Positions 1 through 64,000 of a DNA stretch of 64,000 bases are shown here, in pieces. The position numbers and the translations under genes are program-made. Within the stretch, counting starts at the first letter, position 1. Each line of letters starts with the position of its first letter. The notes beneath the pieces were generated by a model. It searched no databases, was not told the origin of the DNA, and saw nothing but the letters and a program-made list of their open reading frames with translations. Source of the DNA: Metabacillus litoralis (lineage in GTDB: Bacteria; Bacillota; Bacilli; Bacillales; Bacillaceae); NCBI RefSeq assembly GCF_003667825.1, contig NZ_CP033043.1, positions 3,032,001 through 3,096,000 of the forward strand. Direction: 5' to 3'.

Positions 1-252
1 CAAGCTTAGAGGTGCAATATATGGAAGTCCTAAATACTGAAAGTAGGTCCAGAAAACAATCATTGACAGGCTTTGACTAGATAGCTCAAAAGCATGTCCA
101 AATGTATAAATAGAAGAGAACAAAGAGATCAGAATAAACATCGTACTTCCAAGAAAGTTTTTTCTTCGAATAAAAGCAAATACTCCTATGAATAAACTTA
201 ACACTCCAGATACTGCCAAAAACACAATATAGATAAAGATTTGAGAATTCAT
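1..252 (-). CDS. N-terminal part of a 7TM-type sensor protein (cut by window edge)
   Basis: An open frame runs leftward from an ATG at 252 to the window edge without a stop, giving 84 residues. A good ribosome site (GGTGGAG) lies just upstream of the ATG. The peptide has two hydrophobic segments and the pattern FILISLFSSIYTFGHAFE followed by FWTYFQYLGLPYIAPLSL, which is typical of the N-terminal 7TM sensing region found on some Firmicute histidine kinases and diguanylate cyclases. The output domain lies outside the window, so kinase versus cyclase cannot be decided. The family call is by recognition of the motif only. Confidence 0.7.
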   Translation of the reverse strand, partial: MNSQIFIYIVFLAVSGVLSLFIGVFAFIRRKNFLGSTMFILISLFSSIYTFGHAFELSSQSLSMIVFWTYFQYLGLPYIAPLSL

Positions 253-399
253 GTGATTTACACTCCACCATATGCTGTTTACTAGTTAAATGTTACCATA
301 TAATGCTTAAAAATGGATAATAATATCTTTAAATTTCCTTTCAATTATCAATAGGATAGGACCTTTTCTTCACTATCCACTTTTAAAGCAAAATAACAG

Positions 400-1032
400 T
401 TAATTAGAAGAACTAGGCTTTTGATTGTCTTTTACATTCTTCCAGATTGAATACATAGGCCCTTTTGAAATGACTTCTGCTAGATGCGTAGCCATGTAGT
501 CCGTGGAGTAATGCATATTTTCTTTCACCCACCATTTTGTGACACCAATATAGGCAGAGCTTATGAAATTTAATAGAAAATCAGATGGAATCTCCAATGA
601 TTCTACATTCTCAACAATATCATGAAATTTCTGTTGGAATTTATGGTAAATATGTTTTTCAATTTTTACAGTAAATTCTTGTACTCCATTAGGACCAAAC
701 ATAACCTGATAAAAATCTCGATTTTTCTCTATGTTATCAAACACTCTTTTTAATGTAATTTGAAATCTGTCCAGATCCACTCTTCCATTTTGAATATGAT
801 AATCTGGGTTTATTTCATCCATTAATTCCTGTAAATAGGTATTGCTTACCTGCTCTAGCAAATCGTATTTGTCTTGATAGTGTAAATAAAATGTGGCTCT
901 ATTTATAAGTGCTTCATCCGCAATGTCTTGAATAGTAATGCTTTCAAAACCTTTTTCCTGAATGAGTTTTAATAAAGCTTCTTTTATTAACTTTTTTGTT
1001 CGTAAAACACGAAGGTCCGTTTTCTTCCCCAT
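400..1032 (-). CDS. TetR/AcrR family transcriptional regulator
   Basis: This 210-residue protein starts at an ATG preceded by AGGAGAGAGGAAG. Residues 10-60 form the TetR helix-turn-helix (TIQDIADEALINRATFYLHY), and the remaining helical half has the ligand-binding layout seen in the TetR_C_33-type branch. It is divergent from the membrane protein gene at 1214, with 181 bp between them, so it most likely represses that gene and itself. Two near-identical AT-rich palindromes in the shared intergenic region are the candidate operators. The inducing ligand cannot be told from the sequence. Confidence 0.88.
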   Translation of the reverse strand: MGKKTDLRVLRTKKLIKEALLKLIQEKGFESITIQDIADEALINRATFYLHYQDKYDLLEQVSNTYLQELMDEINPDYHIQNGRVDLDRFQITLKRVFDNIEKNRDFYQVMFGPNGVQEFTVKIEKHIYHKFQQKFHDIVENVESLEIPSDFLLNFISSAYIGVTKWWVKENMHYSTDYMATHLAEVISKGPMYSIWKNVKDNQKPSSSN

Positions 1033-1059
1033 CTTCCTCTCTCCTTATATATAAACTTT

Positions 1060-1073
1060 GTAATTTAATTAAC
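1060..1073. promoter_or_regulatory. candidate TetR operator, proximal copy
   Basis: GTAATTTAATTAAC lies 28 bp before the regulator's start codon. It matches 12 of 14 bases of GTCAATTAATTAAC at 1171-1184, which is itself a near-perfect palindrome. Two copies flanking the divergent promoters fit a TetR-type repressor that controls both genes. This is inference from symmetry and position. Confidence 0.4.
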
Positions 1074-1122
1074 TATTTCCTTAAGTATGTTGTATAAAAA
1101 ACAAATACACTTTTATTGATCA

Positions 1123-1150
1123 TTGAATTAATCAGGATATTTTTTATAAT
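1123..1150 (+). promoter_or_regulatory. sigma-A type promoter for the membrane protein gene
   Basis: A -35 TTGAAT (1123-1128) and a perfect -10 TATAAT (1145-1150) are separated by 16 bp, 64 bp before the start codon of the gene at 1214. Confidence 0.5.
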
Positions 1151-1170
1151 TGCATTATACTCGACATTTT

Positions 1171-1184
1171 GTCAATTAATTAAC
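1171..1184. promoter_or_regulatory. candidate TetR operator, distal copy
   Basis: GTCAATTAATTAAC is a 14-bp palindrome with one mismatched pair. It sits about 20 bp downstream of the predicted -10 of the rightward promoter, where bound repressor would block transcription. Confidence 0.45.
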
Positions 1185-1213
1185 AGTATGTCTATAAAGG
1201 AGGACAATTCCCG

Positions 1214-2401
1214 ATGTTTCGAACTTACTTTACAAACAAATTACTTTGGATTGGTTTAGGACTTATATCCCTTTTAGCGTGTATCTTCACCTTTGCTTTT
1301 ATGGGTTCTACAGTAAACCCTATTCCAAAAGAACTGCCAATTGGAATTGTGTTAGAGGATAATGGTGTACAACTACCAAATGGAGAAGAACTTAATTTAG
1401 GTAAGAAATTTGGTGAACAAATTAAAAATAATGAAACATCTTCTGTTGAATGGATCTCATTTGAAACAGAAAAAGATGCACTAGAGGGAATGAAGAACAA
1501 AGAAGTATATGGAATGTTAATCCTACCAAAGGATTTGTCTAAAAATGTTTATTCATTGTTAACAAATACACCTACAAAGCCGGATATCAATATTTATATA
1601 AATGAAGGTATGAACATGACCGGAGCAAATGTGGCATCTCAAATTACAACTGGCGTGATTAGTCAGTTTAGTCAGCAAGTTCAGGATCAATTGTTCAATA
1701 CAATTGATGAAATAAAAGCACCTATAAGTTCTGATCTTGCCAAATCACTTGCAAACCCAATATCAGTTACGACAGAGAAGATTAATCCTATAGGGGAAAA
1801 TTCAGCAAATGGAAATACACCTGCATTATTTACTCAATTACTCTGGTTAACAACTTTTTTCAGTTCAATGATTCTCTTTACAATTGTTAATAAAGTTACG
1901 GGAGGAAAATGGAGTCTTACTTCGATCAGTAGTCAATTGCTTTCGGGGGCTTTATTTGTTACTAGTATCTCAATTATTATATTGCTTCTAACTGAAAAAT
2001 TGTTAAATGTATCAATACCTAATAGTAACGATATGTTACTTTTAATGATCTTTACTGGTTTATGCTTTTTCTTCATACAAAATGCTTTACTAAATTGGGT
2101 AGGTTATCTAGCTGCTCCACTTATTATTTTGTTATTTTTCTTTTCAATGCCTGTACTAACAATGGCACCGGAAATGCTTCCAAGTATAACACGCGATTGG
2201 TTATATTCTTGGGTTCCATTCCGCTTTAGTGTAGAAGCATTTAGGGATTTCTTATTTTTCAAGAAGGAGATTTTTGAAGAAGGGATAGGTATGCTTGGAA
2301 TCATTGGTTTAAGCTCATTACTTGTAATGGTATTAGCTATCTTAAAGCCTAAGAAAACAAAAGGTATAACTGAAAAGAAACGGAAGACTGTTGTTGTCTA
2401 A
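1214..2401 (+). CDS. YhgE/Pip-like or ABC-2 type membrane transport protein
   Basis: This 395-residue protein starts at an ATG behind AAAGGAGGAC. Its layout is one N-terminal membrane segment (about 12-32), a roughly 180-residue extracytoplasmic domain, then five or six membrane segments from about residue 205 to 380. That is the arrangement of ABC-2 permease/DUF3533/Pip-type proteins, which export or secrete small molecules or support type VII-like secretion. No ATPase gene is adjacent. The divergent TetR gene suggests an inducible efflux role. The substrate is unknown. Confidence 0.65.
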   Translation: MFRTYFTNKLLWIGLGLISLLACIFTFAFMGSTVNPIPKELPIGIVLEDNGVQLPNGEELNLGKKFGEQIKNNETSSVEWISFETEKDALEGMKNKEVYGMLILPKDLSKNVYSLLTNTPTKPDINIYINEGMNMTGANVASQITTGVISQFSQQVQDQLFNTIDEIKAPISSDLAKSLANPISVTTEKINPIGENSANGNTPALFTQLLWLTTFFSSMILFTIVNKVTGGKWSLTSISSQLLSGALFVTSISIIILLLTEKLLNVSIPNSNDMLLLMIFTGLCFFFIQNALLNWVGYLAAPLIILLFFFSMPVLTMAPEMLPSITRDWLYSWVPFRFSVEAFRDFLFFKKEIFEEGIGMLGIIGLSSLLVMVLAILKPKKTKGITEKKRKTVVV

Positions 2402-2407
2402 TTTTTA

Positions 2408-2438
2408 AAAGCCACATTCTAATTAAGAATGTGGCTTT
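2408..2438. terminator. bidirectional terminator
   Basis: A 13-bp perfect stem (AAAGCCACATTCT with its complement, loop AATTA) lies between the convergent ends of the membrane protein gene and ppaC. Confidence 0.85.
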
Positions 2439-2447
2439 ATCCATTTA

Positions 2448-3377
2448 TTATTTTGTAAATGCTTCTGTTAATACAGGAACAATTTGCTTTTTACGAGAAA
2501 CAACACCTTTAAGAGTAGCTTGGTTGTTGTCCAATGTAACGTTAAATGCTTGTTCAACTTTGCTTGTTTCATTACCGATTGCAACTGCTACAGAATCATT
2601 TGTTAAAATGTCTGTAACAACGAATAGGAATAAATCTAAGCCTTTTTCAGAAACAACGCTTGAAAGAGCTGCTTCAATTTCAGCTTTATGAACAAGAACA
2701 TCATTTGTATCAACAGCATTAACTTGTGCGATTTCTACTTTGCTAGAACCCATTTGGAATTCTTTTGCATCAAGTGAAATTAATTGCTCAACAGATTTAT
2801 CACTTAAATCTGCTCCAGCTTTTAACATGTCTAATCCGTAAGTGTTTGCATCAACACCTGCAATCTCAGCTAATTCTTTAGCAGCATCAATATCCTCTTG
2901 AGTGCAAGTTGGTGATTTAAATAATAAAGAGTCAGAAATAATCGCTGAAAGCATTAATCCTGCTGTTTCTTTTTCAATTGCAACACCATTCTCTTTGTAA
3001 AGCTTGTTAAGAATTGTTGCCGTACACCCTACCGGCTCAGCACGATAGTACAAAGGATCACTTGTTTCAAAATTTGCAATACGGTGATGGTCGATAACCT
3101 CAAGTACGCGAACTGAATCAATATCATCAGCACTTTGTTGACGCTCATTGTGGTCAACTAAAATAACTCCACTTGCTTCACCTGCTACTTTTTCAACAAG
3201 ACGTGGAGCTTCTTTTTTAAAGTAGTCAAGTGCATATTGAGTTTCCCCGCTTACTTCACCTAAACGAATAGGCTCAGCATTTTGACCAATTTTATTTTTT
3301 AATTCAGCATACGCAATGGCAGAACAGATTGTATCTGTATCTGGATTTTTGTGACCAAAAACAAGTACTTTTTCCAT
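2448..3377 (-). CDS. ppaC: manganese-dependent inorganic pyrophosphatase
   Basis: This cytoplasmic 309-residue DHH-family enzyme hydrolyses pyrophosphate to two phosphates and so pulls biosynthetic reactions forward. The N-terminal metal motif HKNPDTD (H9, D13, D15) and the central DHH signature (EVIDHHR) are present. The C-terminal DHHA2 region contains the SRKKQIVP motif. Length matches family II pyrophosphatases of Bacillus. The start is an ATG after AAAGGAG. It is monocistronic and faces the preceding gene across a shared terminator. Confidence 0.97.
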
Positions 3378-3478
3378 AATGAACTCCTTTACACATTAAA
3401 ATATACTCTATCATATCATAATTACTATGGATTATTTAACCATGAATTATGAAAAAAATATTGATTTCATCAAAAATG

Positions 3479-4555
3479 TTACAGCATTCCAATCTTTGTC
3501 AAAGCTTCCTTCCATTCTCTTATTACTTCTCCCACTATTTCTCTAGCAGTTTGATCGTTTTTAAGAAGTCTTGTGGCTTGACCGGACCATAATGACATAA
3601 AGTCTGGATTATTCTGCTCTGCTGCCACTTTACGGATACCTGATGTTATTGTATTTTGACTTGGAAATGGTAGAGGAGAAACACCTGAATTTTCAAATGC
3701 CATTATATATTCATTTTTTATTCCTCTTGCCGGCCTTCCAGAAAAGCTTTTTGTGATCACTGTGCTCTCTTCGGTGCTAGCATGTAATGCATTTTTATAA
3801 GCAGGATGAATCCCTGATTCTTTACAAGATAAAAATTGAGTGCCCATTTGAATTCCTTGTGCCCCTAGCACCATAGCAGCAAGCATTCCACGCCCATCCA
3901 TGATTCCACCTGCTGCTATTACTGGTATGTTCACAGAATCCACTACCTGAGGGATAAGTGAGAATGTTCCTATATTTGCTCCGTTTGGGTGTTCCTCTAT
4001 ATTAAACGTACTTCTATGCCCTCCTGCATCGCTGCCTTGAGCAACGATAATATCCACTCCATTTTCTTCTGCAAGAATGGCCTCATTAACCGTTGTCACC
4101 ATTGAAATAATTTTTATATGCTTACTTTTTAATTTTTCAACTTTATCCGGAGAAAGTAAACCAAAAGCGGTACTAATAATCGGTACTTCTTCTTCAAGCA
4201 AGACTTGAAATTGTTCCTCAAAAAGATCAACTGTTCTTAACTCCTCAACGTTTTGTATGACCCCTAGCTTTTCTCGAAACACCTCCAAAATAGAATCTAC
4301 TTCTTTTAAATTAGTAAAGTCATCTCTCATTGAAGTACAAAATAGATTAACAGCAAATGGTTTGTTTGTTTCTTCTTTTATCTTTCTAATACTTTTTCTT
4401 ATATCCTCAGGCTTCATATAAGCAGCCCCTAATGTACCAAGTGCACCTGCTTCTGAAACATTTGCTACTAATTCCACTGTTGTAGCACCACCTGCCATAC
4501 CTGCCTGTATAAGTGGAAACTCAATACCTATTAGTTCACAAAGGCGTTTGCTCAT
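3479..4555 (-). CDS. nitronate monooxygenase / FabK-like flavoenzyme
   Basis: This 358-residue TIM-barrel FMN enzyme belongs to the 2-nitropropane dioxygenase family. It begins MSKRLCELIGIEFPLIQAGM, and it carries the family signature VAQGSDAGGHR with the catalytic-region His and the phosphate-binding AAGGIMDGRG. Members oxidise alkyl nitronates such as propionate-3-nitronate; FabK enoyl-ACP reductases share the fold. No fatty-acid genes are adjacent, so the detoxifying nitronate monooxygenase role is preferred. The ATG follows AGGAGGG. Confidence 0.88.
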   Translation of the reverse strand: MSKRLCELIGIEFPLIQAGMAGGATTVELVANVSEAGALGTLGAAYMKPEDIRKSIRKIKEETNKPFAVNLFCTSMRDDFTNLKEVDSILEVFREKLGVIQNVEELRTVDLFEEQFQVLLEEEVPIISTAFGLLSPDKVEKLKSKHIKIISMVTTVNEAILAEENGVDIIVAQGSDAGGHRSTFNIEEHPNGANIGTFSLIPQVVDSVNIPVIAAGGIMDGRGMLAAMVLGAQGIQMGTQFLSCKESGIHPAYKNALHASTEESTVITKSFSGRPARGIKNEYIMAFENSGVSPLPFPSQNTITSGIRKVAAEQNNPDFMSLWSGQATRLLKNDQTAREIVGEVIREWKEALTKIGML

Positions 4556-4647
4556 TGTCTTCCCTCCTAAATATGTACGAACTGTACTAACTTCTATCTT
4601 CTAGTTTTCTTTCTTTTTTCCTTGTTAATTTATTCCTATAAACAATA

Positions 4648-4680
4648 AAAGAGACTGACCAGAATCAGTCAATCTCTTTT
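4648..4680 (-). terminator. rho-independent terminator of dctP
   Basis: An inverted repeat (AAAGAGATTGAC with its near-complement AAAGAGACTGAC) and a T-run on the minus strand lie just past the dctP stop codon. Confidence 0.8.
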
Positions 4681-4685
4681 GAACC

Positions 4686-5984
4686 TTATTTAACAGTTGC
4701 TTCAATAGTAGGATTAATGTGACTTGATGCCATATCAGCTTCTTCTTCTGTTTCAACATATCCATTAGGATCGAATTCGTTTTCAGATTTTGATACAACA
4801 ACTGTTGCTACCCCGTTACCAATTAAGTTTGTAATAGCACGTGCTTCTGACATGAAGCGATCAACACCTAATAATAATGCCATTCCTTCAACAGGAATCA
4901 TAGGGAACGCAGCTAATGTAGCAGCTAAAGTAATAAATCCTGAACCAGTTACTCCGGCTGCTCCTTTAGATGTTAGCATTAATACACCTAATAAAGTGGC
5001 AAGCTGCCAGAAAGATAAATCAATGCCATATGCTTGAGCAATAAAAATGGCAGCCATTGATAGGTAAATAGAGGTACCATCTAAGTTAAACGAATAGCCA
5101 GTTGGAACAACAAGACCAACAACTGACTTTGAACAACCATATTTCTCAAGCTTTTGCATCATTTTTGGTAAAGCAGATTCTGATGAAGATGTTCCTAATA
5201 CAAGTAAAATTTCTTCTTTAATATATTTAATAAAGCTAAAAATATTAAACTTGTAGAATTTTGCTATACCACCTAAAACTAGAATAATAAAGAAAAACAT
5301 TGTGATATAAACAGATCCCATTAGTTTCCCTAAAGATACAAGAGAGCCAATTCCAAAGTTACCAATTGTATACGCCATTGCACCAAATGCTGCAATAGGT
5401 GACATTTTCATAATCATATTTACAATAGCGAAGAAAATATCTGTTAGTTTTTCAAATAAGGAAATGACAGGTTTTACTTTTTCCCCTAAAGATGCTGTCG
5501 CAATTCCAAACAAAACGGCAAAGAATAAGATTGGGAGTAATTCTCCACCAGCTAAAGCAGCAACAGCATTATCCGGTACAATTCCCATCACGAAATCCAT
5601 AAATCCATGACTAGCTTCCGCAGCTTGATCTGTATATTGAGAAACATCTGCTCCTTTTGCTCCATCTGTATTAAAGCCACTACCAGGTTGAATCAATGTA
5701 ACAACTAAAATACCAATTGCTAATGCAAATGTTGTAACAATTTCAAAATATAGTAATGCTTTTCCACCAATTCTACCAACCTTCTTTAAATCCCCCATAC
5801 TACCGATTCCGATAACAATCGTAAAGAAGATAATGGGAGCAATCACCATTTTAATCAGCTTAATAAAAATATCAGCTAAGACCTTTAATTGCGCTCCAAA
5901 TTCTGGAAAGATAAATCCTATCGTAATACCAAAAATAATACCAATAATAACTTGGACTGTAAGATTTTTAAAATTTATTTTCAT
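4686..5984 (-). CDS. dctP: C4-dicarboxylate:cation symporter DctP
   Basis: This 432-residue membrane protein of the DAACS (GltP/DctA) family imports succinate, fumarate or malate with cations. It has about eight membrane segments. The family hairpin and substrate motifs are visible: a serine-rich re-entrant loop (LGTSSSESALP), the PTGYSFNLDGTSIY motif, and GVDRFMSEARAITNLIGNG near the end. Its neighbours are the binding protein DctB and the DctSR two-component system, the same set that controls dctP in B. subtilis. Here dctP is transcribed away from dctSR. A perfect CcpA cre match lies 19 bp before its start codon. Confidence 0.93.
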   Translation of the reverse strand: MKINFKNLTVQVIIGIIFGITIGFIFPEFGAQLKVLADIFIKLIKMVIAPIIFFTIVIGIGSMGDLKKVGRIGGKALLYFEIVTTFALAIGILVVTLIQPGSGFNTDGAKGADVSQYTDQAAEASHGFMDFVMGIVPDNAVAALAGGELLPILFFAVLFGIATASLGEKVKPVISLFEKLTDIFFAIVNMIMKMSPIAAFGAMAYTIGNFGIGSLVSLGKLMGSVYITMFFFIILVLGGIAKFYKFNIFSFIKYIKEEILLVLGTSSSESALPKMMQKLEKYGCSKSVVGLVVPTGYSFNLDGTSIYLSMAAIFIAQAYGIDLSFWQLATLLGVLMLTSKGAAGVTGSGFITLAATLAAFPMIPVEGMALLLGVDRFMSEARAITNLIGNGVATVVVSKSENEFDPNGYVETEEEADMASSHINPTIEATVK

Positions 5985-6002
5985 CGATCATTCACCCTTT
6001 CT

Positions 6003-6016
6003 TGTTAACGCTTTCA
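6003..6016 (-). promoter_or_regulatory. cre site (CcpA operator) upstream of dctP
   Basis: The minus strand reads TGAAAGCGTTAACA, a full match to the consensus TGWAANCGNTNWCA. It lies 19-32 bp upstream of the dctP start codon, in the 5' leader or promoter, a position that would give glucose repression of dicarboxylate uptake. Confidence 0.65.
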
Positions 6017-6071
6017 ATACCTGACTCCATATTATCGGATAATTAAGAATTTTAATATTTAAGGTGATAAT

Positions 6072-6098
6072 GATCTTTTTGGTCTTTTTGGTCTTTTT
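6072..6098. repeat. three tandem 9-bp units upstream of dctP (possible DctR site)
   Basis: GATCTTTTT is followed by two copies of GGTCTTTTT with no spacing, about 88-114 bp upstream of dctP. The position fits an activator site for the response regulator DctR. The assignment is inferred from position alone. Confidence 0.35.
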
Positions 6099-6147
6099 TT
6101 AAGTTTTGAAAATCATAGCCGGTAAATCTTAGTTACTCTTGGAACAT

Positions 6148-6173
6148 AAAAAAAAGACACTACAAAGGTGTCT
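6148..6173 (-). terminator. terminator overlapping the end of dctB
   Basis: On the minus strand an AGACAC/GTGTCT hairpin is followed by nine T. The stem includes the last codons of dctB. Confidence 0.75.
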
Positions 6174-7221
6174 CTAATTCCTCAATTCTCGCACTTATAT
6201 GATTCTTTATTAACTCGTCAGTTATACCTTGTTGATAGGTTTTATAGACTGGCAGTAGTTTTTCTACCCATTCAGCTCTCTCCTCACTAGTAAGGACGTG
6301 TATATCAATGGTCGATTCATCCTTCATTAGTTTTAGCTGCTCTTTGTTCATTTTAACTGATTCATCTAACATCCATTCTGTTGTTTCTTTCATAGCTGAT
6401 ATTAAGCTTTCTTGTATATCCTTTGGTAAGCTATTCCAGAAATTTTGATTCATCAAAACAACATAGCCTAAAAATCCATGATTACTTATCGTCATATTTG
6501 TTTGAAATTCATATAAACGTCGTGAATAAATGTTAGAAATTGTATTCTCCTGACCGTCAAACTTGTCCTGCTCAAGTGACGTATATAATTGGTCGAAAGG
6601 TATAGAAATTGGCCGTGCTCCTAATTGCTGAAATTGTTCTTCGATAATTGAACTAGGCATTGTTCTAAAGCGTTGTCCCTGAAAATCATCAGGTACTTGT
6701 AGAGCATGTACATTACTTGTCATTTGCTTAAAACCATTGCTCCATAATGCCATCCCTTTTATATTTTCTTTCGTATGTAAAGTGAGGAAACGTTCACTAA
6801 TCTTTCCTGAAAGAATCTCTTCTATATCTTCATCGTTTTCAAAGAGAAACGGTAAGTCAAATAGCCCCCATTCTGGTGCCAATTTTGTCATTTTCGATAA
6901 TGACGGAGCAATCATTTGAACATCGTTGTTTTTTAGTGCCTCTAATTCTTGTTCGTCTGTATATAAAGCCCCATTAGGTACGACTTCTACTTTTACAATC
7001 CCATTCGTTTTTTCTGCTGCCAGTTGTGCAAACCTTTGAGCCGCCAGCCCTTTTGGTGTATTTTCAGCAACAACATGACTAAATTTTATGACGATTTGCT
7101 CAGAAAGACCTTCTTGTTCATCATCATAGCTTACATCATGATCTGCATTCTGGAAGGGATAGAAAAAAAGCGAAAAAATAAGACCAAGTACAACTAAACA
7201 AGATCCAATCAAATATTTCAT
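6160..7221 (-). CDS. dctB: TRAP-type dicarboxylate-binding protein DctB
   Basis: This 353-residue protein has an uncleaved-looking N-terminal membrane segment (residues 3-20), placing the rest outside the membrane. The body is a DctP/SBP7-type solute-binding domain: IKFSHVVAENTPKG at its start, NNDVQMIAPS, LWSNGFKQMTS, and the substrate-arginine region FRTMPSSIIEEQFQQLGARP. No TRAP permease subunits are nearby. In B. subtilis the equivalent DctB acts as a co-sensor for the kinase DctS and transporter DctP, and the neighbours here are exactly those genes. The ATG follows GGGGGGAAAG. Confidence 0.88.
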   Translation of the reverse strand: MKYLIGSCLVVLGLIFSLFFYPFQNADHDVSYDDEQEGLSEQIVIKFSHVVAENTPKGLAAQRFAQLAAEKTNGIVKVEVVPNGALYTDEQELEALKNNDVQMIAPSLSKMTKLAPEWGLFDLPFLFENDEDIEEILSGKISERFLTLHTKENIKGMALWSNGFKQMTSNVHALQVPDDFQGQRFRTMPSSIIEEQFQQLGARPISIPFDQLYTSLEQDKFDGQENTISNIYSRRLYEFQTNMTISNHGFLGYVVLMNQNFWNSLPKDIQESLISAMKETTEWMLDESVKMNKEQLKLMKDESTIDIHVLTSEERAEWVEKLLPVYKTYQQGITDELIKNHISARIEELETPL

Positions 7222-7341
7222 ATCCTATTCTTTCCCCCCTATCTCTCACACATTGTAACATGCTATAAAATTCCATGGTAAAATGAAAGCAACTCTTTGC
7301 TTCAAACTCATTATAACTCTTTGATCTAGAAAGGACACTAT

Positions 7342-8919
7342 ATGAATCGTGTAACAATTCAAACAAAGATTATGGGGTTAATCTTTTTTATTGTTAGCTT
7401 CTCTTTATTTCTAGCCGGGATTGTCATAATCCATAATTTTATAAACTCACAAGAAGAACAATTAAAACAACGTGCTTTATTAACAGCACAAACGGTTGCT
7501 GAGGCATCAGATATTACTACCAACATAACTGGTAGTGTGGAGGAAAGAAACGAGATTAATAACAGAGTCGAAACGATTCGTATTATTCACCATGCCGACT
7601 ACATTGTTGTGATGGATATGAATCATATCCGTTTGTCTCATCCCGTTCCAAAACTAATTGGACAAAAATCGGAGGGTGCTGATGAGGGACCTGCTTTTGC
7701 TGAGCTCTCTTACACAACAAAAGCAAAAGGAGAGATCGGTACGATTATTCGTGGATTTTATCCTATGATCAATCAAGAACATCATCAAGTGGGTGTTGTT
7801 GTTGTTGGGTATCGAATGCCAACTTTTATAGAAATAATTAAAAATCTCCGCATGGAAATTATTTTTACTGCTGCTATTTCTTTATTATTTGGTGGTTGGG
7901 GGGCATGGATTTTAGCATCACGGATAAAAAAAGAAATGTTTAACCTTGAACCTCATGAAATTGCAAGACTTTTTGTTGAACGAACAGAAACATTTAATGC
8001 CATACATGAAGGAATTATTGCTATTGATAATGACCAAAAAATCACCGTTTTCAATGATCAAGCTAAAGTAATGATGGGAATTAACGGAGAAGTAATTGGG
8101 GAATCTATTCAATCTGTTATTCCAGATACCCGATTGCCTGAAATTCTAACATCACAACAACCTTCCTTTAATAAAGAATTAACAGTAAGAAACTTAAATA
8201 TTGTCAGCAATCGTATACCTATCAAAGTAAAAGGAAAAACAGTAGGAGCCGTAGCAATTTTCCGAGATCGGACGGAGGTAAAGAAACTTGCTGAAGAGCT
8301 TACAGGTGTTAAGGCATTTGTTAGTGCCCTACGTGTGCACAATCATGAGCATATGAATAAGCTTCATACGATTGCAGGATTGCTCCAGCTCGGACATAAA
8401 GAAAGGGCTTTGGAGTATGTTTTTCAAATTACAGAAGAGCATGAAGAGCTTTCTCAATTTTTAACAAAAAATATAAAATACGAAAGTATCTCAGGACTTC
8501 TTTTAAGTAAAGTAAGTCGAGGAAAAGAACTTGGAATTACTGTTACCATTGATCGACACAGTCGATTATACTCGTTTCCACCACCATTGGATGAACATGA
8601 TTTTGTAGTTATTTTTGGGAATTTAATTGAAAATGCATTTGATTCTTTTAACGATTCTCCTGAGGAGAATAAGGAAATTCATGTAAGCATTGAACAAGAG
8701 GAAGAGTTTCTTTCCATTTTAATAGAAGATAACGGAAAAGGTATTCCCGAACAAATAAAACCCTATATTTTTCAAGAAGGTTTTTCGACAAAAGATCGTT
8801 CCAATCATGGGATTGGTTTGTTTTTAGTAAAAGAAATTGTGAAGAAGGCAGGAGGTACAATTGAAATTGAATCATCACCTGTCCATGGTACTTCCTTTAT
8901 TATTTCCTTTACGTCATGA
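7342..8919 (+). CDS. dctS: C4-dicarboxylate sensor histidine kinase DctS
   Basis: This 525-residue kinase has the CitA/DcuS layout: a membrane segment (10-32), a periplasmic-type PAS sensor (about 35-165), a second membrane segment (172-192), a cytoplasmic PAS (about 210-310), a SpoOB-like dimer region with the phospho-acceptor box HNHEHMNKLHTI (probable acceptor H335), and an ATPase domain with NLIENAFDS, DNGKGIP and GIGLFLVKEI. It should sense C4-dicarboxylates with DctB and DctP and phosphorylate DctR. It is divergent from dctB, with dctR 22 bp downstream. Confidence 0.92.
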   Translation: MNRVTIQTKIMGLIFFIVSFSLFLAGIVIIHNFINSQEEQLKQRALLTAQTVAEASDITTNITGSVEERNEINNRVETIRIIHHADYIVVMDMNHIRLSHPVPKLIGQKSEGADEGPAFAELSYTTKAKGEIGTIIRGFYPMINQEHHQVGVVVVGYRMPTFIEIIKNLRMEIIFTAAISLLFGGWGAWILASRIKKEMFNLEPHEIARLFVERTETFNAIHEGIIAIDNDQKITVFNDQAKVMMGINGEVIGESIQSVIPDTRLPEILTSQQPSFNKELTVRNLNIVSNRIPIKVKGKTVGAVAIFRDRTEVKKLAEELTGVKAFVSALRVHNHEHMNKLHTIAGLLQLGHKERALEYVFQITEEHEELSQFLTKNIKYESISGLLLSKVSRGKELGITVTIDRHSRLYSFPPPLDEHDFVVIFGNLIENAFDSFNDSPEENKEIHVSIEQEEEFLSILIEDNGKGIPEQIKPYIFQEGFSTKDRSNHGIGLFLVKEIVKKAGGTIEIESSPVHGTSFIISFTS

Positions 8920-8941
8920 TAGATATTTTGGAGGAGTGCAA

Positions 8942-9622
8942 ATGAATCATCCAGCAACTCGTGTTCTTCTTATTGAAGATGACCCGATGGTACAAGAAAT
9001 TAATAAACAATTTGTTGAACGTGTAGAAGGCTTTGTTGTTATTGGATGTGCATCCAATGGAAAAGAAGGAATTGAGCTTATAAAAAAAGACAAACCTGAT
9101 TTAGTTTTAGTAGACATTTATATGCCAAATCAAGATGGAGTAACAACAATTAAACAAATTCGCTCTGAAGGTCTTGATACAGATGTGATTGCCATTACGG
9201 CAGCAAGTGATGTCGAAACCGTTCGTTATTGCTTTCAGCTTGGTGCAAAAGACTATATTATGAAACCTTTTAAGTTTGAGCGAATAAAACAGGCGTTAAC
9301 GAATTATCGATCATATTTTTTAAAAGTGAATGAAAAAGAATCAATTACACAACAAGAATTAGATCGACTGCTGTTTCAAGAAAGTAAGCAAGATCCTACC
9401 GAGCTTCCAAAAGGACTTAATGTTGTGACTTTACAAAAAATCCTACACTTTTTAAAAGATAATCAGGAGCCTGTTTCAGCTGAAGAAGTGGCAGAAGGAA
9501 TTGGGATCGCAAGAGTAACAGCAAGACGCTATTTAGAATACATGGAGAAAACAGGTGTTGTTACGATTCATGTTGAATACGGTGGGATTGGTCGGCCAAT
9601 TAATCGCTATATGATAAAATGA
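8942..9622 (+). CDS. dctR: response regulator DctR (CitB/DcuR type)
   Basis: The 226-residue protein starts at the ATG at 8942, preceded by TTGGAGGAGTGCAA; an upstream in-frame ATG at 8861 lies inside dctS and has no ribosome site. The receiver domain (1-125) has the acidic pair in LLIEDDP, the phosphorylated D58 in VLVDIYMPN and the conserved Lys in KDYIMKPFK. The C-terminal winged HTH region (IGIARVTARRYLEYM) is the CitB/DcuR type. It most likely activates dctP when phosphorylated by DctS. Confidence 0.92.
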   Translation: MNHPATRVLLIEDDPMVQEINKQFVERVEGFVVIGCASNGKEGIELIKKDKPDLVLVDIYMPNQDGVTTIKQIRSEGLDTDVIAITAASDVETVRYCFQLGAKDYIMKPFKFERIKQALTNYRSYFLKVNEKESITQQELDRLLFQESKQDPTELPKGLNVVTLQKILHFLKDNQEPVSAEEVAEGIGIARVTARRYLEYMEKTGVVTIHVEYGGIGRPINRYMIK

Positions 9623-9643
9623 TAGGAAACGAACTTAAACATA

Positions 9644-9681
9644 AAAGCCTGTAGAGAATCAACCAATTCTCAACAGGCCTT
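9644..9681. terminator. bidirectional terminator
   Basis: AAAGCCTGTAGAGAAT pairs with ATTCTCAACAGGCCTT around a CAACCA loop, between the convergent dctR and PrmA-like genes. Confidence 0.85.
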
Positions 9682-9684
9682 ATT

Positions 9685-10575
9685 TCATGCTCTACTAAAA
9701 TGAATTGATACCCATTCATTTGTCTGAGCTTTTTCTTCTATAGCAAAACCACCTTTGGCAAATACGTCAATTAATTGATCAATATGCCATTCAACTAATC
9801 CTGAAATAAAGAAAGTGTTACTATTTTTTAATAGATCATGCTTTTCAATAATACTCATTGTTTCATTTGCCCCGATATTAATGATAATAAAATCATAATG
9901 ATCATTTATTTGATAATCTCCAGTGATAAGATCCGCCTGAACAACTTGAAGATCGTTTGTTAGGCTGTTTAATTCTGCGTTATGATGAAATTCACGTGCC
10001 ACATCCTCATAATCGACTGCCACAACTTTGTCAGCCCCTTTTAAAGATGCTGCAATCGCAAGCATACCAGACCCTGTACCTAGGTCAAGAACACTTTTCC
10101 CAGTAAGATCTTTATCCAGTATCATTCGTAAGCAGCCTTGAGTTGTTTCGTGTAGCCCAGTTCCAAACGCTGCCAAAGGATCAAATTTTAAGACATGTTT
10201 ATCTTCATACTGTTCTTTGGAGTTTGGATATTGAATAACCCAACCATTCTCTAAATCAATATCCTCAAATTCATAGGTTTGCTCCCAATTTGTTTCATCA
10301 TAGGTTTTATAATGGATGGCTTCTCTTGAAATAGAAAGCGTTGATTCAATTAGTGGATAATAAGATTCTGGTAGGCTTTCTACCTCCAGATCACTTGCAT
10401 AGATTTTTAAGTCTATATACTGATCTTCTTTTTCCTCATATCCATATCCGTTTTGAACCTTAATGATTTCAATTGGTGATTCATAATATAAATTGTAGAT
10501 GCCTGCTGCATTAAGCAAGTCCGTAACTTCCTCAACATTTTTATAAGGTATATTTATTGAAAATTCGTGTAACAT
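9685..10575 (-). CDS. PrmA-like SAM-dependent methyltransferase
   Basis: The 296-residue protein has the two-domain layout of ribosomal protein L11 methyltransferase: an N-terminal substrate-recognition half (1-120) and a Rossmann methyltransferase half. Motif I is SVLDLGTGSGMLAIAA, preceded by FDPLAAFGTGLHETTQ, the PrmA signature in altered form (usual DPGMAFGTGTHPTT). An IIINIGAN motif stands where PrmA has the catalytic-loop NILA. The housekeeping PrmA gene normally sits beside dnaJ and not here, so this is probably a divergent paralogue with a different substrate. The assignment to the family is firm; the substrate is unknown. Confidence 0.75.
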   Translation of the reverse strand: MLHEFSINIPYKNVEEVTDLLNAAGIYNLYYESPIEIIKVQNGYGYEEKEDQYIDLKIYASDLEVESLPESYYPLIESTLSISREAIHYKTYDETNWEQTYEFEDIDLENGWVIQYPNSKEQYEDKHVLKFDPLAAFGTGLHETTQGCLRMILDKDLTGKSVLDLGTGSGMLAIAASLKGADKVVAVDYEDVAREFHHNAELNSLTNDLQVVQADLITGDYQINDHYDFIIINIGANETMSIIEKHDLLKNSNTFFISGLVEWHIDQLIDVFAKGGFAIEEKAQTNEWVSIHFSRA

Positions 10576-10660
10576 GATTGATTCCTCTCTTTATATGTAA
10601 TACGCTCAAAACGTCCATTCACAGTTTAATATAGATCGTATTAAGATAGCAAATTGTTTG

Positions 10661-10817
10661 AACAAAAGCGCAAGCGCCTCGTTCAGCCCCGACAAGCATA
10701 AGGCGCAAATGAATAAAAGACGTTCTTTGTCTTTAATTTATTTGTGGCTTATGACCTCGAGGGGCTAGGCATCTGACTTTTTTAGCAAAAAGTCAGACTG
10801 TTGGAGCTGGATGTCGA
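10661..10817. repeat. structured intergenic repeat (Bacillus-type dispersed element)
   Basis: The 323-bp gap between the methyltransferase and epimerase genes holds no gene. It contains a GC-richer block starting CAAAAGCGCAAGCGCC. A long imperfect hairpin runs from AGCCCC at 10685 to GGGGCT at 10766, with about 38-bp arms that include AAGCATAAG and its counterpart CTTATG. A second perfect hairpin with 11-bp arms (TCTGACTTTTT) lies at 10772-10797. Elements of this sequence type are scattered between genes in many Bacillus genomes. Function is not known. Confidence 0.6.
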
Positions 10818-10860
10818 AGCATTATCCATAATTAATGAAATTATCATTTCTTGAACACCC

Positions 10861-10890
10861 AAAAAAAGAACCTAGCATTGTACTAGGTCC
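10861..10890 (-). terminator. terminator of the epimerase operon
   Basis: The minus strand has a GGACCTAG/CTAGGTTC stem followed by seven T, just after the stop codon of the gene ending at 10899. Confidence 0.75.
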
Positions 10891-10898
10891 TACATTAA

Positions 10899-11750
10899 CT
10901 ATTCTTCACTCTTCACATAGTCACGCCATTTATGCTGTGGCTGCCAATTTAATAGCTTCTTAGCTTTTTCATTAGAAAATAATGTTTCATAGCCTTCTAA
11001 TGATTTACGAATTTCAACACCCGGATAAATGGTATCCATAAGCTTTTGACTTTCAATGTTCATGCTTGTTTCATCCGCAGCGATATTTAACGCAACTGAG
11101 CCTAAGCCATCTGCTTCTACAGCCAAGCGATAGGCAACTGCTGCATCTCTTGCATCAATATAGCTCCACATAATCACTTTTCTTTGTTCTGGATCATTGA
11201 TAAAACTAGGGAAGTTCTCGTACATATGTGGAGCAATGATGTTCCCTAATCTCATTGATACAACCTGTATACCAGTCCGCCTGTGAATCATATCGGCTGT
11301 TTGTTCATTCACAATTTTTGATAACCCATAACTATCTTCAGGTAATTGTGGATGATTTTCATCAAGTGGCGCATATTGCGGTAGCAGCTCTTTTAATGGG
11401 AAAACTAATCCATATGATGATTCACTAGATGAAATCACTGCTTTTTTAATTCCTAGAGTTCCAGCAGCTTCTAATATATTATAGGTCGACATCACATTGT
11501 TTTGGAATGTCACTTCATTTGGATGAGAATAGGCAACTGGAATTGCTGCTAAATGAACAACAGCATCCGCACCGGCCAATACTCCATAAACTTCACCTAA
11601 GTTTTGCAAATCTGTTATCACTGTTTTACAAATTGGATTCTCGGGGTGTTTAATATCTGCATTTACAACTTCATATCCATGATCAAGAAATTCTTTTATA
11701 ACAGAATATCCAAGAAGGCCGCTCCCTCCTGTTACAACAACTTTCTTCAT
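10899..11750 (-). CDS. NAD(P)-dependent epimerase/dehydratase (extended SDR)
   Basis: The start is taken at the ATG at 11750, 9 bp after AAGGTG; a GTG four codons earlier lies inside that ribosome site. The 283-residue product begins with the Rossmann nucleotide motif VTGGSGLLG, followed by the SDR active-site elements SSSESSYG and YGLSK (Tyr-x-x-x-Lys). It belongs to the extended SDR family of nucleotide-sugar epimerases/dehydratases, but no sugar cluster is next to it. Its stop is followed by a terminator, and it is 13 bp after the aldo/keto reductase gene, so the two form an operon. Confidence 0.85.
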   Translation of the reverse strand: MKKVVVTGGSGLLGYSVIKEFLDHGYEVVNADIKHPENPICKTVITDLQNLGEVYGVLAGADAVVHLAAIPVAYSHPNEVTFQNNVMSTYNILEAAGTLGIKKAVISSSESSYGLVFPLKELLPQYAPLDENHPQLPEDSYGLSKIVNEQTADMIHRRTGIQVVSMRLGNIIAPHMYENFPSFINDPEQRKVIMWSYIDARDAAVAYRLAVEADGLGSVALNIAADETSMNIESQKLMDTIYPGVEIRKSLEGYETLFSNEKAKKLLNWQPQHKWRDYVKSEE

Positions 11751-11763
11751 AAAGTCACACACC

Positions 11764-12711
11764 TTATTTTAAAATGTCTTCAATTTTCGCAATCACATCA
11801 GCTGTTAATGTAACATCAGATCCTTTTGCATTTTCAATAATTTGCTCTGGCTTAGTTGCACCAACTAGTGTACTCGCAATATTAGGTAAACGTAAAATCC
11901 ATGCAATCGCTAATTGAGATAAACTAATATCTAGCTCTTTAGCTATATTTCCTAGTTGTTCAACCTTAGTAAGAGTTTCATCATTTAAAAATTGATCCAT
12001 AAACATGTTCGAATTAGGATCTGTTGCACGACTTCCTTTTGGAGCTCGATTATTTAAACTATATTTACCAGTTAAAACACCTTGTGCTAATGGCGAAAAT
12101 ACGATTTGACCAATTCCATGCTGTTCACTAACCGGGATCACTTCTTTTTCTATGTAACGGTGAAACATGTTATAGTTCGGTTGATTTACCACAATGCGAT
12201 CTAATAAATATTTTTCGGCTGTCCCTACCGCTTCTTGAATTTGTTGAGCTGTCCATTCGCTTACACCTGCATATAAAATTTTTCCTTGGCGAACTAAATC
12301 ATCAATGGTTCTTAATGTTTCATCAACAGGTGTTTCTGGATCATAACGGTGACAATAATAAATATCCACATAATCAGTATTTAATCGTTTCAAGCTAGCA
12401 TGAAGCTGTTCAAATACATGCTTTCTAGAAAGTCCACGGTCATTAGGTCCTTCCCCCATTGGCCAAAACACTTTGGTTGCTAGCACATATGAATCACGAC
12501 TGTACCCACCAAGTGCTTCTCCGACAACTTTTTCAGATTCCCCTGTTGCATATACATTTGCTGTATCGAATGAATTAATCCCTAGATCGTATGCTGTTTC
12601 AATGGTTTTAACAGCTTTATCTTTTTCAGTTGAAGCACCATATGTAAGCCAGCTTCCTAAGCTTACTTCACTCACCTTTAATCCTGATCTGCCTAAGCGT
12701 CTATATTTCAT
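11764..12711 (-). CDS. aldo/keto reductase (Kv-beta-like subfamily)
   Basis: The ATG at 12711 follows AAAGGAG; an in-frame start further upstream has no ribosome site. The 315-residue protein starts MKYRRLGRSGLKVSEVSLGS, as in the AKR6/Kv-beta-like group. It has the catalytic set Asp (FDTANVYATGESE), Tyr in that motif, Lys (LATKVFWPMG) and His (YYCHRYDP), plus the NADPH-binding end region (LVGATKPEQIIENA). It probably reduces aldehydes or ketones. It is divergent from an HxlR regulator, a pairing common for redox or carbonyl stress genes. A near-cre sequence lies upstream. Confidence 0.88.
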   Translation of the reverse strand: MKYRRLGRSGLKVSEVSLGSWLTYGASTEKDKAVKTIETAYDLGINSFDTANVYATGESEKVVGEALGGYSRDSYVLATKVFWPMGEGPNDRGLSRKHVFEQLHASLKRLNTDYVDIYYCHRYDPETPVDETLRTIDDLVRQGKILYAGVSEWTAQQIQEAVGTAEKYLLDRIVVNQPNYNMFHRYIEKEVIPVSEQHGIGQIVFSPLAQGVLTGKYSLNNRAPKGSRATDPNSNMFMDQFLNDETLTKVEQLGNIAKELDISLSQLAIAWILRLPNIASTLVGATKPEQIIENAKGSDVTLTADVIAKIEDILK

Positions 12712-12752
12712 TTCAACATCTCCTTTAACAAAATGAATGAACATGTTATTTG

Positions 12753-12766
12753 TGGTATCGTTTACA
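12753..12766 (-). promoter_or_regulatory. cre-like sequence upstream of the aldo/keto reductase
   Basis: The minus strand reads TGTAAACGATACCA, matching the CcpA consensus TGWAANCGNTNWCA at all fixed positions but one. It lies 42 bp upstream of the start codon. Confidence 0.35.
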
Positions 12767-12840
12767 TTTGTAAATTATATATAGTTGCAAAATGGTATAC
12801 AAGTACTGAAATATTCTTGATATAATTAAAAACAAGTTAT

Positions 12841-12861
12841 CTACTATACTTTTTATAGTAG
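12841..12861. promoter_or_regulatory. palindromic operator candidate for the HxlR regulator
   Basis: A perfect inverted repeat CTACTATA-N5-TATAGTAG lies 16 bp before the hxlR-type start codon and downstream of a perfect -10 (TATAAT, 12821-12826). HxlR/YodB proteins bind such TACT/AGTA palindromes, so autorepression and control of the divergent reductase are plausible. Confidence 0.45.
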
Positions 12862-12877
12862 CTATAAGGGGGATACT

Positions 12878-13195
12878 ATGGAGAAAGTAAACGAGTTACA
12901 TATTGAATGTTCCATTGAAAAAGCACTAAATATTATAGGTGGAAAATGGTCATTTCTTGTTATTAAACAACTCTTTGATGGAACAAGAAGATTCGGTGAA
13001 CTACAGCGCGCAATCCCGAATATAAGTCCAAAAGCACTAACAGATACACTACGTCATTTAGAAACCCATGAAGTACTAACTCGTGAAACCTTTGCAACTG
13101 TACCTGTGACAGTTCAATATACTTTAACAGAAAAAGGTCATGCTCTAAATAGTATGTTAAAAGAAATGAAAAAATGGGGAGCACAGTGGGGATAA
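12878..13195 (+). CDS. HxlR family transcriptional regulator
   Basis: The 105-residue winged-helix protein contains the family core IIGGKWSFLVIKQLFDGTRRFGELQRAIP and ISPKALTDTLRHLE. A single cysteine (C11) stands just before the first helix, at the position where thiol-based HxlR/YodB regulators sense quinones or reactive carbonyls. It is divergent from the aldo/keto reductase operon and has a palindrome near its start. The redox-sensing role is inferred from C11 and the neighbouring reductases. SD is AAGGGGG. Confidence 0.88.
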   Translation: MEKVNELHIECSIEKALNIIGGKWSFLVIKQLFDGTRRFGELQRAIPNISPKALTDTLRHLETHEVLTRETFATVPVTVQYTLTEKGHALNSMLKEMKKWGAQWG

Positions 13196-13227
13196 CTGAG
13201 CTTTCATAACAATAAGGATTATTAAGC

Positions 13228-13255
13228 AAAGTGAACTTCAATTTGAGTTCACTTT
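13228..13255 (+). terminator. terminator of the HxlR gene
   Basis: AAAGTGAAC pairs with GTTCACTTT, followed by a long T-rich tract on the plus strand. Confidence 0.8.
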
Positions 13256-13267
13256 TTTCTTTTTTTA

Positions 13268-13283
13268 AGTGAGATTTATCACA
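13268..13283 (+). promoter_or_regulatory. Fnr-like box upstream of the ba3 oxidase operon
   Basis: AGTGA-N6-TCACA matches the Fnr/Crp consensus TGTGA-N6-TCACA at nine of ten fixed positions. It is centred about 70 bp before the first start codon of the oxidase operon, which fits class II activation. An fnr gene lies 2.6 kb downstream. Confidence 0.55.
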
Positions 13284-13342
13284 TCAATTATATTTGGAAT
13301 CCCTTAACCTTACCTTAAGAAGAGCAAAACGTAAGGGGGATT

Positions 13343-13468
13343 ATGATGAGCAAAAAAATAAAGCACGAAGATCATGAACTTAAAGGTACTTTAATTAGTG
13401 TTTTTGCCATTGGTATTTTCATTATAGTCATGTGGTTTGGTGTTTATTTCTTTTATTTATCACGATAG
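13343..13468 (+). CDS. cytochrome c oxidase subunit IIa (ba3 type)
   Basis: A 41-codon reading frame starts MMSKKIKHEDHELKGTLIS and contains one hydrophobic helix (VFAIGIFIIVMWFGVYFFYL). The HEDHELKGT-plus-helix pattern is that of the small subunit 2A of ba3-type oxidases, which supplies the helix missing from the single-helix subunit II. The ribosome site AAGGGGG favours the second ATG (13346), giving 40 residues. It is the first gene of the oxidase operon, 15 bp before subunit II. Confidence 0.8.
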   Translation: MMSKKIKHEDHELKGTLISVFAIGIFIIVMWFGVYFFYLSR

Positions 13469-13483
13469 TTAGGGGGGTTTTCA

Positions 13484-13954
13484 ATGCATTTTCATAAATT
13501 TGAAAAAATCTGGTTAGGATTCGGTATTATTTCTTTAGTTGTATTTCTAAGTATTATTGGTGTAACAGCGTTTGCTTTCAATCATCATCCTTCAGGGGGC
13601 ATGGATACAATTGATCCTGATAAAGTAGAGCAAACAGCTCCTTTTGACAACCCTGGTGTTCATCAAATTGATGACAACACATATGAAGTTATTATTGTTG
13701 CCAAAGCATTTGGGTACGATCCAGCGGAAATAAAAGTACCAGTTGGAAAAAAAGTAGTTTTTAAGGTAGCTAGTACTGATGTTACTCATAGCTTCTCGAT
13801 TGCAAAAACAAATGTAAACATGATGGTTGTGCCTGGTCAAATTAATACAAAGGAATATACGTTTGATAAGGCTGGACAGTATTTAGTGATTTGTAACGAG
13901 TACTGTGGCACAGGACATCATTTTATGAAAACAACAATTGAGGTGGTTGAGTAA
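13484..13954 (+). CDS. cbaB: cytochrome c oxidase subunit II, ba3 type
   Basis: The 156-residue protein has one N-terminal membrane helix (9-32) and an extracytoplasmic cupredoxin domain that binds the binuclear CuA centre. The ligands are visible: H102 in DVTHSF and the cluster CNEYCGTGHHFM (C137, E139, C141, H145, M148). A single membrane helix and short length are typical of ba3-type (CbaB) subunit II and differ from the two-helix CtaC. It takes electrons from cytochrome c and passes them to subunit I. Its stop overlaps the next start by 1 bp. Confidence 0.93.
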   Translation: MHFHKFEKIWLGFGIISLVVFLSIIGVTAFAFNHHPSGGMDTIDPDKVEQTAPFDNPGVHQIDDNTYEVIIVAKAFGYDPAEIKVPVGKKVVFKVASTDVTHSFSIAKTNVNMMVVPGQINTKEYTFDKAGQYLVICNEYCGTGHHFMKTTIEVVE

Positions 13955-15609
13955 TGAAACAGATCAGTTTAGGCGATAGAAAGCTCGCTATTACAAATAT
14001 TGTTGTCGCTTATATTGCTTTTTTAATAGGAACATTTTGTGGTTTAATGCAGGTGTTTATTAGAAATGATGCACTTACACTTCCACCATGGCTTGACTAT
14101 TATCAAATATTAACAGCACATGGCGTTTTATTAGCACTTATTTTTACAACCTATTTTATCTTTGCTTTTCTTATTTCTGGAATGAGCTATTCCCTTGGTG
14201 CTTTTGGACCAAAAGTCCGTTCATTTTCATGGCTTGGTTTTATTGTAACAACAGCAGGAACCATTCTTGCGACAGTGGAGATCATTGCTGGCAGAGCTTC
14301 TGTTCTTTACACATTTTACGCACCACTTCAAGCAAGTGGATGGTATTATGTAGGTTTGGCCCTATTCGTAGTAGGAACCTGGATATACAGCTTTGCCCTT
14401 ATTGGTCATTATGTAAAATGGAAAAAAGAACATAAAAAGAAACTAAGCCCTTTGTTTGCCTATATGACGATATCTACTCTTATTCTTTGGATCATTGCTT
14501 GCCTAGGTGTAGTAGCAACTGTATTATTTCAATTTATTCCTTGGGCGTTCGGTTGGGTTGATACTATTAATGTTGAATTAAGCCGATCACTTTTCTGGTA
14601 TTTCGGGCACCCGCTCGTATACTTCTGGTTGTTACCTGCTTATATGGCATGGTATGTAGTTGTTCCAAAAATTATTGGCGGAAAGGTTTTTAGTGATTCA
14701 CTTGCTCGTTTGTCATTCGTGTTATTTATTTTATTTTCTATACCTGTTGGCTTTCACCATCAGCTTACAGAACCAGGTATCTCAAGCTTTTGGAAGTTTT
14801 TACAGACAGTTTTAACATTTATGGTCATTATCCCTTCATTAATGACCGCCTTCTCTATGTTTGGAACATTCGAAAGAACAGGAAGATTAAAAGGAGCTTC
14901 AGGATTATTTGGTTGGTTATTTAAACTTCCTTGGAAAGATATTCGATTTACATCTTTATTCATTGCTATGTTCTTCTTTATCCCGGGTGGTGCTGGTGGA
15001 ATAATCAATGCAAGTTTCCAGCTGAACGAGGTTGTTCATAATACACTATGGGTTGTCGGACATTTTCACATTACCGTTGGAACACCTGTTGCTATGACAT
15101 TTATGGGGCTAACTTTTTGGTTAATACCTTACTTAACAGGTAGAAAACTAACAAAGTCAATTCAAAAACTAGCTTTCATTCAGATTATTACTTGGTCAAT
15201 CGGTATGCTGCTCATGAGTACCTCACAGCATATTTTAGGTTTACTAGGGGCACCGAGACGTACAGCTTTTGCAGGCTATATGGATGATCCGTCTGCTTTA
15301 GAGTGGTTCAATGGACTATTATCTAACCATGTAACAATGGCCATTGGTGGAACGATCCTCTTTTTATCTGCTATGATCTTAATCTATATTGTGTTTCAAA
15401 CATTGTTCTTTGCGCCTAAAGCAACCGAGAATGAACGTGTTGAATTTCCTATGGCAGAGAGCGACCTTGAACAAACTCCTAAATATTTGGAGAATTGGTG
15501 GATTTGGATCGGTATTGCCTTCGCTTTAATTGCATTTGCTTATACCATTCCTTTAGCTGAGATGATCCACCATGCACCACCTGGCTCCTCAGGATTTAAA
15601 ACGTGGTAG
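13954..15609 (+). CDS. cbaA: cytochrome c oxidase subunit I, b(o/a)3 type
   Basis: The 551-residue haem-copper oxidase core subunit has about 13 membrane helices. It contains the low-spin haem ligand region (ILTAHGVLLALIF), the CuB ligand helix GHPLVYFWLLPAY with the cross-linked His-Tyr pair, the two CuB histidines in FHHQLTEPG, and the VVGHFHITVG haem ligands. These place it in the ba3/B-type family, a high-affinity proton-pumping terminal oxidase. With subunits II and IIa it would reduce O2 at low oxygen, consistent with the Fnr-like box upstream. Confidence 0.95.
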   Translation: MKQISLGDRKLAITNIVVAYIAFLIGTFCGLMQVFIRNDALTLPPWLDYYQILTAHGVLLALIFTTYFIFAFLISGMSYSLGAFGPKVRSFSWLGFIVTTAGTILATVEIIAGRASVLYTFYAPLQASGWYYVGLALFVVGTWIYSFALIGHYVKWKKEHKKKLSPLFAYMTISTLILWIIACLGVVATVLFQFIPWAFGWVDTINVELSRSLFWYFGHPLVYFWLLPAYMAWYVVVPKIIGGKVFSDSLARLSFVLFILFSIPVGFHHQLTEPGISSFWKFLQTVLTFMVIIPSLMTAFSMFGTFERTGRLKGASGLFGWLFKLPWKDIRFTSLFIAMFFFIPGGAGGIINASFQLNEVVHNTLWVVGHFHITVGTPVAMTFMGLTFWLIPYLTGRKLTKSIQKLAFIQIITWSIGMLLMSTSQHILGLLGAPRRTAFAGYMDDPSALEWFNGLLSNHVTMAIGGTILFLSAMILIYIVFQTLFFAPKATENERVEFPMAESDLEQTPKYLENWWIWIGIAFALIAFAYTIPLAEMIHHAPPGSSGFKTW

Positions 15610-15621
15610 GAGGTTGATACT

Positions 15622-15711
15622 ATGTTTACAGTTACCTTTTCAATGCTTATTGTAACAACGATCTTAACGGCTCTTTTAGTAGATTTTACAACAAAAGAAG
15701 AAAATGAATAA
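15622..15711 (+). CDS. 29-residue single-helix protein, last ORF of the oxidase operon
   Basis: A start codon behind AGGAGG opens a 29-codon frame encoding one hydrophobic helix (MFTVTFSMLIVTTILTALLV) and a charged tail (TTKEENE). It lies 12 bp after subunit I and just before the terminator. It may be an additional small subunit or assembly peptide of the oxidase. It is too short for family recognition; the ribosome site and location are the evidence. Confidence 0.5.
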   Translation: MFTVTFSMLIVTTILTALLVDFTTKEENE

Positions 15712-15713
15712 TG

Positions 15714-15748
15714 AAAAGGACTCTCCTAAACTATTTGAGAGTCCTTTT
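15714..15748 (+). terminator. terminator of the oxidase operon
   Basis: AAAAGGACTCTC pairs perfectly with GAGAGTCCTTTT, directly after the last small ORF. Confidence 0.85.
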
Positions 15749-15828
15749 CTATTGTAAGAGAAAAAATGATATATTATTAAGGATGTTTTAACATAATTTG
15801 TTGTTTATAATGTGTTAAACACAAAACA

Positions 15829-15973
15829 GGATCGTTCCATTGCGCTCCAGACACTCGCTTTCCGCGGGGAGGAAGCTGAGTTTCCTCGCCTTCGCCTGCG
15901 GGGTCTCAGCCTTTCCTCTACCTCCCGCAGGAGTCGAGTGTCTTCCGCTCCATTCCACTATCGTTTTTATAGT
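15829..15973. repeat. GC-rich imperfect palindromic repeat (Bacillus-type dispersed element)
   Basis: The gene-free stretch 15749-16049 is AT-rich except for this block of about 145 bp. It begins GGATCGTTCCATTGCGCT, contains GACACTCGCTTTCCGCGGGG, and ends with CGAGTGTC and CATTCCACTATCG, so its outer parts are complementary. It is markedly GC-richer than its surroundings. Very similar elements recur between genes in Bacillus genomes. Stop-free frames through it are a by-product of base composition. Confidence 0.7.
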
Positions 15974-16049
15974 ATGACTCAAGTACAATATTGGAGAAAA
16001 CAACCATTCCTAATCTTGTTATCTAGCAACATAGTAATTATTAAAAGTA

Positions 16050-16080
16050 AAAAACAAAAGCAACATTAGCTTTTGTTTTT
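16050..16080 (-). terminator. terminator of fnr
   Basis: AAAAACAAAAGC pairs perfectly with GCTTTTGTTTTT around a 7-nt loop at the end of fnr. Confidence 0.8.
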
Positions 16081-16799
16081 TATAAGCGGCATATCTGTAA
16101 AGGACAATCCTCACAGCGGCAAATGTTCTTAAGACCATTTAAATCAAAAACCGTGATATAGCCCTTATCATAATCTATTAATCCATCTTTTTTCAGTTGA
16201 CTTAGCATACGTGTCACTGTTTCTCTAGGTGTACCTATTAAACATGACATTTCATCATGGGTGAATTTTTTTGTAATTTCCCATTTATCACCCTGCTGTT
16301 TGCCATATGTGTTTGTTATTCGAATGATTACTGAAGCCATAGCCCCGTTTTTACCAAAAAACATTAAATCACGTAGCTTTGTTTGTGTTAGCTGTTGAGA
16401 ATGACTAACCCATTTTGTAAATTCAATTGAAAAATCACGGTGTTCCCAAAGAAGCCGTTCAACATCCTGCAGATTAATCATACCTACAACAGAATCTTCT
16501 AATGCTTTTGCGTTCTCTCTTGCTTTATTTTTAGCATTTGGAGGATAATCACCAAAAAGATCATCCTCTTCAAAATAATTTAATGTCAGAATTTTTCCAT
16601 CTTCTGTTGCTTTATATAAATTAATTGTTCCCTCTACTACAAAATAGAGAGCATTCACAGGATCTCCCTCAAAAAAGATGTGGTCTCCACTTTTAAACGT
16701 CATCATCTTCATGTTCTTTTTTACTAAATTTAAACTGTTACTTGAAAAGAAAGTTGTATTTTTGATATCTTCATTTCTCTTTTTTACACATGTTGTCAT
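16080..16799 (-). CDS. fnr: anaerobic regulator Fnr (Crp/Fnr family, Bacillus type)
   Basis: The product has a cyclic-nucleotide-type sensor barrel (SGDHIFFEGDPVNALYFVVEGTINLY in part), a long dimer helix, and a Crp-type HTH (FTHDEMSCLIGTPRETVTRMLSQLKK). The C-terminus carries ICRCEDCPLQIC, the cysteine cluster that ligates the oxygen-labile [4Fe-4S] centre in Bacillus Fnr; E. coli Fnr has its cysteines at the N-terminus. Of three consecutive ATG codons the last (16799) has the best distance from AGGGG. It follows the NarL-type signalling operon and lies near two operons with Fnr-like boxes. Confidence 0.9.
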   Translation of the reverse strand: MTTCVKKRNEDIKNTTFFSSNSLNLVKKNMKMMTFKSGDHIFFEGDPVNALYFVVEGTINLYKATEDGKILTLNYFEEDDLFGDYPPNAKNKARENAKALEDSVVGMINLQDVERLLWEHRDFSIEFTKWVSHSQQLTQTKLRDLMFFGKNGAMASVIIRITNTYGKQQGDKWEITKKFTHDEMSCLIGTPRETVTRMLSQLKKDGLIDYDKGYITVFDLNGLKNICRCEDCPLQICRL

Positions 16800-16863
16800 C
16801 ATCATCGCCCCTGCATCGTTTCTTATACCCTTATTGTAAAGCAATGATGTAGAGAAAGTTATC

Positions 16864-16897
16864 AGGGAATTCCCTTATTTTCATTCCGGGATTCCCC
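16864..16897. promoter_or_regulatory. two GGG-N4-CCC palindromes upstream of fnr (NreC-like sites)
   Basis: AGGG-AATT-CCCT at 16864-16875 and GGG-ATTC-CCC at 16888-16897 have centres 23 bp apart, about two helical turns, 65-98 bp upstream of the fnr start. The staphylococcal NarL-family regulator NreC binds T-A-GGG-N4-CCC-T-A palindromes. The neighbouring operon encodes a NarL-family response regulator, which is the candidate binder. Confidence 0.5.
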
Positions 16898-16907
16898 CAA
16901 TATGCAA

Positions 16908-16941
16908 AAAGAAGGAGCATTTAATTTTATGCTCCTTCTTT
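16908..16941 (-). terminator. terminator of the NarL-type signalling operon
   Basis: AAAGAAGGAGCAT pairs perfectly with ATGCTCCTTCTTT, at the stop codon of the kinase gene, with a T-run on the minus strand. Confidence 0.85.
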
Positions 16942-18269
16942 TATTTAAAAGGTACCTTTACCTTTATTCTTGTTCCCTCATTTATTTGGGATTGAACTTG
17001 GAAATCTGCTTCAATGGACCGGGCTCTTTCCTCCATACTAAATAATCCAACACCATTCCTTTTTGCTTGTTGATCAAATCCTACTCCATGATCATCAATG
17101 ACAACCTCTAACTCATTTTCGCCTTCTATTATTGACAGGGAAATCTCATTTGTTTTAGCGTATTTTCTTGCATTTGTCATTGCCTCCTGCACAATGCGAT
17201 AGATGCTAGTTTCAACCTCAGAATCAAGTCGTCTTTCAAGCTTATATGTAAAGTTTGTTTTTAGACCGTAATGCTCATTAAACTTATTTATAAAAGATCG
17301 AATAGCCGGAATAAGTCCAAGGTCATCTAAAATTGACGGTCGTAATTGCCATGATATTTGACGTATTTCATCAATGATGTTGGATATTTCGGTTTCCATT
17401 TGTTCAATGAATTGTTGATTCGAGTCGGTTCTTAATCGGTTAATCATGATAAGAAGACTATATAGGTTCTGACCAATACCATCATGAAGCTCCCGGGAGA
17501 TTTTTTTCCGCTCCTCTTCTTGTATGCCGATCAGCTTACTCATCATTCTCTGTAATTCTTTTTCTGCACGCTTTCTACCGGTAATTTCATTACGGATCGC
17601 CAAGTATTGATAAGGCTTACCTTTTCCATTTAAAAAAGGAACAATTGTTGTATCAACCCAGTAATACGTGCCATCCTTTGCTCGATTCTTAATTTCTCCC
17701 TTCCATACCTTTCCGGTTCCGATTGTCTTCCAAAGGTTGCGAAAAAAGTCAGGAGAGTGGTAACCAGAATTAATGATTTTGTGACTTTTCCCAATCAATT
17801 CTTCAGTACTATATTTTGAAATTTTACAAAATGTTTCATTCACATAAGTAATAATCCCTTTTTGATCAGTTATCGCTACAATAGATGACTCGTCAAGAGC
17901 AAATTTAAAGTCCATCAATTCCGAAAGAGATGCTTTTAGTTCAGCTTTCATTTTTTTGAAGGATGATTCTTGCTCCTTTGCGGTTTCAACATGTAAAACA
18001 AAATATACTTGATCTAATAGTGAAAGCTTATTACCATTAACCTGAAATTTTGTGATAGATTGATCTTTTAAAATCCCTAACATTTCAAACGCAGAACAAT
18101 CGTTTTCATGCAACCATTGAACATCGAAATATGGAAATAACATGTTTATTTTTTTACCTTTTACATCCTCTTGCTTATGGCCAAATAGTTTTTCTGATGA
18201 GAGGTTAAAAGATTCTATTGTACCTTGTTCATTAATGATGATGTATACTTGAGAATCATTTTGAATCAT
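16941..18269 (-). CDS. PAS-domain sensor histidine kinase, NarX/NreB type
   Basis: This soluble 442-residue kinase has an N-terminal PAS-like domain (about 1-95), a coiled linker, a second PAS domain with PAC (about 120-235; KNRAKDGTYYWVDTTIVPF), a HisKA_3 dimer region with RELHDGIGQN (H262), and an ATPase domain (IVQEAMTNARKYA, DDHGVGFD, GVGLFSMEERA). Having no membrane segment, it senses an intracellular signal, possibly oxygen, redox or a cofactor. Unlike NreB the first PAS lacks a four-cysteine Fe-S pattern. Its partner response regulator is encoded 28 bp upstream in the same operon. Confidence 0.88.
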   Translation of the reverse strand: MIQNDSQVYIIINEQGTIESFNLSSEKLFGHKQEDVKGKKINMLFPYFDVQWLHENDCSAFEMLGILKDQSITKFQVNGNKLSLLDQVYFVLHVETAKEQESSFKKMKAELKASLSELMDFKFALDESSIVAITDQKGIITYVNETFCKISKYSTEELIGKSHKIINSGYHSPDFFRNLWKTIGTGKVWKGEIKNRAKDGTYYWVDTTIVPFLNGKGKPYQYLAIRNEITGRKRAEKELQRMMSKLIGIQEEERKKISRELHDGIGQNLYSLLIMINRLRTDSNQQFIEQMETEISNIIDEIRQISWQLRPSILDDLGLIPAIRSFINKFNEHYGLKTNFTYKLERRLDSEVETSIYRIVQEAMTNARKYAKTNEISLSIIEGENELEVVIDDHGVGFDQQAKRNGVGLFSMEERARSIEADFQVQSQINEGTRIKVKVPFK

Positions 18270-18297
18270 TTATGTGAAATTCCTTTCCAAATGGCCA

Positions 18298-18957
18298 TTA
18301 AATACCATAACCTAACAATCCCTTTTTTAAAGCATATTCTACAAGCTCAGGTCTTGTTTTTAACTTTAATTTTTCCATAATCCTCGCCTTATGATTTTCA
18401 ACCGTTTTAACACTGATGATGAGCTTTTCTGCAATTTCTTTATTCGAAAACCCTTTGGCAATTAATGTTAGAACCTCTTTTTCTCGTTCTGATAAGAGGG
18501 AATACGTATCAACGTTTGCGCCACTTTGTAATTTATCTAGATAATCCTCCATTAATTTCTTTGTTGCCGTTGGATACAAATAAGCTGATCCTTCAGCAAC
18601 AACTGAGATGGCATGAATTAATTCGTTATGAAGTGCACTTTTTAATATGCAGCCAGATGCACCTGCCTGGATAACACGGAATAAATATTCTTCATCATCA
18701 TGCATAGTTAAAATAAGAATTTGAACTTCAGGCCACCTTTTCTTAATTTCAACGGTTGCAGATAATCCATCTTTTCCATGTGGCATACTTAAATCCATTA
18801 ATACAACTGTTGGTTTAAGCTGTTCCACCATTCTGATAGCCTCGTCACCCTCAGATGCTTCCCCTACAACCTCCATGTTTTCGATATCATTTATTAACAA
18901 TTTTAACCCTGAGCGAACCACAGCATGGTCATCAACTAATAAAATGGATGTTGTCAA
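18298..18957 (-). CDS. NarL/FixJ family response regulator
   Basis: The 219-residue protein has a receiver domain (1-120; acidic pair in LLVDDH, phosphorylated D55 in VVLMDLSMP, Lys in CILKSA) and a LuxR-type HTH (LSEREKEVLTLIAKGFSNKEIAEKLIISVKTVENHKARIMEKL in outline, about 150-205). It is the middle gene of a three-gene operon, between a HisKA_3 kinase and a kinase-like protein without an ATPase domain. Likely targets are the GGG-N4-CCC sites before fnr. Confidence 0.92.
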   Translation of the reverse strand: MTTSILLVDDHAVVRSGLKLLINDIENMEVVGEASEGDEAIRMVEQLKPTVVLMDLSMPHGKDGLSATVEIKKRWPEVQILILTMHDDEEYLFRVIQAGASGCILKSALHNELIHAISVVAEGSAYLYPTATKKLMEDYLDKLQSGANVDTYSLLSEREKEVLTLIAKGFSNKEIAEKLIISVKTVENHKARIMEKLKLKTRPELVEYALKKGLLGYGI

Positions 18958-18963
18958 AAAATA

Positions 18964-19605
18964 TCACCTCTCATTCTGAATGGATATGGTTAGTTGACAA
19001 TGATGTTCATCAATTCTTACTAAACAGATTGTTCCTTTAACTAACTCCATCTTTTCATTGTATTCTTGAATATGATGTAAAAACTGCTCATGTTTATTCT
19101 TTGATTGTAGTTCAATTTTATAGTCTATTTTAATTTGAACGAGCTCTTCCCAAAAGAAAGTGACTTCTAGGTGGCTAACGGTAAAAAGGTCTGCTAGTTC
19201 CTTTAGCATATCTTTCAGTAGTCGATAAAAAAACACTTCGACTATTTGCGGCAGTCGTTTCTTTTCTCCATAACTATGAATTTGAACTGTTACTCCATTC
19301 TTTTTGCTATAGTTTAATAAAAAAGCTTCTATTGCCCCGTTTATTCCTTTATGACAAAAAGGTAGCACATCTTGAGAGATAAACCTTAAATCCTCGATCG
19401 TACACTTCGTTAATTTTATCATTTCTTCATTTCGAGTTCTATCTTGTCGGTCATCAATATATTGCTGTACATATTGTAAATGGTTAAATAATGCATACAT
19501 CTTTTGCGCAATATCTTCATGTAAAAGAGAGGAAATTTCCTCTAGCTCCTTTTCATAATGCCGAAGCATATGTGTATCAAGTAAATCGTGAATTTCACTG
19601 TTCAT
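18964..19605 (-). CDS. HisKA_3-like protein with degenerate or absent ATPase domain
   Basis: The ATG at 19605 follows an AAGGTGAAA ribosome site. The 213-residue product has an N-terminal helical stretch with LLHEDIAQKMYALFNHLQYV, which parallels the H-box LHDGIGQNLYSLL of the kinase in the same operon; the acceptor-like His is H29. The C-terminal half aligns loosely with an ATPase domain, but I see no N-box asparagine, DxGxG or GxGL motif. It may be a pseudokinase or dimerisation/phosphotransfer partner that modulates the regulator encoded 6 bp downstream. Its leader carries an Fnr-like box. Confidence 0.6.
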   Translation of the reverse strand: MNSEIHDLLDTHMLRHYEKELEEISSLLHEDIAQKMYALFNHLQYVQQYIDDRQDRTRNEEMIKLTKCTIEDLRFISQDVLPFCHKGINGAIEAFLLNYSKKNGVTVQIHSYGEKKRLPQIVEVFFYRLLKDMLKELADLFTVSHLEVTFFWEELVQIKIDYKIELQSKNKHEQFLHHIQEYNEKMELVKGTICLVRIDEHHCQLTISIQNER

Positions 19606-19686
19606 ACTTTCACCTTTATCCGTAAGCATCTAAGAGTATGTAGGCTACTCTTATCTCTTATTTTAATGAATGCCACGTTATGAAAC

Positions 19687-19702
19687 TGTGATATTCATCA
19701 CG
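19687..19702 (-). promoter_or_regulatory. Fnr-like box upstream of the signalling operon
   Basis: TGTGA-N6-TCACG matches the Fnr consensus TGTGA-N6-TCACA at nine of ten fixed positions, 82 bp before the first start codon of the leftward three-gene operon. Confidence 0.55.
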
Positions 19703-19731
19703 AGTAGATAACTTGGCTTATTATTAATCAA

Positions 19732-19755
19732 AAAAAGAGCCACTTTGGGCTCTTT
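19732..19755 (-). terminator. terminator of the foldase gene
   Basis: AAAAAGAGCC pairs with GGGCTCTTTTT immediately after the stop codon of the gene at 19763. Confidence 0.8.
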
Positions 19756-19762
19756 TTATCGT

Positions 19763-20653
19763 TTATTCTTCTGAAAGATAGTTTTTCACACCATACTCTT
19801 TTTGCTTATCTTCTAACCAAGTTGGATATTCAGTTGACAGCTTTTCATCAAATAAGATATCTTTAATTTCTTCTTTACTGTTATCAAAGTTTGCTTCAGC
19901 CGCTTCTTGAATTTCGGTTACTTTAATAATATGATAGCCGTATTCCGTTTTTACAGGCTCACTTATTTGATCGACCTTCATAGAAAATGCCGCTTCTTCG
20001 AATTCTGCTACCATGCTTCCTTCTCCAAAGAATCCTAAGTCTCCACCAGCTTCAGCTGTTGATGGATCTGTTGAATATTCTTTGGCTAGCTCTGTAAAGT
20101 CTTCACCAGCATCGATCTTTTCTTTCACTTCTTTCGCAGTTTCTTCATCCTCAACTAAAATATGACTTGCCTTTACCTGTTTAGTTTGAGCAAAAGTATC
20201 TTTGTTTTCATCAAAGTATGTTCGCATTTCTTCCTCAGTAATTTCAATCTTTGATTCTAGTAATTTTTCAATTTGAAGGTTAACTTTTACGTCTTCTTCT
20301 ACGTCTTCCATCGTTAAGCCGCTAGAAGCTAATGTTTGTTTAAACGTTTCTTCTCCACCATATGTGCTGATTAACTCATCAAGCTCTGCATCTACTTCTT
20401 CATCAGTTATAGTGATATTTTCTTTTGCAGTTTCTTGCTCAATGATGCTTTTTGTGATTAATGTGTCTACTGCCGTTGTCCCATTTTGCTTAACAAAATA
20501 CGTATATAGGTCGTCCTTTGTTACTGATTCATTTCCTATCTTTGCGACAACTTCACTTCTTGTAGAAAGAAAAATAAAAATGGCAATTGCTGCAACGACG
20601 AGGACTGCAAGGATGCCTATTGTTTTTTTGCTTGTTAATAACCTCTGAACCAT
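19763..20653 (-). CDS. membrane-anchored parvulin-type peptidyl-prolyl isomerase (PrsA-like)
   Basis: The 296-residue protein has an N-terminal membrane anchor (residues 11-30) without a lipobox cysteine, a SurA/PrsA-type N domain, and a parvulin PPIase domain (about 160-250; [54 protein letters not shown]). Foldases of this kind help secreted proteins fold on the outer face of the membrane. The lack of a lipobox separates it from the lipoprotein PrsA, so it is probably a paralogue. It is monocistronic with its own terminator. Confidence 0.85.
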
Positions 20654-20758
20654 TGTAAAACTCCCTATTATGTTTATAGTCTTTCGATTGTTAATACTGA
20701 CTAGCTTTTACTATAAAGAGAAAGTGTGGGATAAATATGTACGAATTGTGGGAAATTA

Positions 20759-20773
20759 TGAAAATGATTTTCA
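20759..20773. promoter_or_regulatory. Fur-box-like palindrome
   Basis: TGAAAAT-G-ATTTTCA is a perfect 15-bp palindrome matching the Bacillus Fur-family 7-1-7 core (TGATAAT-N-ATTATCA) at 12 of 14 positions. It lies about 106 bp upstream of the leftward foldase gene in a gene-free 269-bp gap. Nothing else nearby is iron-related, so the assignment is tentative. Confidence 0.3.
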
Positions 20774-20872
20774 TTTCAGTGGTTCATTCTGTATCCTTAA
20801 AGAATGGTCGGATGGTTTCTACTGAGAATCTATTCTTGGAATAGTATAAAACGCTTACTAAGTCCAAGAAAA

Positions 20873-20897
20873 AAAGACCCCAATTTGGAGTCTTTTA
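20873..20897 (-). terminator. terminator of the cold-shock gene
   Basis: AAAAGACTCC/GGGGTCTTTTT hairpin on the minus strand with T-run, downstream of the csp stop codon. Confidence 0.75.
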
Positions 20898-20922
20898 TAG
20901 AGCTGCTGTTGCAGCGTCATTA

Positions 20923-21120
20923 TTATTTTTGAACGTTAGCAGCTTGTGGTCCACGAGCTCCTTGCTCTACTTCAAAAGTAACTGTTTGGCCTTCTTCTAA
21001 AGTTTTGAAGCCATCACCTTGGATTGCAGAGAAGTGTACGAATACATCGTCTTGTCCTTCTACTTCGATGAAACCGAAACCTTTTTCTGAATTAAACCAT
21101 TTTACTTTACCTTGTAGCAT
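20923..21120 (-). CDS. cold-shock protein, CspB family
   Basis: The ATG at 21120 follows CAGGAGG; longer in-frame extensions upstream are the untranslated leader. The 65-residue OB-fold protein has the RNP1 motif KGFGFIEV and RNP2 motif VFVHFSAI, and begins [10 protein letters not shown]. It binds single-stranded RNA and DNA and acts as an RNA chaperone. About 130 nt of leader separate the coding region from a plausible promoter at 21258-21286, as is usual for cold-regulated csp genes. Confidence 0.96.
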
Positions 21121-21257
21121 TGTTTTTCCTCCTGTGTGGTATCTAAAAAGTCCACATTGTATTACTATTCTTGCTAGACAACGATTCTTCAAGAGGAAAA
21201 AACTTTTTAAAGCAACTTCCATCTCTCAGTCTTATCCGAACAAAAATAATTAAGTCA

Positions 21258-21286
21258 ATCTTAACACTTATTTTTGTGTAAATCAA
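21258..21286 (-). promoter_or_regulatory. candidate csp promoter with long 5' leader
   Basis: On the minus strand TTGATT and TAAGAT are 17 bp apart, placing the transcript start about 130 nt before the csp ATG. The -10 is imperfect. Confidence 0.4.
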
Positions 21287-21394
21287 GAAACTAAACAAGC
21301 TTTTATCCACAAATGTTCGATAAAAACCTACATATTTCTTACCACTAATGCCCATTATAGTGAATAAAGATTCTGATTTACATGAGGTGGTAAA

Positions 21395-21958
21395 ATGAAT
21401 ACCCCTACCTACCAGGATATTTTAAAAATAAATGAAAACCTAAATAACACAAGCTTTTCCCATTGGTATCACGATGATTTGTTTACTGCAACATGGTGGT
21501 TTCTATTATTATCAACAATTGGACCTTTTATAGTATGGAATAAATTAAGAGATCGGAGTAGATCACTCGAGCTTATTATATTCGGACTTATTAGTTCTTT
21601 GCTTGCTTCATTTTTAGATGAAGTAGGAGTTTATCTTGGATTGTGGGGATATCCTGACAAGCTTATTCCAATTATTCCACCACTTTTACCGGCTGATCTT
21701 GCCGTTATCCCTGTTTTTTCAATGCTAATCTATCAATATTCACCAACACTTACTTCTTATATGTGGAAGTATATTATTTTTGCTGGTGTACTCGCATTTA
21801 TTATTGAACCTGCTTTTGTAAAGTTTGAGATGTATGCCAATCACAAGTGGTGGACACATACCTGCTCATTTATTGGATTAATCCTATATGGAATGATTAT
21901 TCATTATTTCATTCGTGTTATTTTAATACATTTTCAAAAAACTGATCATTCATTTTAA
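21395..21958 (+). CDS. CBO0543 family integral membrane protein
   Basis: The 187-residue protein has about five membrane helices and the family pattern of an N-terminal helix (TWWFLLLSTIGPFIVW), a WGYP motif after the second-third helices (LGLWGYPDKLIP), and KWWTHTCSF near the end. The family is widespread in spore-forming Firmicutes, has no known biochemical role, and is frequently found as lone genes, as here. SD is GAGGTGG. Function unknown. Confidence 0.7.
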   Translation: MNTPTYQDILKINENLNNTSFSHWYHDDLFTATWWFLLLSTIGPFIVWNKLRDRSRSLELIIFGLISSLLASFLDEVGVYLGLWGYPDKLIPIIPPLLPADLAVIPVFSMLIYQYSPTLTSYMWKYIIFAGVLAFIIEPAFVKFEMYANHKWWTHTCSFIGLILYGMIIHYFIRVILIHFQKTDHSF

Positions 21959-21990
21959 AATGTTACATCTTCATTTCAAAAATGGCCTGT

Positions 21991-23631
21991 TTATGCTTGA
22001 TAAAAGGTTACCTGGTTCTTCCCCTTATCTTTAGATTGATAAAGGGCTTGATCTGCTAAATCAATAACCTCATCAGGTTCTATGCCACATTCAGGCCAAA
22101 TAGCTCCACCAATACTACATCTAATAACAACCTCAACTCCATCTCCTAACAAGATCGGTGAATTGATGGAACTAATTATGCTTTCTCCTAATTTGATACC
22201 TTCATCAATTCTGGAATTTGTTTCACAACGAATAATTAAAATGAATTCATCTCCACCGAGTCGAGCAGCAAAATCCCCTTCCTTAACAAACGTCTTCAGT
22301 CTTTCCGCAACTTTCACTAATAAATCGTCACCCGCCTGATGGCCGTAAGTATCATTTATATCTTTAAAGCCATCCAAATCCATAAATAAAAAGAGATAAT
22401 TTTCATCATTAGCTTCGTTTTCTAACTTTTTATCAATATAAGAGTATAATGCTACTCTGTTTGGTAGCCCTGTAAGGCTGTCTTTTAGAGCAAGTTTTTT
22501 CATTCTGCCAAGCTCAGATTTTGTTTCCATAATGGTTTCAACCATTTCTCTTAAGGATAAGGAAAGATCATTCAAGTCCTTAATTCGTGTGAAATAAGGC
22601 ATTTCTGTACGTTCTCCCCTTTTTAATTGATTGGCTGCAATAGCAATTTCCTTAAGTGGATTCGCAACTCTACCCGCAATAAACCAACCAATCACTGCAA
22701 ACAAAATCGCAGCTATCATTCCTACTGTTAATGTATAGCTTTTTAGCTTTTCAACCGAGGCAAAGGCATAGTCAACAGGCTCTCGTACAATAATCTTCCA
22801 GTTTAGACCAGGATAATTTAAATATCCATCACTGTATGAATAACTTGTTACATAGTCCTTTCCATCAGGCCATTTCCTAATATTCCAGTTCTCATCAGAT
22901 ACCGAATCGTCATTTGTAATCGATGTCGGCAAAGCTGTACCAATCATATCACCTGGACCTAACAGAATACGATTATCGTCTGAACGAATGATAAAAACTT
23001 CAACTCGTTTTGCACTTTTTAAGTGTGCTTTATACGGCTCAATAATCGATCTATGTATTTCTTTTGACCAATCCCAGCTAAGGTGAGAGGCTAGTACCCC
23101 CGAAAACTCTCCCTTCTGATTTCGGATTGGAAAGCTAATATCAACAAACTCCACAGGTTCTCCATTGGGACTAGGTATTAATTTTGCAAGCAATACCGCT
23201 TCATGGACATCACCAACAAATGGCTTTTTAATTGCCTCAAGATAAACAGGTCGCTCTTTAATGCTATTTCCAACTAACATATTATTTGTTGCTACAATTA
23301 CTTCCCCTTCTTTATCGGTTATTCCGACCCAGGAAAAAGAAGAGATGTTCTTTTGTAACTCGTTTAAAAGGACTCTCTTTTCATCAAGATTCCCCTCATC
23401 TTTTATCGTGTTTAGTTCACTAAGCAGTTTTAATTCGTTATATCGGGACCACATAAAAAAGTCTAATTTATCAGCCATCTGATAGGAAACATTTGATAAT
23501 GAGTTTCCAATTTCTTCTTCCATTTCCTCACTTGATTTAGATCCTACAGAAATAGTTAAAACAGCTGTTAACAATATAATAAAGATTAAAAATGTTAATG
23601 AAAAAAATGTCCGCAAACTAACATGTGACAT
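21991..23631 (-). CDS. membrane diguanylate cyclase with dCache sensor
   Basis: The 546-residue protein has a membrane helix (10-30), an extracytoplasmic dCache-type sensor (about 35-290), a second helix (299-320), a HAMP region, and a GGDEF domain. The catalytic motif RLGGDEF (GGDEF at 459-463) is intact, as are DSLTGLPNR and MDLDGFKDIND, so it should make c-di-GMP from GTP. The inhibitory I-site is not canonical: KEGD stands at 450-453 where RxxD is expected, which may relieve product inhibition. It is monocistronic. Confidence 0.93.
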   Translation of the reverse strand: MSHVSLRTFFSLTFLIFIILLTAVLTISVGSKSSEEMEEEIGNSLSNVSYQMADKLDFFMWSRYNELKLLSELNTIKDEGNLDEKRVLLNELQKNISSFSWVGITDKEGEVIVATNNMLVGNSIKERPVYLEAIKKPFVGDVHEAVLLAKLIPSPNGEPVEFVDISFPIRNQKGEFSGVLASHLSWDWSKEIHRSIIEPYKAHLKSAKRVEVFIIRSDDNRILLGPGDMIGTALPTSITNDDSVSDENWNIRKWPDGKDYVTSYSYSDGYLNYPGLNWKIIVREPVDYAFASVEKLKSYTLTVGMIAAILFAVIGWFIAGRVANPLKEIAIAANQLKRGERTEMPYFTRIKDLNDLSLSLREMVETIMETKSELGRMKKLALKDSLTGLPNRVALYSYIDKKLENEANDENYLFLFMDLDGFKDINDTYGHQAGDDLLVKVAERLKTFVKEGDFAARLGGDEFILIIRCETNSRIDEGIKLGESIISSINSPILLGDGVEVVIRCSIGGAIWPECGIEPDEVIDLADQALYQSKDKGKNQVTFYQA

Positions 23632-23753
23632 AGGAGATTCTCCTTATTTCAACCATAAATTTAACCACAAGACTCATCTATCTTATAGCCTATTTGTTAT
23701 ATCGGTAAACTTTAAAAAAATCTAAACTATTTCAGAAAAAATATCTATTTAAA

Positions 23754-23782
23754 AAGGCAGTTGACACGATGTCAACTGCCTT
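23754..23782 (-). terminator. terminator of the MMPL gene
   Basis: AAGGCAGTTGACA pairs perfectly with TGTCAACTGCCTT; the minus strand continues with TTT. Confidence 0.85.
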
Positions 23783-23792
23783 CCTCTTACTA

Positions 23793-26700
23793 TTAAGCTC
23801 TTTTAAATGGCCACCAATTTGCTGGTCCAAATGTTTTTACCATAACTGGAATAAATAGTGGTAATACAATGAGCGCATATAACAGTAATCCTGTTAGAAT
23901 AATCGATGCTATTTGAATAAGAGATAACATGCCTGATGGAATCATTGCTGCAAATGTCCCACCTAAAATGACAACAGCTGAAATAATAACTGTTCCCATT
24001 TTCTTCATCGCAAGCAACATCGCTTCACCAACTGAAAGATCTTTATATTCATTAAAGCGATCCATTAAGAAAATGCTATAATCTACGCCTAAAGCTACTA
24101 ATATGACAAATCCGAAGAACGGCACTGCCCAGCTAATTCCCGAATAACCCAAGATGTTAACAAAGATCACTTCATTAATTCCCATAGCTGTATAATAAGT
24201 TAGTATTAATGATCCAATTATATAGATTGGCATAATAATTGAGCGGAACAAGAAAACAAGAATAATAGAAATACCAACAAGCATTAAAACAACTGTACGT
24301 GAATAATCGTTGTTAGACATTGTACTTAAGTCAGCATTCGTACTTGTAATTCCACCAATAGCCACCTTTGCATTTTCAAGCTTTGTATCTTTCGTAGCTC
24401 TTTCAATTGCAGCATTTAACTCATCCACTTGATTAATTGCTTCGTTTGAATAAGGATTTGCTTTGAAGATAACATCAAGCGTCATGACTTTACGATCGTC
24501 AGACAAATAGGTGTCTAATGCCTGTTCGAAGTCCTCACTCTCTAACACTTCTTCTGGTAAATAAAACCCTGATTCAGATGATTGAGACAAGTCAGCTAAA
24601 TAATCCTGAGCAGAGCCAAGACCATCAGACACTTTGTTCAAACCGTCAACACTTTGTGATAATCCATCTGTTAATTGACTCATTTGACCGTCTAAATCAC
24701 CAAATCCATCAAGTAGTTGCTGCTGTCCTTTCGTTACCTCTGAAAGACCATTTGAAAATTGCGGAATACCGTTAACGGCTTGACCTTGGTAATCAGCAAG
24801 CTGATTTAAGCCAGCTTGTTGCTGATCAATTCCTTGAATTAGTTGTTGGAGTCCGTTTACAATTTGCTGCTGTCCTTCAATTAATTTTGGGAATTGACTA
24901 TTTGCTGTGTTCATTCCGCCTTGTATTGCTGCAAGTCCAGCATTTAGCTTCTCCATACCACCTGCTAATTCTGGTAATTGTGTTTGTGCAACATTTTGAA
25001 CGGTTCCCTTTATTGCAGCATAATTTGAATCTTCTGCTAGCCCCACATATGCCTCATTATTTTCTAAAGCCTCAAAATTTGAATTCAACGAATTTAGTGC
25101 ACCTGATAAATCAGAGATACCTGTTCCGACTTTGACATATTCACTATTTAGTTTACCGATATTTGTTTCAGCTTCTTGGTATCCCTTCAATAATTGTTCG
25201 CTTCCTGCAAGAATTTCTTCTGCCCCTGCTTTTGCCTCAGCTAATCCGGCTTTTAAATCCCCAGAACCAGTTGAAGTTTGACGGATTCCATCTTCAATTT
25301 GAGCCAGGCTTGATTGAAGCTCTGTTACACCTGAATTAAGTTTTGTCGTTCCAGTAATTAAATCACCGATACCATCAGTCGCTTCTTTTAACTTTGGTGC
25401 AGAACCTGCCATTTCACTCTCTGCTTCCGCTAAACCATCACTGATTTTTTCGATTCCTTCATTGCCTTCTCCAAGGCCTTCTTCAAGACTTTCTGCTTGT
25501 TTTGATACATAAAAATCTTCAATTTTTTCTCCAGTCGGTCTTGTTACAGATCGCACAGTGTCAACTAAATCAACCTTTTCTAATTCCTTTGTAATTTTCT
25601 CAGCGAGCGCGATGTATTCAGTTGAACCCATTTCTTCATCATTCTTCAGAACTACTTGAGTCGGCATTGAATCCCCAGGTCCGAAGCTATCTGAAATAGC
25701 ATTAAAAGCTTTTATCGAATTATAATCTCCACCTATTTCCTCTAGTGAATTAAATGATAATTCTCCATCGTAGAAGGTTAAAAACGGCACAGATACACAC
25801 GCAACAACAAGAAGGGCAATAAGAGGTCTTGCAAGAGAAAAACGTCCAACGACTCCCCAAATTTTACTATCTTTGTGCTCTAATGTACCTTTTGATGGCC
25901 AGAAGATTTTGTTCCCTAGTACAGCCATGAAAAATGGAACAACAGTAAATAAAGCTATTAAAAGAATGGCAACTCCTACTGCAACAGCTGATGCTGATTG
26001 ATACAATTTAAATTGTGAAAAGCCAATTGCAGCAAACCCAATCATAACAGCTAAGCCACTAAAGAAAACAGTTCTTCCCGCGTTACGATATGTCTCAACT
26101 ATTGCCTCTGTAACACTCTCCTTATGTGATAACTCTTCTTTAAAACGACTTAATAAAAGAATACAATAATCTGTCCCGATCCCAAATAACACAGCCACTA
26201 AGAAAATTTGTGTAAAGTTGGATATTGGAAAATTCACAACATCAACCAGCACAGAAACGATTGATTGTGATGCTAAATAGGTAAGACCTACTGTTATTAA
26301 AGGGATAATTGGTGCAATAATTGATCGGAAAACTAACAGTAAGACAGCTAAAATAAAGACAACTGTAATTCCCTCAGTTTTCTTTAAACCTTCCTGTGAG
26401 CTTGTCATTACATCCTGATCAATCATCCAGCCACTTGTATAATAATGTTCAACATTTACATCTTCAATTGTTTCATAGAGTAATGCAGATATCTCTTTTG
26501 CTTCACGATCATTTCTGTTAATCGTCACATTAGCAAGAATCGTTTTTCCATCTTCCGAAACTAACTGCTCTTCTAATGCTTCCTCATTAAAATGAGTTAA
26601 AATATCCGTAACATCTAATTCTTCATTTTCTTCTAACAAGTGAATCGCTTTTTCAGCTTCCTTTATTTCTTCATTCGTTAATTTATTATCATTATGAAAA

Positions 26701-26915
26701 ACGAGTGCTGCTGAAATTTCATCGCCTACACTTTCTTTCTCCTGGACTTCATTCATGATTTCGTCGGCTAACGATGATGAATAACCATCTGGCACACTAA
26801 CCTGACCTTTTTCCTTTACTAGGTCCGCCATGTTAGGAGCAACTAAAAATAGTCCTACAACGATTGCTACCCATCCAATGATAACAAGCCATTTGCCTTT
26901 TATAATTGCGTTCAC
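23793..26915 (-). CDS. MMPL/RND family transporter, YdgH-like
   Basis: The 1040-residue protein has two MMPL modules: helix 1, an extracytoplasmic domain, five helices (about 180-370), then a very long second extracytoplasmic domain (about 400-840) and a final five-helix bundle. The central domain consists of helical repeats of the form GLxxLxxGxxxLxxG, as in YhgE/Pip proteins, and is probably a coiled-coil stalk. The transmembrane Asp motifs FGIGTDYCILLLSRF and ALGVDYSIFLMDRFNE fit proton coupling. It follows a MarR gene by 2 bp, as in the B. subtilis ydgG-ydgH pair, suggesting inducible lipid or drug export. Confidence 0.85.
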   Translation of the reverse strand: MNAIIKGKWLVIIGWVAIVVGLFLVAPNMADLVKEKGQVSVPDGYSSSLADEIMNEVQEKESVGDEISAALVFHNDNKLTNEEIKEAEKAIHLLEENEELDVTDILTHFNEEALEEQLVSEDGKTILANVTINRNDREAKEISALLYETIEDVNVEHYYTSGWMIDQDVMTSSQEGLKKTEGITVVFILAVLLLVFRSIIAPIIPLITVGLTYLASQSIVSVLVDVVNFPISNFTQIFLVAVLFGIGTDYCILLLSRFKEELSHKESVTEAIVETYRNAGRTVFFSGLAVMIGFAAIGFSQFKLYQSASAVAVGVAILLIALFTVVPFFMAVLGNKIFWPSKGTLEHKDSKIWGVVGRFSLARPLIALLVVACVSVPFLTFYDGELSFNSLEEIGGDYNSIKAFNAISDSFGPGDSMPTQVVLKNDEEMGSTEYIALAEKITKELEKVDLVDTVRSVTRPTGEKIEDFYVSKQAESLEEGLGEGNEGIEKISDGLAEAESEMAGSAPKLKEATDGIGDLITGTTKLNSGVTELQSSLAQIEDGIRQTSTGSGDLKAGLAEAKAGAEEILAGSEQLLKGYQEAETNIGKLNSEYVKVGTGISDLSGALNSLNSNFEALENNEAYVGLAEDSNYAAIKGTVQNVAQTQLPELAGGMEKLNAGLAAIQGGMNTANSQFPKLIEGQQQIVNGLQQLIQGIDQQQAGLNQLADYQGQAVNGIPQFSNGLSEVTKGQQQLLDGFGDLDGQMSQLTDGLSQSVDGLNKVSDGLGSAQDYLADLSQSSESGFYLPEEVLESEDFEQALDTYLSDDRKVMTLDVIFKANPYSNEAINQVDELNAAIERATKDTKLENAKVAIGGITSTNADLSTMSNNDYSRTVVLMLVGISIILVFLFRSIIMPIYIIGSLILTYYTAMGINEVIFVNILGYSGISWAVPFFGFVILVALGVDYSIFLMDRFNEYKDLSVGEAMLLAMKKMGTVIISAVVILGGTFAAMIPSGMLSLIQIASIILTGLLLYALIVLPLFIPVMVKTFGPANWWPFKRA

Positions 26916-26917
26916 AA

Positions 26918-27379
26918 CTACTCCTCCATTTTACAGTCTTTTAAATTATCCAACAGAGTGTTTAATTTCTCATATGTTTCAATAAATGAGACTATTTCAT
27001 CTTCATCAAAGCTGGTAATGATCGACTCAACTAGCCTATGAATTTTCTCTTCTGTTTTTTCAAACAATTCTGTTCCCTTTTCCGTTAAGGTTAAATAAAT
27101 AACCCTACGGTCATTTTCATCCCTTGTTCGTTTAATTAACTCCTTTTCTGTTAGTCGATTAATGATTGCTGTAATGGCACTTTTTTTCACATCAAAGATC
27201 TCAGATAGCTCAGTAGAGGTACACGTACCAACTTTATGTATATATCTGAGCGTATAGTGCTGATCGTTCGTTATAAAGTCCCCTATACTATCCTTAACAA
27301 GGCTTTCCCCCTTTTTGGTAACAGAAAAGCTTACTGCAAGATACCGATTAATTAATTCTTCTATTTGTTTTTCCTTCAT
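26918..27379 (-). CDS. MarR family transcriptional regulator
   Basis: The ATG at 27379 has AAAGGGTGG at a good distance; an in-frame GTG 12 bp upstream lies inside that site. The 153-residue winged-helix protein carries STELSEIFDVKKSAITAIINRL and the wing with the DENDRR motif (TRDENDRRVIYLTLTEKG). It almost certainly represses itself and the MMPL transporter gene that starts 2 bp after its stop. Repeated TTTAACTA motifs upstream are the candidate operators. Confidence 0.92.
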   Translation of the reverse strand: MKEKQIEELINRYLAVSFSVTKKGESLVKDSIGDFITNDQHYTLRYIHKVGTCTSTELSEIFDVKKSAITAIINRLTEKELIKRTRDENDRRVIYLTLTEKGTELFEKTEEKIHRLVESIITSFDEDEIVSFIETYEKLNTLLDNLKDCKMEE

Positions 27380-27403
27380 AAAAGGAGCCACCCTTTCAAA
27401 GTA

Positions 27404-27436
27404 ATTAAACTATTTAACTATTAACGTGTTTAACTA
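27404..27436. promoter_or_regulatory. candidate MarR operator repeats
   Basis: Two exact TTTAACTA copies (27413-27420, 27429-27436) and a related TTAAACTA sit 25-57 bp before the marR-type start codon. The assignment is inferred from position and repetition. Confidence 0.4.
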
Positions 27437-27575
27437 TAATTTTTTTATCTTCTTCTGTCAATAAATAATGCTTATTCTTTCTAAAAAAAATCATTCATAA
27501 CATCTAACAAGTTATATTTAGCATATAGTTACCAATAAAGGGAAACATAGGAGTAAAATAAAAGGAGAGGTATAG

Positions 27576-27812
27576 ATGAGATCTTTCATAGGACGTAGAC
27601 GATTCATTTATAAAGAATACCAACACATTTCGTTGCTTTTCTTTATTATTTTTGGTTTACTTTGTGTTGGTTATTTCGTAGATTATCTTGTTTTTCAGGA
27701 TTGGTCATTTTTATATGTCACCTCTCTTGCTCCGCTTTTTCTCGGAATTGTTTACAAGCTTAAAAGTAAAGGTGAAGGTGAAAGGAAAATTGTTTTAACA
27801 CCAAAAAGGTAG
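27576..27812 (+). CDS. small two-helix membrane protein, unknown
   Basis: An ATG behind AAAGGAGAGG opens a 78-residue frame with two hydrophobic helices (about 18-38 and 43-62) and a basic N-terminus and tail. It stands alone, divergent from the MarR-MMPL operon, and ends before a weak hairpin shared with the gene on the other strand. I do not recognise a family. The strong ribosome site and clear membrane topology support it being real. Confidence 0.6.
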   Translation: MRSFIGRRRFIYKEYQHISLLFFIIFGLLCVGYFVDYLVFQDWSFLYVTSLAPLFLGIVYKLKSKGEGERKIVLTPKR

Positions 27813-27835
27813 TCCAATAAAAAAAGAAGGAGCAA

Positions 27836-28204
27836 CTATTGCCCCTTCCTCTGTTTCTCACTCTTTAATGTTACGATTGCAGACTTTAGATACATCTTAT
27901 ATTTCTCTGCTTCCTCTGTTTGTTCATTATGTAATACTTTGATGATTCTTTCAAAATTATCAATCAAATGATCTTCCTTCATTCCACGTGAAGTTAAAAT
28001 ATTATTTAGCCAAAGTGCATAGTCAATAAACAACTTTTCCTCATTAAGAGAAAAGGCCGTATCTAAATGCTTAAAATGATGATAATTATCTTCAACACAT
28101 TTTTTTCTACCTAGTTCTCCATATTTTTCTTCTAAAATTGGATAGGCTTCATATATTCCTTCAACAATCTCATCAATCATAGAGGCAATGACTTCCTGCT
28201 TCAT
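27836..28204 (-). CDS. uncharacterised helical protein coupled to an HmoA-like monooxygenase
   Basis: The 122-residue protein is predicted to be all helical and soluble, with a central KKCVEDNYHHFKHLDTAF stretch containing a Cys and three His, followed by LFIDYALWLNNILTSRG. Its ATG overlaps the stop of the upstream monooxygenase gene by 4 bp, so the two are translated together. I do not recognise the family. The conserved-looking histidines and the partner's haem link make a ligand-binding role possible, but that is only inference. Confidence 0.6.
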   Translation of the reverse strand: MKQEVIASMIDEIVEGIYEAYPILEEKYGELGRKKCVEDNYHHFKHLDTAFSLNEEKLFIDYALWLNNILTSRGMKEDHLIDNFERIIKVLHNEQTEEAEKYKMYLKSAIVTLKSEKQRKGQ

Positions 28205-28506
28205 TCTGCCACCACTTCATATCTTTGAACAATTGGTTTAATAGATGCAAGTTCTTGATCAGGGTAATTTTTCTCAAGTTCATGCACTTTTTTGTAAGCA
28301 TCACTTGTTACCCAATTTAGATAATCTTGCTTTGTTTTCCAATTAATTTGAACGGTTAATTCATTAGGTTTTACTTCGTTTTGTAATAACTGAAACGATT
28401 CAAACCCCTCATATGTATCGACAAGTTTAGAACGTGTCTGATATATTCCTATAACCTCTTCCACCTTCTCTATTGGGACATTAAAGGTTGAATGAACAAT
28501 ATACAT
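28201..28506 (-). CDS. antibiotic-biosynthesis-monooxygenase (ABM) domain protein, HmoA-like
   Basis: The 101-residue dimeric alpha-beta barrel protein matches the ABM fold of haem-degrading monooxygenases such as HmoA: a first strand MYIVHSTFNV, KVEEVIGIYQTRSKLVDTYEGFESFQLL, and the strand VQINWKTKQDYLNWV with the tryptophans typical of the group, then SDAYKKVHE with the proximal-type His. Members cleave haem for iron recovery or act on other aromatic substrates. Haem activity is likely but not certain. No Fur box is obvious upstream. Confidence 0.75.
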   Translation of the reverse strand: MYIVHSTFNVPIEKVEEVIGIYQTRSKLVDTYEGFESFQLLQNEVKPNELTVQINWKTKQDYLNWVTSDAYKKVHELEKNYPDQELASIKPIVQRYEVVAE

Positions 28507-28679
28507 GTAAAACTCTCTCCCCGCGTAGATAGTGTATGATGCTTTCCTTCACTATTATAGATGAAGATAGGTTCACCTGGAAACTATCCTACCTTTTACT
28601 GAAAATTGTATCTCTATATCATACTCTCTCCTTTTTTTTGAAATACTATCATAGAATTTGAAACAGTGGGGGTTAGAAA

Positions 28680-29486
28680 GTGAAAAAAATGCCAATGACT
28701 TCGGTTACTAGTGGAATGGGAATTGAAGTAGTACCAGATGTTTTTTGTTTATCTGTTCAAATCGTAAATGTCGTATTTATTGGAGATCCTAAGAAGTCTA
28801 ATGAATTTGTCTTAGTTGATGCAGGAATGCCTGGATCACACGAGCTCATTATATCTGAAGCTGAAAAGCGATTCGGGGAGGGCTGCAAACCTACTAGTAT
28901 CGTTTTAACGCATGGACATTTTGACCATGTAGGAGCGTTAAAAGAATTGTTAAATAAATGGGATGTTCCGGTATATGCCCATCCTTTAGAAGCACCTTAT
29001 TTGTCTGGAAGAAGTGACTATCCACCACCAAACCAAGAAGCTGAAGGACTGGTTGCTAAAATGTCACCGATGTTTCCAAGACATAGTATAGATGTTAGCT
29101 CAAATCTTGAACTGCTAAATGAGGAGGGTTTTATTCCTTCTTTAGCAGACTGGCGGTTCATCCATACACCTGGACATACGCCTGGTCACATTTCTTTGTT
29201 CAGAGAATCCGATCGAGCTCTAATTGTCGGAGATGCTTTTACAACAGTTGAACAAGAATCCTTATACGACGTGATGACCCAAAAACAAGAAATGCATGGT
29301 CCACCTGCATACTTTACTACAGATTGGAAAGCTGCTGAAGAATCGGTAAAAAAACTACAGTCCGTTAATCCTTCTATCGCTGTATCAGGCCATGGTCTTC
29401 CAATAGCTGATGATGAATTAACAACAAATTTAAAAAAACTTGTTGATACGTTTGCTGAAACTGAAGTACCTGAAAATAAGAAATAA
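28680..29486 (+). CDS. metallo-beta-lactamase fold hydrolase
   Basis: The start is GTG at 28680, eight bases after a GGGGG stretch. The 268-residue protein has the MBL metal signature THGHFDHVG, the second-site residues HTPGHTPGHISLF and VGDAF, and the final SGHG, giving a complete binuclear zinc site. It resembles the YflN/YobT-type hydrolases of Bacillus and less closely the glyoxalase II group. The substrate is not deducible. It is monocistronic with its own terminator. Confidence 0.87.
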   Translation: MKKMPMTSVTSGMGIEVVPDVFCLSVQIVNVVFIGDPKKSNEFVLVDAGMPGSHELIISEAEKRFGEGCKPTSIVLTHGHFDHVGALKELLNKWDVPVYAHPLEAPYLSGRSDYPPPNQEAEGLVAKMSPMFPRHSIDVSSNLELLNEEGFIPSLADWRFIHTPGHTPGHISLFRESDRALIVGDAFTTVEQESLYDVMTQKQEMHGPPAYFTTDWKAAEESVKKLQSVNPSIAVSGHGLPIADDELTTNLKKLVDTFAETEVPENKK

Positions 29487-29494
29487 ATGTCTAT

Positions 29495-29528
29495 AACGCA
29501 TTAGCGTTTCCTGCTATTGCGTTTTTTT
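29495..29528 (+). terminator. terminator of the MBL hydrolase gene
   Basis: AACGCATTAGC pairs with GCTATTGCGTT with one mismatch, followed by seven T. Confidence 0.8.
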
Positions 29529-29623
29529 ATGGCCAGATTTCACGACAAAATCTTGATAATGTATTTCTAACCTCATAATTTTCACCATACACTTAAATGA
29601 TGACAAATTAAGGAGGGGACATC

Positions 29624-30439
29624 ATGATTATCATAGGAAACAGAGAAGTGAATGGAAACGAATTAAAATCCTCCGCTTTTAAGGCAGAACAAATTGAAAT
29701 GATCGACAAAATGGATCGTTATCAAGAAACCTATTCTTTTATGAATAGGCAACATTTTCAATTCACACTTCAAATACGATATGCAACCATCCAGGCTGCT
29801 CGCGACTTATTAGCTAGTAAGGCTAAATTTACGACGTTTGAACGTGCTCACTGTAATGAACGTTTTTGGCATTTAACAGAGCAAGGTGGATTTAAACTAA
29901 AGCAAGGAATTAATCCGGCTGATGCCATTAACGATATTTTCCAGAATGGTGTAGAGTATGGATTTGAATGTGCTACTGCGATGGTGATCATCTTTTATAA
30001 AGCTGTTTTAGATTCCATTAATAACGCTCAATTCAACCGTATTTATCAGGGCATTTACCTTCGCGACTGGCAATCAGATAATGATTTGCCAATTTATACG
30101 AGACGGGGAAATGATTACTTACCGGGAGATTGCTTGTATTTTGATAATCCTCAATTTAATCCCAAAACGCCACAATGGCGAGGAGAAAATGTAATTGATT
30201 TAGGTAATGACCTTTATTTCGGTCATGGTATCGGAATAAAAACGGCAGATGGAATCATTGAATCCTTAAATAAGAGAAGAAAAGCTTATGCAACGGAGTC
30301 TGCGTATCTTCTATCACAAGTTACCAGATTAGATAACCGGTATCTTTATCAATTCTCTAATACTAGAGCTCAGATTCCAACTTTTCTTGCTTCAAAAACA
30401 ATCGTTAGTAAATTAGGCAGTGCCACTTTCTATCATTAA
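29624..30439 (+). CDS. tgl: spore coat protein-glutamine gamma-glutamyltransferase
   Basis: The 271-residue enzyme cross-links spore coat proteins through glutamyl-lysine bonds late in sporulation. It contains the catalytic cysteine C116 in YGFECATAMVIIFYKA, and the QWRGENVIDLG and YFGHGIGI motifs that hold the Glu and His of the active site. It is about 25 residues longer than B. subtilis Tgl, mostly in the C-terminal tail. The upstream region has CATACACT, resembling sporulation sigma -10 elements, with no clear -35. The SD is AAGGAGGGG. Confidence 0.93.
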   Translation: MIIIGNREVNGNELKSSAFKAEQIEMIDKMDRYQETYSFMNRQHFQFTLQIRYATIQAARDLLASKAKFTTFERAHCNERFWHLTEQGGFKLKQGINPADAINDIFQNGVEYGFECATAMVIIFYKAVLDSINNAQFNRIYQGIYLRDWQSDNDLPIYTRRGNDYLPGDCLYFDNPQFNPKTPQWRGENVIDLGNDLYFGHGIGIKTADGIIESLNKRRKAYATESAYLLSQVTRLDNRYLYQFSNTRAQIPTFLASKTIVSKLGSATFYH

Positions 30440-30449
30440 TCTAATAATA

Positions 30450-30480
30450 AAAGGCAATCGGGAACGACCGATTGCCTTTT
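30450..30480. terminator. bidirectional terminator after tgl
   Basis: AAAAGGCAATCGG pairs with CCGATTGCCTTTT around a 6-nt loop, between the convergent tgl and DUF2651-like genes. Confidence 0.85.
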
Positions 30481-30488
30481 ATTTACAT

Positions 30489-30734
30489 TTATTCAGTTCT
30501 CTTCCTTTTTATTCTATCGAATAAGTACATAATCATTGTCACAATAACAGAAAGTAGTGTGTATAGTAGCACCCAAATGAAAAAGGATTCATTGAATAGA
30601 AGGAGCATTAAAAAGGTAAAGAGGACAAATAAAATGGCTGGTGTAACATAGGTTTTTTTCGTCACAATGTAACCAACTATTGAAATGATAAGTACGATGA
30701 CTGGGAAAACCAAAAAGATAAGCTGAAATTCCAT
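30489..30734 (-). CDS. small membrane protein, DUF2651/YbeF-like
   Basis: This 81-residue protein has three hydrophobic helices and a basic C-terminus (DRIKRKRTE). The opening MEFQLIFLVFPVIVLIISIVGY and the internal NESFFIWVLLYTLLS pattern resemble the Bacillus YbeF group (DUF2651). Function is unknown. SD GAGGTGAAG lies just upstream of its ATG. Confidence 0.65.
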   Translation of the reverse strand: MEFQLIFLVFPVIVLIISIVGYIVTKKTYVTPAILFVLFTFLMLLLFNESFFIWVLLYTLLSVIVTMIMYLFDRIKRKRTE

Positions 30735-30856
30735 ACTTCACCTCAAACGGTATGTGCTTTATGTTTTCTCATTTTACCATAAAACAAATAAAAGAAACCA
30801 TTTTAGGGTGGAGCTTATTATTTCCACTACCAACATATTTCATTAAACTTTCACAC

Positions 30857-31255
30857 TTATCTAATGATCTTAAAATAAACATCACGTTGTCTTGGGCCAT
30901 CAAATTCACAGAAGTAAATTCCTTGCCATGTTCCTAGTAATAATCTTCCATTTGTAACGATTATTGTTTGCGAGCTGCCAACAGTGCTCGCTTTCATATG
31001 TGCTGCCGTGTTACCTTCTCCGTGTAAATCTTTGACAAGCTTCCATGGGTAAACTTCATCAAAGCGCCGCAACATATCAGTTTTAACATCAGGGTCGGCA
31101 TTTTCATTGATCGTAATGCCAGCAGTTGTATGTGGACAATATACCAAAACCGCACCCTCGTCCATATTCTGATCATTTATGAAAGATTGAACTAAATGAG
31201 TGACTTCAATCATTTCATCCCGTTTATGAGTTTCTAGCGTGTGTTTCTTTAACAT
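30857..31255 (-). CDS. yugU: YjbQ/UPF0047 family protein YugU
   Basis: The ATG at 31255 follows AAAGGAG; a longer in-frame extension has no ribosome site. The 132-residue product has the family signature LVYCPHTTAGITINENADPDV and the histidine motif DLHGEGNTAAHMKAS with GTWQGIYFCEFDGPR. Members of this trimeric fold have weak thiamine phosphate synthase activity; the true role is unclear. Its place at the outer edge of the yug synteny block (next to yugP in outline) supports the name. Confidence 0.9.
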   Translation of the reverse strand: MLKKHTLETHKRDEMIEVTHLVQSFINDQNMDEGAVLVYCPHTTAGITINENADPDVKTDMLRRFDEVYPWKLVKDLHGEGNTAAHMKASTVGSSQTIIVTNGRLLLGTWQGIYFCEFDGPRQRDVYFKIIR

Positions 31256-31621
31256 AAAAAGTCTCCTTTCTATCGCTATTAACACTAGTATATACCGTTT
31301 AAAGCAGTCTCTTAAACATTTTAGTTTCTTAAATAGATAAGAAAGAAACTAGTTCATTTTATCGTAACAGGTTCGGTTTACGGCTTTGAAGTAAAAAATA
31401 CGAATTATGCTTTTCATATAGTCATTCACACTAAGATTAAAAAGCAATTGGCAAGTAAATAAGTAAAGGTACACTTTACAATTCTCCAATCATTTTTATA
31501 CCAAGATAAGCACTCATAAAAGTGATTTTCAACTCTTCAAGAATTGCCAGGAAATAAGCTACTAAGATAAGCTTAGAAACTCCTCTTATTGAGGAAATAG
31601 CACAAAAAATAGATTAAATAG

Positions 31622-31752
31622 ACGGAAAGATTCCGCCTATTTAATCGAAAAAGATGAAAATGGACCATTTTACTTTACTTAACCGGAAAAACTCCGCTTA
31701 TATCCCTCAACCGAGTTCTATTCTTCAGTTTAACCGGAAGAACTCCGCTTAT
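31622..31752. repeat. three spaced copies of an ACCGGAA-N-AACTCCGCTTAT motif
   Basis: Copies at 31622-31640, 31682-31701 and 31733-31752 share the pattern ACCGGAAnAACTCCGCTTAT; each contains an internal GGAA/TTCC-type inverted core. Spacing is about 60 and 51 bp. They are the GC-richest spots of an otherwise AT-rich gap. No function is known to me. Confidence 0.55.
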
Positions 31753-31944
31753 TGAAACTATCGGTTACTCAATTAATCCGTCACTCAGACATCCCCCCTG
31801 GTAGTTACATATCTTTTTTAGCTCACCAATTGAATTGGAATACCAATGAGAATTTCTTGCAGGCAAAACTTTATGTCTCCATGTTAAAAGTGGTTCGAAT
31901 TAAGAGCATATTTACCGTCCATTTAATAAACCCATATAAATCAA

Positions 31945-31989
31945 CAAAAAAGAAGCAGTCTTATTCAGTTGCGAATAGGACTGCTTCTT
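31945..31989 (-). terminator. terminator of the receiver-hybrid kinase unit
   Basis: AAGAAGCAGTCTTATTC pairs with GAATAGGACTGCTTCTT (one G-T pair), loop AGTTGC; on the minus strand a T-run follows. It is 67 bp past the stop codon of the kinase gene at 32056. Confidence 0.85.
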
Positions 31990-32055
31990 GGTGTGCTAAT
32001 TTAGTTTTTGTATTAGGAAACCGAATCCGTTAATTTTATAGACTAGTTTTTTCAT

Positions 32056-34947
32056 TTATTTATTGTAATCTCCATTTTCGCTAGGAATGAGGATTTGACC
32101 ACTCCAGTCCTTTTTGAGCAAGGTCTGAAGAATCAACTTTGACAGTTTGCTTGGTTGATAAGGTTTTATTAGGTATTCGTTAGCTCCAAGAGCCAAGCCC
32201 TTTTCTTTTTCATCTAGAGCCGTTGAAATAAAGATTGGAATTGACTTAAATTCATCTATTGCTTTTAATTCCTTAATAATATCCCAACCATCAAGCCCTT
32301 TTTCCTCTAACATGATATCAAGGACAATAGCATCGGGCTTTTCTTCTTTTATTGCTGCTAATGCCTCTTCCCCGTTGCTGTAGATTTTTACATAAAAATG
32401 ACTTTCCTCTAATTCTGTTTGAAGAAGATTTGCAAGACTGTTATCATCTTCAACAATAATGACATTCACTTTGCCTTTGTTTTCCGGTTCATGAGGCTTA
32501 TCAACTTTAAGATTTCCCCCAATAACTAATGGGAAGCTAACAGTAAAAGTACTACCTTCTTTTAATACAGATTGTACGAAAACATCACCTTCATGGGCTT
32601 TCATGATTTCTTTTACAATAGCTAAACCTAGTCCTGTTCCACCGATTCTTCTTCTATCAGAATTATCTACTCGATAAAATTTTGTGAACAATTTATGAAT
32701 CGCATCTTCTGGAATACCAAGACCTTGATCTTTTACAGAAACGTTTAAATTAGGTCCTTCTTCAAATACATTGATAAAGATGTCTCCTCCATCTGGAGAA
32801 TATTTAATCGCATTGCTTATCAGATTATTAAACACTTGGCCAATCTTATCTTTATCTCCTAATACCATCGTATTACTTGTCTGAATATCACAATGTATCA
32901 TGTGAGAAGGATTATTCACTTGATAGGTTTCAACAATATTCATGATAAGTGGAACGAGATCATCGTACTTTTTGTCATAAGTTTGTTTTCCGGCTTCCAT
33001 TCGTTGAACATCCAAGAAATCATTAATTAAAGCTGTCAATCGCTTCGCTTCTTGGTAAATGGTTGTTAAATATTTTCTTTGTCGTTCAGGCTTTAACTCC
33101 TTATTCAGCATAAGTTCTGTAAAGCCAAGAACACTTGCTAGAGGTGTTCTAAGTTCATGGCTTACCGTGCTAACAAACTCAGACTTCATCACATCAACTT
33201 CATATTCCTTAGTGATATCACGGTGGACAATAACTGTTCCAAATTTTTCACCTGCTCTAGTCAGCGGTTCACAATATACTTGAACCACACGATTAGTAGG
33301 ACTATGTTGATGATAGATAAAAGAAGACTGATCTGTTTTACCGTCTATGAGAATTGAATCAAAAAATTGTTTTAATTCTTGTTTATTTTCAACCGAATTT
33401 GCTAGCTTAGAAAGCCATTTTTCATATGAATCTTCAACAAGAGTATCTCGGTGACATTCAATAATATCACATATTTTTTGATTAACCTGTATCACTTTAC
33501 CCTTTACATCAATAAGTTGAATTCCTTCATTAATTGTATCTAAAATATCTTGTGTTAATAAGCGTTCTTCCTCAGATTGTTCAAAAATATGAATTTTATC
33601 TAGAGAAATTGCAATCTGTTTGCTAAGTCCATCATATTCTACTAATTCATCCTCTTTGTAGGATGTAGAATATCTGGAGTAGACCATAATAGCCTCTATC
33701 TCACCTGAAGATGATAGCACAGGCATATACAGGTCGTAACAATAGGATTTAACAAGATGGAATCCTGTTTCTTCCTCATCACACTCTCGTTTTATTGTAT
33801 AAGGTTTTCTAAGCTCCTTTAACTTCTCAATCTCACCAGAATTTATGTTATGAATAAACTTCTCTACACCTTTTGATGAGAGACCAATACTAGCATGTTG
33901 ATATGTGCGATTCATCACAACAACAATTCCTTTATCAGCCCCTATTACCTCGCACATTGTTTGCACAATACTATCCAATACTCTTTGTTTATCTAGCGTA
34001 TTTGCAATACCTTTTACAAGATCATTTCGTCTCTTAAGATCCATCTCTCTATTCTGAGCAACCTCTAAAGCTTCTTCAAGCTCTGTCTGCTGTGCTTGCA
34101 ATTCATCCTGCTGAGCAAGTAACTCCTCATTTTGTGCACTCAGGTCTTGTTCCTTATCTTGTATACTCTTTGTCATTTTCTCAAATGCAGAAGAGAGAAG
34201 CCCTAATTCATCTTGTCTATTGGACGAATCAGTAAATAAAATAGGTTCCCCATCTGTTATCTGACCTGCAGCAAGGGTTAGCTTATTTAAGGGAGCACCG
34301 ATATTGTTCAGCATTTTTCGAACAAAAACAACCATACCAATAACTAATAATAATAGGAATACACCAAACAATATTTGATTAATTGTAATTTTTTTTCTTT
34401 GCTCATCTTTCAGAATAGTAAGGAGACCTTCAAGATTATCTGTATATTTTTTAATATTATTTTGATAGGTTCGAATCGTATCTGAACCATTTTGGTTTAC
34501 AGCTATTTGATAAACTTCTTCTGGCTGATTATTATCATATAGACTCTTAGAGCGAGGTATTACATCTTCAAAATAATAGTCGTAAAAGTCCTTTGTTTGT
34601 TGGATAAATAGTACATCTTCTTCTGTATCAGCAACATTTTCTAGTTCTGATATTTTTTCATCAACTATATCCCTTTGTTCTTGAACCTTATTATAATAAG
34701 TTTGTTCACCTTTATAAGCGAAATAGGCTCTCATTTCTGAAATGGCTAAATTAAAAGAGTAATCTAGGTCTGATACAATTGTTTCTTTTACTTCCAATTT
34801 TCTACTTTCATTATCAAAGTTATCCAAAATGGAGTTTTCATAAATCATCAAAGCCGCTACTAAAAGGCTAAAGACAAAAATAATTGTGAAAGTCAAAACA
34901 CCATATTGTCTAGCCAAACTTGTTTTTAAATATTTATCTAGCTTCAC
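32056..34947 (-). CDS. hybrid sensor histidine kinase with HAMP, GAF, PAS and receiver domains
   Basis: The 963-residue protein has membrane helices at about 17-36 and 192-211 enclosing a helical CHASE3-like sensor, then HAMP (about 213-265), a Gln/Glu-rich coiled coil (265-305), GAF (about 310-455), PAS (465-585), HisKA with STVSHELRTPLA (H597), an ATPase domain (NLISNAIKYSPDGG, DQGLGIPEDA, GGTGLGLAIVK) and a C-terminal receiver (from about 832; VIIVEDDN, DAIVLDIMLEE). Its start overlaps the preceding receiver gene by 14 bp. The terminal receiver could pass phosphate to the HPt domain of the nearby diguanylate cyclase. Confidence 0.93.
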   Translation of the reverse strand: MKLDKYLKTSLARQYGVLTFTIIFVFSLLVAALMIYENSILDNFDNESRKLEVKETIVSDLDYSFNLAISEMRAYFAYKGEQTYYNKVQEQRDIVDEKISELENVADTEEDVLFIQQTKDFYDYYFEDVIPRSKSLYDNNQPEEVYQIAVNQNGSDTIRTYQNNIKKYTDNLEGLLTILKDEQRKKITINQILFGVFLLLLVIGMVVFVRKMLNNIGAPLNKLTLAAGQITDGEPILFTDSSNRQDELGLLSSAFEKMTKSIQDKEQDLSAQNEELLAQQDELQAQQTELEEALEVAQNREMDLKRRNDLVKGIANTLDKQRVLDSIVQTMCEVIGADKGIVVVMNRTYQHASIGLSSKGVEKFIHNINSGEIEKLKELRKPYTIKRECDEEETGFHLVKSYCYDLYMPVLSSSGEIEAIMVYSRYSTSYKEDELVEYDGLSKQIAISLDKIHIFEQSEEERLLTQDILDTINEGIQLIDVKGKVIQVNQKICDIIECHRDTLVEDSYEKWLSKLANSVENKQELKQFFDSILIDGKTDQSSFIYHQHSPTNRVVQVYCEPLTRAGEKFGTVIVHRDITKEYEVDVMKSEFVSTVSHELRTPLASVLGFTELMLNKELKPERQRKYLTTIYQEAKRLTALINDFLDVQRMEAGKQTYDKKYDDLVPLIMNIVETYQVNNPSHMIHCDIQTSNTMVLGDKDKIGQVFNNLISNAIKYSPDGGDIFINVFEEGPNLNVSVKDQGLGIPEDAIHKLFTKFYRVDNSDRRRIGGTGLGLAIVKEIMKAHEGDVFVQSVLKEGSTFTVSFPLVIGGNLKVDKPHEPENKGKVNVIIVEDDNSLANLLQTELEESHFYVKIYSNGEEALAAIKEEKPDAIVLDIMLEEKGLDGWDIIKELKAIDEFKSIPIFISTALDEKEKGLALGANEYLIKPYQPSKLSKLILQTLLKKDWSGQILIPSENGDYNK

Positions 34948-35299
34948 CTAATATCTCCTCAATTCTTTCAACAAGCTGTATTGGGCTAAAAGGCTTTGAC
35001 ATAAAATAATTAGCTCCCGCTTCAAGTACCTTTTGCTGGTCAGTTGCCTGACTCTTTGCACTTAGCATCATGATTTTTGTTTGTATGTTTTCCTTTCGTA
35101 TCAATTCAATTAATTCTAAACCGGTATAAACAGGCATCATATAATCAAGCAGAATTAAATCATACTCATTCTGCTTAATGAGATCGTACGCCTCTTGCCC
35201 ATCACAAGCCTCATCAATTGAATACCCTTCATCTTCAAGAGTATCAACAACGAGCATTCGCAATACTTCTTCATCTTCTGCAAGTAATATTTTTGACAT
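34934..35299 (-). CDS. stand-alone receiver (CheY-like response regulator)
   Basis: This 121-residue protein is a single receiver domain: acidic pair in LLAEDEE, phosphorylated Asp in YDLILLDYMMPVYTG, Thr/Ser switch in MMLSAKS, Lys in YFMSKPFSP. It has no output domain, so it acts by protein contact or as a phosphate shuttle. It is translated with the hybrid kinase (14-bp overlap). A strong terminator separates the pair from the polysaccharide operon upstream. Confidence 0.93.
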   Translation of the reverse strand: MSKILLAEDEEVLRMLVVDTLEDEGYSIDEACDGQEAYDLIKQNEYDLILLDYMMPVYTGLELIELIRKENIQTKIMMLSAKSQATDQQKVLEAGANYFMSKPFSPIQLVERIEEILGEAR

Positions 35300-35330
35300 A
35301 TTATTTAACTCCCTACATCGCTTTCTTTTA

Positions 35331-35371
35331 AAAATCTCAGACCTGTAGAAATTTCACAGGTCTGAGATTTT
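35331..35371 (-). terminator. strong terminator between polysaccharide operon and receiver-kinase unit
   Basis: AAAATCTCAGACCTGT pairs perfectly over 16 bp with its complement, loop of 9 nt, followed by T residues on the minus strand. Confidence 0.85.
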
Positions 35372-35380
35372 CATTTTTGA

Positions 35381-38300
35381 TTATTCGTTAATATTGATTT
35401 TTTTAAATGTTTCCTGCAGATAATTGTAAGACTTCTTCAAGCGCTCATGATATGTTGGTTCATCCCAATTATCCCAAGAATATTGGATCCAATCACCTTC
35501 TAAAGTAGGTACCATCTGTACAGGTTCCTGATCTTTATTTGTGACAACAACCTTTGCAAAAAGAGATTGGATTATTTCTGAGCTAGCTATTCCTTTTTCT
35601 GACCATACATCGCCCATAATTTCTTTTTGACTTGGATCTTTCACATTAATCATTAACCAAGGAAGACGAAGTTCTAAAGTTCCATCCTTTATATAAAAAT
35701 CCGCAAGGGAAGTTGAGTTCTCCTTTTGTGGGTTGCCTACACCATATGTTAATTTTCCTGTCTCATATGATGAAAAAGGAACGGTCATTTGTCCTTCTTC
35801 TTTATTTATCGTCAATTCTTTGTTAAGTGTTAAGCGTATTGGGTGATAGATTCCATTATTTTTTTTATTCGCATAATCTTTTGTTTCAATCATATTAAGC
35901 ACTTTTCCATATTGATAATAGAATGTATCATAGTAGCTATCCACTAGCACTCTTGATTGATCCTCACCATTTATCTCTACAACAAAATCAATACCTTCTT
36001 CATTAACACGTTTCACATTAGGAATGGTCGATTGCCCTTGGTTTTTTATCGTATTTAACAAAATCGACGTATTATATTCTTCTGGATTCCATTTTGTTTG
36101 ATCATAATCAATTCTTATGAATAAACCTCGTTCATCACTAGACATGAAAACATTTTTAATTGCCTCTTCTTCATTACTCTGAGCAACCGGGTCTGCATTT
36201 CTAGCCTTCCAATCAGAAATGTCACCATCAATTTGTAGCTGTGTTTCTTGCGTATCAGGCTCAAAGCTTAACAGTCCAAAATGCTGCTCATTCGTTTGAA
36301 TATTATCCCAATATGGTCGACGATCTGAATTATCATATTCCATCGTGTTCCATGTTCGTTTAAACCACTCATCCTGCCATGAGAAAACAAGTCCTCCTGC
36401 CATATTTTGTTCAACAATATCTTCATATAGACTCGATAGAAATTGACCTTGTTCTTGTTCAGAATGATGTCCTTGGTCATAGCCATGGACATTTTCATGA
36501 GATAACCCTCGTGAAGCCGGAATTCCATACTCAGCAACCACCACTGGCATGTCATGATATTGTCTCATATCATTTAAATATCCAGCATAGTTATTCTTTT
36601 CCCCACGATGATCAATAAAGTTAACATATTTCTCCTCATAATTTAGAAATTCAGGATAATAAGGGTAAATATGATAAGAGGCAAACAAACCCGAATAAAA
36701 CTCGTCCTTAGCTTTTATTTTATTTGGATTAATGGATACCTTATCTTCATCCTCATCAGGCTCAGCAGGATGTGTAAGCAAATCAGTTGTCACCCAGTTT
36801 GCAAAACTCATTGGATGCTGCCATTGATAGTTTTCCGCTTCATATGATGCTGTATAATCCATCATTTCAGCGAGCCACACTTCAAATGGAGAGGCATTTT
36901 CAGTCATCATATACTTTCCGTTATAACTAGATTTAGTAGGATATTTTTCATTTGTTCTAATTACACTATCAGGATCCCACTCAACTCCAATAATCCACCC
37001 TAGAAGATACGGAGATAGATCATGAACATATTTTCCACTAGCATGACCTGTTCTTTCTTCAATGTCGGCATTTCCATGAATAATATCGACTGTTCGCTGA
37101 ATTTCCGCCTTAAAATCTTCCATTACTTCCGGATCATACGCCGTTCTTCCTGCTTCGTCATCAAAAAACACATCTTCATTTACCCATACACCGTGAAAGA
37201 GATAAAGAGGATCTTCACGGCTAATGTTATGCTCATATAATGCCTGATAAAAGGCTGGTGGATGTATTGTATAAACACGTAAAGCATTAGCATTCATTTC
37301 ACTTATCTGATCAAACCATCTTGCATATTCTTGTTTTGTTATGCCTGTTTCTCCAGGGAAGGTCCCCGGTTTGGCGATCCCCATATTCACACCTTTAATT
37401 AGGACATCTTCCCAGGCACCGTTTTGATAAACTTGTAGGTAGTCGTTAGAAGCAGCACCAGTTAGTTTCATTCCTTCTTTTGTCAAAACCTCTGGTTCAA
37501 CTTTTGCATTTTGACTAACAGCTGCTTTCTCTTTTTCTGTTAAAATGGTCGTCATCATTGGTACGTAAGCTTTCCAAAAGAATGTATCTGTTCTTCCCTT
37601 TTGCTCAAAAGAAAACAGCTTTTGCCACATCGACAAACCACTCATTTGATAAATACTTGGTACTTTCTCCTGATCAACAAAATCACCTGCAAAATAATAG
37701 CTATCATACATTTGATTATTATGGTGAATAACAGCTGGGAATTTTGTTGGTATATTAAATTCGTTTAACTTTTGTTGACCACTTTGTGTTAATGGTAAAT
37801 CAAACGTAGCTTGAACCTCTTCCTCACTACGCGCATTTACTATATCAAACCAATAGTTATATTGAATGGTTCTATCGATATCAAAGTTAGACAAACCTGC
37901 ATCTGTAAGTGTAAATAAGGCATGGTCATCAAATGTATCTTTGTTCGTCAAAACAACCACTTGATCTTCTTCGTTTACAAAAACAAAACCGTTTCCCGTA
38001 TATTTAAAAGGTTTTCCATATTGGGCTTCATAGTTCTTTTTCACCCAACCAGGCACTTCAGCAATGCTCAATTCATTAAAATACCGCCCCATCCAGCCAG
38101 TCCAATCTATGTTTAACAGGTTATAAAACTCCTGACGAACCTTCTCTTCCGTTGGGGATCCAAACGTATTAAATTCAGCAATAAGTGTTTGCTCATTTTC
38201 AATAAGAGACGCAGATAATGCTCTAACCTCTTCAATTGTCATCCCACCGTACAATAACTCTGAACGATTCCCTTCTTGATTCCCCTCAAGATATTCATCT

Positions 38301-38641
38301 TTATACACACCGTATCCATCAGCTAAATACAACACATCGTAAGGAGATAAATTGTCCGGAAGTTCTCTCGTATCAAATTTAGGTGGCTCATTACTTGGCA
38401 CAAATCCAACATAATCATTTTGTGCCTTGTATTCATCACCGCCATCCTTAATCAATTTCAAGTGATTCAGTAACCAAACTAACCCTTTATGTTCCCGATA
38501 AGATTGATCAGGTACCGTTTTATCAATAATCAATACATTAACATTTTCACTTGCTTTTAATTGCCATAACCAAAAAGGAGACGAGAATAAAACAAGTAGT
38601 AAAAATGGTCCTGTGATAATCAGTACATTTTTTTTATTCAT
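35381..38641 (-). CDS. membrane-anchored glycoside hydrolase-like protein of an exopolysaccharide operon
   Basis: The ATG at 38641 follows AAAGGTG and overlaps the stop of the glycosyltransferase gene by 8 bp. The 1086-residue product has an N-terminal membrane anchor (about 5-27). An extracytoplasmic first domain (about 35-380) contains YDVLYLADGYGVYKDE. A TIM-barrel region resembling glycoside hydrolase clan A/GH2 catalytic domains follows (about 390-790; GVNMGIAKPGTFPG, ANALRVYTIHPP, acid-base candidate E554 in GVEWDP, nucleophile candidate E704 in VVAEYG, FSWQDEW). The final 290 residues are beta-rich. It may trim, branch or release the polymer made by its partner. The exact family is not recognised. 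Confidence 0.7.
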   Translation of the reverse strand: MNKKNVLIITGPFLLLVLFSSPFWLWQLKASENVNVLIIDKTVPDQSYREHKGLVWLLNHLKLIKDGGDEYKAQNDYVGFVPSNEPPKFDTRELPDNLSPYDVLYLADGYGVYKDEYLEGNQEGNRSELLYGGMTIEEVRALSASLIENEQTLIAEFNTFGSPTEEKVRQEFYNLLNIDWTGWMGRYFNELSIAEVPGWVKKNYEAQYGKPFKYTGNGFVFVNEEDQVVVLTNKDTFDDHALFTLTDAGLSNFDIDRTIQYNYWFDIVNARSEEEVQATFDLPLTQSGQQKLNEFNIPTKFPAVIHHNNQMYDSYYFAGDFVDQEKVPSIYQMSGLSMWQKLFSFEQKGRTDTFFWKAYVPMMTTILTEKEKAAVSQNAKVEPEVLTKEGMKLTGAASNDYLQVYQNGAWEDVLIKGVNMGIAKPGTFPGETGITKQEYARWFDQISEMNANALRVYTIHPPAFYQALYEHNISREDPLYLFHGVWVNEDVFFDDEAGRTAYDPEVMEDFKAEIQRTVDIIHGNADIEERTGHASGKYVHDLSPYLLGWIIGVEWDPDSVIRTNEKYPTKSSYNGKYMMTENASPFEVWLAEMMDYTASYEAENYQWQHPMSFANWVTTDLLTHPAEPDEDEDKVSINPNKIKAKDEFYSGLFASYHIYPYYPEFLNYEEKYVNFIDHRGEKNNYAGYLNDMRQYHDMPVVVAEYGIPASRGLSHENVHGYDQGHHSEQEQGQFLSSLYEDIVEQNMAGGLVFSWQDEWFKRTWNTMEYDNSDRRPYWDNIQTNEQHFGLLSFEPDTQETQLQIDGDISDWKARNADPVAQSNEEEAIKNVFMSSDERGLFIRIDYDQTKWNPEEYNTSILLNTIKNQGQSTIPNVKRVNEEGIDFVVEINGEDQSRVLVDSYYDTFYYQYGKVLNMIETKDYANKKNNGIYHPIRLTLNKELTINKEEGQMTVPFSSYETGKLTYGVGNPQKENSTSLADFYIKDGTLELRLPWLMINVKDPSQKEIMGDVWSEKGIASSEIIQSLFAKVVVTNKDQEPVQMVPTLEGDWIQYSWDNWDEPTYHERLKKSYNYLQETFKKININE

Positions 38642-40043
38642 TTGACACACCTTTTCTAACCATTTCTCCCCAGCCTTTTTTCCCTATAAGCATTTCAAGC
38701 ATTCCCTCTACTCTCCAAATAACTGTTAAAGGGCGATACCAAAACGTTTCTGTTATAGATACAAGAAATAAGATCACAAAATGCTTCACTTTAGGATATC
38801 TTTCCATACTCCATTCCTCTAATAAAACTGAAGCCATAGAATAGATAGAACCGTATATTAATGAGAGTAGAAAGAAGATAATAGCATATTCTAAATAGAT
38901 ACTTCCTGCAAAAATAGAAAGTATTAGGATTATGTATCCTATTAATTCAATGAACGGACCTAAAAACTCAACAAAAAAGAAATATGGCATAGAAAACATG
39001 CCAATTGAGCCGTACTTTGGATTAAACATTAATTTTCGATGCTTCCATAAACTATCGAATAAGCCTTTGTGCCATCTTTTTCTTTGACGTCTTAAATATT
39101 TTATGGATTCCGGAGCCTCAGTCCAACAAACCGGGTCAGGTACATAGATAATCTTTTTGTTTTCTTTCTTTTCTTTAATTAATCGATGAAGTCTAACTAC
39201 AAGTTCCATATCCTCTCCAACAGTGTGAGCATAGCCACCTGCTTCAATAACCCACTTCTTTGAAAAAACGCCAAATGCACCTGATACGATGAGCAATAAA
39301 TTATTTTCACTTAACCCTACTCTACCGGTTAAAAACGCTCGTAAATACTCAACAATTTGCATAACGACAAGTGGTTTTTTTGGAAGATCTATCTTTGTAA
39401 GCTCACCATTCTGTATTTCACAACCATTAGCGATTCTAACACTACCACCTGAGGCTATGACCTCGTCATCTGATTCAATAATTGGCTTCAACACCTTCAA
39501 GAAAGCATTTCTTTCAATAATGGAATCGCCATCTAAGGAGCAAAAATAAGGATATTTTGAAAGATTAATTCCTGCGTTTAACGCATCTGCTTTTCCCCCA
39601 TTTTCCTTATCGATGACATACATATAAGGATAAATTGTAGATTGGTAAACGCCTTTGACTTCTTTTGTATTCAACTGTTTTCTAATTACTCGATTGATTT
39701 TCACCATATTAAAACGATCTATTAGCTTTTCAAGAGTATCGTCTTTTGAACCGTCGTTAATAATAATAATTTCATATTCAGGGTACTCAATACTTATTAA
39801 GGAGCGAATACTCCCATAAATACCCGCAGATTCATTGTAGGCAGGGACAAGAATGGAGACAGGCTTTGTAAATTCAGATTGTAGCAATTCTTCATAAGGT
39901 TCGACCTCATCTAACTCATAATTTTTACGTATATTGAGTAGGGAAATAACAAGCATTGCTCCATACACAACAATAATGATGATCATGTAGATAAAGATAA
40001 ACCAACTACCAACTACCAAAAAACTAGACCAATTAATATTCAA
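38634..40043 (-). CDS. processive family 2 glycosyltransferase (IcaA/PgaC/BcsA-like)
   Basis: A TTG at 40043 is chosen because AAAGGAGGG lies just before it; an ATG at 40094 lies deeper in the upstream gene without a ribosome site. The membrane protein has one N-terminal helix, a cytoplasmic GT2 domain with VSILVPAYNE, IINDGSKDDT, SLDGDSII, a GED motif (HTVGEDMEL) and the processive-synthase motif QRKRW, then four or five C-terminal helices. That set is typical of synthases that polymerise and export beta-linked sugars such as poly-N-acetylglucosamine or hyaluronan-like chains. No PilZ domain is visible. It is translationally coupled at both ends. Confidence 0.88.
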   Translation of the reverse strand: MNINWSSFLVVGSWFIFIYMIIIIVVYGAMLVISLLNIRKNYELDEVEPYEELLQSEFTKPVSILVPAYNESAGIYGSIRSLISIEYPEYEIIIINDGSKDDTLEKLIDRFNMVKINRVIRKQLNTKEVKGVYQSTIYPYMYVIDKENGGKADALNAGINLSKYPYFCSLDGDSIIERNAFLKVLKPIIESDDEVIASGGSVRIANGCEIQNGELTKIDLPKKPLVVMQIVEYLRAFLTGRVGLSENNLLLIVSGAFGVFSKKWVIEAGGYAHTVGEDMELVVRLHRLIKEKKENKKIIYVPDPVCWTEAPESIKYLRRQRKRWHKGLFDSLWKHRKLMFNPKYGSIGMFSMPYFFFVEFLGPFIELIGYIILILSIFAGSIYLEYAIIFFLLSLIYGSIYSMASVLLEEWSMERYPKVKHFVILFLVSITETFWYRPLTVIWRVEGMLEMLIGKKGWGEMVRKGVSNE

Positions 40044-41079
40044 CGCCCTCCTTTCCAAGCCATTCAAGGGCCATATCCTTTGCAAAACCATCATTGGATT
40101 CTGATACGACTTTTCGTAATAGATCTACCCCACCCTTAAACTGTAAAATTGCTTTGGCTGCCTCAGAACGAACAACATATTCACGATCAGATAATAATGA
40201 AACTAGCCGGTCTTTAAATGGACTTAGTCTTCTAACACCAGCAACTTTTGCCGCCATCATTCGAACTAGCCAGCTTGTTGACTCAAAGAACTTACTTAAT
40301 ATAGCTTCGTCTATTGGTGCCCCTGTGTTAGCAAATGCCTTTAAAGCTCTAATTCTTAACTCTTCATTACTATTTTCAAGTAATTTTTGAATTAGGTTAA
40401 TATGATGTAAATATTGCTTTTTTCCGATCGTTTCAATCATCATGTATTGCATTTGTTTTGATAATGCCCCAAAGTCATCTGCTAGTTCATTAAATTGCTC
40501 TTCTTTCAAGAGAGATAAAATAGATAATAGCGTGAAATTTGAAATAGCTGGATCAACATTCTTTAAATAATAAACAATCTGATCATCATGAAATTTAGCA
40601 AAAAGATTTAACATCTGAAATTTTTCAGTACGTGTTACATTTTTTTTAGCATATAATTTATGTAGCTCACCTACTAAGTGATTCATATAAAAATCCTCAA
40701 TAGAGTATAGAGCGTTCATTCTTAGGCTCCATCTCCGCTGCTTTAGTTCACTTTTCATATAATTTGTTAAGTGTTTATTTGCAAATTCGCTTATTTTTCC
40801 TTTTACATCCTCACTATCAAGTACATTAGAATATTCATTAAGCAATTCAATTAGGGCGATAAATTTCTCTTCTGTTTTATCAGGTTGTAAACTCCCTTCT
40901 TCACCCGATTGTAGAAAATGAAACATATCTAAGCGATATGTTTCTTTAAGATCGTCAATTTTTTTCCTTTTTTGATTATGAAAATGCTTTATAATTACCA
41001 AATACGTAAACAAACTAATTAAGATAAAAAACATTGCCAGAAATAAAATAAAAAGCACTACTAAACTTATCTCAAGCAT
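40033..41079 (-). CDS. membrane-anchored HEAT-repeat protein
   Basis: The 348-residue protein has an N-terminal membrane helix (5-30), a basic linker, and an alpha-solenoid of about six HEAT-type repeats, clearest at the end (EELRIRALKAFANTG, SWLVRMMAAKVAGVRRL, REYVVRSEAAKAILQF). It sits between the diguanylate cyclase gene (1-bp gap) and the glycosyltransferase (11-bp overlap), so it is probably a cytoplasmic adaptor for the synthase complex. No enzymatic motif is visible. Binding partner and c-di-GMP binding are unknown. Confidence 0.82.
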   Translation of the reverse strand: MLEISLVVLFILFLAMFFILISLFTYLVIIKHFHNQKRKKIDDLKETYRLDMFHFLQSGEEGSLQPDKTEEKFIALIELLNEYSNVLDSEDVKGKISEFANKHLTNYMKSELKQRRWSLRMNALYSIEDFYMNHLVGELHKLYAKKNVTRTEKFQMLNLFAKFHDDQIVYYLKNVDPAISNFTLLSILSLLKEEQFNELADDFGALSKQMQYMMIETIGKKQYLHHINLIQKLLENSNEELRIRALKAFANTGAPIDEAILSKFFESTSWLVRMMAAKVAGVRRLSPFKDRLVSLLSDREYVVRSEAAKAILQFKGGVDLLRKVVSESNDGFAKDMALEWLGKEGVEY

Positions 41080-41080
41080 A

Positions 41081-42694
41081 TTACTTCATCCTCTTAATTA
41101 AGTGACCTAATCGGGTTTCAAGCTCTAATAATTTAAACGGCTTTGTTATATAATCATCGGCCCCAAGCTGTAAGGCTCTAGAGATGTCATGTTCACTTTT
41201 TCGGGATGTTAGCATCATCACTGTAAATCTTTCCTGATATTGAAGACTTCTTAATTTCTGCAATACTTCCAATCCATCCATTCTCGGCATCATGCCATCA
41301 AGTATGAGTAAATATGGATCTTTGTTGTTAAGATGCCACCCTACTTCCATAAACTCCATACCATCTTTAAAGGTTTTAATATCAAGTGTAAATCCATCTG
41401 TAAACTTACTTTTACTGATTAAGTCCTCAAGCATTGTGCGAATTATTGGATCATCATCAATAATTCCAATGTGAATTGGTTTCTTAGTATATTTAACATT
41501 ATTTACAGCAGCCACTTTCACCTGATTTCTACCAGCCTGTTTCGCCTCGTAAAGTGCTCCATCTGCAATATCGATATTTCTTTTTAGCTCTAACTGAGTT
41601 GGGTGGACTTCATGAATTCCTGCAGAGAACGAATTATAGAATTTTGAATCTCCAAAACGAAAAGCAGTGTTGGAAAACTCCTTTAAAATCCGCTCAATAA
41701 CAAGTTTCGCCTCATTAGCTTCTGTTTCAGGCAGAAGGATAATAAATTCCTCACCACCATAACGAATAATGATGTCATTAACTCTTAGGCCCTTTCTAAC
41801 AACATCAGCGAATGTTGCTAAAACCTCATCACCTACGATATGACCGTATGTGTCATTCACTTGTTTAAAATGATCTAAATCAACAAGCACTAAGCAAAAT
41901 GGCTCATATCTTCTATTTAAATTACTAACCAAGCGTTCATAAGTTTGAGCTAAAAATTTCCTGTTATAAACCCTTGTTAGCTCATCGATTAACATTACAT
42001 CGTCAACAGCTTGTTTTCGCTCAAGTTGGCGGTTTATTCTTACAATAAATTCATCCATTTCCAAAGGTTTTTGTATGAAATCATCTGCGCCCAGCTTATA
42101 GCTTTTCATTCTGATTTCCTTTGATTTATCAACACTAATCATAATTGTCGGAATAAACTGTTGCTTCATTTTTTCCTTTATTTGCAACAGTACATCTAGT
42201 CCATTTTTATCTTTCATATGAACATCAATAACAACACAGTCAGGATTCAAGTCATAATAGGAATTAATAGCACGGTCTGGGTCAGCAACAGCAATCACCA
42301 CCCAGCCTTCTTTCTCTAATTCATCCTTAAGGTACATTAATAATGCTGTATCATCGTCTATGAGCAAAATAAGGTTTTTATCTTCATACTCTTTTTTGTT
42401 CTCAATAATTTCATCAACATTGGAATATTCTTCATAATAAATAATGGAAATAAGGGGTAGCAAAAAAGATTGCAATTCCTCTTTGTCCCAAACTCGTTCT
42501 TCATGCTCCTTTAAATGGCTCATCAATTCTTGGGCCATATCTCCTGCTTCAGAAAATCCAATGGTTGCAGCAGTTCCAGATATGGAGTGTAGGAAACGAT
42601 AAAGTTCTTTATGTTGAATTTCTTGTTGTTCATTTAACCAAGCTTCAAGCTGTTTTCGTACATTTTTAATTAATGTTTGCAAATATTTACTCAT
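41081..42694 (-). CDS. diguanylate cyclase with HPt, two receiver domains and GGEEF
   Basis: The soluble 537-residue protein has an HPt domain (1-90; LYRFLHSISGTAATIGF, phosphorylatable H36), a first receiver (108-225; D157), a GGDEF domain (230-395) and a second receiver (407-530; D466). The cyclase motif is RYGGEEF (313-317) with an intact inhibitory I-site RVND at 304-307. It should make c-di-GMP under phosphorelay control and with product feedback. It is the first gene of the polysaccharide operon, placing signal production directly beside its likely target, the glycosyltransferase. Confidence 0.93.
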   Translation of the reverse strand: MSKYLQTLIKNVRKQLEAWLNEQQEIQHKELYRFLHSISGTAATIGFSEAGDMAQELMSHLKEHEERVWDKEELQSFLLPLISIIYYEEYSNVDEIIENKKEYEDKNLILLIDDDTALLMYLKDELEKEGWVVIAVADPDRAINSYYDLNPDCVVIDVHMKDKNGLDVLLQIKEKMKQQFIPTIMISVDKSKEIRMKSYKLGADDFIQKPLEMDEFIVRINRQLERKQAVDDVMLIDELTRVYNRKFLAQTYERLVSNLNRRYEPFCLVLVDLDHFKQVNDTYGHIVGDEVLATFADVVRKGLRVNDIIIRYGGEEFIILLPETEANEAKLVIERILKEFSNTAFRFGDSKFYNSFSAGIHEVHPTQLELKRNIDIADGALYEAKQAGRNQVKVAAVNNVKYTKKPIHIGIIDDDPIIRTMLEDLISKSKFTDGFTLDIKTFKDGMEFMEVGWHLNNKDPYLLILDGMMPRMDGLEVLQKLRSLQYQERFTVMMLTSRKSEHDISRALQLGADDYITKPFKLLELETRLGHLIKRMK

Positions 42695-42764
42695 TGGCCT
42701 CTCCTACTCAAAACGAATATTTACATTTATCTCTTCTCTCCATATAACCATATTTTAGGGGGGA

Positions 42765-42793
42765 ATTCTAGAAAAAAGTTTATATTTTGACAA
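42765..42793 (-). promoter_or_regulatory. sigma-A promoter of the c-di-GMP/polysaccharide operon
   Basis: On the minus strand TTGTCA and TAGAAT are 17 bp apart, giving an untranslated leader of about 65 nt before the diguanylate cyclase gene. Confidence 0.65.
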
Positions 42794-42812
42794 GATTCGA
42801 CTTTCGAAACAC

Positions 42813-43496
42813 TTATTCTCTGTTCCCCTGCGAAAAGATCGCAATAAACTTTACTAATTGCAGCAAGGAAAGCAAGGCAGCGGCCACATAAGTTAAAGCA
42901 GCAGCACTTAATACTTTACTTACCCCTCTTTCCTCATTATTAACAATCATTCCTTCAGAAAGCATTAATCTTTTTGCTCTTGAGCTTGCATTAAATTCTA
43001 CTGGCAACGTAATAAGCTGAAAGGCTACAACTGCTGAGAAAAAGATGATCCCTAAGCCAATTAAATTTAAACTTCCTAATAAAAAGCCACCAAATAACAA
43101 AAATGGCGCAATACCTGAAGTAAAGTTCACAATTGGAAACATTTTATGTCGTAAAACGAGTGCACCGTATGCTTCACGATGTTGAATTGCATGACCAACC
43201 TCGTGTGCTGCAACAGAAATCGCTGCAATTGATTGACTTCCATAGACTGAATCCGATAATCTAACAGCTTTTTTTAAGGGATCATAATGATCTGTTAAAG
43301 TACCCCTCACATGTTCAACAGGTACGTCTGATAACCCGTTTCGGTCAAGTAACTGCCTTGCAATCTCAGCCCCAGTCATATGAGAAGATGCTGACACCTT
43401 AGCATACTTTTCAAAATTCCCCTTAACTCGAAACTGCGCCCATAATGAAAGACCAAATGCAATAATGATTAAAAAATCCAATGGATGAAAAAACAT
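42813..43496 (-). CDS. yugP: membrane zinc metallopeptidase YugP
   Basis: The 227-residue protein has an N-terminal membrane helix, the zinc-protease motif AAHEVGHAIQH (two His and Glu), two further central helices and a last C-terminal helix. The Glu of EFNASSRAK is the probable third metal ligand. The family is a widespread membrane-bound neutral zinc peptidase group without a known substrate. It is divergent from mstX-yugO, the same arrangement as in B. subtilis. SD is GGGAGGA. Confidence 0.92.
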   Translation of the reverse strand: MFFHPLDFLIIIAFGLSLWAQFRVKGNFEKYAKVSASSHMTGAEIARQLLDRNGLSDVPVEHVRGTLTDHYDPLKKAVRLSDSVYGSQSIAAISVAAHEVGHAIQHREAYGALVLRHKMFPIVNFTSGIAPFLLFGGFLLGSLNLIGLGIIFFSAVVAFQLITLPVEFNASSRAKRLMLSEGMIVNNEERGVSKVLSAAALTYVAAALLSLLQLVKFIAIFSQGNRE

Positions 43497-43714
43497 GTTG
43501 ATATCCTCCCTACAGCAGATACTTTATTATCGATAGTTTAAGCAAAACAATGATTTCTACCATACAAAATTTCATATGGTTTCTTTTGCTTAATCCGCAA
43601 ACTATAAACAGAAGGTGTACATACTAAAAAAATGGACTCTTAAATAAAGTGAAAGAATTTATTTGGTAGGTTTGTGTATAAGCCCCAAATGCTAATAGTT
43701 AGGAAGTGAAACTG

Positions 43715-43960
43715 TTGAAAGTAAATGAAGAAGAAAAGAAATTACTTAGTGAAGCAATTGATAAAATGAATGAAGGGTTAGACTCCTTTATTGGTTTTTA
43801 TAATGATTCTGAAGAAGATAAAGCACTTATTGAATTCTCAGAGGATACAATCGAGACGATTGAAAAGGCCATTGAAACATATGGAAAAGACGAGGTTACA
43901 ACCAAAATTAATACGATTATTAAAGAAGTTTTATCTTTTATACCAAATAAGAAAGGATGA
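43715..43960 (+). CDS. mstX: Mistic-like protein MstX
   Basis: A TTG start at 43715 behind AGGAAG gives 81 residues, KVNEEEKKLLSEAIDKMNEG onward, aligning with the core of B. subtilis MstX (from its internal Met-Lys-Val). A GTG nine bases earlier overlaps the ribosome site. The protein is acidic and helical, as Mistic is, and associates with the membrane without a clear hydrophobic segment. It precedes yugO by 9 bp. In B. subtilis MstX helps YugO insertion and both genes affect biofilm formation. The first helix of longer Mistic forms is missing. Confidence 0.85.
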   Translation: MKVNEEEKKLLSEAIDKMNEGLDSFIGFYNDSEEDKALIEFSEDTIETIEKAIETYGKDEVTTKINTIIKEVLSFIPNKKG

Positions 43961-43969
43961 GTTCTCAAC

Positions 43970-44965
43970 ATGGCAAAATCAAATAAAACCATCACACAAT
44001 GGTTGCGTTGGCCTATTCATTATCGTATTACCCTTATCGTACTACTCATCATTTTAGTATTTGGTGAAATCATTACTCTCGTAGAACCAAACGAGTTTCC
44101 AACCACTTTTGATGGAATTTGGTGGGCTCTTGTAACTGTCTCTACTGTTGGATTTGGTGATTATGTTCCACAAACGTATGTTGGAAGAGGTATTGCAATG
44201 ATCATGATTTTAGCTGGAGCCAGCTTTGTAACAGCCTATTTTGCTAGCGTTTCTTCAGCTGCTATAAAAAGACAACACTCATACCTTGAAGGAAATGTGA
44301 CTTTTTCTGGTGAAAATCATGTTATTTTAATTGGGTGGAATGAAAAAGCAAATGAAATGATTGATTCTTTACAAACTGTTAAGCCATATAAACAAATTGT
44401 CTTAATAGATGACTCGCTAAAAGAATCTCCATTAATTGAAAATGTTCATTTCATCCGTGGAAATCCAGCCCATGAGCAAACTTTACTTAAAGCGAATATC
44501 CAAGAAGCTGATGCAGCCATCATTACTGCTGATCAGCATAAAAACGAACAAGATGCAGATATGAACTCAATTCTTGTCCTTTTATCCCTAAAAGGACTTA
44601 ATCCAAATTTATACTGTGTGATCGAATTGCTAACAGAACAGCAAGCGAACAATGCTAGCAGAGCTGGAGCAAATGAAATAATTAAGTCTTATAAATTAAC
44701 AAGTCACTTTATTATGAGCAGTTACTTAGCGAAAAACGGTTTATCAAGCTTCTATTCTGAGCTTAACCCTGCAAGTGGTAACTTATTTCAAGTTCTTCCG
44801 GTAAATAAAGAGTTGATTGGCAAAACATTCAAAGATGCAAGTCACCAACTCCTCGAAAAAGAATCGATTTTAATTGGCATAAAAAGAGGAGAGGATACGA
44901 AAGTGAATCCGCCCCTCTCCTTTGAAATACAAGATCATGATTCTCTAATCGTTTTTACTCATTAA
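43970..44965 (+). CDS. yugO: potassium channel YugO with RCK domain
   Basis: The 331-residue protein has two membrane helices around a pore loop with the selectivity filter TVGFGD (59-64), then an RCK N domain (HVILIGWNEKANEMI) and an RCK C domain (from about 245). It is a K+ efflux channel; in B. subtilis YugO carries the electrical signals of biofilms. It is co-transcribed with mstX. Its stop codon overlaps that of the convergent yugN by 4 bp, so no terminator fits between them. Confidence 0.95.
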   Translation: MAKSNKTITQWLRWPIHYRITLIVLLIILVFGEIITLVEPNEFPTTFDGIWWALVTVSTVGFGDYVPQTYVGRGIAMIMILAGASFVTAYFASVSSAAIKRQHSYLEGNVTFSGENHVILIGWNEKANEMIDSLQTVKPYKQIVLIDDSLKESPLIENVHFIRGNPAHEQTLLKANIQEADAAIITADQHKNEQDADMNSILVLLSLKGLNPNLYCVIELLTEQQANNASRAGANEIIKSYKLTSHFIMSSYLAKNGLSSFYSELNPASGNLFQVLPVNKELIGKTFKDASHQLLEKESILIGIKRGEDTKVNPPLSFEIQDHDSLIVFTH

Positions 44966-45366
44966 TCAAGCAATACTGCCTCTAATTCCTTAACAAGCGC
45001 CTTCCCTAACTCAATATATTCTTCAGGGAAGGTTGCATCTTTATCCTGCGGCTCCTGGAATTGATCAAAAGAAGCACTAAAGTTCCCAATATGCACATGG
45101 TCATCTAATCCAATTTGATATTTATGTGATAAAAGAAAAGGTGTACCTAATTCTACTGTTGTATTTCTTGAATCCAGCTGTCCATCAACGGATGTAAATG
45201 GTACCCTTAAGAATTGATAACCAACCTCAGAATCAATTTTATAATCGAAGTAGCCATGATCATAATCCCAATTCCCACCTATCGTATATCCTAAAGGTTT
45301 AAGCTCCTGCTCTAGGTCATATAATTGAAATGTTTGTCCTTCTAACCTTGAACGAACTTCAATCAA
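44962..45366 (-). CDS. yugN: YugN-like protein
   Basis: The start is a TTG at 45366, seven bases after GGAGG; no ATG fits. The 134-residue soluble protein matches the YugN family of Bacillaceae (LEGQTFQLYDLEQELKPLGY, GGNWDYDHGYFDYKID, FLRVPFTSVDGQLDS). No function is known. Its location between yugO and pgi is as in B. subtilis. Confidence 0.88.
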   Translation of the reverse strand: MIEVRSRLEGQTFQLYDLEQELKPLGYTIGGNWDYDHGYFDYKIDSEVGYQFLRVPFTSVDGQLDSRNTTVELGTPFLLSHKYQIGLDDHVHIGNFSASFDQFQEPQDKDATFPEEYIELGKALVKELEAVLLD

Positions 45367-45528
45367 AGCAAATCCTCCTTTATCTTAGGTCTGTTAATAT
45401 TACATTTCTTCTTGCTGGTTTAGTGACCTCTTTCAAAAAACAAAGCCTACCCTATTAAAGGAAATGGCTTAACATCGCCTTTTCCTTAGATTTGCCTAAT
45501 ATAAGAAAATCATGACCATTAAAACGAA

Positions 45529-45557
45529 AAAAGGCCGACATGAATGTCGACCTTTTT
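45529..45557 (-). terminator. terminator of pgi
   Basis: AAAAAGGTCGACAT pairs with ATGTCGGCCTTTTT (one G-T pair) after the pgi stop codon. Confidence 0.8.
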
Positions 45558-45562
45558 CAAAA

Positions 45563-46915
45563 TTATTTTTCTAATCGTTTTTCAAGTTCTGCTTTCTTTT
45601 CTTCAAAGCCAGGCTTTCCAAGTAAAGCGAACATATTTACTTTATATGCTTCAACCCCTGGTTGATCAAATGGATTTACTCCTAGAAGATAACCACTCAT
45701 TGCACAAGCCTTTTCAAAGAAGTACACTAAATATCCGAGTGTGTATTCATCCATTTTTGGAATATTTACTACTAAGTTAGGTACCCCACCATCAGTATGA
45801 GCTAACATTGTTCCTTGGAATGCCTTTTTGTTAACAAAGTCTACTGATTTACCAGCAAGATAATTTAAACCATCTAAATCACTTTCTTCTGCCTCAATCG
45901 TTAATTCATGGCGAGGAGTCTCAACATTGATGACTGTTTCAAAAATGTCGCGACGTCCTTCCTGTACATATTGTCCTAAAGAGTGTAAGTCAGTTGAGAA
46001 GTTAGCTGAAGAAGGATAAATTCCTTTTTGGTCTTTCCCTTCACTTTCGCCAAATAATTGCTTCCACCATTCAGCAAAATACTGTAGTCCTGGCTCATAG
46101 TTAATTAGCATTTCAATCGTTTTTCCTTTGTTGTATAAAACATTACGGACAGCTGCGTATTGATATGCTGGATTTTCCTCAAGCTCGGATTTTCCGAAAT
46201 CTTCGCTTGCAGCTTGAGCACCCTTCATCATGGCTTCAATATCTACACCCGTTACAGCGATTGGTAATAATCCAACAGCTGTTAATATTGAATAACGACC
46301 TCCAACATCATCTGGAATGATGAATGACTCGTAACCTTCCTCAGTTGCAAGTGTTTTCAAAGCACCACGTGCTTTATCAGTTGTAGCATAAATACGTTGC
46401 TTCGCTTCAGATTTTCCGTACTTTTCTTCAAGAAGCTTTCTAAAAATACGGAATGCTAATGCTGGTTCAGTTGTTGTACCCGATTTAGAAATAACATTAA
46501 TCGAGAAATCTTTTCCTTCAAGTAAATCATGAAGATCCTTCATGTATGTAGAGCTGATGTTATTTCCTACAAAAATAACTTGTGGAGCTTGTCTTTGTTC
46601 TTTTGATAAAGAATTATAAAAAGAATGATTAAGCATTTCAATTGCAGCACGTGCTCCTAAATAAGAACCACCAATACCAATGACAAGAAGAACTTCTGAG
46701 TCGTTCTTAATTTTTTCAGCACTTTTTTGAATTCGAGCAAATTCTTCTTTATCATAATTGTTAGGAAGATCCACCCAACCTAAGTAGTCACTTCCAGCTC
46801 CTGTTTGCTCATGAATAGAATGATGAGCAACTTTCACAAAATCCCTTAAATATGTAAGTTCATGTTCGTTAAAAAAAGTTAAGGCACTAGAATAATCAAA
46901 GCTTACATGCGTCAT
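45563..46915 (-). CDS. pgi: glucose-6-phosphate isomerase
   Basis: The 450-residue cytoplasmic enzyme interconverts glucose-6-phosphate and fructose-6-phosphate. It has the sugar-phosphate motifs [18 protein letters not shown] and [35 protein letters not shown], and the catalytic His/Lys region [14 protein letters not shown] near the C-terminus. Length is normal for the short Firmicute form. It is monocistronic with a terminator right after the stop. Confidence 0.98.
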
Positions 46916-47054
46916 AACATTTTTCCTCCAATGTTTACTATTTGTTTATAGCTAATAACAACTTTATCTAAACTACATGTGTAAATCAAGTATAGATCTT
47001 TATGTAACCGCTAACATATTCAATCTTTTCTGACAATTCATTTACATAATAAAG

Positions 47055-47080
47055 CAAACACGGAGTAACCCCCGTGTTTG
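47055..47080 (-). terminator. terminator of yugJ
   Basis: CAAACACGG pairs perfectly with CCGTGTTTG, 13 bp past the stop codon of the alcohol dehydrogenase gene. Confidence 0.75.
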
Positions 47081-47092
47081 AATATTTTTAAT

Positions 47093-48256
47093 TTATAGAG
47101 ATGCTGTTAAGATCGCAACCACATCGTCTTTATTTAAAGATTTAAAATTACCGAATTCTCCATTAATCATTGCTTTATCAGCCATTAAATCAATGTTTTC
47201 ATCATTAATATCATAATCTTTTAAACGACTAGGTGCTCCAATACTGCTCCAAAACTCACGAAGTTTATCAATGCCTTCAAGAGCAACTGTTCGGTCGTCT
47301 TTACCAGAAGGATCGACATCAAAAACATTAACAGCCATTTGTACAAAACGAGATACATTTTGATCTAGGTTATGCTTCATCCAGTTAGGAAACAGAATCG
47401 CTAATCCACCGGCATGCGGAATATCATAAACAGCAGAAACAGCATGTTCAATATTATGACTTGCCCAATCTCCTCGATACCCCATTTGAAGTTGGCCATT
47501 TAATGCAATCGTACCGGAGTAAAGAATCGTTTCACGAAGCTCGTAATTTTCTAGATCATTTATTAGCTTAGGAGCTGCTTCAATAACTGTTTTCAATGTT
47601 GCCTCACAGAAGCGGTCTTGTAAAGGTGTATTTTTTGTATGATGAAAATATTGTTCAAATACATGTGACATCATATCAACAATGCCATATACCGTTTGAT
47701 CTTTTGGTACAGTGAACGTATTTACTGGATCTAATATTGAAAATTTAGGAAATGTTAAAGGACTACCCCAACCATATTTTTCTTTTGTTTCCCAATTCGT
47801 TATAACAGAACCAGAGTTCATCTCAGAACCTGTTGCAGCTAATGTTAATACTGTACCAAATGGCACAGCTTCTGTAGGAATATGTTTCTTAGTCACAATA
47901 TCCCAAGCATCACCATCATATTTCGCCCCAACAGAAATGGCCTTTGTACAGTCGATTACACTTCCTCCACCTACTGCTAATATAAAATCAATATTCTCTT
48001 TTTTACATATCTCAACGCCACGATGAACCGTTGATAACCTAGGGTTTGGTTCAACTCCAGACAATTCATATACTTCAAGGTTATTTTTCTCTAAAATTTG
48101 AATGACTTTGTCATAGAGACCATTGCGCTTAATACTTCCTCCACCATATACAACAAGAACCTTTTTTCCGTACTTTGGAACTTCATTTTCAAGTTGTTCT
48201 ACCTGTCCCTTACCAAAGATTAATTTAGTGGGATTATAGTATGTAAAATTATCCAT
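47093..48256 (-). CDS. yugJ: iron-containing alcohol dehydrogenase YugJ (butanol dehydrogenase-like)
   Basis: The 387-residue group III alcohol dehydrogenase shows the NAD(P)-binding [15 protein letters not shown] and [22 protein letters not shown], and metal ligands in the region [12 protein letters not shown] and [19 protein letters not shown] (Asp and three His). It reduces aldehydes to alcohols with NADH or NADPH. It is closest in pattern to B. subtilis YugJ; the second paralogue yugK present there is absent here. Confidence 0.93.
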
Positions 48257-48400
48257 TTATATCGCCTCCATATTTAGATTATGTAATTTCCTGATTTTAT
48301 TGTAAAGAAATGTGCTTTTATTAAAATTTTCTTTGAATAGTTTTTTTGTTTTTTCGCAAGATATAAGTGTAGTTAACAACTAAGGAGGTTGTAAATAAAA

Positions 48401-48631
48401 ATGAGCGCAATTCAACGTATAGCACTTGTACTTACGATAATAGGAGCAATTAACTGGGGACTAATTGGTTTTTTCCAATTTGATCTAGTAGCAGCTATCT
48501 TCGGCGGCCAGGATTCAGCATTATCACGAATCATTTACGGTTTAGTTGGTATTGCTGGTTTAATCAATCTTGGTCTGTTATTCAAACCTTCTGAAGAAGT
48601 AGCAAGAGAACCTCGCCCAGAAGCTCGATAA
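48401..48631 (+). CDS. yuzA: DUF378 membrane protein YuzA
   Basis: The 76-residue protein has two hydrophobic helices (7-28 and 43-63) and the DUF378 pattern INWGLIGFFQFDLVAAIFG and IIYGLVGIAGL. Function is unknown. It is divergent from yugJ and convergent with yugI, as in B. subtilis. The ATG follows AAGGAGG. Confidence 0.9.
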   Translation: MSAIQRIALVLTIIGAINWGLIGFFQFDLVAAIFGGQDSALSRIIYGLVGIAGLINLGLLFKPSEEVAREPRPEAR

Positions 48632-48640
48632 GAGTGAAGA

Positions 48641-48672
48641 AAAAAGAGTTAACTTCGGTTAGCTCTTTTTTT
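48641..48672 (+). terminator. terminator of yuzA
   Basis: AAAAAGAGTTAAC pairs with GGTTAGCTCTTTTT around TTC, followed by a T-run. Confidence 0.8.
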
Positions 48673-48691
48673 ATTTTTGATTAAAGGGAAT

Positions 48692-48724
48692 AAAAAAAGA
48701 CGAACACCCTGTGTTCATCTTTTC
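48692..48724 (-). terminator. terminator of yugI
   Basis: A hairpin of AAAGATGAACAC with GTGTTCGTCTTT and T-run on the minus strand follows the yugI stop codon. Confidence 0.8.
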
Positions 48725-48732
48725 TTCGTTCA

Positions 48733-49131
48733 TTATTTTTTAATTTCTTCACGTTTTGATTGCTCAATCCACTCTTCAAGCTTGTCTTTTAATGTGTTGA
48801 AACCTTGTGGAGTTTCTGTTTCAGCTTTTACAGTTGCTTGACGTTTTTTAGGTCTTTTTGGAGCTTCTTGCTTTTCTTCAGCAGGTGCTTCTTGAGTAGC
48901 ACGGATTGATAAGCTGATTTTCCCAGATTTTTCGTCAATAGAAAGAACTTTTACTTGAACTTCATCATTAACGTTTAAGTGCTCATTAACATCTTTAACA
49001 AAACCATGTGTAATTTCTGAGATGTGAACAAGTCCTTGTGTTTCTTCATCTAGTGCAACAAATGCACCATATGGCTGAATACCTGTTACTTTTCCTGTAT
49101 GAACACTTCCTATTTCGTACTTCGCTGTCAT
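48733..49131 (-). CDS. yugI: S1-domain RNA-binding protein YugI (general stress protein 13)
   Basis: The 132-residue protein has one S1 RNA-binding domain (residues 4-75; GSVHTGKVTGIQPYGAFVALDE in outline, GLVHISEITHGFV, VKVLSIDEKSGKISLSIR), a Lys/Glu/Pro-rich linker and a short helical tail. It belongs to the GSP13 family, which associates with ribosomes. A strong consensus sigma-A promoter lies upstream at 49185-49213, so high basal expression is expected. Confidence 0.93.
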   Translation of the reverse strand: MTAKYEIGSVHTGKVTGIQPYGAFVALDEETQGLVHISEITHGFVKDVNEHLNVNDEVQVKVLSIDEKSGKISLSIRATQEAPAEEKQEAPKRPKKRQATVKAETETPQGFNTLKDKLEEWIEQSKREEIKK

Positions 49132-49184
49132 AATAACACTCCTATTTTCCTTATAATTATATGTCCCATTATACGCAATTAAAA

Positions 49185-49213
49185 ATTATATCATATCTTT
49201 GCGTCTTTGACAA
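49185..49213 (-). promoter_or_regulatory. strong sigma-A promoter of yugI
   Basis: On the minus strand TTGTCA and a perfect TATAAT are separated by exactly 17 bp, 54 bp before the yugI start. Confidence 0.75.
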
Positions 49214-49257
49214 AAATAAATATTTTTGATCTCATTTTTTAGTATACCCAAAAAAGA

Positions 49258-49282
49258 AAAAGCAACGATGAATTCGTTACTT
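49258..49282 (-). terminator. terminator of the sigma/anti-sigma operon
   Basis: AAAGTAACGA pairs with TCGTTGCTTT, followed by T residues on the minus strand, right at the stop codon of the gene at 49282. Confidence 0.7.
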
Positions 49283-50940
49283 TAAGGCATTGGCTTATAC
49301 ACAATTTTTGGGTATCCATTTTCTAGACGAAGCTCAAGTGAAACCGTTTCTCCATCCCCTTTTATATAAATATGATTGATAACCTCTCCGTTTTCTTGAT
49401 ACTGAAATTCAACCATCGTAACTTCGTTTGATAAAGTCTGGAAGTCAGTAGAACTTATCTCGGAAATAAATTGACTTTTATCAGGTATGTTTGTGCCTTC
49501 TCCTTTATATAAGAGGTTATAAGCCATATCATAATCTCCAGTTATCACTGCATACATATAGATTCTTGCCACAACTAAATCAATTGTATTTGTTCCCGCA
49601 AACGGTCCATCAAACACTTTATCGTTATTAGTTCTTTTGTATTCCTCATATGTTGCTACCATTTGATCTGTTAGAGGCAACAGGTTCACGCTTAATCCAT
49701 TTGGAATAATTTTCAATTTCAAAAGGATGAGAGACTCTACTTGATTCTCAAGCTCTTCCGTTAGATGAAAATCACTGTCCTTAAGTTCACTTAAAAAAGC
49801 ATCAACTATTTGTGAAGACGTTGTATTATTGTTTTCAGAAATAAACTTCTCAAAACCTGATATGATCTCCTCTTTAACTCTTGCCTCATTAGTTGTAATC
49901 TGAGAATTTTCTGTTCCTGTCAAATAGTTTTTCATTAGATCTTGAAACAATATTTTCAAATCATTTATATTAGAAAAATTAGGGTGTTTGATTATGATTG
50001 ACTCTAGCTGAATCAATCTAGTTTCAAGTTCATCACGACTGATGACTAATTCAGCGTCTACTTTATATCTTTTGTTTTTCTGAATATCCAGAAATAGTTT
50101 TAGTTCTTCTGATAATTTCTCAGAAAAAGTCTCTGAAATTTTGCCATAATCAACGGTAAAAGAGATCATTCCTTCACCATCATCAACAAAAATGTAACCG
50201 TTACCCTTCATTTCATCCACTAAGTTCAAATAGTCTTCTGATCCATTTTTTACGCTACCACTATTAAGTTGTTGAACATAGTCTTTAACGTTAGAAACAT
50301 CTATACTCTGTTCCTTAAAGTTCATTTCCCACCGATCTGTATATCGTTCTTTTAATAGCTCTAATTTCTCAATATAATGAAGAATTTGTTCATCACTTAT
50401 ATCACTTTGATCTTTTAACATAGTAAATTCTGTAAAAGGCATTGATACTCGATATTCAATAATTTTTTTAACATTATTCATATAGTTTTTTAACTCTGTT
50501 TGCGATTTATAACTCTTTCTCTCTTCAAAGGCTGAAACTGCACTTTTAGCTTCCTGGACAAACTGATATTGTTCTACATTTTTGGTTTGGAGAGAAGCAT
50601 TTAACTCATCTACTTTTCTTTCATAAAATCCTCTTATCTCATATGTTGCCGCTTCAATGTCTGAAGTTGTTACGGGCTGTTGGTTCATATTCTCCTCTGT
50701 TGGATGATTCCAATTCGTGTTTTCCGGTTGCTTTAGAAGTTGTACACCAAGGATTCCTCCAATTAAAAGTACACCAATAAAGGAGGCAACATACGGTAGT
50801 TGAAGTTTCATGCGCTTTTTATACGGCTTTTCCGATTTTTTTACCTCATTCACTAGTTTATCTACAGAGGAAACTGAGGGCACTTGTTCGTATGAGTTTT
50901 TTAAGTTTCTCATTCGTTCTTCAAATAATTTATCATCCAT
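49282..50940 (-). CDS. single-pass membrane protein, probable anti-sigma factor
   Basis: The ATG at 50940 follows AGAAGGTG and overlaps the sigma gene's end by 8 bp; a longer frame has no ribosome site. The 552-residue product has a short cytoplasmic N-terminus (1-48) with no zinc-binding anti-sigma motif, one membrane helix (about 49-69), and a large extracytoplasmic region that is mostly helical with a beta-rich C-terminal domain. Coupling to an ECF sigma gene is the main evidence for an anti-sigma role. The sensed signal is unknown, and the large outside domain suggests an envelope signal. Confidence 0.65.
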   Translation of the reverse strand: MDDKLFEERMRNLKNSYEQVPSVSSVDKLVNEVKKSEKPYKKRMKLQLPYVASFIGVLLIGGILGVQLLKQPENTNWNHPTEENMNQQPVTTSDIEAATYEIRGFYERKVDELNASLQTKNVEQYQFVQEAKSAVSAFEERKSYKSQTELKNYMNNVKKIIEYRVSMPFTEFTMLKDQSDISDEQILHYIEKLELLKERYTDRWEMNFKEQSIDVSNVKDYVQQLNSGSVKNGSEDYLNLVDEMKGNGYIFVDDGEGMISFTVDYGKISETFSEKLSEELKLFLDIQKNKRYKVDAELVISRDELETRLIQLESIIIKHPNFSNINDLKILFQDLMKNYLTGTENSQITTNEARVKEEIISGFEKFISENNNTTSSQIVDAFLSELKDSDFHLTEELENQVESLILLKLKIIPNGLSVNLLPLTDQMVATYEEYKRTNNDKVFDGPFAGTNTIDLVVARIYMYAVITGDYDMAYNLLYKGEGTNIPDKSQFISEISSTDFQTLSNEVTMVEFQYQENGEVINHIYIKGDGETVSLELRLENGYPKIVYKPMP

Positions 50941-51493
50941 GTATGTCACCTTCTTTCTTATCAAGTTCTTCAATGACTTTTTTCAACATTGTTTTCCCTC
51001 GTAATATTCGTGTTTTAACTGTAGATAATGAAATAGACATAATTTCTGCAATTTCCTCATACTTCTTTTCATGAAAATAAAAAAGAACGATTGGTATCCG
51101 ATATTTCTCATCTAGCCTTTGTATCGCTAAATGAAGTACCCGATCTTCCTCATTACGTAAAACCTCAGCTTCTGTTTCAGGGTAATACTCCTGTCGAAAG
51201 TCTTGTTGTATTTTAAAAACCTTCCGTAGATTAGATTGTCGTTTTCTAGCAAAGTCCCTCGTCACATTAAGTGTTATTTTATATAGCCAAGTAGAAAATT
51301 TCGCCTTAGTAAACTGATCTATAAATCGATACACACGAATAAATACTTCCTGTGTAATATCTTCTATCTCATCCTGTCTGTTCCCTAATTGATAAGCAAA
51401 CTTCTCCACAACAGGATAATGAAGTTCAACAAGCTGCTGAAAAGCTAACATATTTCCCTGTTTGGCCTTTTTAATTAATTCTTCTTCGGTCAT
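50933..51493 (-). CDS. ECF RNA polymerase sigma factor
   Basis: The 186-residue sigma factor has region 2 (about 10-85; EDITQEVFIRVYRFIDQF, FSTWLYKITLNVTRDFARKR) and region 4 (about 120-175; YRIPIVLFYFHEKKYEEIAEIMSISLSTVKTRILRG). It heads a two-gene operon with the probable anti-sigma gene. Its upstream region has an ECF-type promoter, suggesting autoregulation. This pair is absent from the matching place in B. subtilis, between yugI and alaT. Which of the ECF groups it belongs to is not clear. Confidence 0.93.
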   Translation of the reverse strand: MTEEELIKKAKQGNMLAFQQLVELHYPVVEKFAYQLGNRQDEIEDITQEVFIRVYRFIDQFTKAKFSTWLYKITLNVTRDFARKRQSNLRKVFKIQQDFRQEYYPETEAEVLRNEEDRVLHLAIQRLDEKYRIPIVLFYFHEKKYEEIAEIMSISLSTVKTRILRGKTMLKKVIEELDKKEGDIHG

Positions 51494-51523
51494 GTGTCCC
51501 TGCCCTCCTCTTTCATGTTATTT

Positions 51524-51550
51524 AACGCCATCATGTTCGACATTGTTTCA
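51524..51550 (-). promoter_or_regulatory. ECF-type autoregulatory promoter
   Basis: On the minus strand TGAAAC (-35) and CGTTAA (-10, beginning CGTT) are separated by 17 bp, 31 bp before the sigma start codon. TGAAAC with a CGTC/CGTT -10 is the usual Bacillus ECF promoter form. Confidence 0.55.
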
Positions 51551-51620
51551 TTTGGGAATTAACTTTAATGAGGATTTATAGAGAGAGGAAAAATCTAATT
51601 ATAGGTTTAAACCACATAAA

Positions 51621-51667
51621 AAAGAGGGAATAATACAAGCATAAGGCTTTCTAGTATTCCCCCTTTT
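51621..51667 (-). terminator. probable terminator of alaT
   Basis: AAAGGGGGAATACTA pairs imperfectly with TATTATTCCCTCTTT with T-run on the minus strand. A second hairpin with plus-strand T-run (GAGCTGATC/GGTCAGCT) lies at 51678-51700. Confidence 0.55.
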
Positions 51668-51725
51668 GTTTCTATATGAGCTGATCAACTGGTCAGCTTT
51701 TTTTAGTTGAGTTTTAAACTTACAC

Positions 51726-52898
51726 TCATACTTTTTGTTTTTGAACAAAACGTTGCATTCTTCTTAATGATTCTTGAAGCTGTTCTAATGAAGAGGCATA
51801 GGAGCATCGGATATACCCTTCGCCGCTTTCCCCAAACACGCTACCTGGAACAACAGCCACTCTTTCTTCCATGAGAAGCTTTTCTGCAAATTCTTCTGAC
51901 GAAAGGTTTGTTTCCTTTATAGAAGGAAATGCGTAAAACGCACCACCTGGTACATGACAAGTAAGCCCCATTTCTGTTAATGCATTAACAAAAAGGTTTC
52001 GTCGTTGCCTGTAGCTTTTTTTCATATGCGAAACATCTTCTTTGCCATTCTTAATTGCTTCGATTGCAGCATATTGAGCCATAGAAGGTGCACACATCAT
52101 TGTGTATTGATGAATTTTTAACATAGCGCTTAAAAATTCAGGCTGTGCAGCTACATAACCTAAACGCCAGCCTGTCATGGCAAATCCTTTCGAAAATCCT
52201 GAAACAAGGATTGTCCGTTCTACCATTCCATCAATCGAAACAAAGCTTGTATACACATCATCATAGGTAAGCTCAGCATAGATTTCATCTGAAATAACCA
52301 ATAAATCATACTTTTCAATAATTTTCGCTATTTTTTCCAAGTCTTCTTTATTAAGGAGTGTTCCAGTTGGATTATTTGGTGAGCACAAAATAATCGCTTT
52401 TGTTTTATTCGTGATTGCCTTTTCTAAATCTGAAGGCTGAAGCTTGAACTCCATTTCACCGCTCGTTTGAACGGATACTGGTACCCCACCAGCAAGAGAT
52501 ATTAGCGATGAATAAGATACGAAGCTAGGCTCAATGACAATAACCTCATCACCAGGGTTTACAATGGCTCTAAGTGCAAGGTCAAGAGCTTGGCTTGCCC
52601 CAACTGTTACTAACAATTCCTCTGAAGGACTATAGCTCACATTGGTTTTTTCTTTAAGATAATGACTTATTTCTTTTCTTAACTCAAGAAGGCCTGCATT
52701 TGCTGTGTAGGAGGTATATCCTTGCTCTAAGGAAAGGATACTTGCTTCTCTTACATTCCAAGGTGTAACGAAATCAGGTTCACCAACACCTAATGAAATA
52801 ACACCTTCCATACTTGCTGCTAGGTCAAAGAACTTGCGTATTCCTGATGGTTTTAAGCCTTTGACTGTACTTGAAAGGTAATGCGTTGGTTCAATCAT
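51726..52898 (-). CDS. alaT: alanine transaminase AlaT (class I aminotransferase)
   Basis: The 390-residue fold-type I PLP enzyme shows the substrate/PLP motifs VGEPDFVTPWNV, TVGASQALDLALRA, CSPNNPTGT, ISDEIYAEL, the PLP lysine in SGFSKGFAMTGWRLGY, and the carboxylate-binding Arg in GYIRCSYA. It overlaps alaR by 4 bp; this pair is the alanine biosynthesis operon of B. subtilis, where AlaT makes alanine from pyruvate with AlaR as its regulator. A general aspartate/aromatic aminotransferase role cannot be excluded by motif alone. Confidence 0.93.
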   Translation of the reverse strand: MIEPTHYLSSTVKGLKPSGIRKFFDLAASMEGVISLGVGEPDFVTPWNVREASILSLEQGYTSYTANAGLLELRKEISHYLKEKTNVSYSPSEELLVTVGASQALDLALRAIVNPGDEVIVIEPSFVSYSSLISLAGGVPVSVQTSGEMEFKLQPSDLEKAITNKTKAIILCSPNNPTGTLLNKEDLEKIAKIIEKYDLLVISDEIYAELTYDDVYTSFVSIDGMVERTILVSGFSKGFAMTGWRLGYVAAQPEFLSAMLKIHQYTMMCAPSMAQYAAIEAIKNGKEDVSHMKKSYRQRRNLFVNALTEMGLTCHVPGGAFYAFPSIKETNLSSEEFAEKLLMEERVAVVPGSVFGESGEGYIRCSYASSLEQLQESLRRMQRFVQKQKV

Positions 52899-53395
52899 GG
52901 TGATACCACAATTCTCTTATCCTCATCATCTTGTTCAAATATAGTACCATCATGTTTATATTTCTTTAAGATAAAATGAGTTGTTGTAGACAATACAGAG
53001 TCTAAAGTTGAAAGCTTTTCAGAAACAAATTGTGCAATAGCTGACATCGATTTTCCTTCTATTATGACTGAAAGGTCGTAAGCACCTGACATTAAGTAAA
53101 CAGACTTTACTTCATTAAAACGATAAATTCGACTTGCAATATCATCGAAGCCTACTCCTCTTTTTGGCTGAACTTTTACATCAATCATGGCTTTTACACC
53201 TTCGTGCCCATCAACCTTACGCCAATTCACCTGTGCTGTATAATCAACAATAATACGTTGATCTTCAAGATTTTTAATTATCTTTCTCGTTTCTTCTTCT
53301 GATAAGTCAATCATTTTGGCGATTTGTTCTGCAGTCAAGCGGCAGTCATCTTGTAATATTTCTAATAACTCTACTTCCTTTTCACTAAACTTCAT
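52895..53395 (-). CDS. alaR: Lrp/AsnC family regulator AlaR
   Basis: The 166-residue protein has an N-terminal HTH (5-60; LLEILQDDCRLTAEQIAKMIDLSEEETRKIIKNLE in outline) and a C-terminal RAM ligand-binding domain (about 65-150). It is the first gene of the alaR-alaT operon, with a 4-bp overlap, and by synteny the activator of alaT. It probably senses alanine or a related amino acid. SD is AGGAGTGGTG. Confidence 0.93.
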   Translation of the reverse strand: MKFSEKEVELLEILQDDCRLTAEQIAKMIDLSEEETRKIIKNLEDQRIIVDYTAQVNWRKVDGHEGVKAMIDVKVQPKRGVGFDDIASRIYRFNEVKSVYLMSGAYDLSVIIEGKSMSAIAQFVSEKLSTLDSVLSTTTHFILKKYKHDGTIFEQDDEDKRIVVSP

Positions 53396-53685
53396 TTTTC
53401 ACCACTCCTACTTTTCAAATCTTCAGATAATTATACCACCATATTGCTCGTTTTTCATACGTTTCACAAAAAGAAAAAAGGGTAGATTTTTACATGAGTG
53501 TTTTTTAAAATCCCGGTAAAAAATATGAAAAAACATTGTTCTTCTTTAACAGCCTATTAGGTTAAACTACGTTACCTTAAAAGCTATACTCCTAAATGAC
53601 AAGCAGCAAATTCAGTGTGTTAAGTCAAACACATATTTTATCATACAATCCGGCAATATATATAGGAAAAATGGAGTGAATGCTT

Positions 53686-54522
53686 ATGAATAAAAGCCAT
53701 TACTACTGTAGTACGATGAATATTCTTGGCATAAACGTTCACTATGAGGTTTATCGCCAACATCCAACCAATCCTGTTATGATCTTAGTACATGGATTCC
53801 TGTCCTCTAGTTTTTGCTACAGAAAAATTATTCCTTTGCTAAAAGAGGATTTTACAATCATTACAATTGATCTTCCTCCATTCGGCAAAACAGAGAAATC
53901 AACCAAATTTGTTCACTCTTATACAAACATGGCAAAAGTGGTAATACATTTAGTAGAAGGACTGAACATAAAAAGAGCTTACCTTGTTGGTCACTCTATG
54001 GGTGGGCAAGTATCCTTGAATGCAGCAAAGCAAAGACCCGATTTGTTTGAGAAAGTGATATTACTATGTAGCTCAGGATATATGAAAGGTGTACATCCTT
54101 CACTAAAATTTGGTTCATATGTTCCTTATTTTTATCTATGCATTAAGCATTGGCTAGCTAGTCAAGGAATTCTAAAGAACTTAAACAATGTGGTGCATGA
54201 CCGTTCCTTAATTGATCAGGAAATGATGGATGGGTATATGGAGCCTTTTCTCGATGACAAAATATTTCGTGCTTTAAATCGGATGATACGTGATCATGAA
54301 GGTGATCTTAGTTCAGAAGAATTAAAGCAGATCGAACAGCCAAGCTTACTTATATGGGGAAATGAAGACAAAGTGGTACCTGTTCATATCGGAGAAAGAT
54401 TAAAAAATGATTTACCAAACTCAACGTTTTTCTCGTTTAAACATACCGGCCACTTAGTTCCCGAAGAAAGGCCTGAACATGTTTCAGAAAAGATTGTGAA
54501 CTTCCTTTTTCAGGCTCAATAG
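53686..54522 (+). CDS. yugF: alpha/beta hydrolase YugF
   Basis: The ATG at 53686 lies nine bases after GGAG; another ATG is two codons upstream. The 278-residue hydrolase has the oxyanion motif VHGFLSSSFCYRKIIPLL, the nucleophile elbow GHSMGGQ, the Asp in WGNEDKVVP, and the catalytic His in HTGHLVPEE. The substrate is unknown. It faces yugE, and the shared terminator between them is split by an IS element. Synteny and the FLSSSFCYRK motif support the symbol. Confidence 0.92.
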   Translation: MNKSHYYCSTMNILGINVHYEVYRQHPTNPVMILVHGFLSSSFCYRKIIPLLKEDFTIITIDLPPFGKTEKSTKFVHSYTNMAKVVIHLVEGLNIKRAYLVGHSMGGQVSLNAAKQRPDLFEKVILLCSSGYMKGVHPSLKFGSYVPYFYLCIKHWLASQGILKNLNNVVHDRSLIDQEMMDGYMEPFLDDKIFRALNRMIRDHEGDLSSEELKQIEQPSLLIWGNEDKVVPVHIGERLKNDLPNSTFFSFKHTGHLVPEERPEHVSEKIVNFLFQAQ

Positions 54523-54528
54523 AAAGAA

Positions 54529-54545
54529 ACCACTCTAAGAGTGGT
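54529..54545. repeat. left 17-bp target duplication of the IS element (palindromic terminator stem)
   Basis: ACCACTCTAAGAGTGGT is itself a terminator-like palindrome with 8-bp arms. An identical copy is at 56125-56141, directly flanking the element. Confidence 0.85.
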
Positions 54546-54616
54546 CAGGCTGTCGAGGAACCTCGACAGCCATTACTTTTATTCATACACTTTATCTATT
54601 CACCGCGTTAATATGG

Positions 54617-54622
54617 TATAAT
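54617..54622 (+). promoter_or_regulatory. extended -10 promoter of the transposase gene
   Basis: TGG-TATAAT is a perfect extended -10 element without a good -35, 38 bp before the transposase start. Confidence 0.5.
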
Positions 54623-54659
54623 ATACATATAGAAAAACAAATTTAGGACGGTGGAAGAT

Positions 54660-56009
54660 ATGTTTAAACCTAAAAGGGAAACCCAAAATGAAGTTGAATT
54701 TGTCATGATTGAAGAATTAGTACCTCAAGATCATCTTTTGAGAAAAGTGGAAAAATACATAGACTTCTCTTTTATTAATGAAAAAGTCCGACCTCTGTAC
54801 TCTGAAAACAATGGCCATCCATCTGATCCCACTATGCTTTTCAAAATGATGTTCATCGGTTATTTCTATGGCATTCGTTCGGAACGTCAATTAGAACGTG
54901 AGATTCAGACAAACATTGCTTACAGGTGGTTCTTAGGTTTAAAACTCACAGATCCAGTCCCTGATCATTCAACTATTAGTTGGAATCGCCGTACCCGTTT
55001 TAAAGATACAAATATCTTCCAGGAAATCTTTGATGAAATTGTCTTTCAAGCTATTCAACATAAGATGGTTGGAGGAAGGGTTTTATTTACGGATTCTACT
55101 CACCTTAAAGCTAATGCAAATAAACATAAATTCACACGTGTGGATGTTGAAGTTGAAACACGAGAATACATTGAAGAATTAAATAAAGCTATTGAAGAAG
55201 ATAGGATAAATCATGGAAAAAAGCCTCTAAAGGAAAAGGAAGAGGTGAATGAAACTAAACAAATTCGAAAAAGTACAACTGATCCTGATTGTGGGTTTAT
55301 GTCACGTGATAATAAGCAAGAGATGTTCTGTTACCTAGACCATCGTACCACTGATATAAAATTTAATATCATCACTGATGCTTATGTTACTCCTGGTAAT
55401 GTTCATGATTCTGTTCCTTATCTGTCTCGTATAGATCGTCAAATTAATAGATTTGGTTTTAATGTAGAAGCAGTTGGTCTCGATTCAGGTTATCTAACAA
55501 ATGCTATATGTAAAGGAATCAATGATCGCAAGATCTTTGGGGTCATAGCTCATAGAAGGTTCCATCCAACCAAGGGTCTTTTTCCAAAATGGAAATTTGA
55601 CTATGTGCGTGAACGAGATGTCTATATATGTCCAAACAAAGAGGAATTAGTTTATCGTACGACTACACGTGAAGGGTATCGAGAGTATAAATCTAATCCT
55701 AAAAAATGTGCAACTTGTCCATTATTAAAGGAATGCACGAAATCAAAAAACACACAGAAAGTCGTTACGCGCCATGTGTGGGAGGATCATAAAGATCGAG
55801 TTCGTCTGAATCGTCTTTCAAAGTCGGGTAAAATCCTATACAAATTCAGAAAAGAAAAAGTAGAGCGAAGCTTCGCAGATTCAAAAGAACTGCATGGGCT
55901 TCGCTACTGCCGGTTACGGGGAATACAGAATGCGAGTGAACAAGTATTACTCACCGCAGCATGTCAAAACATGAAAAAGATCGCCACACACCTAGCAAGG
56001 CTTGCATAA
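54660..56009 (+). CDS. IS1182-family transposase
   Basis: The ATG at 54660 follows GGTGG at 5 bp; an upstream GTG overlaps that site. The 449-residue DDE transposase has the N-terminal DUF772 region ([44 protein letters not shown]) and catalytic acids in [26 protein letters not shown] and [15 protein letters not shown] CxxC pair with further cysteines ([13 protein letters not shown]) marks the usual zinc-like insertion. The frame has no interruption. Confidence 0.95.
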
Positions 56010-56124
56010 GGTGTATGATGATCTTTTTCATTTAAAATCCATACCTTTTCTTACTAGAAGAACGATAAAAACTAAAAGAAAGTACGTGTTTTTTTAAAAA
56101 AACACGTACTTTCTAAACAGCCTG

Positions 56125-56141
56125 ACCACTCTAAGAGTGGT
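56125..56141. repeat. right 17-bp target duplication, functional terminator of yugE/yugF
   Basis: The same palindrome as at 54529-54545, here followed by five T on the plus strand. It restores a terminator-like structure on both sides of the element. Confidence 0.85.
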
Positions 56142-56154
56142 TTTTCATTTCCAT

Positions 56155-56415
56155 TTAAATCTCACAGCTTGCGTTATTTTTGATTTGAAGTAACTGCTTA
56201 GACATGAATTCACATTCCGTTAGAGGGATGATTTCCTCGAACGAAAATTCATAAATCGCTTGTATTTTTCTTGCTAACTTTAGTTTATCATCTATCAAAT
56301 GAACAGCCTGGAGCACATCAACTACTTCCGTTTCATAACGATCTTCTCCATAACCTAACGGATCCCACTGTAATAAAACTTCCATTAACCTTATATTCGT
56401 TTGCTGTGTTTCCAT
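56155..56415 (-). CDS. yugE: DUF1871 family protein YugE
   Basis: The ATG at 56415 follows AAAGGTG; a longer frame has no ribosome site. The 86-residue acidic helical protein matches the DUF1871 family (LLQWDPLGYGEDRYETEVVDVL in outline). A FEEIIPLTECE motif near the end is typical. No function is known. It is convergent with yugF, with an IS element between. Confidence 0.88.
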   Translation of the reverse strand: METQQTNIRLMEVLLQWDPLGYGEDRYETEVVDVLQAVHLIDDKLKLARKIQAIYEFSFEEIIPLTECEFMSKQLLQIKNNASCEI

Positions 56416-56601
56416 TTTTTCACCTTTATTAATCTTATTTTTTGCACTGTTATTGTAACACACTTATGATAGAAGTAGATAATGAAAGAAGCTATATCCA
56501 TTTTTGTATATGATTCATATACCGTACTACTCATGTTAAAGGAATCCTATAATAAATATAGCTCACAGTTTTATAAGAATCTTTACTAAGAGGTGATGCA
56601 A

Positions 56602-57771
56602 TTGAGTCGATTTGATCAAGTTATTAACCGAAAGAAAACAGATTCAGTAAAATGGGATTATACAAAAAGAATATTTGGTGTAGAAGATGTACTACCAATG
56701 TGGGTGGCTGACATGGATTTTCCAGCACCTGAGGAAGTGATTGATGCCTTACATACTCGAGTTGACCACGGAATATTTGGATATACAATGTCAGGTTCAA
56801 AAATGGAAGAAAGCGTTAAAAACTGGTTAGATTCCCGTCATTCCTGGAAGATCGATCCAAAAACAATCACATACAGTCCTGGAATTGTCACAGCTATTAG
56901 TATGGCTATCCATGCCTTTACTACTTCAGAAGACAAAATTGTCGTACAACCGCCTGTCTACTACCCATTTTTTGAGATTGCCCAAAAGCATAAACGCGAG
57001 GTCCTATATAATCAATTATTACTAAATGAAGAATTCCGTTATGAAATTGATTTTAATGATTTGGAAGAAAAGCTTTCAGATGAAAGAACAACACTTTTTA
57101 TCTTATGTAATCCTCACAATCCAAGTGGTCGGGTTTGGAGTAAGGAGGAATTAACAAGAATTGGGGACCTTTGTATTAAGCATAATGTTCTGATTATATC
57201 AGACGATATTCATTCCGACCTGTTGCTGTTTGGAAATCAATATACTCCGATTGCGTCTATTCGAAAAGACATTGCGAATCAAACCATTACTTGTATTGCA
57301 CCTAGTAAAACTTTCAATTTGGCAGGTCTACAAGCTTCAATTTTGTTAATACCAAATGACTCTATTAAAAGACGTTATAATGAAGTTCAACAGGTGTTTG
57401 GCGTTATGGGTATCAACACGTTAGGAGCTGAGGCGATGCAGGCAGCGTATGAACATGGGAGCAACTGGCTTGATGAATTAATTCAATATCTTCAGGAAAA
57501 TGTATTATTAATAGAAGAATATTTAATGAATCATCTTCCTCAGGTAAAAATCATGCGACCTGAATCAACCTATCTTGTGTGGATTGATGCAAGAAATGTA
57601 AATAAATCGGATAAAGAATTACAGGAACTACTCCTTAATAAGGGAAAACTTGCTTTACATATAGGTTCCAAGTTTGGCAAAAACGGAGAAGGCTTTCTAA
57701 GAATGAACATTGCTTGTCCAAAGGAAACTTTGTTAGATGGTTTAAAAAGATTGAAAATAGCTTTAACATAA
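56602..57771 (+). CDS. patB: cystathionine beta-lyase / C-S lyase PatB
   Basis: The start is taken as the TTG at 56602, five bases after AAGAGGTGA; the ATG and GTG just upstream lie inside that ribosome site. The 389-residue fold-type I PLP enzyme has WDYTKRIFGVEDVLPMWVADMDF, SPGIVTAISMAIHAF, CNPHNPSGRVW, ISDDIHSDL, and the PLP lysine in APSKTFNLAGLQAS, all marks of the MalY/PatB group that cleaves cystathionine to homocysteine, pyruvate and ammonia. It precedes kinB as in B. subtilis. Confidence 0.92.
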   Translation: MSRFDQVINRKKTDSVKWDYTKRIFGVEDVLPMWVADMDFPAPEEVIDALHTRVDHGIFGYTMSGSKMEESVKNWLDSRHSWKIDPKTITYSPGIVTAISMAIHAFTTSEDKIVVQPPVYYPFFEIAQKHKREVLYNQLLLNEEFRYEIDFNDLEEKLSDERTTLFILCNPHNPSGRVWSKEELTRIGDLCIKHNVLIISDDIHSDLLLFGNQYTPIASIRKDIANQTITCIAPSKTFNLAGLQASILLIPNDSIKRRYNEVQQVFGVMGINTLGAEAMQAAYEHGSNWLDELIQYLQENVLLIEEYLMNHLPQVKIMRPESTYLVWIDARNVNKSDKELQELLLNKGKLALHIGSKFGKNGEGFLRMNIACPKETLLDGLKRLKIALT

Positions 57772-57786
57772 TTATCCCAAACTTCC

Positions 57787-57817
57787 AAATGGGCTCTTTC
57801 AACTTAAGAGCTCATTT
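57787..57817 (+). terminator. probable terminator of patB
   Basis: AAATGGGCTCTT pairs with AAGAGCTCATTT (one mismatch); the T-run is short. Confidence 0.55.
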
Positions 57818-57868
57818 ATTCAGTTTTTATAAAAAAATTAGTTAAAATGTGTTTATTTCAGAATAATT

Positions 57869-57898
57869 TTTACAATTCTCACAATTTAATGGTATAAT
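57869..57898 (+). promoter_or_regulatory. sigma-A promoter of kinB
   Basis: TTTACA and a perfect TATAAT, preceded by TGG as an extended -10, are 18 bp apart and 36 bp before the kinB start codon. Confidence 0.6.
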
Positions 57899-57933
57899 TA
57901 GGGAAACTTACTTATATCAAAGGTGACCATTAT

Positions 57934-59256
57934 ATGGAACTAGTAAAAGATATTATCTTACAAATTACATTCGTTGTTCTCCCTATTTTTATCTATCATT
58001 TATTATGGTTAAGTAGAAACAACCTTAGCTCTTTAAAACCCAATAAACTATTAATTACGTGTGGCTCCATTTTTTCTTCTGTCTTGTGTTTGATTTACCC
58101 GATTGAGCTAATTGATGGAGCTTTCTTTACCCTTCAACCTATTCCCTTATTTACTAGCGTCGTTTACGGGGGATCCATACCAGGTCTGCTTACTCTTCTT
58201 ACAACTTCTATTTATTTTTCACAACTTTATGAACTGGGCTGGGTTTATTTTTGTGGGAGCATAACGGTTTACATTATTCTTTCACTTTCTCTACGAAGCA
58301 ATTGGTATTCCTACACGTTTAAAAAGAAATTAAATTACGCTGCCATATACGGGATAAGTATTTTAATTTTTTCACTTTGTACAATCATTTTTGTAAGCGT
58401 TTTATATCCTCGTTATGTTGATTTAGCTAATTATGTAATCCCAAGCATAACAATTTTCACCCTTACCTTGATACTTATTTTATGTATATACCTAATTGAG
58501 TATATAAGGGCAAATGCTGTTATGAGGATGGAGTTAATGAAAGCAGAGAAGCTTTCCATTGTCAGTGAACTCGCAGCAAGTGTTGCACACGAAGTGAGAA
58601 ACCCGTTAACTGTTGTCAGAGGTTTTGTTCAATTAATAGGTAATTCAACAAATAGTACAGATAGTCAAAGAAGAGAGTACATGGATCTTGTGTTAACAGA
58701 ATTGGATCGAGCCCAAGCCATCATAACTGACTATCTAGGTATGGCCGGACAAAAAAGCATGGCTAAAGAAAAAATAAACTTAACCAATACTCTAAATGAT
58801 ATCACTACGCTCATGACATCTTATGCAAACTATAAAACAGTAAAATTCAAATGTGATATTGATAAGGATTTGTATGTTTTTGGAGACCCAATTAAACTAA
58901 AACAGGTTTTTGTCAATATTATCAAAAATTCCATAGAAGCTGTTCCGAATATGGAAGGGCTGGTAACCATTCATGCATGTTTATTGGAAAGCACAATACA
59001 TATTAAAATATCTGATAATGGGATCGGAATGACTAAAGAGCAAATTGAGAGATTAGGAGAACCATACTATTCTTCTAAAGATGATGGCACAGGGCTTGGA
59101 TTGACGGTTACATATAGTATAGTTAAAAGCCATGGTGGTTCTGTAAAATACATAAGTGAAGTTAATAAAGGAACAGTTGCTATTATTTCTCTTCCTCTTT
59201 ACTTCGATACTAGCTCGGATCACTCTCACCTATTTAGCGAGAATTTATCAGGTTAA
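57934..59256 (+). CDS. kinB: sporulation sensor histidine kinase KinB
   Basis: The 440-residue protein has a membrane domain of five to six helices (1-190, 5TM-LYT type), a HisKA domain with ELAASVAHEVRNPLTVV (H219) and an ATPase domain (NIIKNSIEAV, DNGIGMTKEQ, GTGLGLTVTY). KinB feeds phosphate into the Spo0F-Spo0B-Spo0A relay. It lies after patB as in B. subtilis, but kapB, normally the next gene and needed for KinB action, is 1 kb further and is preceded by two genes on the other strand. A consensus promoter stands upstream. Confidence 0.9.
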   Translation: MELVKDIILQITFVVLPIFIYHLLWLSRNNLSSLKPNKLLITCGSIFSSVLCLIYPIELIDGAFFTLQPIPLFTSVVYGGSIPGLLTLLTTSIYFSQLYELGWVYFCGSITVYIILSLSLRSNWYSYTFKKKLNYAAIYGISILIFSLCTIIFVSVLYPRYVDLANYVIPSITIFTLTLILILCIYLIEYIRANAVMRMELMKAEKLSIVSELAASVAHEVRNPLTVVRGFVQLIGNSTNSTDSQRREYMDLVLTELDRAQAIITDYLGMAGQKSMAKEKINLTNTLNDITTLMTSYANYKTVKFKCDIDKDLYVFGDPIKLKQVFVNIIKNSIEAVPNMEGLVTIHACLLESTIHIKISDNGIGMTKEQIERLGEPYYSSKDDGTGLGLTVTYSIVKSHGGSVKYISEVNKGTVAIISLPLYFDTSSDHSHLFSENLSG

Positions 59257-59266
59257 TAAAAGATAT

Positions 59267-59298
59267 AAAAGGTGACAGATATGATTCTGTCACCTTTT
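59267..59298. terminator. bidirectional terminator between kinB and the SodC-like gene
   Basis: AAAAGGTGACAG pairs perfectly with CTGTCACCTTTT. It ends the kinB transcript, so kapB is not in the same operon here. Confidence 0.85.
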
Positions 59299-59303
59299 CA
59301 TAT

Positions 59304-59876
59304 TTATTCTTCTTCCTCTGATTTAACTTCTTTCTTATCGCCACGGTTTGCTTCTTTTTCCGTCACTTCTCCACAGGCAATTCTAGCTCCTGAATCTCCT
59401 GCTGGCTGAGTCATGCCGTCATCCATTTTTTCCGTTATCACAATTGCTGCTCCATCTGGATCAAGCATAGAATTCTTCTTTCCACTTTTTAGGGTTAATT
59501 GAGGAGCCATTAATTCCGCTTCTGTTTTTCCATTTTCAGAAATAACATTGGGAAGATCCCCTGCGTGAGCACCTTCGGGATGCAAAAGCCCATGCTTTTT
59601 ATCATCAGGATTCAAATGATCTCCAGCGCTTTTAAAATCAGGTCCCTTACATGTACCTTTTTCATGAATGTTTATCCCATGCTCACCTTCTGGTAACCCC
59701 TCTAACATCACTTCAAACTTTACACCTTCTGGCTGTTCAGAAACTTTAATGGTACCAAGTGAATCACCGCTTGCATTAAACATCTCAACATCCATTTTGG
59801 TAATTTCTTTTTCCATACAGCCGGACAAAATAAAAGGAAAAACAAAGCACAAAGACAAAAATGTTTTACGTTTCAT
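59304..59876 (-). CDS. Cu/Zn superoxide dismutase-like lipoprotein with missing copper ligands
   Basis: The ATG at 59876 follows GGAGGG. The 190-residue precursor has a lipoprotein signal with lipobox LSGC, so it is anchored outside the membrane. The SodC fold motifs are clear: GINIHEKGTC, DFKSAGDHLNP, KHGLLHPEGAHAGDLPN and GDSGARIACG. Zinc ligands (bridging His, two His and Asp) are kept, but the first copper His (usual GFHxH) is Asn and the last one (usual VIHxKADD) is Thr. Like the related B. subtilis YojM it may not dismutate superoxide. It is monocistronic with an acidic tail. Confidence 0.85.
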   Translation of the reverse strand: MKRKTFLSLCFVFPFILSGCMEKEITKMDVEMFNASGDSLGTIKVSEQPEGVKFEVMLEGLPEGEHGINIHEKGTCKGPDFKSAGDHLNPDDKKHGLLHPEGAHAGDLPNVISENGKTEAELMAPQLTLKSGKKNSMLDPDGAAIVITEKMDDGMTQPAGDSGARIACGEVTEKEANRGDKKEVKSEEEE

Positions 59877-59962
59877 AATACCCTCCAATGAAATGGTTTG
59901 GATAAAGGGTATTTTTTGTCACAATGTATAAACTTATTCATCTAATGAAAAGTTGTTTTCCC

Positions 59963-60166
59963 TTAGTCTTTGTCTTGTTCTTGTTTCGTTTGATTCATTA
60001 ATTTTTCTACTTGTTCTTGTTCTTTTTTAGATAACTTCATAATAAATCGGAAAGCAAAGAAAGCTGCTATAGTAAAAATGATCATAGTAATGGCAGCAGG
60101 TATATATTCTGACTTATCCTCAGGAAAATATAAAAACAATCCAAAAATAGGAAGTAATTGATCCAT
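59963..60166 (-). CDS. small membrane protein, unknown
   Basis: The 67-residue protein has a short hydrophobic N-terminus, one clear membrane helix (about 22-43, IPAAITMIIFTIAAFFAFRFIM in part) and a charged Gln/Lys/Glu-rich tail. The ATG follows AAAGGTAGTG. I do not recognise a family. It stands alone between the SodC-like gene and kapB. Confidence 0.6.
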   Translation of the reverse strand: MDQLLPIFGLFLYFPEDKSEYIPAAITMIIFTIAAFFAFRFIMKLSKKEQEQVEKLMNQTKQEQDKD

Positions 60167-60318
60167 GTGTTCACTACCTTTCTTTCTCCTAACTATAGCA
60201 AGTTTTAGACAAATTCACTAGGTATTAAAAGTATAGTCAAGAAACAGTCACAAATGCGATTTTAAAGCCTTCATGGTACTATAAAAGATATAAAATCAAA
60301 TTTCTGAGGGTGAGATTA

Positions 60319-60702
60319 ATGGAAGAAATGAAAATCGGTGATATTGTAACAGGAATTTATAAAACAGGTAAATACATTGGTGTTATTACTGACATTAAGC
60401 CTATGCATTATTTAGTAAAAGTTAAAGCTGTCCTAAAGCACCCACAACAAGGTGATCTACATAATCCCAAACAAGTGGATGTCCAATTTTTTCACGAGAG
60501 AAGGGCATTGGCTTTCAATGAACAAACAAATGTTCCAAAACAGATGGTTAAACGATTCGAAGACGAAGTTCCAGAATATCAGCAGTCGCTAAGAAAGGCA
60601 CTGGATGTTATGAAGAAAGAACTTGAAGAAATCAATACAGATTGGGCTAAAGAATCCCTTACAAGCGTTGAAGTTCTTGAGAAAGACTATTTCCCTTATT
60701 AA
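60319..60702 (+). CDS. kapB: kinase-associated protein KapB
   Basis: The ATG at 60319 follows GAGGGTGAG; a GTG nine bases upstream overlaps that site. The 127-residue protein is the KapB family: MEEMKIGDIVTGIYKTGKYIG, an SH3-like N-terminal half with HPQQGDLHNPKQVDVQFFHERRAL in outline, and a helical C-terminus. In B. subtilis KapB is needed for KinB-driven sporulation. It has its own start region here, separated from kinB. Confidence 0.92.
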   Translation: MEEMKIGDIVTGIYKTGKYIGVITDIKPMHYLVKVKAVLKHPQQGDLHNPKQVDVQFFHERRALAFNEQTNVPKQMVKRFEDEVPEYQQSLRKALDVMKKELEEINTDWAKESLTSVEVLEKDYFPY

Positions 60703-60716
60703 TTGAAAGATGTTTA

Positions 60717-60760
60717 CTCAATAACAATATTTAGCTTTTACTTTAAATATTGTTATTGAG
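60717..60760. terminator. bidirectional terminator between kapB and kapD
   Basis: A 17-bp perfect stem (CTCAATAACAATATTTA and its complement) is followed by six T on the plus strand. Confidence 0.85.
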
Positions 60761-60786
60761 CTTTTTTCATATACATTATTTCGGCT

Positions 60787-61410
60787 TTATGTTGCATATT
60801 TATTTAATACCTTTGACAGATCAATTCGATCACCTATTGTTGTTGGGGATGGCTTTTGTAAGTACCTTTTATCCTCTTCAACTAACTTAAATAAATTGTA
60901 AGTAGTTAGGGCATCATCTAATGCACGATGATGTTTACCGGTAGCCTTTTTCCCATATTCCTCAACAGCCTTCCATAAGCCGGTTTGATTACGATCACCA
61001 AAAAACTTTTTGTATTCCATTGATAAATCTCTAAATTTCCCTGTGAATGGAAACTCTTCTCCACTCATTTGGCAATTATGACGGAGCACCTTCATATCCA
61101 TATTGCCCCAAGTAATAACAGTTGTAAATGATCCATTATTATAATCATTTAGTACGGCTAAAAGCTCTGAAAAAGTCATTCCTTGATCAATTTTATTTTG
61201 CGAAATTTGTAGAAAAGTTTTACATCGCTCAGTTAATAAGGGGAATTTGTTCGGTTTAACATATGAGGAGAATTGCTCTTCAATTTGTTGGTTCTTAACA
61301 GAAACAATACCCACTTCAATAATTTCTGGATAAAAGCCCTTTGGATTCGCTTTTCCTTCCGGCATGGTAAATTCAAAATCAATAAATAAAAATTGCTCTT
61401 GTCCCTCCAA
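60787..61410 (-). CDS. kapD: KapD, DEDDh exonuclease-like inhibitor of the KinA pathway
   Basis: The start is a TTG at 61410 after AAAGGAGGAG. The 207-residue protein has a complete DEDDh exonuclease set: FIDFEFT (D11, E13), ITWGNMDMKVL and HHRALDDALTT (His and Asp). In B. subtilis KapD lowers sporulation through the KinA branch. The intact active site suggests real 3'-5' exonuclease activity. It is convergent with kapB as in B. subtilis. Confidence 0.9.
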   Translation of the reverse strand: MEGQEQFLFIDFEFTMPEGKANPKGFYPEIIEVGIVSVKNQQIEEQFSSYVKPNKFPLLTERCKTFLQISQNKIDQGMTFSELLAVLNDYNNGSFTTVITWGNMDMKVLRHNCQMSGEEFPFTGKFRDLSMEYKKFFGDRNQTGLWKAVEEYGKKATGKHHRALDDALTTYNLFKLVEEDKRYLQKPSPTTIGDRIDLSKVLNKYAT

Positions 61411-61821
61411 TCTGTTTCGCTCCTCCTTTAGGTTATATTATTTAAAACGTTAAGAAAAAATCGCAGCATCGAAAAGTTTTTGTACGTAGGTAATCAAGAT
61501 AGTAAGGGCAACTACGCATCACGCTTCGCCTTTCAGGCTCGCCAATCAACGAGTTTTCTTTATTATATCACCGATGCATTCAAAAGAACTTTAATTTTTC
61601 CAAAAATAATGAATTGTCCCTTGACTATTTTTAATTGATTGGATGATTATCTATACTCTATCTTACAATATATTCAGCAATGGTCATTATTAGGTATAAT
61701 TTTAAATTGACAGTTGAAATTTATTGAATTTTTCCGATATATAACATATATATATTGTTTATTAGTTTTGTCTCTGTTGTGTCTTTACAGAGCAGAATAT
61801 GTAGAAAGAAAGTGAATCAGT
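61411..61821. other. 411-bp gene-free region before pbpD
   Basis: No gene is supported. A GC-richer patch at about 61507-61555 (ACGCATCACGCTTCGCC and CAGGCTCGCC) stands out from the AT-rich surroundings and looks like a remnant of a dispersed repeat. The rest is AT-rich leader of pbpD, with TATATA-type stretches near 61740-61760 and no clear consensus promoter. Confidence 0.5.
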
Positions 61822-63639
61822 ATGCGACATTTATTTGGTTGGACTTGTATCTTCACTATGGTACCAATCTTCATCATATGTGTTTTCGTGGCAGGTAAAG
61901 AATCTCAAGCTATTAAAGGGCTTAGTACGATATTGGATGAAAAAATCCCCATTGAATCTGTTGATTTAGCACAAAACAGTTATGTATATGATCATGAGGG
62001 GAATCTTATTTCAGAGATAACATCAAATCAACAAAATCGGATTTATGTAAAATACGAAAACATCCCTGAAATCGTAAAGAAAACCTATCTCGTTTCAGAA
62101 GATCAGCGTTTCTTTGACCATATAGGCTTTGATGCTGCTGGTATGTTTCGGGCAATATTAATTAATGCAAAATCAGAATCCGTGGAGCAAGGCGGAAGCA
62201 CCATTACTCAACAGCTGGCTAGGAATGTTTATTTAAATCACGAACAATCTTATAATCGAAAGCTGAGCGAACTCCTATACTCCTATCAGCTCGAAAAAGC
62301 CTTTACAAAAGATCAAATATTTGAATATTACTTGAATGCCATTTATTTTGGTAATGGTCAATATGGAATTGGAACGGCAGCAGATTATTATTTTAATAAA
62401 CAAATTCATGAACTACATCTAGCTGAACTTATCTTTATTAGTGCCATACCAAATAATCCTACACAATACGATCCAGTTAAAAATTATAAAGCAACAAAAG
62501 AAAGACAAGAAAGATTACTACAAACTCTATATGAATTCGGAGCTATTACAGCAGAAGAGCAAGAGACAGCAATAAAATTTCCTATAAAACTATCAATAAA
62601 GAATAAAGTAGATGTTCAACCAGATTATGTAACATATGTTCACCATGAGTTAAAGCAGTTGGTTGCTGAAAAAGAAGGATTAAAGGATCACAACCAAATA
62701 AATACACGTGTAAATGACATTTTAAGTCAAGGTGTAATCATTTATACGGCGTTAGAAAGTGAACGTCAAAATAAACTTGTTCAATCGATGAACACTTACA
62801 TTCAATCCGATGGTATTCAAGGCGCGGCTGCAGTCATTAACCATCACTCACATCAAATTGTCGCCCTTTCTGGAGGCACAAACTATAAAAAATTTGAATT
62901 TAACCGAGCTTTTCAAGCTTATAGGCAACCCGGCTCTTCTATTAAACCATTATTGGATTATGCACCTTATATAGATGTAACCGGAGCAACTACGAAATCC
63001 AGAATCAATGCAGGCAGATTTTGCAGTGGTGGCTATTGTCCCAAAAATTATAGCGGAAGAAATTATGGCATGGTTTCATTGGAAACGGCTTTAAAATACT
63101 CCTATAACACAGCTGCAGTTCGAATGCTTCATGAAATTGGAATTGAAAAAGGTTTTTCTTACTTAGCGCCATTTGATTTTGCGAAAATCACAAAACAAGA
63201 TTATCACCTTCCAGCAGCCATTGGTGGGATGATGTATGGCATTTCTCCCCTTGAATTAACAAATGCGTACACTACTTTCGCGAATAACGGTTTATATTAT
63301 GAAAATCATGCTATCGTTAAAGTAACCGATCAAACAGGCAAAACACTTTACGAATGGGGTGAGAATCCTATTCGCGTATGGAAGGAAACGACAAACAAAC
63401 AGATGCGATCATTACTTGCTGCTGTTGTGTCAAGCGGCACAGGTAAAAAGGCTGCAATGAATAAAAGCTATGTAGGTGGTAAAACTGGAACCTCCAACGA
63501 TTATCATGACTTATGGTTTGCTGGTTTAACAGATCAGTACACTGGTGTCGTTTGGGTTGGGAAAGATCAGCCAGCTAACATTAGGGGTGTTTATGAAAGA
63601 GGCTTACATCTTCTTATTTGGAAAGAAATGATGAAATAA
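61822..63639 (+). CDS. pbpD: penicillin-binding protein 4 (class A PBP)
   Basis: The 605-residue bifunctional cell-wall synthase has an N-terminal membrane anchor (5-24), a GT51 glycosyltransferase domain (SEDQRFFDHIGFD with E93, EQGGSTITQQLARN, RKLSELLYSYQLEK) and a transpeptidase domain with SxxK at GSSIK (S372, K375), SYN at 427-429 and KTGTS in GGKTGTSND. It polymerises and cross-links peptidoglycan outside the membrane. Position between kapD and yuxK matches B. subtilis pbpD. It lacks the long C-terminal extensions of PBP1. Confidence 0.95.
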   Translation: MRHLFGWTCIFTMVPIFIICVFVAGKESQAIKGLSTILDEKIPIESVDLAQNSYVYDHEGNLISEITSNQQNRIYVKYENIPEIVKKTYLVSEDQRFFDHIGFDAAGMFRAILINAKSESVEQGGSTITQQLARNVYLNHEQSYNRKLSELLYSYQLEKAFTKDQIFEYYLNAIYFGNGQYGIGTAADYYFNKQIHELHLAELIFISAIPNNPTQYDPVKNYKATKERQERLLQTLYEFGAITAEEQETAIKFPIKLSIKNKVDVQPDYVTYVHHELKQLVAEKEGLKDHNQINTRVNDILSQGVIIYTALESERQNKLVQSMNTYIQSDGIQGAAAVINHHSHQIVALSGGTNYKKFEFNRAFQAYRQPGSSIKPLLDYAPYIDVTGATTKSRINAGRFCSGGYCPKNYSGRNYGMVSLETALKYSYNTAAVRMLHEIGIEKGFSYLAPFDFAKITKQDYHLPAAIGGMMYGISPLELTNAYTTFANNGLYYENHAIVKVTDQTGKTLYEWGENPIRVWKETTNKQMRSLLAAVVSSGTGKKAAMNKSYVGGKTGTSNDYHDLWFAGLTDQYTGVVWVGKDQPANIRGVYERGLHLLIWKEMMK

Positions 63640-63669
63640 GACAATTACTTCAATAAGGGGGGAATAAAT

Positions 63670-64000
63670 ATGAATGCAAATAATCAGCCTGTTCTTCTCT
63701 TTGACGGAGTGTGTCATTTTTGTGATCAAGCTGTTCAATTTATTATTCGATACGATAAAAAAGCTACGTTTCAATTCGCTGCTCTGCAGTCAAACACAGG
63801 TCAAGAACTCTTAAAAAAATTTCAACTTCCAACTACTAACTTTAATAGTTTAGTCGTCATTAAGGGTAGTAGCTATTATACAAAATCATCAGCTGTTCTT
63901 GAAATCTGTAAACTTCTAGGCGGAACTTGGCAACTTTTATATCTATTCAAAATAGTCCCCAGACCAATTCGAGACCAAATATACAACTTTATAGCAAGAA
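63670..64000 (+). CDS. yuxK: DCC family thiol-disulphide oxidoreductase-like protein YuxK (cut by window edge)
   Basis: An ATG after AAGGGGGG opens a frame that continues to the window end, 110 codons. It starts with the DCC motif LLFDGVCHFC (DxxCxxC), then YDKKATFQFAALQS and the KSSAVLEICKLLGG and PRPIRDQIYNFIARN regions typical of the family. It was 30 bp after pbpD, as in B. subtilis, so the two may be co-transcribed. Nearly the full length (about 135 residues) is present. Confidence 0.92.
   Translation, partial: MNANNQPVLLFDGVCHFCDQAVQFIIRYDKKATFQFAALQSNTGQELLKKFQLPTTNFNSLVVIKGSSYYTKSSAVLEICKLLGGTWQLLYLFKIVPRPIRDQIYNFIAR

Follow-up and report, generated by a model that had tools for sequence, protein, structure and literature searches.

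What machine do the six same-strand genes in a 64,000-nucleotide stretch of the Metabacillus litoralis chromosome (hereafter the window) encode, and how might it be controlled? In biofilms, synthase-dependent exopolysaccharides act as building material; few classes of such systems are known, and most are switched by c-di-GMP. An earlier note on this DNA read the locus as a six-gene exopolysaccharide island that has its first four genes tightly coupled behind one sigma-A promoter, lies in a block otherwise syntenic with B. subtilis and matches no described system. Our analysis lends good support – from protein families, natural fusions and gene neighbourhoods – to a phosphorelay- and GGDEF-controlled synthase of an exported polysaccharide. 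We think it rather probable that the locus encodes a synthase-dependent exopolysaccharide machine of a class of its own, containing a HEAT subunit and controlled by a phosphorelay and c-di-GMP. The locus is laid out as follows:

42765..42793, minus strand: weak sigma-A-like promoter 5' of the DGC gene (promoter scan, not above shuffles)
41081..42694, minus strand: DGC gene, encoding an Hpt-REC-GGDEF-REC protein (537 aa; ORF and Pfam)
40033..41079, minus strand: HEAT-repeat protein gene (348 aa; ORF; HEAT_2 E 2.4e-18 in Pfam)
38634..40094, minus strand: GT2 glycosyltransferase gene, processive type (486 aa as the longest frame; likely start TTG 40043)
35381..38650, minus strand: GHL gene, encoding a membrane-anchored extracytoplasmic glycoside-hydrolase-like protein (1089 aa; likely start ATG 38641)
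35329..35373, minus strand: intrinsic terminator at the end of the four-gene operon (fold, and inverted repeat in relatives)
34934..35299, minus strand: lone receiver (REC) gene (121 aa; D52; Pfam)
32056..34947, minus strand: hybrid histidine kinase gene (963 aa; HAMP-PAS-HisKA-HATPase-REC by Pfam; H597, D877)
31612..31646, minus strand: terminator-like hairpin between the kinase gene and the gene that the earlier note named yugU (hairpin scan)

All six minus-strand ORFs are open at these positions and Pfam upholds the domain calls, so the genes stand as first described, as does the tight coupling of the first four: the DGC and HEAT genes are separated by a 1-bp gap, while HEAT/GT2 and GT2/GHL overlap by 11 and 8 bp, respectively, given the starts TTG 40043 and ATG 38641 chosen by sequence inspection. 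The hairpin directly 3' of the GHL gene has a dG of -27.4 kcal/mol (z -8.87), and an inverted repeat occupies the same place in all three relatives inspected (L021, L022 and L030; by eye). Our window-wide hairpin scan, which allowed loops of 3 to 8 bases only, missed it, probably owing to the loop limit. Because this strong terminator lies directly after GHL, the lone REC and hybrid kinase genes probably form a second unit, and the operon is DGC-HEAT-GT2-GHL. The single sigma-A promoter is weakly supported: a site is present and partly conserved in L021, L025 and L033, but it is not conserved in L022 and L023 (a comparison that leaves L026 out), and the scan of the window returned fewer promoter-like sites than shuffled sequence (39 vs 53.8). 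An Rfam search of the window found no family at its gathering score; at this threshold the window thus contains no c-di-GMP riboswitch of a known type.

The cluster is not confined to this genome. Of 60 genomes, 24 encode a GT2 of at least 53% identity, and within the same genus the figure is 14 of 21 genomes (the window genome is part of each count); this rules out a genome-private island. A GT2 homologue is also on record for Priestia megaterium. The HEAT gene lies immediately before the GT2 gene in 14/14 close loci. The order DGC-HEAT-GT2-GHL is kept in 13 of the 14, which argues against a chance cluster; in the exception, L026, ~60 codons of GHL remain and REC and kinase are absent. REC and kinase follow downstream in 6/14 (the L025 kinase as two frames). 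The same flanking genes surround the cluster in seven of the 14 (L021-L026 and L033).

A phylum-wide spread sample of 398 genomes gave GT2 matches at E 1e-40 or better in 31, window genome included. We examined all 32 loci from this sample that lie outside the window (L046-L077) and added eight further loci from the 60-genome set (L078-L085). HEAT is directly upstream of GT2 or fused to it in 30/32 and 5/8 of these, respectively, the exceptions being L075 (a broken GT2 frame), L077 and L079-L081; GHL is absent in some close loci (L084, L085). Phyla beyond Bacillota were sampled exclusively through plasmid records and protein names. Ten of 13 strong plasmid matches were examined, and HEAT is upstream of GT2 in all ten as judged by our own HMMs, with the record annotation naming HEAT in eight; they comprise two Bacillota (Paenibacillus, Planococcus), two haloarchaea, three Alphaproteobacteria, one Deinococcus and two Bacteroidota. 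HEAT 5' of, or fused to, GT2 is accordingly found in Bacillota, Deinococcota, Alphaproteobacteria, Bacteroidota and haloarchaea. The HEAT-GT2 core is widespread, and the window carries its Bacillales form, DGC-HEAT-GT2-GHL, which is found repeatedly across that order.

Starting from the computed gene set, clade, fusions, membrane helices, phospho-sites and predicted GHL fold, we infer the following division of labour. GT2 would build a polymer from a nucleotide sugar (most likely HexNAc) and move the product across the membrane. Tethered there by a single helix, the HEAT protein would sit on what is presumably the cytosolic side of the synthase as a regulatory and docking subunit. GHL would lie outside, anchored by its N-terminal helix, so that its GATase1-like domain could meet the emerging chain and its GH-A-type barrel might trim, cut or transfer it. 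Phosphate would travel from the hybrid kinase to its own receiver, then to the Hpt of the DGC protein and on to the receivers; once phosphorylated, the receivers of the DGC protein and the lone REC may act at the HEAT subunit, presumably by contact. The GGDEF domain would make and/or sense local c-di-GMP via RxxD, in a manner similar to YdaK at the Yda synthase, with a presumed effect on the polymerase.

The phospho-acceptors are mostly conserved, the GGDEF motif less so. The DGC protein contains Hpt H36, REC1 D157, the I-site RVND (304-307), GGEEF (313-317) and REC2 D466; with both GG(D/E)EF and the I-site RxxD intact, it has the motifs expected of an active diguanylate cyclase. Among relatives of this protein, REC2 D466 is present in 20/20, Hpt H36 in 18/20 and REC1 D157 in 16/20, while D52 of the lone REC is kept in 18/18 and both H597 and D877 of the kinase in 10/10. 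The intact GGEEF and RVND of the window protein would also suit an arrangement in which c-di-GMP is the real switch: the GGDEF protein would be a dedicated local cyclase or receptor, the receivers would tune the cyclase and HEAT would be a scaffold. We regard this as possible, though doubtful. The operon GGDEF motif is altered in 5/14 close loci (L026 GGEKF, L028 GSDEF, L029 and L032 GGDKF, L034 GGDVF) and again in L047, L048, L067 and L070. RxxD is retained in L026, L028, L029, L032 and L047, as for the YdaK-type receptor in the available text of PMC7064775, which favours the c-di-GMP switch and fits a cyclase turned sensor; this does not extend to every locus, as L034, L048, L067 and L070 have lost RxxD as well.

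Gene neighbourhoods also speak against c-di-GMP as the main switch. We counted domains, lone or fused, within three same-strand genes of 60 HEAT loci and of 40 control GT2 genes, hand-picked from the weaker matches in the 60-genome set. REC is near 45/60 HEAT loci vs 1/40 controls, GGDEF near 29/60 vs 5/40, HK near 10/60 vs 2/40 and GHL near 34/60 vs 0/40; HEAT is near 0/40 controls, and 11/60 HEAT loci have neither REC nor GGDEF nearby. These counts are not independent, because numerous loci are closely related; HEAT loci had also supplied part of the training set of our HMMs. REC is thus the commoner neighbour. Within the same distance, the ten plasmid loci have REC in five, GHL in three and GGDEF in none; eight of these ten GGDEF-free loci are from outside Bacillota, and in the Paenibacillus plasmid locus (L035) a GGDEF lies about 5 kb away. 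Pfam finds no PilZ match in the six proteins, and the only one in the genome is elsewhere (C1:2265961-2266290, far from the window), alongside 23 GGDEF matches genome-wide. Because GGDEF is changed in five of the 14 close loci and none is near the synthase in the ten plasmid loci, we hold c-di-GMP control of the synthase to be no more than plausible.

The GT2 itself belongs to a defined clade. A tree of 101 GT2 rows places the 54 HEAT-adjacent GT2s on one side of one branch (SH-aLRT 98), the HEAT label changes once vs 33.9 times in shuffles, and the same branch was recovered with a mixture model after removal of the two longest known rows; both trees are quick ones, made without bootstrap, with several long rows and an unsettled root. 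E. coli PgaC, 44 GT2s without HEAT and the YdaM-like rows fall outside, the HEAT-less GT2s of L077 and L079-L081 forming a group that neighbours the clade. The window GT2 has HEAT directly upstream and is placed inside the clade. It has the residues of the processive type (D114, D188/D190, E294/D295 and Q337-R340-W341), all eight of which are conserved in 52/54 clade members; L073 and L074, which have lost them, are second copies in their genomes (G391 and G432). Such motifs by themselves do not prove processivity.

The best NCBIfam family of the window GT2 is PgaC/IcaA (TIGR03937), at 123.9 bits and far under the cut-off of 422.3. A score this low would suit an enzyme that decorates a lipid or wall polymer with a single sugar or a few, with GHL remodelling wall glycans. 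We consider this unlikely, since the Q-R-W, DxD and ED residues that mark processive GT2s are conserved, TPR-YaiO barrels adjoin two Gram-negative members, and the full-length-spanning matches among solved sequences are hyaluronan synthases (E about 6e-6); two chondroitin synthase entries outscore these, but over a short stretch of the GT2. Downstream of the HEAT-GT2 module in Halosolutus lie a gene for a sugar-phosphate nucleotidyltransferase and glmS. Together with PgaC/IcaA as best family, this makes us suspect an amino-sugar substrate for the polymerase that we favour, which we take as a hint only.

The HEAT protein has one N-terminal transmembrane helix in front of its repeats, and 53/56 separate HEAT proteins of <460 aa have a membrane helix starting within the first 60 residues (hydropathy). 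Natural fusions join it to its proposed partners. L067 is a single 1004-aa HEAT-GT2 protein (Pfam), and among its relatives HEAT_2 (PF13646) occurs with GT2 in 116 of the best 120 of 1410 matches, own entry included (precomputed Pfam); carriers named among the matches listed are Desulfosporosinus (the query itself), Acetobacterium, Clostridium and Petrotoga. L070 combines HEAT-GT2-GHLn in one chain (own HMMs; HEAT and GT2 also Pfam), and L064 is a GHLc-HEAT fusion (own HMMs). As judged by hydropathy, L064 has a membrane helix at 743, after the GHLc part and before HEAT, and L070 has one at 1006, following its GT2 domain; these positions suit a layout with HEAT and GHL on opposite sides of the membrane. 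Part of the training material of our domain HMMs came from these loci; independent checks come from Pfam (L067, L070), precomputed Pfam and the record annotation in 8/10 plasmid loci. The three kinds of fusion thus support one complex with HEAT inside, the synthase in the membrane and GHL outside, and we propose HEAT as the cytosolic regulatory/docking subunit. Although HEAT repeats are common and REC-HK lies behind a terminator, a chance or historical cluster in which HEAT is a general adaptor and REC, HK and DGC serve other targets is very improbable in the face of a single HEAT clade, several fusion kinds and HEAT beside 0/40 control GT2 genes.

The outer component, GHL, matches nothing in Pfam or NCBIfam at E 0.001, and its profile finds no PDB sequence at E 10. 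Its N-terminal domain was also modelled separately and compared by VIA-align. For the whole protein we relied on a predicted model (pLDDT 88.6), which divides it into three parts:

37496..38563, minus strand: N-terminal GATase1-like domain, residues 30-385
36251..37498, minus strand: TIM barrel of clan GH-A type, about residues 385-800
35381..36250, minus strand: C-terminal beta-rich part, about residues 801-1089 (model secondary structure)

The barrel has conserved glutamates E557 and E707, candidates for acid/base and nucleophile. The closest known enzymes, GH157 and clan GH-A glycosidases, show 16% identity, and GHL differs from them in the GATase1-like domain added in front; in relatives, this domain also occurs without the barrel or fused behind GT2. 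By inspection of the model the C-terminal part appears carbohydrate-binding-like, and it may resemble CBM9. GHL is replaced by a TPR-YaiO outer-membrane barrel in two Gram-negative HEAT-GT2 loci (L037 and L040; Mesorhizobium and Bacteroides; Pfam), and the Emticicia locus has a YaiO-family protein (record annotation).

As a tentative generalisation, HEAT-GT2 may constitute a separate pan-prokaryotic synthase class, found in bacteria and archaea, in which HEAT docks phosphorylated receivers, so that a two-component system would switch a membrane polymerase directly. C-di-GMP would be a Bacillota-side addition via GGDEF-receiver proteins, in places a sensor only, and the outside partner – GHL or TPR-YaiO barrel – would be swapped to fit the envelope. 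If this is true, such a widespread class, archaea included, with its HEAT subunit and neighbouring receivers, would add a polymer family and offer a testable route by which two-component signalling could reach a membrane polymerase directly.

How does the machine compare with known systems? The claim that no described system has this gene set is consistent with our literature searches, which found no description of a HEAT-GT2 machine in the open-access literature (most subscription journals lie outside that scope); PMC3826837, PMC12419801, PMC5342196, PMC10434189 and PMC2841595 are, in their available portions, unrelated to it. The stated distinctness from bcs, ica and ydaJKLMN is supported. 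Presumably, Bcs is alike in having a GT2 polymerase with an operon glycosidase and a c-di-GMP enzyme, but the TIGR03030 score of the window GT2 (32.5 vs a cut-off of 699.1 bits) and the absence of PilZ from the six proteins rule out bcs membership. PgaABCD/IcaADBC shares the best-scoring family and the suspected amino-sugar substrate; membership is excluded by the sub-threshold TIGR03937 score and by the lack of any polysaccharide-deacetylase (IcaB/PgaB type) match in the six proteins, and the window GT2 branches apart from E. coli PgaC. Like our locus, ydaJKLMN of B. subtilis is a Gram-positive operon with a GGDEF protein and a GT2, and to our knowledge it has neither a HEAT protein nor receivers. 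The YdaM-like GT2s (L095 and L098-L100, a tentative label that we assigned from gene order) form a separate clade, so the GT2 tree rules out membership for the window GT2. According to the accessible part of PMC7064775, YdaK is a degenerate GGDEF protein with an I-site that serves as c-di-GMP receptor for the Yda synthase.

The Nfr system of E. coli likewise places a GT2 synthase under local diguanylate-cyclase control, and the TPR-YaiO barrels of the Gram-negative HEAT-GT2 loci presumably resemble its NfrA export architecture. It differs in that MshEN is not among the Pfam matches of the window GT2 and that no TPR-YaiO partner is found among the six window proteins, whereas L037 and L040 have one. 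In the available text of PMC8669469, NfrB has its own C-terminal MshEN c-di-GMP domain, the secretion role of NfrA is presented as a model and the word HEAT does not occur. In our tree of 101 GT2 rows, E. coli NfrB is placed beside the HEAT clade, in the neighbourhood of the HEAT-less group L077 and L079-L081, on a branch of 3.37 whose length makes the placement untrustworthy; a deeper link between HEAT-GT2 and Nfr is possible.

The operon of the window comprises diguanylate cyclase, HEAT-repeat, GT2 synthase and glycoside-hydrolase-like (GHL) genes. In the compared loci L054 and L058–L061, a receiver protein of 262–295 aa directly precedes HEAT-GT2; in L054 a hemerythrin-domain protein (Pfam) then follows. 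One further locus encodes a fused receiver:

L063:11082-12029, minus strand, DivIVA-like segment followed by a receiver in one protein, immediately ahead of HEAT-GT2

Through such a fusion, the synthase might be targeted to poles or septa. The window itself contains another cyclase, and the genome has 23 GGDEF matches, this one included:

21991-23631, minus strand, dCache_1-GGDEF protein (546 aa), second diguanylate cyclase in the window

Second HEAT-GT2 copies are found in L073 (genome G391) and L074 (G432), and in both the DxD and ED residues of the GT2 are gone: the eight processive-GT2 sites (D114, D188/D190, E294/D295, Q337-R340-W341) read DGTAHQRW and DGHAHQGW, respectively, as compared to DDDEDQRW. 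Such residue losses raise the question of whether these proteins may be pseudo-synthase subunits. In L026 and L009 it is the GHL that is reduced, to approximately 60 codons followed by yugU, and we found neither REC nor kinase at these two loci; the cyclase motif of L026 is GGEKF.

In relatives, a different GT2 gene lies in the yugO-yugU slot (L086, G023; L116, G030; L117, G027; L122, G033), accompanied by CNNM, SDF transporter and alpha-amylase genes (Pfam, in L117). In G030 (L116), a set of genes of similar sizes adjoins the HEAT-GT2 operon. Finally, L041 and L076 show a second arrangement: upstream of the genes for the C-terminal GHL part, HEAT and GT2 lie those for a polyphosphate-polymerase-domain protein, DUF4956 and a CotH kinase (as annotated in L041). 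This order is conserved between one Planococcus plasmid and one other Bacillota genome.
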